Virus record (IMG/VR): IMGVR_UViG_3300029267_001570 | Location: 1 to 33,724 of that record | Source of the DNA: a virus | Length of the DNA: 33,724 nt | Direction: 5' to 3' (one strand) | Shown here: piece by piece, positions 1-33,724 of the stretch | Position numbering within the stretch: position 1 is the first letter of the stretch | Layout of the letters: every line of letters begins with the position of its first letter | The notes under the pieces: model-generated | Told to the model about the DNA's origin: nothing | What the model saw: only the letters and a program-made list of their open reading frames with translations | The model's database searches: none | Translations under genes and position numbers: made by a program

Positions 1-1106
1 CAGCTCGCACAGTCACTATAGGCAATACGACTGGTGCTAGCGCTGTGGCAATTAACTGTGGTTCTGGTGATATAACAGCTACTGCTACACTCGGATCAGT
101 AATATTAAACTCCACAGAAGACGTCGCAGATTGTATCTATCTGCATGCAGACGCAGGTACAACTGAAACTATACGTCTTCACTCTGATCAAGGTACATCT
201 TCAACATCTGTTCATATGCAATCAGATGTTGGTGGTTGTGCTATGACGGCAGGGCTTGCAGCTGCAAACTCTATCGTTATTAATGCGTCAGATGCTGCTG
301 GTGGTATTGATATAGACTATGGTACTGGTGGTATGACCATTGATGCTACAAACGGTGCATTTACGCTGCAAACTGGAACTGGTGCTATAGGCATTGGTAC
401 AGATGCGGCAGCTAAAACTGTCACCGTTGGTTCGACAACAACAACTGCCTCTACAGTAATTCAGTCTGGTACAGGCGACGTTATTGTAACATCTACTGAT
501 GCTGTAACACTTGATGCAGTGGGCGTTTTAGAGCTTAACTCATCTGGTGGTGTTATAAGCATTGGTAATGATGCGGTAGCACAAAATATCAATATTGGCA
601 CCGGAGCGGCAGCTCGTACCCTTACTATCGGTAACGGGACTGGTGCATCACAGGTTGATATAGATTGTGGTACAGGTGGTGTAAGTGTTGGTGCGACTGC
701 TAATTCACATAATGTGACAGTCGGTTCAACTTCAGGTACATCTGATGTACTCATACAATCTGGTACAGGTGGTATAACATTATCTGCGGCTGGTAACGTA
801 GATGTTGTTCCTGTAACAAATAGTGTTGCGGGTGTTTCTCTTACTTTGAATGGAAGAGTTGGACAAGCAACCTTTACAGGACAAACAACCGGTGCAGCTG
901 CTTCCGTAACGTTTACAATTACTAATAGTTCTGTAACTACGGGCAACATGATGCTTCTAACGTTGACAAACGGTGGAACAAATGATGCTCAAATGACTGT
1001 ACAAAGAATCGAGCAGAAGGCTGGTTCTGTTGAAGTCATTGCTAAGAATAATGGCGCCGCAGCTCTTAACGGAGATGTGATGATCTCGTTCTGGCTATTG
1101 AACTAA
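1..1106 (+). CDS. Repetitive tail fibre-like protein, 5' end cut by window edge
   Basis: The reading frame is open from base 3 upstream of a GTG at 45, and the upstream residues (TVTIGNTTGASAV) match an internal repeat (LTIGNGTGASQVD), so the gene starts outside the window. At least 367 residues remain. The sequence is almost pure Gly/Ser/Thr/Ala/Val with recurring TVGSTTGTSxVxIQSGTG and IDCGTGGV units of about 25-30 residues, typical of a beta-helical or beta-prism phage fibre shaft. The last 70 residues (SVTFTITNSSVTTGNMM, then NGDVMISFWLLN) lack repeats and look like a globular tip. A strong hairpin follows the stop. The role as a host-contact fibre is inferred from composition and from the fibre genes downstream. 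Confidence 0.8.
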   Translation, partial: ARTVTIGNTTGASAVAINCGSGDITATATLGSVILNSTEDVADCIYLHADAGTTETIRLHSDQGTSSTSVHMQSDVGGCAMTAGLAAANSIVINASDAAGGIDIDYGTGGMTIDATNGAFTLQTGTGAIGIGTDAAAKTVTVGSTTTTASTVIQSGTGDVIVTSTDAVTLDAVGVLELNSSGGVISIGNDAVAQNINIGTGAAARTLTIGNGTGASQVDIDCGTGGVSVGATANSHNVTVGSTSGTSDVLIQSGTGGITLSAAGNVDVVPVTNSVAGVSLTLNGRVGQATFTGQTTGAAASVTFTITNSSVTTGNMMLLTLTNGGTNDAQMTVQRIEQKAGSVEVIAKNNGAAALNGDVMISFWLLN

Positions 1107-1152
1107 TATTATCTGTTGTGCCCCGTCTACATGGCGGGGCTTGATAATATTA
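1104..1152 (+). terminator. Large two-part hairpin after the fibre gene
   Basis: An inner GC stem pairs 1120-1127 (GCCCCGTC) with 1133-1140 around a TACAT loop. A perfect 10-base outer stem pairs TAATATTATC at 1104-1113 with GATAATATTA at 1143-1152. There is no long T run, so this could be a terminator or an RNA-processing or stability structure separating the fibre gene from the next unit. Confidence 0.6.
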
Positions 1153-1163
1153 TCAGACGTGGA

Positions 1164-1191
1164 TTGCTAGCGTTAGAGAAGATATTATAGT
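1164..1191 (+). promoter_or_regulatory. Possible promoter for the 1245 gene cluster
   Basis: TTGCTA at 1164-1169 and TATAGT at 1186-1191 are separated by 16 bases. The site lies directly downstream of the hairpin and upstream of a new gene run, so transcription may restart here. The -35 match is weak. Confidence 0.4.
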
Positions 1192-1244
1192 AACGAAATA
1201 TTATTAATCATCCAAAAACGGGGCAAATCCCCACGAGGAGACTT

Positions 1245-1475
1245 ATGAAACAAATAGCAGAGGTTAAACTTGAAGTCGAGAAAAGCGAGCGTATATACGA
1301 GTTTTTCATGCCAATTGGAGCTCCGTACGGAGAAGTGTATGATGCACTCTTTGAGATGCTTAAGGAAGTGACCGACATGATGAACAAAGCAGCTAAGCAG
1401 GCAGAAGAAGCTAAAGAGAAGGGCATGGAAGAAGCCAAAACAGATGATAAAGAGGAAGAGGAAGTAGAGAGCTAA
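1245..1475 (+). CDS. Small acidic helical protein, function unknown
   Basis: The 76-residue protein starts at ATG 1245, preceded by GAGGAG at 1235-1240. A small hairpin GGGG-CAAAT-CCCC (1220-1232) sits just 5' of that ribosome binding site and could modulate it. The first half is mixed (MKQIAEVKLEVEKSERIYEF); the second half is an amphipathic helix ending in a run of Glu and Lys (EEAKTDDKEEEEVES). It lies among tail fibre genes, so a fibre assembly or chaperone role is possible, but no family is recognised. Confidence 0.75.
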   Translation: MKQIAEVKLEVEKSERIYEFFMPIGAPYGEVYDALFEMLKEVTDMMNKAAKQAEEAKEKGMEEAKTDDKEEEEVES

Positions 1476-1505
1476 TTTAATTAAATACCTTAATAGGGAG
1501 GAGCC

Positions 1506-1841
1506 ATGTCAAAGAATTTCGTTCAAGCTATAGATCTCGTATCTATAGATGCTGCAACCTTTACAGGGAACTTGCAGATTTTTAATACCAATGGCCTAGA
1601 TGAAGCATGTACTATTATTCGAATAATTAACGATTGTGATGAGGACGTAACAATTAGTTACGATGGAACGACTGAGCATGACTATGTTCGGTCTGGTGAC
1701 ACACTACAATTAGATTTTCAACAGAATTCACTACCCGGTGGACGCGTCTCGATGATGAAGCAAGGAACTGTTTTATGGATATCTGGAGCTGCTGGTACAG
1801 GTTTTGTTTACTTGGCAGGATACTATAACGCTGCCTCATAA
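1506..1841 (+). CDS. Small putative virion protein, paralogue of the next gene
   Basis: The 111-residue protein starts at ATG 1506 after GGGAGGAG. It is rich in beta-type sequence. A central ITISYDGTTEHDYV segment and the ending GTGFVYLAGYYNA match the layout of the following 113-residue protein (MFSFDGINDHVPLP and TGSVYVTSFYGA). Size, composition and position between fibre genes suggest a small structural or decoration protein. No named family is recognised; the paralogy is visible in the sequence and the virion role is inferred. Confidence 0.8.
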   Translation: MSKNFVQAIDLVSIDAATFTGNLQIFNTNGLDEACTIIRIINDCDEDVTISYDGTTEHDYVRSGDTLQLDFQQNSLPGGRVSMMKQGTVLWISGAAGTGFVYLAGYYNAAS

Positions 1842-1857
1842 ATAGAAAGGAATAGAG

Positions 1858-2199
1858 ATGCCTTCATTAGCAATACGCCTGGTTCCAGATACCGCTAAGA
1901 CATTAGCCCATGGCTCGATTGGGGCTAGTTATCTAGGTGTAGGGACCGCATTCGAGCACCCAGTAAGAATATTAATGATACAAAATTTAACTGACGCTTC
2001 GTTGATGTTTTCATTTGATGGGATAAATGATCATGTGCCACTGCCACGAGAGGGATTTATCCTTCTCGATATAACAGCTAATAAAGCTGCTGAACATGGA
2101 TTTTATATAGCAGAGGGGACGCGTATTTACGTCAAACAGATCAGTGCACCCACAACTGGTTCCGTATATGTGACATCATTCTATGGCGCAAATACGTAA
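1858..2199 (+). CDS. Small putative virion protein, paralogue of the previous gene
   Basis: The 113-residue protein starts at ATG 1858, 16 bases after the preceding stop, with AGAAAGGAATAG upstream. It shares with its neighbour the order: ILMIQNLTDASLMFSFDG, then a short loop with HVPLP, a hydrophobic strand (FILLDI), then a GTRIYVK strand and a TGSVYVTSFYGA end. The two probably arose by tandem duplication and may form a hetero-oligomer or be alternative decoration subunits. Function not established. Confidence 0.8.
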   Translation: MPSLAIRLVPDTAKTLAHGSIGASYLGVGTAFEHPVRILMIQNLTDASLMFSFDGINDHVPLPREGFILLDITANKAAEHGFYIAEGTRIYVKQISAPTTGSVYVTSFYGANT

Positions 2200-2208
2200 G
2201 GAGAAGCT

Positions 2209-5200
2209 ATGTCACAGTTAGGGAAATTTATCAATGCAGGTTCCATTGGAGCTATAGGAACAATCACAGGTAACGTTGGAGGTGCAGTTGGCCCAGATGG
2301 TGTTGCTAATCTAAACTTAATTGGTAGTGGACCAGTTGTAGTGACCGGAAATCCTGGAGCTTTTACTCTGACGGTTAGTGTTAATTCAGCTACTACAGCT
2401 GCAGAAGGAATTATAGAATTAGCTACTAATGCTGAAGTAATAGCGGGTGCTGATACTACGCGTGCCGTAGTGGCGAGCTCGCTGGTTGCTAAGCTTGGAA
2501 CAATGACAGCTAATGCTATACCTTATGGTGCAGGAACCGCAGCTGCTTTAAGTTGGACTGCAGCAGGTACAGACGGACAGCTGGTAATCGCTGCAACAGG
2601 GGCTGCGCCGGCCTTTGCGTCACTTACCTCTTCAGGAGGATTTATAACATTCACTCCTGGTGCTAACACCCTTGATCTAAATACTGCTGGATCAGTAGCG
2701 GTATCATTTGATGGGGATGTGGGAACTGCTACACCCGCTTTAGGGGTTCTAACCCTCACTGGGGGAAATAACGTCTCCACTACGGCTGCAGGGTCGGTGG
2801 TAACGTTCGATCTTACTGGTACTACACAATATGCAGTACAGGTAGGCAACGCTACAGGTTCATTAACTTCACTGGCAGTTGGTCCGACAAATCAGGTTCT
2901 TAAAGGTAATACGGGAGCAAATCCGTCATGGGGTCAGGTAGATTTAACCGCAGACGTTACAGGAATACTGCCTGTAGCAAATGGTGGTACTGGGGCTGCA
3001 ACGCTTACAGATCACGGTATTTTACTAGGTTCTGGAACATCTCCAATTACTCCTCTTGGTGTCGCTGGAAACGGAGAGATCCCAATAGGAAGTGCTGGAG
3101 CAGATCCAGTCCTTGGTAATATCACTGCTACAGATGAGACGCTTACTGTCACCAATGGTGCTGGAACAATTGACATAGAGGCAGGTACAGGTCTTAGGAT
3201 TACGAGTGGTTTTGAGAGCTGGAGTGCAGGTGGTCCATACTATGATGATACAACACTTGGACAATTTACAGTTTTGGTAGCTGGAACTGGCTATATACTT
3301 GGTGAGCCTGTTACATGGGCTGGAAGTCAAACAGAAACTGGGTTGACGGCGGGTAATACCTACTACATATATATGGACAACACTGGAACCATAGGTAAAA
3401 CAACTACGTTTAGTGAAGCGTTATTCAGGGATAACGTTGTACTCTTTGAGGTGATGCGTGATTCTACAGCAGTAGGTAACAACCAGATAACAGTGAAAGA
3501 GAACCATCCATATCAATTCCCCTATAGTACATCTGTATGGGCACATGATACAGTAGGACCCGTTATAGCAGACAATCAGGGTGGTGCAAACATAACACTC
3601 AATGGTACACAAAAGATAGAAATATCAGGAGCAGATGAATTAGAGGATCATGGTCTTGAAACAACTATACCTGACAGTGGTGGTGTAGCAGAAACATGGG
3701 AACAGTATTTCACATTAGGTTCCGGTAAGTGGGCTAGATATGCACAAAGTGATACCTTTGATGGAACATATAATAATGCTGGTGTAGCAACAGCACTTGG
3801 TGCGAATAAATATAGTGTATATAGATTATATGTATCTAAAGACGATCTTAATAGCGTAACACCTACATACTTTGCAGTACTTGGTGACGCTCAATATAAT
3901 AACTTAACAGCTGCTCAAACAGCTGTGGCTAATGATTCTATACCTACAGCTTCAGGGGAGCTTGCACAACTTGAACTCGCACAACTTGGATACATAATAT
4001 TTGAAGAAAGCTCTACTTCTATTGTAGATGTAATCATTGCAAAGGAAACACTTAGAACGAGCTTTGCAGGAGCTACTTCTACGGTGGCATCACTCATACT
4101 TACAGATACCACTAATTTTGATCATATATTAAGTGCGGCGGATACCACAGTTCAAGCGGCGCTAGAAACGATAGATGATCTTACCCTTGCAGGTGATGGT
4201 GGAACTGCACAGGCAGCTTCAGCGGTATTTACCGTTGCAGGGGGAACCAATATAACGAGTGCTGCTGCAGGATCAACTGTAACCTTAAATCTGGATGCTT
4301 CTATATCTGGAATGACGGCAGTTGACTTTGCTGCAGGTGGAAGAATTGGAACAGCGACTGGCGCTGGAAACACATTACTAATACAGGCTTACGATGTCGA
4401 CGGAGCGGCTTATAGTACTTTCGCAACTCTTACTGCTAATAATACTCCTACCATGGATTTGGATGATGCAGTTACGAAAGCTAGTGGTTATATTTATCGT
4501 GCTGGTGGTACAGATGTACCTGTTACTGACGGTGGAACGGGCGCGTCGTCACTAACTGACCATGGTGTACTCTTAGGATCTGGTGCTGCGGCAATTTCTG
4601 TAACAGCAGTAGGAGCTACAGGAACAGTTCTTAAAGGGAATACAGGAGCAGACCCTACATTTGGAGCAGTTGATCTAACAACTGATGTTACTGGTATATT
4701 ACCGGTAGCTAATGGTGGTACAGGATTATCAACAATAACAGATCATGCAATTATGATAGGTTCTGGAGCTGGGGCGGTTACTCCGCTTGCAGTGGGTGCT
4801 ACAAACCAAGTACTTCTCGGAAGTACAGGCGCTGACCCTACTTGGGGACAAGTTGATCTAGGCACGGATGTAACTGGCACACTACCTGTAACAAACGGTG
4901 GAACAGGAGCTGCAACCTTGACAGATGGTGGTATATTGCTTGGATCTGGAACTGGTGCAATAACAGCATTAGCTCAGCCAACAGATGGACAGCTGCCAAT
5001 CGGAAACACAGGGTCCGACCCTACAATGGCGACAATTACGGCTGGGGCTAACATATCTGTTGTCAATGGTGGTGGATCTATAACAATATCATCAAGTGCC
5101 ACGGGTGTGACATGGAATGAAGTAACAGGCACATCTCAAACTGCCTCTGTGAATAATGGGTATATATGTAATAACGCGGCATTAGTAACAGTAACGTTGC

Positions 5201-5436
5201 CAGATACAGCAGCTCTAGGGTCTATAGTAGAAGTCACAGGTAAAGGTGCTGGAGGATGGAAGATAGCTCAGAACGCAGGTGAAACCATCTACTGGGATGA
5301 GAGTAATTCTACAACTACAGGTGCTGGTGGTTATCTGCAATCAACAGATGATTATGATTCAATAAAATTGATTTGTATAACTGCTGATACTGATTGGGGT
5401 GTTTTAAGTTCTAAGGGGAATATAACAATTGTATAG
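2209..5436 (+). CDS. Long modular tail fibre protein
   Basis: The 1075-residue protein starts at ATG 2209 after AAGGAGAAGCT. The N-terminal part contains a phage tail fibre repeat (GIIELATNAEVIAGADTTRA). Glycine-rich modules follow in which ILPVANGGTGAATLTDHG, GILLGSG and GNTGANPSWGQVDLTADVTG recur at least four times, in two blocks separated by a non-repetitive insert of about 300 residues. The C-terminal 90 residues (TLPDTAALGSIVEVTGKGAG to WGVLSSKGNITIV) form a separate beta-rich tip. A DGDVGTATPALGVL module also occurs in the S74 fibre at 7250. Role: receptor-binding or side fibre. Confidence 0.88.
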   Translation: MSQLGKFINAGSIGAIGTITGNVGGAVGPDGVANLNLIGSGPVVVTGNPGAFTLTVSVNSATTAAEGIIELATNAEVIAGADTTRAVVASSLVAKLGTMTANAIPYGAGTAAALSWTAAGTDGQLVIAATGAAPAFASLTSSGGFITFTPGANTLDLNTAGSVAVSFDGDVGTATPALGVLTLTGGNNVSTTAAGSVVTFDLTGTTQYAVQVGNATGSLTSLAVGPTNQVLKGNTGANPSWGQVDLTADVTGILPVANGGTGAATLTDHGILLGSGTSPITPLGVAGNGEIPIGSAGADPVLGNITATDETLTVTNGAGTIDIEAGTGLRITSGFESWSAGGPYYDDTTLGQFTVLVAGTGYILGEPVTWAGSQTETGLTAGNTYYIYMDNTGTIGKTTTFSEALFRDNVVLFEVMRDSTAVGNNQITVKENHPYQFPYSTSVWAHDTVGPVIADNQGGANITLNGTQKIEISGADELEDHGLETTIPDSGGVAETWEQYFTLGSGKWARYAQSDTFDGTYNNAGVATALGANKYSVYRLYVSKDDLNSVTPTYFAVLGDAQYNNLTAAQTAVANDSIPTASGELAQLELAQLGYIIFEESSTSIVDVIIAKETLRTSFAGATSTVASLILTDTTNFDHILSAADTTVQAALETIDDLTLAGDGGTAQAASAVFTVAGGTNITSAAAGSTVTLNLDASISGMTAVDFAAGGRIGTATGAGNTLLIQAYDVDGAAYSTFATLTANNTPTMDLDDAVTKASGYIYRAGGTDVPVTDGGTGASSLTDHGVLLGSGAAAISVTAVGATGTVLKGNTGADPTFGAVDLTTDVTGILPVANGGTGLSTITDHAIMIGSGAGAVTPLAVGATNQVLLGSTGADPTWGQVDLGTDVTGTLPVTNGGTGAATLTDGGILLGSGTGAITALAQPTDGQLPIGNTGSDPTMATITAGANISVVNGGGSITISSSATGVTWNEVTGTSQTASVNNGYICNNAALVTVTLPDTAALGSIVEVTGKGAGGWKIAQNAGETIYWDESNSTTTGAGGYLQSTDDYDSIKLICITADTDWGVLSSKGNITIV

Positions 5437-5444
5437 GAGTAAGT

Positions 5445-5648
5445 ATGGTTAAAATAATTGGAATAATTGTGGTTGCTTCAGCGGTTGTTGTTGGAGTAGC
5501 TTCACGGTTTTTATTTAAGAAATCTGACAACATTGTGGAAGAAGTCGCAGAGAAGGTCATCAAAGAGAAGACAGGTTATGATATTGATTTAAGTCCTGAC
5601 ACTCCAGAAAAGAAGGAAAGCGATGGCAAAAGTAAACGCGATAAATAA
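5445..5648 (+). CDS. Small single-pass membrane protein
   Basis: The 67-residue protein starts at ATG 5445, nine bases after the fibre stop, with AGGAG just upstream. Residues 4-23 (IIGIIVVASAVVVGVASRFL) form one hydrophobic segment, followed by a charged tail rich in Lys, Glu and Asp. The 3' end overlaps the next start by 26 bases. This could be a lysis-associated or membrane-remodelling peptide, but no holin or spanin signature is evident and there is no endolysin beside it. Confidence 0.7.
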   Translation: MVKIIGIIVVASAVVVGVASRFLFKKSDNIVEEVAEKVIKEKTGYDIDLSPDTPEKKESDGKSKRDK

Positions 5649-6273
5649 CAAGTCAGAAGAGCTTACCATCGATCCAGGAGCATCAGGAGATTCATTTGTA
5701 CAGTTCGACATAAATGGTACAGGTGAATTTAGGATTGGAGTCGATGATGATGCATCTGATGCATTTAAAATCAGCCAAGGTTCTGCGTTGGGGTCTAATG
5801 ATTGTTTTATCTCAACGGCAGCGGGCGAGATAACTATGCCTCTAACGCCAGCATTTCTAATGACACATGGTACAGCTGATACGAACTGCACTGGTAACGG
5901 AACCGCATTCACGATAGGGTCAGGAAATGCTCTCACAGAGGTTTTTGATCAAAACAATGACATGACTACTGGGGGCACATTTACCGCTCCTGTGACGGGC
6001 AAGTACGCCTTCTATATAGATTGTTTTCTGACAGGATGTTCAGCTGCTACAACAGGCGTGCTAGCATTTACAGCTTCTAATAGAACTTTAAACCTAAATG
6101 TTTCAAGGGCGGCTACATCTGCTCACTTTGGAATTCAAGGTGGTTGTATCGTAGACATGGATGCTTCAGACACATGTACATTTGTGATAACAATATCTGG
6201 TGAGGCATCAGACATATGCGATCTTCAAGGAGCTGTATCGAACAACTGGATTTCTGGCGCATTGGTAACATAG
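5623..6273 (+). CDS. C1q-like tail fibre protein, copy 1
   Basis: The 216-residue protein starts at ATG 5623 after AAGGAAAG. Residues 1-72 form a fibre-attachment module (SEELTIDPGASGDSF, FRIGVDDDASDAFKI, TAAGEITMP). Residues about 74-216 resemble a C1q/TNF-like jelly roll: EVFDQNNDM followed by FTAPVTGKYAFYID is the classic C1q signature. Such trimeric heads cap phage fibres and contact surfaces. The gene is followed after 9 bases by a close paralogue. The fold assignment is from motif reading, not a search. Confidence 0.82.
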   Translation: MAKVNAINNKSEELTIDPGASGDSFVQFDINGTGEFRIGVDDDASDAFKISQGSALGSNDCFISTAAGEITMPLTPAFLMTHGTADTNCTGNGTAFTIGSGNALTEVFDQNNDMTTGGTFTAPVTGKYAFYIDCFLTGCSAATTGVLAFTASNRTLNLNVSRAATSAHFGIQGGCIVDMDASDTCTFVITISGEASDICDLQGAVSNNWISGALVT

Positions 6274-6282
6274 GAGAGATGT

Positions 6283-6933
6283 ATGGCTAAAGTTAATGCT
6301 ATAAATAATGAATCTGAAGAATTAACAATTGATCCTGGTGCTAGCGGAGACAGTTTTATACAACTTGATATAAATGCTACTAATGAATTTATAATGGGTG
6401 TCGATGATGATGATTCTGACGCATTTAAGATAAGTAGTGGTAGCACACTGGGAACCACTGATTCTATGGTTATTACAGCTGCGGGTGAGATTACAAAGCC
6501 TAGGCAGCCAGCATTTCATGCGTATCTTCCAAGTACGGTTAATAATGTGTCTGGAACGGGAACTGTATGGACATTTGGTACATCAACATCGTTTACCGAG
6601 GTATTTGATGTAAATTCGGATTTGTCAAATGCCACATTTACAGCTCCTGTCACGGGTCGATACGCGTTCTTTGCGGCATGTAAGTTAACAGATTGTAGTG
6701 CTTTAAGTGATTTGGAGATAAGAACAGCTGTGTCTAATCGAGATATTAATGGGAAGATGAATTCTAGGACAGGAACTAGTGCTGATTACGGCGCGCAAAT
6801 GTGTTGCTTGGCTGATATGGATGCAGCGGACACAGCAAACTTTAGGATTTCTGCATATGGAGAAGCCAGCAATAGGAATGATATTGTTGGTGGAGCGTCA
6901 ACGACATGGATAGGTGGATATTTACTATGTTAG
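6283..6933 (+). CDS. C1q-like tail fibre protein, copy 2
   Basis: The 216-residue protein has the same length as the upstream copy and a near-identical N-terminal module (NESEELTIDPGASGDSF, MGVDDDDSDAFKI). The C1q-like head is diverged (EVFDVNSDLSNATFTAPVTG, RYAFFAACKL). It starts at ATG 6283 after AGGAGAG. Retained attachment with a changed tip is what a duplicated receptor-binding protein would show. Its stop lies just before the start of the next small gene. Confidence 0.82.
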   Translation: MAKVNAINNESEELTIDPGASGDSFIQLDINATNEFIMGVDDDDSDAFKISSGSTLGTTDSMVITAAGEITKPRQPAFHAYLPSTVNNVSGTGTVWTFGTSTSFTEVFDVNSDLSNATFTAPVTGRYAFFAACKLTDCSALSDLEIRTAVSNRDINGKMNSRTGTSADYGAQMCCLADMDAADTANFRISAYGEASNRNDIVGGASTTWIGGYLLC

Positions 6934-6946
6934 AGAAAGGATGAAT

Positions 6947-7240
6947 ATGATAATTAAAGTCGATGATAAAGTGTTATTTGAGCTTAATGAAACTCAGAAG
7001 AAGGTAATTAAGAACGATATTAAATCAGAGCTATTTGAGGCTGATATGCACAGACGTCTTCAATACATATTAGAGCACAAATACGAGCGATGTTTTAAGC
7101 GTTTAAAAGCAGAGTGGGAACCAGTGTTAGCGGAACGTGTAGAGTCGCTTCCAACTGATAAAGATGCGTTTGCAGAGCTGGTGTTTGCTCAGCCGGACTA
7201 TAAGGATAGAAGTACTAGAGATTTAGAATCTAAAAATTAA
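6947..7240 (+). CDS. Small helical protein of the fibre cluster, function unknown
   Basis: Start chosen at ATG 6947 (MIIKVDDKVLFEL), giving 97 residues, because AAAGGA at 6936-6941 is correctly spaced for it. Upstream in-frame candidates at 6914 (GTG) and 6941 (ATG) overlap the previous gene or the ribosome binding site itself. The protein has an N-terminal strand pair followed by helices with many charged residues (HRRLQYILEHKYERCFKRLK). Proteins of this type recur near tail fibre genes in other phages as I recall them, but the function is unknown. Confidence 0.8.
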   Translation: MIIKVDDKVLFELNETQKKVIKNDIKSELFEADMHRRLQYILEHKYERCFKRLKAEWEPVLAERVESLPTDKDAFAELVFAQPDYKDRSTRDLESKN

Positions 7241-7249
7241 GGAATAAAT

Positions 7250-9199
7250 ATGGCTCGAACCAGGAGAGACAGTAGGAGAACGGGGCTCTATCCATTGGCT
7301 TATATGGGTGTTGAGCCAATAGCCCCACCACTGTTATTAACAGATAATCGTGCACCCACACCAGAAGATAGAAGAAACTTTGATATTGGTACTATTTGGA
7401 TAGATAGATCAACCGCGCCACTTGAAGATATATGGATGTTGGTCAATTTGGATGGAAATGTAGCTCGATGGCTTAGAATATCACAAGCAGCTTCAACTGC
7501 GCTTGAAACTTTAACGGGTAATATAGGGCTAGCAGTTCCAGGTGATGGTGCAAATAATATTAATGTTATAGGAGCTGGTCCATACGTCATAACTGGTAAC
7601 CCAGCTACCAACACTCTCACACTTACAGATAACGGCACAATAGCTAGACAGTACGATGGAGACGTCGGATCGGCATTCCCAATAGCTAACGTGCTAAATA
7701 TCTGGGGTGGAACAAACATAAATACTACGGGGGCAGGTCAGACTATAACTGTGAACCTTGACAATGACGTAGTAATTCCTGGCACCTTAACTCTTCCTTT
7801 GCTGGGGGCTGGTGTTGTGCAGACAACTGCTGGCGGTCTCTTCTTCTCAAATAACGGCGCCAATGGACAAGTTATTATTGGAGGGGGTGCGGCTCCTGCA
7901 TGGGCAAATATTACCTCCGCTGGAGGAACGATAGTTGTCACGAATGGTCCAAACTCTATTAATATAGATACAGCTGCTGGCGGCGTTGTTCTACCCGGCG
8001 ACAACATAAACATTAACCCTGCAAACACAGTAAACCTTAATGAAACTATTCACTGGCCTCGTACAAATGCTGCGGGAACTCAAGGGATGATTTACCTTGA
8101 TGGAGCCGGAGGTGTTGGTGGTGCGAGATTCCTGCATAACTATTCACCTACGTATGGTTCGGTGTTTTTGGGTAGATGGGCTGGAAATCTCACGAATACT
8201 GGGGATGAGAATATAGGTATAGGCTACTATGCGATGGATGCTCTAACTTCAGGGGATTATAATACAGCTGTTGGTACTCGATCCATGACAGATTTAACAA
8301 GTGGTCTTCGTAATACTGCATATGGTGCATATGCACTAGATAATGAAACCAGTGGTGATGACAATGTAGCCATAGGTTATGCCGCGCTTACCGATCAAGC
8401 TACGGTAAACGGAAATACTGCCGTAGGTGCATACTCTATGTCAAATATTACAACTGGGGGTGAAAACACTGCGGTTGGTTTTAAGACCATGCAAGCAGCA
8501 ACTACTGCTCAAATTAATGATTCGTTTGGCTATGAGAATATGCTTAATCTTACTACTGGTGAGCGCAACTCTTCTATGGGTGAGCAGGCCTTAAGAGCTG
8601 CTACTACAGCGAGCAGGAATGTTGCTATAGGTAATGGCTCCCTTATTCAGCTTCAAACTGGGGAGGGTAATATCTGTGTGGGTATCAACTCTGGCTACAA
8701 TTACACAACTAATGAGAGCAATAATATTATTATCACAAACTCTAATGTGTCTGGTGTGGTTGGAGAAAGTAATGTAATCAGAATAGGTACGCATGGTACT
8801 GGTCCTGGGCGTGTTCAGGAGGCGTGTTATATAGCTGGTATATATAATAAACCATATGATGGTGCTACTGATGTCGACGTTAGAATAGATGCTAATAGTA
8901 AGCTTGGAACTTATGCTTCTGCGAAAAAGCATAAAGATAATATACAGGATATGGGAGAAGCAAGTTCGCCTATATTCAATCTTCGTCCTGTAACATTCCA
9001 CTTTAAGAACGATGATCGTAAGCTCCAGTGTTTTGGTCTGATAGCAGAAGAGGTTGATGAAGTTATGCCACGCCTTGTAGCACATGATCCAGAAACGGGT
9101 GATCCAGTGACAGTGCGGTACCACGCTTTGGTACCAATGTTACTTAATGAGATTCAGAAACTCACTAAGCGAGTCGAAGAGCTGGAAAAGAAGATATAA
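7250..9199 (+). CDS. Tail fibre with C-terminal S74 intramolecular chaperone
   Basis: The 649-residue protein starts at ATG 7250 after AAGGAATAA. The N-terminus (RNFDIGTIWIDRSTAPLEDI) resembles a fibre-attachment domain. A glycine-rich region follows, then about 180 residues of head repeats (NTAVGxxSM, NxAIGYxAL units) like those of trimeric adhesins. The C-terminal 93 residues form a Peptidase_S74 domain: SAKKHKDNI at 557-565 carries the Ser and Lys residues used in self-cleavage, then FGLIAEEVDEVMP, YHALVPMLLNEIQKL and a final coiled coil. In this family the domain folds the trimer and is then cut off at the Ser. Confidence 0.9.
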   Translation: MARTRRDSRRTGLYPLAYMGVEPIAPPLLLTDNRAPTPEDRRNFDIGTIWIDRSTAPLEDIWMLVNLDGNVARWLRISQAASTALETLTGNIGLAVPGDGANNINVIGAGPYVITGNPATNTLTLTDNGTIARQYDGDVGSAFPIANVLNIWGGTNINTTGAGQTITVNLDNDVVIPGTLTLPLLGAGVVQTTAGGLFFSNNGANGQVIIGGGAAPAWANITSAGGTIVVTNGPNSINIDTAAGGVVLPGDNININPANTVNLNETIHWPRTNAAGTQGMIYLDGAGGVGGARFLHNYSPTYGSVFLGRWAGNLTNTGDENIGIGYYAMDALTSGDYNTAVGTRSMTDLTSGLRNTAYGAYALDNETSGDDNVAIGYAALTDQATVNGNTAVGAYSMSNITTGGENTAVGFKTMQAATTAQINDSFGYENMLNLTTGERNSSMGEQALRAATTASRNVAIGNGSLIQLQTGEGNICVGINSGYNYTTNESNNIIITNSNVSGVVGESNVIRIGTHGTGPGRVQEACYIAGIYNKPYDGATDVDVRIDANSKLGTYASAKKHKDNIQDMGEASSPIFNLRPVTFHFKNDDRKLQCFGLIAEEVDEVMPRLVAHDPETGDPVTVRYHALVPMLLNEIQKLTKRVEELEKKI

Positions 9200-9203
9200 A
9201 ATA

Positions 9204-9226
9204 GGGCCCCCAAGGAGTAGGGGCCC
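9204..9226. terminator. GC-rich hairpin between convergent gene blocks
   Basis: GGGCCCC at 9204-9210 pairs perfectly with GGGGCCC at 9220-9226 around a 9-base loop. It lies between the plus-strand fibre genes and the minus-strand operon ending at 9253, so it can serve both directions. There is no long T run on either side. Confidence 0.65.
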
Positions 9227-9252
9227 ATTCAGCAGTTCTCCAATTAAGGAGT

Positions 9253-10002
9253 TTATTTACCATCTCTAGCCATGACAATTTCTCTTACACGCTTGAATGC
9301 GGAAGCGAACTTGCTCTTTGGCATATCGGCAAGGGTTTGTAACCTCATCTTATCTAATATCTCTTCTGCAAGGTCAGTATGGTCTCGCAGCTCGTATCTT
9401 ATCTGATCTAATTGTTCTTTGGTGATTGTCTCAGCTGATTCCTTCTTCGCATTATACTTATGGTTGAGTCCAGTTCCTTTCTCAAATTTCTTCCTAGAGT
9501 CATGTACTGCAATCTCTCCATCATCATCATCATCTGAGGCAACAACACCTACAAGCGACGCATATGCATAACGTCTTAAATAGGTCATATAGCTACCTAG
9601 TGACTGTACGTCAGCCTTTGGAGGAACAACCCTCATTCTGCTTTCCATCCACTGTCCTGAACTGTGCAGTAAGAGGGTTACTAATATGTTAGCGCCATCT
9701 TCATTTAGGATGGGTGGTTGAAGTACGGATAGTCCATTCTTAGAGAGAGCAGCTCTGGCTGAACTGACTATCTCTGCGAGGTCAGCATACTTTGACTTAT
9801 AGAATGGGTTCTCTTTGGTGAGACCCGCAATTTTAAATTCTCCCTGCGCTTTAGCAAGCGCTGCGGCTAACTCATGTATTTCCTTGGAACGTGTAGGGGG
9901 AACTGTTTTTGGCTGCTTCTTAGATGCAGCGCTTAGTTCTTCTACCTGCTTCGCCAGTTTAGCGAGAGATTCTAATATCATTATCGCGTTCTTATCATCC
10001 AT
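9253..10002 (-). CDS. erf: ERF-family single-strand annealing recombinase
   Basis: The 249-residue protein matches the ERF family (essential recombination function, first known in phage P22), which binds single-stranded DNA and anneals complementary strands during phage recombination and genome circularisation. Visible signatures are ALAKAQGEF at 49-56, NPFYKSKYADL at 65-75, LSKNGLSVLQ at 86-95 and GSYMTYLRRYAYASLVGVV at 136-154. An Asp run (156-161) precedes a charged C-terminal tail. The start at 10002 has AGGGA upstream and overlaps the stop of a 25-residue membrane peptide by 8 bases, implying coupled translation. It is the last gene of the minus operon. Confidence 0.9.
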   Translation of the reverse strand: MDDKNAIMILESLAKLAKQVEELSAASKKQPKTVPPTRSKEIHELAAALAKAQGEFKIAGLTKENPFYKSKYADLAEIVSSARAALSKNGLSVLQPPILNEDGANILVTLLLHSSGQWMESRMRVVPPKADVQSLGSYMTYLRRYAYASLVGVVASDDDDDGEIAVHDSRKKFEKGTGLNHKYNAKKESAETITKEQLDQIRYELRDHTDLAEEILDKMRLQTLADMPKSKFASAFKRVREIVMARDGK

Positions 10003-10072
10003 ATATTTCCCTATATAGTAAGTAAATTGAAAATCCTAGTATTATTAACATCGCAATCATGAAGATAGGCAT
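9995..10072 (-). CDS. 25-residue membrane peptide upstream of ERF
   Basis: ATG at 10072 is preceded by AAGGAG with a 6-base spacer, the best ribosome binding site in this part of the operon. The peptide (MPIFMIAMLIILGFSIYLLY, then REIYG) is essentially one transmembrane helix with a short basic-acidic tail. Its stop overlaps the ERF start (ATGGATGA). It is shorter than usual gene-finding cut-offs. It may be a functional micro-protein or a leader peptide that couples translation into ERF. Confidence 0.6.
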   Translation of the reverse strand: MPIFMIAMLIILGFSIYLLYREIYG

Positions 10073-10073
10073 G

Positions 10074-10157
10074 TCAGTCTCCTTTATATTTCCCTAGAGA
10101 AACTATAAAATAAGCAACAACTGTAACTATAACCCATACAACTATTTCTAGTAACAT
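10074..10157 (-). CDS. 27-residue membrane peptide
   Basis: ATG at 10157 lies inside the 3' end of the preceding 130-residue gene (overlap about 10 bases) and the stop is one base before the next ATG. The peptide (MLLEIVVWVIVTVVAYFIVS, then LGKYKGD) is one hydrophobic helix with a Lys-containing tail. No strong ribosome binding site is visible, so it would depend on coupling from upstream. It is paired with a second membrane peptide of nearly the same size. Confidence 0.5.
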   Translation of the reverse strand: MLLEIVVWVIVTVVAYFIVSLGKYKGD

Positions 10158-10540
10158 TCCATATCTGCCTTCAGCTTAGCTACCTTATCTTCCATCTCAT
10201 CGATCTTCTCGGACATATATTCCTTAAAGGCTAACAGAAATGGTCGTAAGTACTTGGCACACTCTATTCTCAATTCAACTGGTAGGTCACCAAGTGGTCT
10301 GTCTATCTCCTGATCTATGAGTCTCACGCATACTCTGCATTTCTTCTTCTTCCTTGACCTGGTTGGTCTCCTCCAAGCCAGGAATACATTGTGTACAGGA
10401 TCTGCGTGATATTCAAACTCTAACTTATACTTATTCGCTTCAGTTAATTGAGCCTCTACTTTATGCAGAGTCTTGGAGAACTCGTCAAGGACGGCGGTGA
10501 GGGCTGCTGCCTCCACCGCTGCGTCATCTAGGTGACTCAT
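10148..10540 (-). CDS. Early-operon protein of unknown function, 130 residues
   Basis: ATG at 10540 overlaps the upstream stop as ATGA. The N-terminal third is helical (LTAVLDEFSKTLHKVEAQL). A basic patch RRPTRSRKKKKCRVCVR at about 77-93 could contact nucleic acid, and the last 35 residues form a coiled coil (MSEKIDEMEDKVAKLKADME). No family recognised. Its place in an operon ending in ERF suggests a role in DNA metabolism or host takeover. Confidence 0.8.
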   Translation of the reverse strand: MSHLDDAAVEAAALTAVLDEFSKTLHKVEAQLTEANKYKLEFEYHADPVHNVFLAWRRPTRSRKKKKCRVCVRLIDQEIDRPLGDLPVELRIECAKYLRPFLLAFKEYMSEKIDEMEDKVAKLKADMECY

Positions 10541-11079
10541 AGGCTTTCCTCCGCAAACTCCATAGCAGCCTGATCGTTATTATACTTATCACAGCATTCG
10601 GTTGAGCAGAAGTCAGAGTGATCTTTACCGTTCTTCTCTATCTTCTTCCCACATTCCCAGCAGCCGTCATTAATCTGATCTCTGAGTGTCACAAAGTCTG
10701 ACAGGAACTGGTTCTCTGCCATGAACAGTTCTAGTTCCTTAAAGAGGTAGCGTTCCTTAAGCTTTAATACCTTCTCTTCTACCTCTAAAGCGTCAACCTT
10801 CTGTTCGGAGTCGGTTATGAGTTTGTAGCCTCGCTGTAGCTCATCATCATTTGCCATGGTCTTTGCCAGTTCTACTTTGCGCTTTTCAGCGTTGGAGTAG
10901 CGTGGGTCCTTGGTGTCCACAGTCGAATTAAACTCTGATTTAATATCTAGCTCCCAACCTGCTACGAGTTCCTGGGTTTTGGCCAGTGCACTGGCTACCT
11001 GATGGAACCTCTTCGTGTTTATAATGCGATAATGTAATAACTTCTCCAATATATCCATGTATTCTTCTCTAGTTTTCAT
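10537..11079 (-). CDS. Helical protein with a C-terminal zinc-binding motif
   Basis: The 180-residue protein starts at ATG 11079 after GGAGAACC. About 130 residues of charged helix are followed by a four-cysteine motif, C140-x2-C143-x14-C158-x3-C162 (CWECGKKIEK to HSDFCSTECC), which looks like a zinc ribbon or treble-clef knuckle. The ATGA overlap with the next gene indicates coupled translation. No specific function can be assigned; a DNA- or protein-binding adaptor is likely. Confidence 0.82.
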   Translation of the reverse strand: MKTREEYMDILEKLLHYRIINTKRFHQVASALAKTQELVAGWELDIKSEFNSTVDTKDPRYSNAEKRKVELAKTMANDDELQRGYKLITDSEQKVDALEVEEKVLKLKERYLFKELELFMAENQFLSDFVTLRDQINDGCWECGKKIEKNGKDHSDFCSTECCDKYNNDQAAMEFAEESL

Positions 11080-11311
11080 TGTGGTTCTCCGCTATATCTT
11101 TAAGTAAATCAAATAGTCCAACTTTGTCTGGGTGCTGTGCTTTAACCAGCTCCTCTACAGGCTCCAATTCCTTATACAGGAGGGCCATCTTCAGGTGCAT
11201 CTTACTGAGCTTTTGCTGAAGTTTCTTCGCTTCCTTCCCCAAGGTGGAGAAGGTGTCCATCTTATCATCGATCAGTACCTGCAGTTGATCAGCTGCTTCC
11301 TTAATTGTCAT
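11069..11311 (-). CDS. Small coiled-coil protein
   Basis: The 80-residue protein starts at ATG 11311 after AAGGAGAAG and ends 11 bases inside the next gene. It is almost entirely amphipathic helix (ADQLQVLIDDKMDTFSTLGK, KLQQKLSKMHLKMALLYKEL). Function unknown; probably oligomeric. Confidence 0.75.
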   Translation of the reverse strand: MTIKEAADQLQVLIDDKMDTFSTLGKEAKKLQQKLSKMHLKMALLYKELEPVEELVKAQHPDKVGLFDLLKDIAENHNEN

Positions 11312-11489
11312 CAGTCTTCTCCTTTATAGGTATTTCGTGCCACTTACCCTTGTGCCAATATCGCACTACTTTCTGAGCGCGAGCTATTCTTTCTCTGTTT
11401 TCTAAGAACTCTTTCTCGGTTACGCAGTTACGCTTCTCATCTCGTTCATCTAAAATCTTACGGATCTTCTTACGTGCTTCGTCATTCAT
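11301..11489 (-). CDS. Small basic helical protein
   Basis: The frame is open further upstream to 11633, but the upstream gene occupies that stretch in another frame. The start is placed at ATG 11489, which overlaps the upstream stop as TAATG, with GGAAGGA nearby. That gives 62 residues (MNDEARKKIRKILDERDEKR to HEIPIKEKTDDN). It is rich in Arg, Lys and Glu, with a KVVRYWHKGKWHEIP strand near the end. Function unknown. Confidence 0.72.
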   Translation of the reverse strand: MNDEARKKIRKILDERDEKRNCVTEKEFLENRERIARAQKVVRYWHKGKWHEIPIKEKTDDN

Positions 11490-11839
11490 TAGTCCATCCT
11501 TCCAAAGTGGTGCCAGCATTCTATTCCGTGTGATTTTAAGAACTCTAATACGGGTCCTACAGTCTTCTCTTTGGTGATGCCACCCTGTACTCCAGGAGCT
11601 GGGACTATAATACAGCGACGTGGATTTCTGCATCTTGGAGGGAGCACGTATGCCATAATGTGGTCTCCTATTATACAGCTCCCTTCATCTTTGCCGTACT
11701 CTATGCATAGTCTCTCCCACATAGCCTCTGCTTGGTCAAGGATAGGCTTCCACTCTTTTAGCTGCTTGGTGGTGTAGTATTTATCCTCACCAGGGGAATG
11801 ATCCCAGGTAAATGTCTGGGTCTTTCTATTAACCTTCAT
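11489..11839 (-). CDS. Early-operon protein of unknown function, 116 residues
   Basis: The protein starts at ATG 11839 after AAAGGA. It contains HSPGEDKYYTTKQLKEWKPI near the N-terminus, a Cys/Arg-rich centre (PPRCRNPRRCIIVPAPG), and ends GIECWHHFGRMD. Cysteines and histidines are present but not in a clear zinc-finger spacing. No family recognised. Confidence 0.78.
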   Translation of the reverse strand: MKVNRKTQTFTWDHSPGEDKYYTTKQLKEWKPILDQAEAMWERLCIEYGKDEGSCIIGDHIMAYVLPPRCRNPRRCIIVPAPGVQGGITKEKTVGPVLEFLKSHGIECWHHFGRMD

Positions 11840-11854
11840 ATTGGTCCTTTCTGG

Positions 11855-12064
11855 TTAATTATAAGATTGGTTAACTTTCTCTAATTCTTCATATGTTTTA
11901 ATGAGTTCTGGGAAGTGGTTGTAAATATCTTCCCTGTATGGTTTGATGCGCTTGAATACTTCCAGCTCTCTGTCTATGAGCTCGGTGTACCCGAAGTAGT
12001 CATCAAAGTGGTCTCTGTGGATTTGGTTAAGATCTGAAATGATTGCTTCTATCTCTCTAATCAT
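11855..12064 (-). CDS. First gene of the minus-strand early operon, small helical protein
   Basis: The 69-residue acidic protein starts at ATG 12064 after AAGGAG with good spacing. It is predicted all-helical, with many aromatic and charged residues (HRDHFDDYFGYTELIDRELE). It is the first gene after the strong promoter at 12125-12153, so it should be made early. Small acidic first genes of this kind are often host-interaction proteins in phages, but nothing specific is recognised. Confidence 0.78.
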   Translation of the reverse strand: MIREIEAIISDLNQIHRDHFDDYFGYTELIDRELEVFKRIKPYREDIYNHFPELIKTYEELEKVNQSYN

Positions 12065-12124
12065 AGTAACTCCTTGTGCGGTTCCCCGCGGTTATTGATT
12101 GGACTCAACTTATCAACTACTAAT

Positions 12125-12153
12125 AATATAATGTATTAACTTTATAATGTCAA
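12125..12153 (-). promoter_or_regulatory. Near-consensus promoter of the minus-strand operon
   Basis: Read on the minus strand, TTGACA (12153-12148) and TATATT (12130-12125) are separated by exactly 17 bases. The spacer and -35 edge contain the 13-base CATTATAAAGTTA, also found in the divergent promoter at 18801-18813. Transcription would run into the 12064 gene. Confidence 0.8.
12137..12149 (-). repeat. Operator candidate, copy 1 (13-base word)
   Basis: On the minus strand this reads CATTATAAAGTTA and covers the -35/spacer boundary of the early promoter. An identical word lies at 18801-18813 between divergent promoters next to a ribbon-helix-helix gene. Position inside the promoter fits a repressor site. 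Confidence 0.6.
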
Positions 12154-12260
12154 CATAAATTTAAAGTTTTACAAATTAATTTTATGTGTTATCATATTAG
12201 CAGAGTAAAAGCTTAACTATGATTCCTTCTTAGCTCAGAAGATTATCTGTTAAGGTTTGA

Positions 12261-12280
12261 GGGGTGTCATTGTACACCCC
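12261..12280 (+). terminator. Hairpin in the control region
   Basis: A perfect 7-base stem, GGGGTGT (12261-12267) with ACACCCC (12274-12280), has a 6-base loop and is followed by GTTTCTG. This could be an early terminator or attenuator just before the 52-codon frame at 12302. Confidence 0.4.
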
Positions 12281-12301
12281 GTTTCTGCATGAGGCGAAAA
12301 G

Positions 12302-12460
12302 ATGAGAGTGTCTATACTATTAAAACCAGTAATTCTACCGTACACTAATGATCCTACTCGGGCATCAAAACTAGTACTGTTGTTGTTAAGATTGGACCAT
12401 GCAAATTGTAATAAAACTACATTGCATAGAGAAAACCTGTGTGCGGTAGAATTATTATGA
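12302..12460 (+). CDS. Possible 52-residue protein
   Basis: ATG 12302 has GAGG at 12291-12294 with a 7-base spacer. The product (MRVSILLKPVILPYTNDPTR to HRENLCAVELL) contains a short Leu-rich stretch (KLVLLLLRL) and no known motif. It lies in the control region after a hairpin. The ribosome binding site favours it; its composition and isolation do not. Confidence 0.35.
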   Translation: MRVSILLKPVILPYTNDPTRASKLVLLLLRLDHANCNKTTLHRENLCAVELL

Positions 12461-12543
12461 TAGAAATTACTCCCTGGGGGAGCGAGAATCGAGAGTTTGT
12501 GTCGTCGCTGTTTGTCAAGAGAAGTAATCTAAAAAATAAAACA

Positions 12544-12573
12544 TTGACGTGGTTTTCTGAGAATCGTTATACT
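12544..12573 (+). promoter_or_regulatory. Possible promoter of the plus-strand packaging/replication block
   Basis: TTGACG at 12544-12549 and TATACT at 12568-12573 have an 18-base spacer. No other good promoter is seen before the gene at 12974. If used, it leaves a leader of about 390 bases with the hairpins at 12801-12825. Confidence 0.5.
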
Positions 12574-12973
12574 GAAATAGCTTCCTTACAAGCGAAAACG
12601 ATCTGCTTCGTTGTAGCGTTTGAGATAGAACATTACAGCGTGCATACATCTCTCCCTCTCTTCTCCCCTTTATATATAAAAAAAAACGCGCCAAACCAAG
12701 TCACCGCGAAGATAGAACAGAGGACATTGGAACCGAGACAAGAAGATTTCCCTCTGAGAGACATACAACAACGTTCAAAAGCAACGACTTGTCAGATATG
12801 GTGGGGTCTCGGGGATTTTCCCCACATAGCCCCCATTGCGGTACCCTGTAGAAGCAGTCCACACTCAATACACCCATTTATAGGACATATCTGCAAAGCG
12901 GCGCGGCTATTGCCAGCGACGCGTTTCAATTTTATAAAAGAGATGAAGAAGAGAAGCATCAAAAGGAAGTACT

Positions 12974-13864
12974 ATGGCAGAAAAGAGGATGAGTCTGATT
13001 GCGGACGAGATTCAGAAGCTACGCAAAGAGAAGGACATACCACTAACTATCTATGGAGCAATCACACTATCACCATTTCCGAGAAAAATAATCCTGAAAG
13101 CACGCGACCGCTTCAGACGTGCGCGTGGGACAGGAGTTGAGATGAAGAAGCCGTTCAATTATTTTCTTGCATTGTGCCTTGATGTGGCGCGTCAACTCAG
13201 TGTGGCGCCCGATTGGGGTAAAAATGAAGAACTGTGTAAATACTACGGAGTCGAAGGAGGAATACGCGTCACCGAGGATGATGAGTTCCTCTCAGATTCA
13301 CCACTTTTAGTGAAGAAGGCTATTGATACCCAGATGAGGCTGCTCGCTAATCCATCAAAGCAGAAAGAGAAGGCGAAAGCTGAAGCGAGGGGACCCAAGT
13401 TCGATGGCGCAACCTATACTATTAGAGGTAAGACGTATCTCCGGCCCGTTGAGGGCAAGGAGTACGTCAATCCTGATATAGAAGAGCGAACCAGTAAGCC
13501 ACCAGAGCATTGGGAAGAAGAGAAGCGTAAGTTTATTGAGCTCGCTAAGCAGGGTGCAGTAAAGTTAGAAGGCATTAAGTACCTTGTAGCTATGGGTCTA
13601 CTGACCAAGGATGACGTACACGACATGCTCACCAGCGGTAAATGGTCTGATCATGAGATGAGTAGTATAATAGAGAAACATAGTCAGAGAGAAGAGGAGT
13701 TAAATGAGATTTCTGAAGATACCAAGGAGACGGGTATTTACGTACCTAGTCAAAGGGGAGCCGATCCCCCTAGCAAAAGTGACGGAGACGCCCGGTCCGA
13801 CCCAGTGGAACGAGTACAAGGCGTCCAGGTTCAATTACATTCAAACAATAAAGAACCAACATGA
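12974..13864 (+). CDS. Protein of unknown function, possibly replication-linked
   Basis: The 296-residue protein starts at ATG 12974 after AAGGAAG. The first 110 residues are helical and basic (KILKARDRFRRARGTGVEMK has the right character, with NYFLALCLDVARQLS next), the middle has YTIRGKTYLRPVEGKEYV, and a helical block around 195-240 (LVAMGLLTKDDVHDMLTSGK) resembles a small helix-turn-helix. The last 50 residues are low-complexity and overlap the next gene by 161 bases in another frame. No family recognised. As first gene of the block with RusA, terminase and DnaB-N genes, a DNA-binding or replication role is plausible but unproven. The exact first-motif wording is approximate. Confidence 0.75.
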   Translation: MAEKRMSLIADEIQKLRKEKDIPLTIYGAITLSPFPRKIILKARDRFRRARGTGVEMKKPFNYFLALCLDVARQLSVAPDWGKNEELCKYYGVEGGIRVTEDDEFLSDSPLLVKKAIDTQMRLLANPSKQKEKAKAEARGPKFDGATYTIRGKTYLRPVEGKEYVNPDIEERTSKPPEHWEEEKRKFIELAKQGAVKLEGIKYLVAMGLLTKDDVHDMLTSGKWSDHEMSSIIEKHSQREEELNEISEDTKETGIYVPSQRGADPPSKSDGDARSDPVERVQGVQVQLHSNNKEPT

Positions 13865-14201
13865 AGCATACTTTAAGAAGTGTACATTCGAAGAAGGCGC
13901 CATAAATCGTAGACAATTTGTCGACGGACCAATTAAACTTGAAGCCACATTTTATATGAAAGCGACACCCACCAAGAAAGCGCCGACCCCACATACCACA
14001 GCACCCCCCACTTTTAGCCTATTCAACTTCCTAGACCATGCATTGCAAGGGGTCATCTATAAAAAGGATTGCACTATTGCGTCAGTTGAGTTAAATAAGA
14101 TATATGACGAAGTTCCACGAACTGAGATAACTATAACGAGGCTGCGTAAGCCAGCCCGGAGAGTGAGGAAGAATGCGAAAAGTAGTAAAGAAAAAGAATA
14201 G
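13704..14201 (+). CDS. RusA-like Holliday junction resolvase
   Basis: The 165-residue protein starts at ATG 13704 after AGAGGAG. It shows the RusA pattern: FTYLVKGEPIPLAK at 12-25 and FLDHALQGVIYKKDCTIASV at 109-128, followed by PRTEITI at 138-144. RusA cuts four-way junctions made by recombination or stalled forks. D111 and D122 are present, but the usual Asp-x-Asp-Asn motif just upstream is PTFS here, so two metal ligands are missing or replaced. It may be a divergent active form or a non-catalytic junction binder. It overlaps both neighbours. Confidence 0.78.
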   Translation: MRFLKIPRRRVFTYLVKGEPIPLAKVTETPGPTQWNEYKASRFNYIQTIKNQHEAYFKKCTFEEGAINRRQFVDGPIKLEATFYMKATPTKKAPTPHTTAPPTFSLFNFLDHALQGVIYKKDCTIASVELNKIYDEVPRTEITITRLRKPARRVRKNAKSSKEKE

Positions 14202-14697
14202 CACGACCAAGAAATTACCTACAATTCTTGGCACAGAGCTAGCATATGAGTATGTGAGGACTAATCCTGTAACTGAAGAGTTCATAAACAACGTATGCAA
14301 CAAGCTTCGTGAATACTCACGGGGAGCGGATGCACTATTCATTGGCTGCTTTATTCGCGACATGAACTTACCTCACAGAACATTCTATAACTGGCTTGAA
14401 AGCGGCAAGTGGCCTCAACTCAATGAAGCAGTAGAAGACGCTAAGAAGAATATAGGATTCGGCCGTATTCAAGGGGCCGCGAAGCGGCACTTTGATAAGG
14501 GCGTAATCATGCATAGTCAATATAGATTCGGAGAAGAGTGGAAGCAGGATGATGTACACCAAGCAGAGATGAAGAAGAGTGAAGATAGCAAAGAACAGGG
14601 TACTATCAATGTATACACTACCCCAGTAGAGAAGGTAATCGACCGTGAAAAATACAAACCACTCAAACGCAGTGACAGCGTGGATAGTGAAGTGTAA
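14173..14697 (+). CDS. terS: Terminase small subunit-like protein
   Basis: The 174-residue protein starts at ATG 14173 after GAGGAAGA, overlapping the RusA-like gene by 29 bases. Residues 55-77 hold a helix-turn-helix (FIRDMNLPHRTFYNWLESGK). The helical stretch after it, ending FGEEWKQDDV, is the layout of small terminases that recognise phage DNA and feed it to the large subunit. The C-terminal 45 residues are charged and probably flexible. The assignment rests on this pattern and the shared gene block with the large terminase, about 2.4 kb downstream. Confidence 0.68.
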   Translation: MRKVVKKKNSTTKKLPTILGTELAYEYVRTNPVTEEFINNVCNKLREYSRGADALFIGCFIRDMNLPHRTFYNWLESGKWPQLNEAVEDAKKNIGFGRIQGAAKRHFDKGVIMHSQYRFGEEWKQDDVHQAEMKKSEDSKEQGTINVYTTPVEKVIDREKYKPLKRSDSVDSEV

Positions 14698-14854
14698 GCA
14701 ATGTCATTCCACTTTAAGGTCTACTGGACGTCACGACTTTAAGCAATGCAAGTGCCCAAACGAGACGTTTGTGGACGGAGGCAAACACTACTGGCGTGTC
14801 GGAGGCATAGACCCTACGAAGATAGAGATCGTGAAGGAGACAGATGACAGATAA
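14645..14854 (+). CDS. Small zinc-ribbon protein (DUF7695-like)
   Basis: A 69-residue frame runs from GTG 14645. An alternative GTG at 14687 sits exactly where the conserved part begins, so the start is uncertain. The core has Cys17, Cys20, Cys35 and Cys37 (VKCKQCHSTLRSTGRHDF, KQCKCPNETFVDGGKHYWR). I associate the GRHDF and FVDGG words with a phage family of unknown function (DUF7695). It overlaps the terminase small subunit and the DnaB-N gene. Probably a zinc-stabilised adaptor. Confidence 0.78.
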   Translation: MKNTNHSNAVTAWIVKCKQCHSTLRSTGRHDFKQCKCPNETFVDGGKHYWRVGGIDPTKIEIVKETDDR

Positions 14855-15287
14855 AGAGAAGTATTTAGATAAACCAGTTATCCAAGACCTGAAGGCAGAA
14901 CAACAGGTGCTTGGCTGGGCTATGTTAGATGATGAGTGCTTGAAACATGCATTTGATAAACTACAAACCAAACACTTTCTGCAAGGCAAACATAAATTAA
15001 TATATGCAGCACTACTGAAATGCTGGGGCGAACATAAGACAATTAATCTAGTAAGTTTACAGGATATATTACGGAAAGGAGATATTCTAGGCCATAAAGG
15101 GGATATGCTAGAGGCTGCTGGCGGGATTGCATACCTTGTAGAGCTGCAAGAGGATGTAGATTGTAAGGAATCGTTTAAGTCATTTGTGCGGCGAGTGTTC
15201 CTTAAAGCGACACTGCGCGAGTTCACAGAATGTGGGAACAGAATAATGGAGTTGTGTTATAAGCAAGACGAACAAATAGAAGCATAG
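14844..15287 (+). CDS. Stand-alone DnaB N-terminal domain protein
   Basis: The 147-residue protein starts at ATG 14844, overlapping the previous gene. Residues 10-130 follow the DnaB N-domain pattern: LKAEQQVLGWAMLDDE, then HFLQGKHKLIYAALLKC, INLVSLQDILRKGD, AAGGIAYLVELQED and a long C-terminal helix pair. In full replicative helicases this domain makes the hexamer collar and contacts primase or loader. Here it ends before any RecA-like ATPase (no Walker A), and no ATPase part follows in the next 400 bases. It may act as a helicase loader, inhibitor or adaptor for the host DnaB. Confidence 0.8.
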   Translation: MTDKEKYLDKPVIQDLKAEQQVLGWAMLDDECLKHAFDKLQTKHFLQGKHKLIYAALLKCWGEHKTINLVSLQDILRKGDILGHKGDMLEAAGGIAYLVELQEDVDCKESFKSFVRRVFLKATLREFTECGNRIMELCYKQDEQIEA

Positions 15288-15297
15288 AGGAGAAGCC

Positions 15298-15555
15298 ATG
15301 AGCGTACAAACTATACTATTATTTATAGTATCCGGGTTAATTTTCGCAGATATGTATATCACATATTCAATGTATAAGCAGAATGAGAAGGATTGTACCG
15401 ATATGAAGTACGATATAGAATGTCTCAGGACTGCTATTAATAACATATTTTCCGATGTTGAAGGACATAAGACTCACATCACCGACTTAAAGCAGGAGCT
15501 TAAATATCTACAAGATGAGAAGCGCCGGCCAGGGCGCCCTAAAAAGGGTAAGTGA
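15298..15555 (+). CDS. Membrane-anchored coiled-coil protein with basic tail
   Basis: The 85-residue protein starts at ATG 15298 after GAGGAGAAG. Residues 4-26 form a transmembrane segment (QTILLFIVSGLIFADMYITY), 30-75 a coiled coil, and the end RRPGRPKKGK is an AT-hook-like basic tail. The shape resembles an inner-membrane spanin, but the AT-hook-like end would instead allow DNA tethering at the membrane. Function unknown. Confidence 0.75.
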   Translation: MSVQTILLFIVSGLIFADMYITYSMYKQNEKDCTDMKYDIECLRTAINNIFSDVEGHKTHITDLKQELKYLQDEKRRPGRPKKGK

Positions 15556-15995
15556 TGTTTGGTTGGGACTGGAAGAACGATCCATACTTTAAGCCGAAGA
15601 AAGCTAAAGGAGATAAGATTGTAAGCGAGCCTTACGTAGTAGAACACAAAGGATGTGTTGAGCTGGAGGTGGGTGGGTATGCTCGACCTATAAACCATCC
15701 TACTCCTTGGAAGAATGATGTTGCTAAAGATTTGATGATAGAACGAGCAGAAGAGCTAGCTAATAAGTATGGCTACACCACACTTAAAGATGTGCCACTT
15801 ATGGAGAATATAAACGATATAAATAACACTAAGTGTCCTTGGGATAAGTATGATATTGGTTCAATTTGGCATGATGTGAAGAATGGTGATGATTACATTA
15901 TGGTCAAGTGTCCTGAGCGTGGCAGGAAATGGGAGAAGGTCAGTAAAACAGGTGGTATCGATATAGATGGTGGCAGCGGAGGAGTACATATATGA
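15555..15995 (+). CDS. Protein of unknown function, 146 residues
   Basis: The start is taken as ATG 15555, which overlaps the previous stop (TGATG) and has AGGG six bases upstream; a GTG one codon earlier is also open. The product is rich in Trp, Lys and Asp (MFGWDWKNDPYFKPKKAKGD) and ends with Gly-rich GGIDIDGGSGGVHI. It contains two Cys-Pro pairs (KCPWDKYD, KCPERGRKW). No family recognised. Confidence 0.78.
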   Translation: MFGWDWKNDPYFKPKKAKGDKIVSEPYVVEHKGCVELEVGGYARPINHPTPWKNDVAKDLMIERAEELANKYGYTTLKDVPLMENINDINNTKCPWDKYDIGSIWHDVKNGDDYIMVKCPERGRKWEKVSKTGGIDIDGGSGGVHI

Positions 15996-16258
15996 ATAAG
16001 AAGATAGAGAGGTTACTGCTCTTTAAGATGATAGATGCGCTATCCTTTATGGATAGATACAATGATATGATGTCCCTCTGCCGTGGAGACCTTGAAAAGT
16101 TAATAGATCTGAGTTGGTATTACATGGATGATCGCTACAGCTTCCAAGATAAGCTACAGAAGAGATACGAATCAATAGATATTATGGACCATAGGGACAG
16201 GAATCAATTCGGTCTGTTCTTATTCGATCTAGTTAAGGAGTGTGAAGATGATAAGTGA
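15992..16258 (+). CDS. Small helical protein, 88 residues
   Basis: The start overlaps the previous stop as ATGA, and GGAGGAG lies upstream. The sequence is helical with alternating charge (MNKKIERLLLFKMIDALSFM, then DIMDHRDRNQFGLFLFDLVK). No recognised motif. It is one of a tight run of overlapping small genes between the DnaB-N protein and the large terminase. Confidence 0.75.
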   Translation: MNKKIERLLLFKMIDALSFMDRYNDMMSLCRGDLEKLIDLSWYYMDDRYSFQDKLQKRYESIDIMDHRDRNQFGLFLFDLVKECEDDK

Positions 16259-16430
16259 CTTAATGAAATATGACGAGGCCAAGGACGTAATGGGAGCTGT
16301 CGCTTTCTGGGTGAAGTGTCGCGTTTATGGAGCTATAATATTTAATGTGATCGCATTTATAGCGATCCTGTACTTTGGGATCAAATATAGAGAACAGATT
16401 AAGAGATGGATAAGGAGATTCTTCCCATGA
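16248..16430 (+). CDS. Small membrane protein, 60 residues
   Basis: Start chosen at ATG 16248, seven bases after AAGGAG; a GTG at 16242 is too close to it. One hydrophobic segment (YGAIIFNVIAFIAILYFGIK) is followed by a strongly basic end (REQIKRWIRRFFP). The pattern suits a small inner-membrane protein, possibly holin-like, but a single helix and the lack of a linked endolysin make this only a possibility. Confidence 0.7.
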   Translation: MISDLMKYDEAKDVMGAVAFWVKCRVYGAIIFNVIAFIAILYFGIKYREQIKRWIRRFFP

Positions 16431-16675
16431 AAAACATTGAAAAGCGACTGAAAGAGTTAGAAGAGCGTCTAAAATCTATAGAAGGGTCGATTGGAGGCCT
16501 TGAAGCACAGCAAAGCGTTCAGACTGATTCAATTCTAAGCGTATACAAACGCTTGCAGATCACAAAGGATGAGGAGATACAAGAGCTGCGCGAAGATCTA
16601 CAAGAGTTATGGGATCGCGTAGTAGATATAGAAGAACATATGGAAGGAGGCGAGCTTGAAGAAGCTGGAAAATGA
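16427..16675 (+). CDS. Coiled-coil protein, 82 residues
   Basis: Start chosen at ATG 16427, which overlaps the preceding stop as ATGA with AAGGAG upstream, rather than the in-frame ATG at 16406. Heptad-like repeats run through most of the length (IEKRLKELEERLKSIEGSIG, EEIQELREDLQELWDRVVDI). Acidic and likely oligomeric. Function unknown. Confidence 0.72.
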   Translation: MKNIEKRLKELEERLKSIEGSIGGLEAQQSVQTDSILSVYKRLQITKDEEIQELREDLQELWDRVVDIEEHMEGGELEEAGK

Positions 16676-16949
16676 GCTGCTTGCATTAGAATTAATGTAT
16701 GAAAAACAGAATAAGAAGATGATAGAGTTGCAGGTAGACTACAATGAGATGGTGCACAACTATAACAAGATAGCAACTGGCTATAACAATTTACATGAAC
16801 GAGTAGAAGAGCTAGAGGATGGGATGAACCGCGTGTCATTTAAATCTGAGCTCAACAAGAGAACGCTGCTCGCCTTTGGTGGCAAAGACAATCACACTCC
16901 ACAGTTTGCAATGGACAAGGAGAAAGAGGAGCTATTAAAGAAGTGGTAA
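16656..16949 (+). CDS. Coiled-coil protein with a TTG start
   Basis: The 97-residue protein begins at TTG 16656, directed by GGAGG with about 5 bases of spacing and overlapping the previous gene by 20 bases. Residues 1-60 are coiled coil (NELLALELMYEKQNKKMIEL, ATGYNNLHERVEELEDGM). The C-terminal part has a short FGGKDNHTPQFAMD stretch. Probably interacts with the neighbouring coiled-coil protein. Confidence 0.7.
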   Translation: MKKLENELLALELMYEKQNKKMIELQVDYNEMVHNYNKIATGYNNLHERVEELEDGMNRVSFKSELNKRTLLAFGGKDNHTPQFAMDKEKEELLKKW

Positions 16950-17158
16950 AATTCAGACTCATAGTGCTGTTTTTCCTTTTCTGCTTGCCCCTTGTAGGGA
17001 TGAAACGAGTCCCTGCTTGGGACGAGCAGGATTTTAAGAGAGCTAGAGACGAAGCGAAGAAGAGTATACCGAAGAAGGAGCGGAATGGATCTAACCCCAG
17101 AAACGAGCGTCCACCTAAACAAGTTCAAACCCAGAGATTATCAAAAGTGCCTGTTTGA
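16943..17158 (+). CDS. Small secreted or periplasmic basic protein
   Basis: The 71-residue frame starts at GTG 16943, overlapping the previous stop. Residues 1-19 form a signal peptide or membrane anchor (MVKFRLIVLFFLFCLPLVG). The rest is basic and hydrophilic (RARDEAKKSIPKKERNGSNP). The 3' 74 bases overlap the large terminase start. There is no Cys right after the hydrophobic part, so it is not an obvious lipoprotein. It could be an outer partner of a spanin pair or a periplasmic effector. Confidence 0.6.
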   Translation: MVKFRLIVLFFLFCLPLVGMKRVPAWDEQDFKRARDEAKKSIPKKERNGSNPRNERPPKQVQTQRLSKVPV

Positions 17159-18452
17159 CGCCATCATTAACATGGGCTATAAGAAAGTCATGGCCGTCTG
17201 GCCCAGACGTAGTGGTAAGGACATGTGTGCATGGAACATATGTATCCGTGAACTAATCAGTAAAGTACAGACTATATACTATGTATTCCCTACCTACTCA
17301 AGTGGGCGACGCATTCTGTGGGATGCGATTACCAATGATGGATTTCGTATCCTTGATTACATGCCTAAAGAGGTAATTGAGTCTAGAAATGAGCAGTTGA
17401 TGCGTATCAAGTTGAAGAATGGATCAGTCTTTCAGGTAATTGGGTCTGATAATTATGATAACGCGCTTGTAGGAACTAACCCCAAGGGAGTAGTATTTTC
17501 AGAGTTTGCCATTAGTAATCCGCGCGCATACGGGTTCGTAAGACCTATCCTATCTGCGAATGATGGATGGGTCTTAATTGTATCTACTCCTCGTGGTAAG
17601 AACTTCCTCTGGGAAATGTACAATGTTGGGCTATGTAATCCACAATCTTGGTATGTGTCTAAGTTAACAGTAGATGATACTGGTCATATACCCCTTGATG
17701 TAATAGAGCGTGAACGACTTGAGGGCGAGATGAGTGAGGACTTGCAGCTCCAAGAGTATTGGACATCCTTTGAGATGGGTATTGAGGGAGCATACTATAC
17801 CAAATATATGGATAAAGCACGCTTAGAGGGCAGGATAGGCGACGTTCCATGGGAACCATCTATGAAGGTTTATACAAGTTGGGACATAGGTTGTCGTGAT
17901 ATGACGTCCATTATCTTCTTCCAGATCGCGAATAATGTAGTGAGAGTAATTGATTGTTATGAGAAGAATAAGGAAGGTATAGAGCATTATGTTAATGTCC
18001 TTAAATCGAAGGATTATACGTATGGTAAGCACATTGGTCCCCATGATATTAGGAATATGGACTTCAGCACAGGTATCACACGTTGGGAGAAAGCGAAGCG
18101 ATTGGGAATCACGTTTACGGTGGCTGACAAAATCGGGATTATGGATGGAATTGAAGCGGTAAGATCGTTACTTCCTAAAGTGTGGTTCGATCAACGTAAT
18201 TGTGGTCCACTCATTAAAGCTTTAGAGAACTACAGACAGGAGTTTGATCCGAAGAAGAACGTCTACAAAGAGAGGCCTCTTCATGATGTTTACTCTAATT
18301 TCGCAGATTCGATGCGATATTTAGCTGTGTCGCTAGGAAAAGTGAATGAAGGTAGTTCGGCTGAGGAAATAGAAAGGCGTTACAGAGAAGCCGCATATGG
18401 GCATGACTCAAATATGCCACGTATCTTTAGAGATGATCATCGCCTGTATTAG
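17085..18452 (+). CDS. terL: Terminase large subunit
   Basis: The 455-residue protein starts at ATG 17085 after GAAGGAG. It has the ATPase motifs of packaging motors: Walker A WPRRSGKD at 39-46, Walker B with catalytic Glu (VVFSE) at 136-140, and the coupling motif STPRGKN at 167-173. The C-terminal RNase H-like nuclease shows D267 (SWDIGCRD), D321 (GPHDIRN) and D401/D408 (HDVYSNFADSM). It translocates DNA into the procapsid and cuts the concatemer, working with the portal at 21844. Length is normal for the family. Confidence 0.93.
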   Translation: MDLTPETSVHLNKFKPRDYQKCLFDAIINMGYKKVMAVWPRRSGKDMCAWNICIRELISKVQTIYYVFPTYSSGRRILWDAITNDGFRILDYMPKEVIESRNEQLMRIKLKNGSVFQVIGSDNYDNALVGTNPKGVVFSEFAISNPRAYGFVRPILSANDGWVLIVSTPRGKNFLWEMYNVGLCNPQSWYVSKLTVDDTGHIPLDVIERERLEGEMSEDLQLQEYWTSFEMGIEGAYYTKYMDKARLEGRIGDVPWEPSMKVYTSWDIGCRDMTSIIFFQIANNVVRVIDCYEKNKEGIEHYVNVLKSKDYTYGKHIGPHDIRNMDFSTGITRWEKAKRLGITFTVADKIGIMDGIEAVRSLLPKVWFDQRNCGPLIKALENYRQEFDPKKNVYKERPLHDVYSNFADSMRYLAVSLGKVNEGSSAEEIERRYREAAYGHDSNMPRIFRDDHRLY

Positions 18453-18589
18453 AATGGCATGTCATCATCATCCCAGCCAACTTCTATTGGTTTGGATATT
18501 TCTCTTTCTTCACGTTTCTTCTTATGTTGGTCCCACTTGGTGGCGATGAACCACAGTAAGATAAATGCTAGTCCGGTCATTGGGTACAT
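18449..18589 (-). CDS. 46-residue membrane peptide with SSB-like C-terminal tip
   Basis: ATG at 18589 has AGGGA upstream; the stop overlaps the last 4 bases of the large terminase on the other strand. Residues 5-17 are hydrophobic (TGLAFILLWFIAT), followed by a basic helix (KWDQHKKKREEREIS) and the exact C-terminus GWDDDDMPF. Bacterial SSB proteins end in an acidic tip with final Pro-Phe (DDDIPF in E. coli) that recruits PriA, RecQ, RecO, ExoI and others. This peptide could bring or trap such proteins at the membrane. The motif is seen directly; the function is inference. Confidence 0.65.
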   Translation of the reverse strand: MYPMTGLAFILLWFIATKWDQHKKKREEREISKPIEVGWDDDDMPF

Positions 18590-18591
18590 AG

Positions 18592-18768
18592 TTAATCCCT
18601 GTCGTTGTTTAAACGACTTTCAATGTCGCTAAGCCTATGTGAAAAGTTCATAACCGTCTGAGTCCAGTTAATAGGTGGATCTTCTAATGCTTCGACTCGT
18701 CCTTCAAGTTTTTCAATTTTTATCTGGATTTCTACCAAAATAGAGATGATGTCCTTTAAATTACTCAT
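18592..18768 (-). CDS. 58-residue coiled-coil peptide
   Basis: ATG at 18768 has AAAGGA upstream, and the stop is two bases from the next ATG. The sequence is an amphipathic helix (IISILVEIQIKIEKLEGRVE) followed by a Pro break (EDPPINW) and a second helix. It is first in a two-gene unit driven by the promoter at 18792-18820, with the SSB-tip membrane peptide second. The two probably work together. Confidence 0.68.
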   Translation of the reverse strand: MSNLKDIISILVEIQIKIEKLEGRVEALEDPPINWTQTVMNFSHRLSDIESRLNNDRD

Positions 18769-18791
18769 AATTATCCTTTCATTATACTTAT

Positions 18792-18820
18792 ATTATAAAA
18801 CATTATAAAGTTATTGACAA
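18792..18820 (-). promoter_or_regulatory. Promoter of the two-peptide minus unit
   Basis: On the minus strand, TTGTCA (18820-18815) and a perfect TATAAT (18797-18792) are 17 bases apart. The -35 overlaps that of the divergent plus-strand promoter, so the two compete or are co-regulated. The operator-like word 18801-18813 fills the spacer. Confidence 0.78.
18801..18813 (+). repeat. Operator candidate, copy 2 (13-base word)
   Basis: CATTATAAAGTTA is identical to the word in the early minus promoter at 12137-12149. A related half, ATAAAGTTTA, follows at 18822-18831 inside the plus-strand promoter spacer. Lying between divergent promoters and 60 bases upstream of a ribbon-helix-helix gene fits autoregulation. 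Confidence 0.6.
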
Positions 18821-18842
18821 GATAAAGTTTACATAATATAAT
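18814..18842 (+). promoter_or_regulatory. Consensus promoter of the ribbon-helix-helix regulator
   Basis: A perfect TTGACA (18814-18819) and a perfect TATAAT (18837-18842) are 17 bases apart, the strongest promoter in the window. Its spacer holds an ATAAAGTTTA half-site. Transcription reads into the regulator gene at 18875. Confidence 0.85.
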
Positions 18843-18874
18843 TAAGTATATATAATATATTAAAGGGGAATGCT

Positions 18875-19084
18875 ATGGATAAGAAGATGGGACGACCTAA
18901 GAAAGCAGACACACCGAAGGGTCGTTTTACATTGTACCTTGATGATGACACAGCGAAGATGTTTAACGAGCTGTATGCGTTCAGGGTGATGCGGGGATGT
19001 AAAGATTCGAAGTCAGATGTGATATGCGACGCTATAAGGCAGTTGCATGCAACCGAATTTAATAAGCTTAAAGGTGAGAGATGA
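18875..19084 (+). CDS. Ribbon-helix-helix-type DNA-binding regulator
   Basis: The 69-residue protein starts at ATG 18875 after AAAGGGG. After a basic arm (GRPKKADTPK), residues 16-22 (GRFTLYL) form the expected DNA-contacting strand, 24-38 helix A and 45-57 (SKSDVICDAIRQL) helix B of the Arc/MetJ/CopG fold. Such dimers bind short AT-rich repeated operators. The consensus promoter upstream contains two such sites, one shared with the early minus operon, so autoregulation and control of early genes are likely. It overlaps the next gene by 4 bases. Confidence 0.75.
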   Translation: MDKKMGRPKKADTPKGRFTLYLDDDTAKMFNELYAFRVMRGCKDSKSDVICDAIRQLHATEFNKLKGER

Positions 19085-19605
19085 CTATAACTGAAGGACT
19101 ACAAGAGATAAAAACCTTGATGAAGCGCATCGAGAAGAAGCGTGAGTTTGTTAAGGGATATTTATGGAGGATGAACCAAATTCGAGACCCTCACGAGGCA
19201 CATGGTGGCTCACAGGAGGTGGTCAGAAAAGAGCGTCAGGCTATAAAGGACTTAGAGGATAACATTGTCGATTTGAGGAGACGCATAGCTGAGGCTAACG
19301 CTAAGACTCAGGTCACTGTTAGTGGTATCACTAAGACTATAGCTGATTGGATAATCTGGCGTAGAGAGATAGCGTCTCCTAGGAAGAGATTCTTAGAAGC
19401 TATGTACTCTCGCATACAAAGTGCTCGTGAGCAGGCTACTCAGAAAGGTATACAGATCGTTAATTCTGAGCTCCAAGCTGGGGGCGGGGACCTTATAATT
19501 AACGTTAATGAGAAGGATTTAGCCTTCGAGATAGAGAAGACTGAGGATATATTGTCCACCCTTGATGGACAGTTATCCATGAAGAATGCGACCATAAGTA
19601 TATAA
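19081..19605 (+). CDS. Coiled-coil protein resembling the DIP1984 family
   Basis: The 174-residue protein starts at ATG 19081 (ATGA overlap). The layout LQEIKTLMKRIEKKREFV, a variable loop, DLRRRIAEANAKTQVTVSG and TIADWIIWRREIASPRKRFL resembles the DIP1984-type family of unknown function, which shows two long helices and an Asn-rich turn. The C-terminal 45 residues are more strand-like. It is co-transcribed with the ribbon-helix-helix regulator. The family link is tentative. Confidence 0.78.
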   Translation: MTITEGLQEIKTLMKRIEKKREFVKGYLWRMNQIRDPHEAHGGSQEVVRKERQAIKDLEDNIVDLRRRIAEANAKTQVTVSGITKTIADWIIWRREIASPRKRFLEAMYSRIQSAREQATQKGIQIVNSELQAGGGDLIINVNEKDLAFEIEKTEDILSTLDGQLSMKNATISI

Positions 19606-19616
19606 CAATACGCAGT

Positions 19617-19635
19617 CCGTGACGTTTTGTCACGG
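19617..19635 (+). terminator. Hairpin after the regulator unit
   Basis: CCGTGAC at 19617-19623 pairs perfectly with GTCACGG at 19629-19635 around GTTTT, followed by TTTGAAATTT. It ends the unit begun at 18814 and precedes the tRNA. Confidence 0.65.
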
Positions 19636-19680
19636 TTTGAAATTTACCTTGTACGGCGAAGAGAGAGAATTGTTTGATAA

Positions 19681-19754
19681 GCATGATTAGCTCAGTTGGG
19701 TAGAGCACAAGCCTTAAACGCTTGATGTCATAGGTTCGATTCCTATATCATGAA
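19681..19754 (+). tRNA. tRNA-like gene with anticodon UAA (Leu), short variable arm
   Basis: The cloverleaf reads: acceptor 19681-19687 with 19747-19753, D stem GCTC/GAGC, anticodon stem CAAGC/GCTTG (19708-19724) with loop CTTAAAC, five-base variable loop, and T arm ATAGG-TTCGATT-CCTAT. The anticodon TAA would decode UUA (Leu). Leu tRNAs normally have a long variable arm, which is absent. Base pair 1-72 is G-A, a mismatch, and no CCA is encoded, unlike the two tRNAs at 25087-25239. It is a real tRNA fold, but may be degenerate or non-canonical. Confidence 0.8.
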
Positions 19755-19940
19755 TGGCCTGTTAAGCCATACCATATTGGATGGTACCAGCTTGAAAGTT
19801 TAAAGCTTAAAGATTAAAGATCAAATCGATTAAATCTTAGAGCTCAAACGTTAAAGGTCATATAAAACCACCGTGTTGGTGATATCAGCAGAGATGCTGG
19901 TAACATATGCAAACAGATATGTTCCCTGCCAGGTGGCTGC
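19755..19940 (+). other. Structured non-coding stretch after the tRNA
   Basis: No gene is visible between the tRNA and 19971. Instead there are consecutive small inverted repeats: ATGGC/GCCAT (19754-19770), ACCAT/ATGGT (19771-19785), an AAAG-rich AT segment, CACC/GGTG (19869-19881), CAGC/GCTG (19886-19899), AACATAT/ATATGTT (19902-19923) and GCC/GGC (19928-19937). Possible outer pairing of CCACC (19868-19872) with GGTGG (19932-19936) gives a multi-branched shape. This may be a small RNA co-transcribed with the tRNA, or decayed tRNA remnants. Confidence 0.5.
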
Positions 19941-19970
19941 TTTGCAAGGTAATTAAAAAGAAAGGATTGT

Positions 19971-20318
19971 ATGGAGAGAAATGAACTTTTCGATTTAATG
20001 ATTAAGAACATATTCAATGAGTATACTTCATTCGTATCCGCACGATTTAAAGACCAATTAAAACCAGTTTCAGGTACATTAGAGAGCCAACCAGAGGTGA
20101 AGATGGCCTTCTTATCAGGTGAGGACCTTGCAAAACTATCACGGGTTGAACAACAGGCATTCTATATGGTTTCAGTATATATGGTTGGTATATTGGAGCC
20201 GTTTGAGGAGTATTTGCAGGAATATCATCAAGGTGCTCATACCGCATTTGAGTCTATAGCAGCAATGGTTAATGGGGTATACGAGGCGAATAAAGATACA
20301 GGAGAAGCTGTATGTTAA
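19971..20318 (+). CDS. Helical protein of unknown function, 115 residues
   Basis: The protein starts at ATG 19971 after AGAAAGGA. It is predicted mostly helical (ELFDLMIKNIFNEYTSFVSA, LSRVEQQAFYMVSVYMVGIL). No family recognised. It overlaps by 7 bases the membrane and coiled-coil protein that follows, suggesting a paired function. Confidence 0.78.
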   Translation: MERNELFDLMIKNIFNEYTSFVSARFKDQLKPVSGTLESQPEVKMAFLSGEDLAKLSRVEQQAFYMVSVYMVGILEPFEEYLQEYHQGAHTAFESIAAMVNGVYEANKDTGEAVC

Positions 20319-20896
20319 ATGAGACAGCCGAAGCAGCCCAAAAGGTAGCTGAGGCGGCTAAAAGCGACCTCGCATCTGTTGCTGGTAAAATGGCTACAAG
20401 TGCGACCTCTCAGATAGCAGACGCAGCAGGGTCATTAGCAAATGCAGGCTCTAAATGGGCCTATGTGTGGATGGTACAACGTATATTTGATAGCATTCTA
20501 ACCACACTTTTGCTGGGCGTCATAGTAATAGGTGTTATATATGTGATCATGTTCTTTATGCGGCGCTTTATAACAATGTTCCGTGAAACTATGAAGTCAA
20601 CAGAGTTTGTAAGCCGCGTAGCACGCAATATAAAAAGCCAAATAGCTATAGATAATACGACGCTTATAGAGGATGTGGGGCGCCACAAAGACGATATTCA
20701 TGAGAAAGTAGTAATGCTTACTAACAAAGTCAAGCATTTCGCAGAAATCCAGTCTAAATACGAATTTGAACCATTAAAGAAGCAACTACAGGACGTTCTA
20801 GACGAATATAGAGCGGCTCTAAAAACATATGAGAGCAGACTAGCAAGGCTAGAGCTGGAAGTAATGAGAATAAGAGAATCTAAATCAAAGGAGTGA
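20312..20896 (+). CDS. Membrane protein with C-terminal coiled coil
   Basis: The 194-residue protein starts at ATG 20312 after GGAGAAG. An Ala-rich helix (residues 5-45) precedes a hydrophobic segment at about 62-83 (SILTTLLLGVIVIGVIYVIM), then a basic linker and a long coiled coil to the C-terminus (QLQDVLDEYRAALKTYESRL). It could be a membrane-anchored structural, lysis or ejection-related protein. No known family is recognised. Confidence 0.78.
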   Translation: MLNETAEAAQKVAEAAKSDLASVAGKMATSATSQIADAAGSLANAGSKWAYVWMVQRIFDSILTTLLLGVIVIGVIYVIMFFMRRFITMFRETMKSTEFVSRVARNIKSQIAIDNTTLIEDVGRHKDDIHEKVVMLTNKVKHFAEIQSKYEFEPLKKQLQDVLDEYRAALKTYESRLARLELEVMRIRESKSKE

Positions 20897-20897
20897 T

Positions 20898-21104
20898 ATG
20901 GAAGGTGAGAGAATCCAGTGGGATGGTCAGTATATCCAGGAAAAGGAACTATTTAACGCAGTATGTTTCGCTAATCAGCTCTATCAGGCTGATGGTAAAA
21001 CAATGGAAGAGGCGCTTAAAATTGCCTGTGCGCACTATAAGATGCCAACTTCCAAGGTAGCGTTAGAATTAATGGTCGATAGGTTTATCAAGAAGAACAG
21101 TTAG
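20898..21104 (+). CDS. Small protein of unknown function, 68 residues
   Basis: The protein starts at ATG 20898, one base after the previous stop, with AAAGGAG upstream. The sequence (QYIQEKELFNAVCFANQLYQ to VALELMVDRFIKKNS) looks like a compact helical bundle. It lies between the membrane protein and the nuclease-like gene. Confidence 0.75.
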   Translation: MEGERIQWDGQYIQEKELFNAVCFANQLYQADGKTMEEALKIACAHYKMPTSKVALELMVDRFIKKNS

Positions 21105-21112
21105 GAGAGAGT

Positions 21113-27612: not shown

Positions 27613-28560
27613 ATGCCTATTACAACGACTGGGCTGTTGCCAGCCCCGGTACAGCAAAGCTTTAGCTATAAGCTATTGTCTGTGCCTGTCCCATCAATGA
27701 TCCACAAAATCCCTGCTATGAAGAAGAGAATGCCAGCTAAAGGCGGTACAACTCTACGTATGAGGAGATATAATCCTCTCAATACAGCGATTGTGCCTCT
27801 TGGTAACGGTGGCATTGAGCCTCCTTCACAGGTACTTACTGCTGTGGATATTGATGCAAGAATAGATTTCTATGGAACATACGTTCAAATTAACGAACAA
27901 GTCACACTCCAATCACAAGATCCGGTATTGAACGAAGCAGCAGCTAGACTTGGTGTGTCCTTGCGTCAAACAGAAGACGAGCTTACACGTAACATGTTGT
28001 TTGCAACAGCAGGTTTCATTAACTGTGTGGGCGGCGTGAACGGTGACAACCCTACGGAAATCACCATCTTCGACGTCAATGAAGTTGTTAGAACTCTTCT
28101 CTCCAACGATGCTTATACAATTATGGATAACATTGAAGGTGAAGATAAGTTCGGTACAGCTCCTGTCAGAGACGCATACTTCGCACTTTGTTCGACACAA
28201 CTCACCGGTGACCTTGATGCAACGGCTGGTTTCACGCATAAGAATGCATATCCAGCTCCAATGAATGCATTGAGATCAGAGTGGGGTACAATTGGTAACC
28301 TTAGGTTCCTTGTATCTTCTATCGGTGATATTACTGCAAATGCATCTAACCTCGGAAATGATGTTTACAGCATCTTCTGCGTAGGTATGGAAGCATACGC
28401 ATGTATCGAGCAAGATCAATACAGTGCATCCTTCATTTATAGGCCTCCTATATATGACGGTCCATTGGCGCTTAACTGTTCGGTTGGTTATAAATTTGCG
28501 GAAGTTCCAAGGATTACTAATGATCTTTGGGTTATTAACTTGCGTGCAACCCGCGCTTAA
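27613..28560 (+). CDS. Major capsid protein, N4 gp56 family
   Basis: The 315-residue protein starts at ATG 27613 after TAAGGGGAAA. It fits the N4 gp56-type capsid family (HK97 fold): KGGTTLRMRRYNPLNTAIVP at about 43-62, then a span including TAVDIDARIDFYGTYVQINE and QDPVLNEAAARLG, the long spine helix (SLRQTEDELTRNMLFATAGF), a variable insertion, and the C-terminal P-domain strands ending TNDLWVINLRATRA. It forms the icosahedral shell. Its leader carries three hairpin repeats. Confidence 0.88.
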   Translation: MPITTTGLLPAPVQQSFSYKLLSVPVPSMIHKIPAMKKRMPAKGGTTLRMRRYNPLNTAIVPLGNGGIEPPSQVLTAVDIDARIDFYGTYVQINEQVTLQSQDPVLNEAAARLGVSLRQTEDELTRNMLFATAGFINCVGGVNGDNPTEITIFDVNEVVRTLLSNDAYTIMDNIEGEDKFGTAPVRDAYFALCSTQLTGDLDATAGFTHKNAYPAPMNALRSEWGTIGNLRFLVSSIGDITANASNLGNDVYSIFCVGMEAYACIEQDQYSASFIYRPPIYDGPLALNCSVGYKFAEVPRITNDLWVINLRATRA

Positions 28561-28575
28561 TGGAAAGGAATAATT

Positions 28576-29550
28576 ATGGCTGGATACACTGAAATTTTCC
28601 AAGGAAGGTTTACTTCCGCGGGAGTTAGAACTCAAATAGACTTCGTTTCCGACATTGATTGGATGGAAGTAATTAATGGAACAGTAGCAGCAGCTGGTGG
28701 TGCTGATACAGGGGTTAAATTCCTCTGGCAGCGTGGATTTGCAGATGATTCTGGATTCATATATACCAAGCTTGCAGCTGATGATTCCATTACATTAGGC
28801 GTTATGGCTAATGGTGGCTTTACACGTAGAGAGACAGTTGGTAACCCAGATGGTGCAATTAATGCTACCTTGACGGGTATTACTAACGCTGCCCCTCCTA
28901 TCGTAACCTGTACAAATACAGCAGGTTTGGTAGCAGGTGACACAGTTAGGTTTGTCAATGTTCCTGGTGCACAGCAATTTGGTGGTATTGAATTTACAAT
29001 TGATACCATTGTTGCAAACACAAGTTTCAGACTTGTGTTTGGACCTCAAATTGTAGCAACAGGTGCAGTTGTAGGATCATTCTATCCTGTAAGATGGGCA
29101 CCTAACTACTATCCACGTCGTCGAACCATCACGTCTATCACTCAAGCAGCTAATGCAGTTATTGTAACAACTGTATTCCACGGCTTGACTGTAGGACAAC
29201 GAATCAGACTTAAAGTGCCTGCAGAGTTTGGCATGGTAGAAGCTGATGAAGTAGAAGGAACAATCACCGCAATTAATGCAGCAACTAACACAATGACAAC
29301 TGACATTAATACAGCTGCAATGACTGCGTTTGCATGGCCTCTCACAGCAGCAGTACCATTCACACATGCAGAAGTTATACCTATCGGTGAAACTTCAGGT
29401 ACAGCAGGTGCGATCACCCTAGATGATGCAACTACCAATACCGCAACAAGAGCGATGTTGCTTGCAGCTGGCGTTAACAGCCCTGCAGGAGCATTAAATG
29501 ATATCATCTACTGGAGAGCAGGTCGTTCGTTTAGCGTGAATAACGTATAA
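28576..29550 (+). CDS. Structural protein with two FCCH-like domains
   Basis: The 324-residue protein starts at ATG 28576 after GGAAAGGAATA. It has two beta-rich modules of the ubiquitin-activating-enzyme FCCH type often seen in phage virion proteins: LTGITNAAPPIVTCTNTAGL with GDTVRFVNV at about 97-150, and SITQAANAVIVTTVFHGLTV with GQRIRLKVP at about 187-255. The second is clearly homologous to the 120-residue protein at 30033. It directly follows the capsid gene, so a capsid decoration or fibre role is likely. Confidence 0.82.
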   Translation: MAGYTEIFQGRFTSAGVRTQIDFVSDIDWMEVINGTVAAAGGADTGVKFLWQRGFADDSGFIYTKLAADDSITLGVMANGGFTRRETVGNPDGAINATLTGITNAAPPIVTCTNTAGLVAGDTVRFVNVPGAQQFGGIEFTIDTIVANTSFRLVFGPQIVATGAVVGSFYPVRWAPNYYPRRRTITSITQAANAVIVTTVFHGLTVGQRIRLKVPAEFGMVEADEVEGTITAINAATNTMTTDINTAAMTAFAWPLTAAVPFTHAEVIPIGETSGTAGAITLDDATTNTATRAMLLAAGVNSPAGALNDIIYWRAGRSFSVNNV

Positions 29551-29564
29551 GAATAGACATTAAC

Positions 29565-29582
29565 GGGGGCCGTATGGCCCCC
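29565..29582 (+). terminator. Strong short hairpin downstream of capsid genes
   Basis: GGGGGCC (29565-29571) pairs perfectly with GGCCCCC (29576-29582) around GTAT. No T run follows, so it may be a processing or 3'-protecting structure that keeps capsid mRNA abundant. Confidence 0.6.
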
Positions 29583-29601
29583 ACTTAGAAAAGAGGATTT
29601 T

Positions 29602-30024
29602 ATGGTAAGTAAAACAACAGATATGAAGAAGAAAGCCAAAGAGAGTTTAAAGTATCAACGCGACAAAGATAGGCAGATGGTTAAAGGGATATTCCGTTTT
29701 TATGAGGTTCCCGGAGGCCAGATGAGCTTCAACTTTAGGAAATATAAGGAAGATCCTGTGGAGCGTTATGATATGGTAGATGGACAAATTTATACTATCC
29801 CACTTGGAGTAGCAAAGCACTTAACTCAGAACGGTAGTTATCCTGTCCACAAATACCTAAAAGATGAGAATGGTAGTGTTTCTATGAGAGTAGGGCAGAA
29901 GGTGAATAGGTTCGGCTTTGAGAGCTTAGAATTTATGGACATTGATGATCTACCAAATCAGACAAGTGAGATAGTAACCGTAGATGAAGTAAAAGACGAT
30001 AAGATATTTAAGAAAACTAAGTAG
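29602..30024 (+). CDS. Virion-cluster protein of unknown function, 140 residues
   Basis: The protein starts at ATG 29602 after AAGAGGA. The Lys-rich N-terminus (MKKKAKESLKYQRDKDRQMV) is followed by a compact basic domain with FRFYEVPGGQMSFNFRKYKE, QIYTIPLGVAKHLTQNG and MRVGQKVNRFGFESLEF, then an acidic tail. I recall similar proteins between capsid and adaptor genes of other phages. Function not known; a head-completion or capsid-vertex role is possible. Confidence 0.8.
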   Translation: MVSKTTDMKKKAKESLKYQRDKDRQMVKGIFRFYEVPGGQMSFNFRKYKEDPVERYDMVDGQIYTIPLGVAKHLTQNGSYPVHKYLKDENGSVSMRVGQKVNRFGFESLEFMDIDDLPNQTSEIVTVDEVKDDKIFKKTK

Positions 30025-30032
30025 GAAGGTAA

Positions 30033-30395
30033 ATGGCGAGATTTCATGCTGTAGAAAACCCAACATTCCAACGAGCAATGAGATTAATATCTGCCATAAC
30101 AAATGCGAATCCAGCTCAGATAACGACAACCTTTGATCACGACTACGAAACTGGTGATATTGTGCGGCTTCACGTTCCAAGGTGGTTTGGGATGAGACGA
30201 GCAGATAAGCAAGTTGGGACAATAACTGTTACAGGAACAGACACATTTACTATTGATATAGACACAACGCAATTTAATGCATTCTCTATTCCTGCACCAG
30301 TTCCGTGGTATGTGGATAGTTATCCATCAGTAACGCCTGTAGGCGAGATAGCGGCTAATTTGGGGGGTGCTACGCAAAACGTTTTACCCTACTAA
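30033..30395 (+). CDS. Small FCCH-like structural protein
   Basis: The 120-residue protein starts at ATG 30033 after AGGAAGG. Its single domain (ISAITNANPAQITTTFDHDY, VRLHVPRWFGMRRADKQVGT, TFTIDIDTTQFNAFSIP) aligns with the second module of the 324-residue protein, including the PxxFGM and ADxxxGTI words and the SVTPVGE/EVIPIGE end. It therefore arose from a duplicated module. Probably a virion subunit or head decoration. Confidence 0.8.
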   Translation: MARFHAVENPTFQRAMRLISAITNANPAQITTTFDHDYETGDIVRLHVPRWFGMRRADKQVGTITVTGTDTFTIDIDTTQFNAFSIPAPVPWYVDSYPSVTPVGEIAANLGGATQNVLPY

Positions 30396-30452
30396 TTGGA
30401 GCTGTTACTATTGTTGTGTGGTAATGTTGAATAATTAAAGTTAGGAAAAGTA

Positions 30453-31454
30453 ATGGCATCTAACTTAGAGGCAATTCGCGCTAAGGTGCGGAGGTTAACC
30501 AGGAGTCCAGCAGAGGCTCAACTCCCTGTAGCTGATATTGATGAGTATGTGAATACATTCGTTCTGTATGATTTACCTGAAAGTTTAAGATTATTCACTC
30601 TAAGAGAAAATTTCACCTTCTATGCACAGCCTTATGTGGGAGCATATGCAACAAATGAGACCAATGCAGATGACCCGCTCTATAACATGAAGAACATATA
30701 TACCACATTTCATGAACCAGCTTACTGTGACGGATATAAGATGTACTTCTCACAATCTCAAGAGGAGTTTAGAAATGTATATCCTGAGCCGCTTACCATC
30801 ACGCGTGTAGGAGGAGGTGATGGTGTGACAGTTGCCTTTGGTGGTACATTAGCCAATATACCTATAGTTCCAGGAAGTATTTTAGTGGAATCTATAGCTG
30901 CTGATGAGTCACCCATGTCGCTATTTGACCAGCAAATTTTAGATCCAGTAACCGGAATTCCATCAGATTTGGGTAATCTTATAGAGACAAATTCACCAAA
31001 TCCTGTTGGTGTAATTAGTTATATAACTGGTGAATATAATTTCACATTTACCACAGCCCCTGGTGACGGAGAAGATGTAAATATACATTTAAGATCATTC
31101 CAACCCTCTAGACCAACATCAATATTCTACTTTAATAACACACTCCATTTGAGGCCTATACCAGATCAACCATATAAAATTACTATAGAGGCATATAAAA
31201 GACCTACACAACTCCTTGTAGGCGAATCTCCAGAGCTCGAACAGTGGTGGCAGTATATCGCATACGGTGCTGCTATAAAGGTCTTCCAAGATAGAACGGA
31301 TGAGGAGGGAGTTAGGATGTTGATGCCAGAATTTAAAAATCAGGAACGTCTAGTTCTTAGAAGAACTATTGTTCAACAAACAAATGAACGCGTTTCTACC
31401 ATTTATACAGAACAGATTGGAACACGAGGTGTGCCAGGCTGGTGGAACCGTTAA
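30453..31454 (+). CDS. Putative tail adaptor / head-tail connector protein
   Basis: The 333-residue protein starts at ATG 30453 after TTAGGAAAAG. The N-terminus (NLEAIRAKVRRLTRSPAEAQ, then a helix with DEYVNTFVLYDLPESLRLF) and the C-terminal helical part (PELEQWWQYIAYGAAIKVFQ, then LRRTIVQQTNERVSTIY) resemble adaptor proteins that sit below the portal and join it to the tail. A beta-rich middle (residues 110-230) is an insertion. Its position between capsid-associated genes and the nozzle gene agrees. Confidence 0.75.
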   Translation: MASNLEAIRAKVRRLTRSPAEAQLPVADIDEYVNTFVLYDLPESLRLFTLRENFTFYAQPYVGAYATNETNADDPLYNMKNIYTTFHEPAYCDGYKMYFSQSQEEFRNVYPEPLTITRVGGGDGVTVAFGGTLANIPIVPGSILVESIAADESPMSLFDQQILDPVTGIPSDLGNLIETNSPNPVGVISYITGEYNFTFTTAPGDGEDVNIHLRSFQPSRPTSIFYFNNTLHLRPIPDQPYKITIEAYKRPTQLLVGESPELEQWWQYIAYGAAIKVFQDRTDEEGVRMLMPEFKNQERLVLRRTIVQQTNERVSTIYTEQIGTRGVPGWWNR

Positions 31455-31467
31455 ATAGGAGAATAAT

Positions 31468-32052
31468 ATGCCTTATCAAGAGAATATTCCTCAACCAACT
31501 GACATAATGAGCACCTCACAGAATGATATTTTAGTCAACTTTCAGACAATACATACAGCTTGGGATATTAATCACGTGCCATTTGATGCTGTTGGACAGG
31601 GTAAGCATAATCATGTGTCATTTCCAGAGCAAGCTGCAGGACCAGCAACACTGGTTAATGAACGTGCTATATATGCAAAACAATCTGCACTAACAGCCGT
31701 AGCAGAGTTGTTTACTAGAAAAGAGAATAGTGGTGATGAAATAGAATTTACGGCCAGCTTGGATGCTACACCAGGATGGACAATCCTTCCATCAGGAATA
31801 ATATTAAAATGGGGCGTCGCAGCTGCAAACGGCGCAACAGCTGTAGCACTACCCGCTGCAGGAACTATACCTGTATACACAACTATATTTTCAGTTCAAT
31901 TAACTATAGTTGATAATGCAGCCGCTGATGCCGATGAAGCAGTACGAGTGGTAAGCTTTGCTGCTCCAGGAACAATTAATGTGTGGGGATCTCCTAGAAC
32001 CACTGCTGGTACAAAAGCAGTTAACTTTGAGTATTTAGTAATAGGAGTGTAG
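31468..32052 (+). CDS. Tail protein with gp53-like C-terminal domain
   Basis: The 194-residue protein starts at ATG 31468 after AGGAGAATAAT. The first 90 residues contain the His-rich VPFDAVGQGKHNHVSFPEQ segment of tail-attached proteins. From about residue 103 (WTILPSGIILKWGVAAANGA) to the end it resembles the C-terminal domain of phage tail fibre gp53-like proteins. It overlaps the tail nozzle start region (stop directly before ATG 32053), so it is probably a virion tail component. Confidence 0.75.
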   Translation: MPYQENIPQPTDIMSTSQNDILVNFQTIHTAWDINHVPFDAVGQGKHNHVSFPEQAAGPATLVNERAIYAKQSALTAVAELFTRKENSGDEIEFTASLDATPGWTILPSGIILKWGVAAANGATAVALPAAGTIPVYTTIFSVQLTIVDNAAADADEAVRVVSFAAPGTINVWGSPRTTAGTKAVNFEYLVIGV

Positions 32053-33724
32053 ATGGCTTTTGATAAATTTCTGATCGCACCCATTGAAGATGGTTTGCGA
32101 AGGGATGTAAAACCATGGCTCATACCCGATGATGCATTTGAAGAGCTTAATAATGCTTATATATTTCGAGGAAGACTTGAGAAGCGTATAGGTGCAAGAG
32201 AAGCAGCTCCATTTGCAACAGAGCCAGAATTAGCAACTAGATTAAGAATGATCGTTGGTACTACAGATGGTGCAGGAACTCTGGCCGGCGTAGTCCCTAT
32301 GGGTGCAGCAGGAATTGGAGCCAAAGGTCAAATGTTTTCTATAGGTGCCGAAACGTTTACTGTGAATGATGATACACCTGGTGTTCAGAATATGCTTACT
32401 ACAAGTGCTACAGCAACAGTACATACGTTTAATGTAACCACTGGAGCTTATGATATTCAGACATCACTTGCAGCAACAGATGTTTACTGGTACCCAGCGC
32501 TTCCCGTTATGGGATTCGCTCAATATGAGAGGTCAGAAATTAACGATGAGCATACGTATGCTTGGGATACAACATTCTCCTATAGGTTATTAGTTACTGG
32601 TTGGACCAGGATAGGAGCCAGCGCTGCTGCTCCTAATCCTGATATTTGGACGGGTGATGATGCCGACTTTTTCTGGAGTGAAAATTATAGAGGTTTAAAC
32701 GATTATTCATACCTTCTCTTTACTACTAATTACACAAATGACGGCGTGCGATATTATGACGGCGCCAACTGGACACTTTTTCAGCCACAATATGCAGCTA
32801 ATGCTAATGAGATTATATTGGGATGCAGATTAATAGTATCGTTTCAGAATAGGCTGTTATTCCTGAATACTATAGAGCAGCCAGCTGGAGGTGCTCCTGC
32901 GGCTAATACTATTACCAATAGATGTAGATATTCTCGTATTGGAAGCCCAATAGCTGCAAACTCATGGCGAGAAGATCTAGATGGTGAAGGTAGTTTTATA
33001 GATGCCCCTACAAGAGAAGCTATAGTAAGTTGTGCTAAGATTAAGAACAGATTAATCGTGTTCTTTGAGCGTAGTACTTATGAGTTGGTCTACACAGGTA
33101 ACCAAGTATATCCATTCAGGTGGCAGGAAATTAACTCTACATTGGGATGTGAATCTACGTTCTCAGTAGTTCCATTTGATAAGATAGTATTAGGAGTTGG
33201 CCAGACAGGTATTCATGCGTGTACGGGCGCCCATGTCGAACGTATAGACAGTAAAATTCCAGATGAAGTCTTCGAGATCCATAATCATGATGATGGGCCA
33301 CAGCGTGTAGCTGGAGTAAGAGATTTCTACAACGAGATGGTATACTGGGCTGTTCCTAGAAGTGGTACACTGAATAAGTATCCTAACAGGTTATTAGTGT
33401 ATAACTATAAGAATGATTCATGGGCTTTCTGGGATGATAGTATTACTGCATTTGGATATCATCAACTTGAAGGTAACATGGCATGGCAGGAGATGGATGA
33501 AGCCTGGGAAAATGTCAATGCTCAATGGGATGATGCAAACTTATTCGATAAATTTAATTATGTTATAGCAGGAAACCAGGAAGGTTATACATTCCTAATG
33601 GATAGAGGCTCCACTACGAATTCAGTCTCTCTCCAGATCACAGATATTTATGCAAACTTAGCTGGTGACGTAGTTATAGAATCTATAAATCACAATCTCT
33701 CTCCTGGAGATTGGGTTAGAATAG
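32053..33724 (+). CDS. Tail nozzle / DNA stabilisation protein, P22 gp10-like, 3' end cut
   Basis: The frame starts at ATG 32053 directly after the previous stop, with TAGGAG 5 bases upstream, and stays open for 557 codons to the window end. The start (FLIAPIEDGLRRDVKPWLIP, then NNAYIFRGRLEKRIGAR) and the propeller-like middle with SRIGSPIAANSWRED, FFERSTYELVYTG, TLGCESTFSVVPFDKIVLGV and LLVYNYKNDSWAFWDD follow the gp10 nozzle family, which plugs and stabilises packaged DNA. The final visible residues (VVIESINHNLSPGDWVRI) begin an FCCH-like module like those at 28576 and 30033. Confidence 0.8.
   Translation, partial: MAFDKFLIAPIEDGLRRDVKPWLIPDDAFEELNNAYIFRGRLEKRIGAREAAPFATEPELATRLRMIVGTTDGAGTLAGVVPMGAAGIGAKGQMFSIGAETFTVNDDTPGVQNMLTTSATATVHTFNVTTGAYDIQTSLAATDVYWYPALPVMGFAQYERSEINDEHTYAWDTTFSYRLLVTGWTRIGASAAAPNPDIWTGDDADFFWSENYRGLNDYSYLLFTTNYTNDGVRYYDGANWTLFQPQYAANANEIILGCRLIVSFQNRLLFLNTIEQPAGGAPAANTITNRCRYSRIGSPIAANSWREDLDGEGSFIDAPTREAIVSCAKIKNRLIVFFERSTYELVYTGNQVYPFRWQEINSTLGCESTFSVVPFDKIVLGVGQTGIHACTGAHVERIDSKIPDEVFEIHNHDDGPQRVAGVRDFYNEMVYWAVPRSGTLNKYPNRLLVYNYKNDSWAFWDDSITAFGYHQLEGNMAWQEMDEAWENVNAQWDDANLFDKFNYVIAGNQEGYTFLMDRGSTTNSVSLQITDIYANLAGDVVIESINHNLSPGDWVRI

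Follow-up and report, generated by a model that had tools for sequence, protein, structure and literature searches.

We propose that an uncultivated tailed phage carries an autoregulated node, in which one or two dimers of a small ribbon-helix-helix (RHH) protein bind the octamer ATAAAGTT in three promoter spacers and repress the RHH operon, a divergent operon and the early operon for an ERF single-strand annealing protein. This reading has our modest confidence. At the level of sequence, the DNA supports a compact control region, in that three strong promoters share one octamer in one register, a relative carries a changed but shared word, and the layout is recurrent. The RHH, divergent and early promoters are probably all under the control of one small repressor.

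The window, the whole stretch of DNA analysed here, spans an entire IMG/VR virus record (33,724 bases). It encodes a P22-like portal, a phage capsid protein, an ERF protein, a RuvC-like resolvase and three tRNAs, and its virus is a tailed phage of the P22-portal type. Relatives were gathered by terminase, portal and RHH-alignment searches. Portal relatives sit on at least 400 contigs, including some in Simkaniaceae and Parachlamydia bins. For example, L108, L109 and L110 have portals 54-59% identical and occur in Simkaniaceae, Methanomicrobiales (methanogen) and Parachlamydia genome bins. Their bin membership hints at chlamydia-like hosts for the phage group, with the proviso that bins may be contaminated. 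A search of the literature on tailed phages of chlamydia-like bacteria returned nothing of direct use. One relative, G009 (the contig of L031), has by eye an intein-like insert in its terminase (23920-26382), which measures 820 aa against 470 aa in its sister L122, and a GroES-like co-chaperonin gene, also recognised by eye, lies directly after that terminase (26397-26720).

The first-pass annotation had described back-to-back promoters with overlapping -35 boxes at 18792-18842, and inspection by eye and a promoter scan both bear out its coordinates. On the plus strand, the predicted promoter of the RHH gene (18814-18842) reads TTGACA-17-TATAAT and matches the consensus at 12 of 12 positions, with TTGACA at 18814-18819 and TATAAT at 18837-18842. 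On the minus strand, the predicted divergent promoter (18792-18820) reads TTGTCA-17-TATAAT (11/12), with its boxes at 18820-18815 and 18797-18792, so that five bases are common to the two -35 boxes. These are the top promoter matches between positions 9000 and 27500, and the predicted early-operon promoter ranks alongside them. The latter (12125-12153, minus strand) reads TTGACA-17-TATATT (11/12), with TTGACA at 12153-12148 and TATATT at 12130-12125 separated by 17 bp. Its operon (9253-12064, minus strand) ends with the ERF gene (9253-10002). The divergent unit begins with a gene for a 58-aa coiled-coil-like protein (18592-18768, minus strand). The neighbouring 46-aa protein (18449-18589, minus strand) has a hydrophobic N-terminus and ends in DDDDMPF, which looks like an SSB tip by eye only; it is possibly a decoy for SSB-binding proteins. 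On the plus strand, the RHH gene (18875-19084) is the first of a series that includes the portal gene and runs up to a terminator-like hairpin (24811-24830), and we infer that this series forms a single transcript.

The candidate operator word CATTATAAAGTTA has just two exact copies in the 33.7-kb record. One is at 18801-18813 on the plus strand, and the second, as had been claimed, is within the early-operon promoter at 12137-12149 on the minus strand, where it occupies part of the -35 box and spacer. The true length of the word common to both sites is 14 bases, ACATTATAAAGTTA, which spans 18800-18813 at the divergent pair. The placing of the word between the two divergent promoters needs correction: it lies inside the minus spacer and abuts the plus -35 box on its upstream side, and the plus spacer holds the octamer only. 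Scanning the record with up to two mismatches gave three matches, two in promoters and one in coding sequence. Sharing of 14 bases between the two intergenic regions was reached in 10 of 5000 dinucleotide shuffles, and in 4 of 1000 in a second run.

The core of this word, ATAAAGTT, has exactly three copies in the window, always at positions 3-10 of a promoter spacer: at 18822-18829 in the RHH promoter, at 18805-18812 in the divergent promoter, and at 12138-12145 in the early promoter. Each promoter has a single octamer, and 17 bp separate the one at 18805 from that at 18822. Of 300,000 spacer shuffles, 5 produced an 8-mer that all three spacers held in the same register, a somewhat generous figure because the spacers were picked once the word was known. 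Further, the divergent promoter carries its copy in the opposite orientation to those in the RHH and early promoters, which argues for a protein site over mere promoter likeness. There is also a weak candidate for a fourth operator-promoter, TTGTAA-TTTATAAAGTATTAATGT-TATGAT, between the portal and the next gene (23929-23958, plus strand); in the relatives L029, L032, L033 and L035 little or no space separates the portal from the gene after it, and a promoter of this type is absent.

The early promoter is also adjoined by an invariant 15-base element, TTCCTTCTTAGCTCA, found in the window at 12223-12237 on the plus strand, within the region 12168-12290. The same element occurs in G001 (19898), G002 (16032), G003 (7734, minus strand), G005 (19432), G008 (28834), G009 (20866) and L122 (4296). 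In most carriers a promoter and a start (A/G)GAGTAAAAGC precede it and a terminator-like hairpin follows, a pattern suggesting that it may be a phage small RNA. A search of Rfam gave no match to it, and a search for targets of the element within the phage gave none above chance.

The first plus gene had been read as encoding an RHH regulator. We retain this as likely, because weak matches to RHH_1 and PHROG 876 coincide with a predicted extended stretch and two helices; the assignment is softened in that the RHH_1 score falls below the cutoff and a fold search gave no significant match. Specifically, Pfam RHH_1 aligns to the 69-aa protein over profile positions 1-37 of 39 (E=0.011, 16.1 bits, where the cutoff is 20.5), and no Pfam family scored above its cutoff. 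PHROG 876, 'transcriptional repressor', matches at E=0.002, and three of the seven family members match it. The AlphaFold2 model (mean pLDDT 80.9) contains a confident extended stretch at residues 15-23 and helices at 24-40 and 46-66, an order that fits the RHH fold. The RHH ribbon forms only in the dimer, and no strand was scored in this lone-chain model. A fold search with the model returned no match at E<=0.001, and its weak matches include the VapBC and FitAB antitoxin complexes and TraM. The protein had no match among annotated phages, found no relative as sole query in the viral contigs, and had no sequence similarity to Arc that we could detect. The seven-row RHH alignment proved too diverse for scanning, and a PDB sequence search with the RHH alignment returned chance matches only.

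An alternative that we consider possible, if unlikely, is that the shared words reflect strong sigma-70-type promoters with AT-rich spacers, so that the preferences of RNA polymerase together with chance would account for them with no dedicated regulator. The counts over the whole record lean this way, since at up to three mismatches the word is found no more often than chance predicts (18 observed, 19.5 expected). Promoters such as TTGACTTTATAAATTTTTTATGTTATAAT are also found in unrelated viruses: in a pattern scan of all viral contigs, TTGAC[AT]TTATAAA... promoters appeared in about five families. The operator-promoter pattern scan met mainly unrelated viruses, and the operator reading is therefore weakened. 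Among 30 cross-virus pairs, 2 gave matches of 13 bases, and in DNA as AT-rich as this a 13-mer by itself therefore carries little weight. The octamer itself fits this explanation poorly, being restricted to three spacers in one register and reversed relative to transcription in the divergent promoter.

The relatives divide on the same question. The contigs G003 and G004 are 99.97% identical over 3353 bp and encode an RHH protein about 52% identical to that of the window. Their promoters, TTGACTTTATAAATTTATAATGTTATACT for the RHH gene and TTGACTTTATAAATGTTTAAAGTTATAAT for the ERF operon, have in common a word, TTGACTTTATAAAT, that is changed with respect to the window and yet occupies the same two promoters. 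Spacer identity between the two is 14/17 (shuffle p ~0.0006), and the length of their common 14-mer was reached in 0 of 1000 shuffles. The idea of a shared site therefore survives sequence change in one independent lineage, a repetition that counts against promoter preference and chance. In contrast, shuffle tests found no significant word common to the RHH and early regions in G001, G009 or G017, which favours that explanation; the G001 spacers have 10/17 bases in common (p ~0.001). In G005, the two regions have in common only an AT-rich 11-mer, equalled in 34 of 1000 shuffles. The early promoter of G008 contains a perfect 20-bp palindrome, ACTTTATAAATTTATAAAGT, a point in favour of regulation. 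No RHH gene was found in G008, because its contig appears to end short of that region. The window's sites lack a palindrome, whereas those of G003, G004 and G008 are palindromes, a difference that counts against the autoregulated reading. Pairing RHH and early spacers within viruses gave a summed score of 51 against a permutation mean of 41.6, a modest advantage equalled in 5 of 120 permutations.

At the RHH gene, back-to-back promoters also occur in G004, G005, G009 and G017, with -35 boxes 6-7 bp apart and no overlap, unlike the window. In G001 the divergent gene is absent from the locus. Divergent genes vary among these viruses, and the spot therefore looks like a variable cassette between the terminase and the RHH gene.

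A second alternative, which we regard as rather improbable, is that the shared operator is real and another protein binds it, either a host factor or a second phage regulator. By eye, the divergent unit of G003 and G004 encodes a second RHH-like protein (96 aa in G004), and a conserved 68-aa protein (20898-21104) is a further candidate binder. G009 and its sister G017 point the same way: their RHH proteins are near-identical and their early spacers almost unchanged, and their RHH-promoter spacers have strongly diverged. On the other hand, a second RHH-like gene was not noticed in the window, and RHH repressors are as a rule autoregulatory, acting next to their own gene. Very improbable, in our view, is a third alternative, that the RHH protein activates or acts dually, turning the plus operon on and repressing early genes in a true early-to-late switch, as might be read from an RHH gene that leads an operon towards the portal, with a terminator-like hairpin and the early operon as the other target; the candidate sites sit between -35 and -10, where they normally block polymerase, and the plus promoter should need no activator because it already matches the consensus at 12 of 12 positions.

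Under the autoregulated reading that we prefer, the RHH protein would be made from the plus promoter as the first product of the operon towards the portal. A dimer, or a pair of dimers, would then bind around ATAAAGTT between the -35 and -10 boxes of its own promoter, the divergent promoter and the ERF early-operon promoter. As the protein accumulated, it would block RNA polymerase at all three, shutting off the early genes and keeping its own operon at a fixed level. Because their -35 boxes overlap, the two divergent promoters would also exclude each other. Three elements of this account are inferred: the identity of the RHH protein as binder, repression as the outcome of binding, and the timing. 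The first-pass annotation had gone further, suggesting a compact phage switch in which one regulator controls itself, the SSB-tip unit and the early operon. The compact control region stands, but 'switch' exceeds the evidence: an autorepressor that simply shuts the promoters off accounts for the data equally well.

Circuits of this type are already known in phages. The imm I region of P22 has back-to-back promoters, an operator within the promoter, and autorepression. The window resembles this Arc/Mnt system in its small phage RHH protein, the divergent promoters adjoining the RHH gene, a candidate operator repeated between -35 and -10 in three promoters, and proposed autorepression. It differs in that its regulator heads an operon towards the portal, its second target would be the ERF early operon, and an antirepressor gene was not recognised among the genes considered. 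Arc and Mnt are both RHH repressors of P22, and Arc binds paired half-sites (AmrZ paper, PMC3325190). Another small RHH protein, omega (ParB) of plasmid pSM19035, has several target promoters, its own among them, which it recognises by a short word that is not a palindrome (PMC9499535), just as we propose for the single small RHH protein of the window. However, omega sites consist of 7-10 contiguous heptads that also serve partition, whereas the window has single octamers per promoter and no contiguous short repeats. The Pc and Pr promoters of pLS20 are divergent and overlapping, lie under an operator and admit one polymerase at a time, with RcoLS20 as regulator (PMC4207663). The divergent promoters of the window likewise overlap, with a candidate operator over them. 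RcoLS20 works as a tetramer that loops DNA and has an activating role too, and the likeness concerns promoter layout.

The phage group is one in which such a circuit was undescribed. We speculate, with considerable doubt, that a single RHH protein acts as an early shut-off regulator across this uncultivated group, with spacer operators co-evolving with it. The comparison of relatives also offers a gauge of how far promoter words in AT-rich phage DNA can be trusted, given that one relative repeats the pattern and three do not. More broadly, the window provides a concrete regulator-operator candidate for an uncultivated phage group that has no close match in the searched phage collection. Should the speculation on the whole group be true, the circuit could be a first one for gene control in tailed phages infecting chlamydia-like bacteria, given that some portal relatives fall in Simkaniaceae and Parachlamydia bins.
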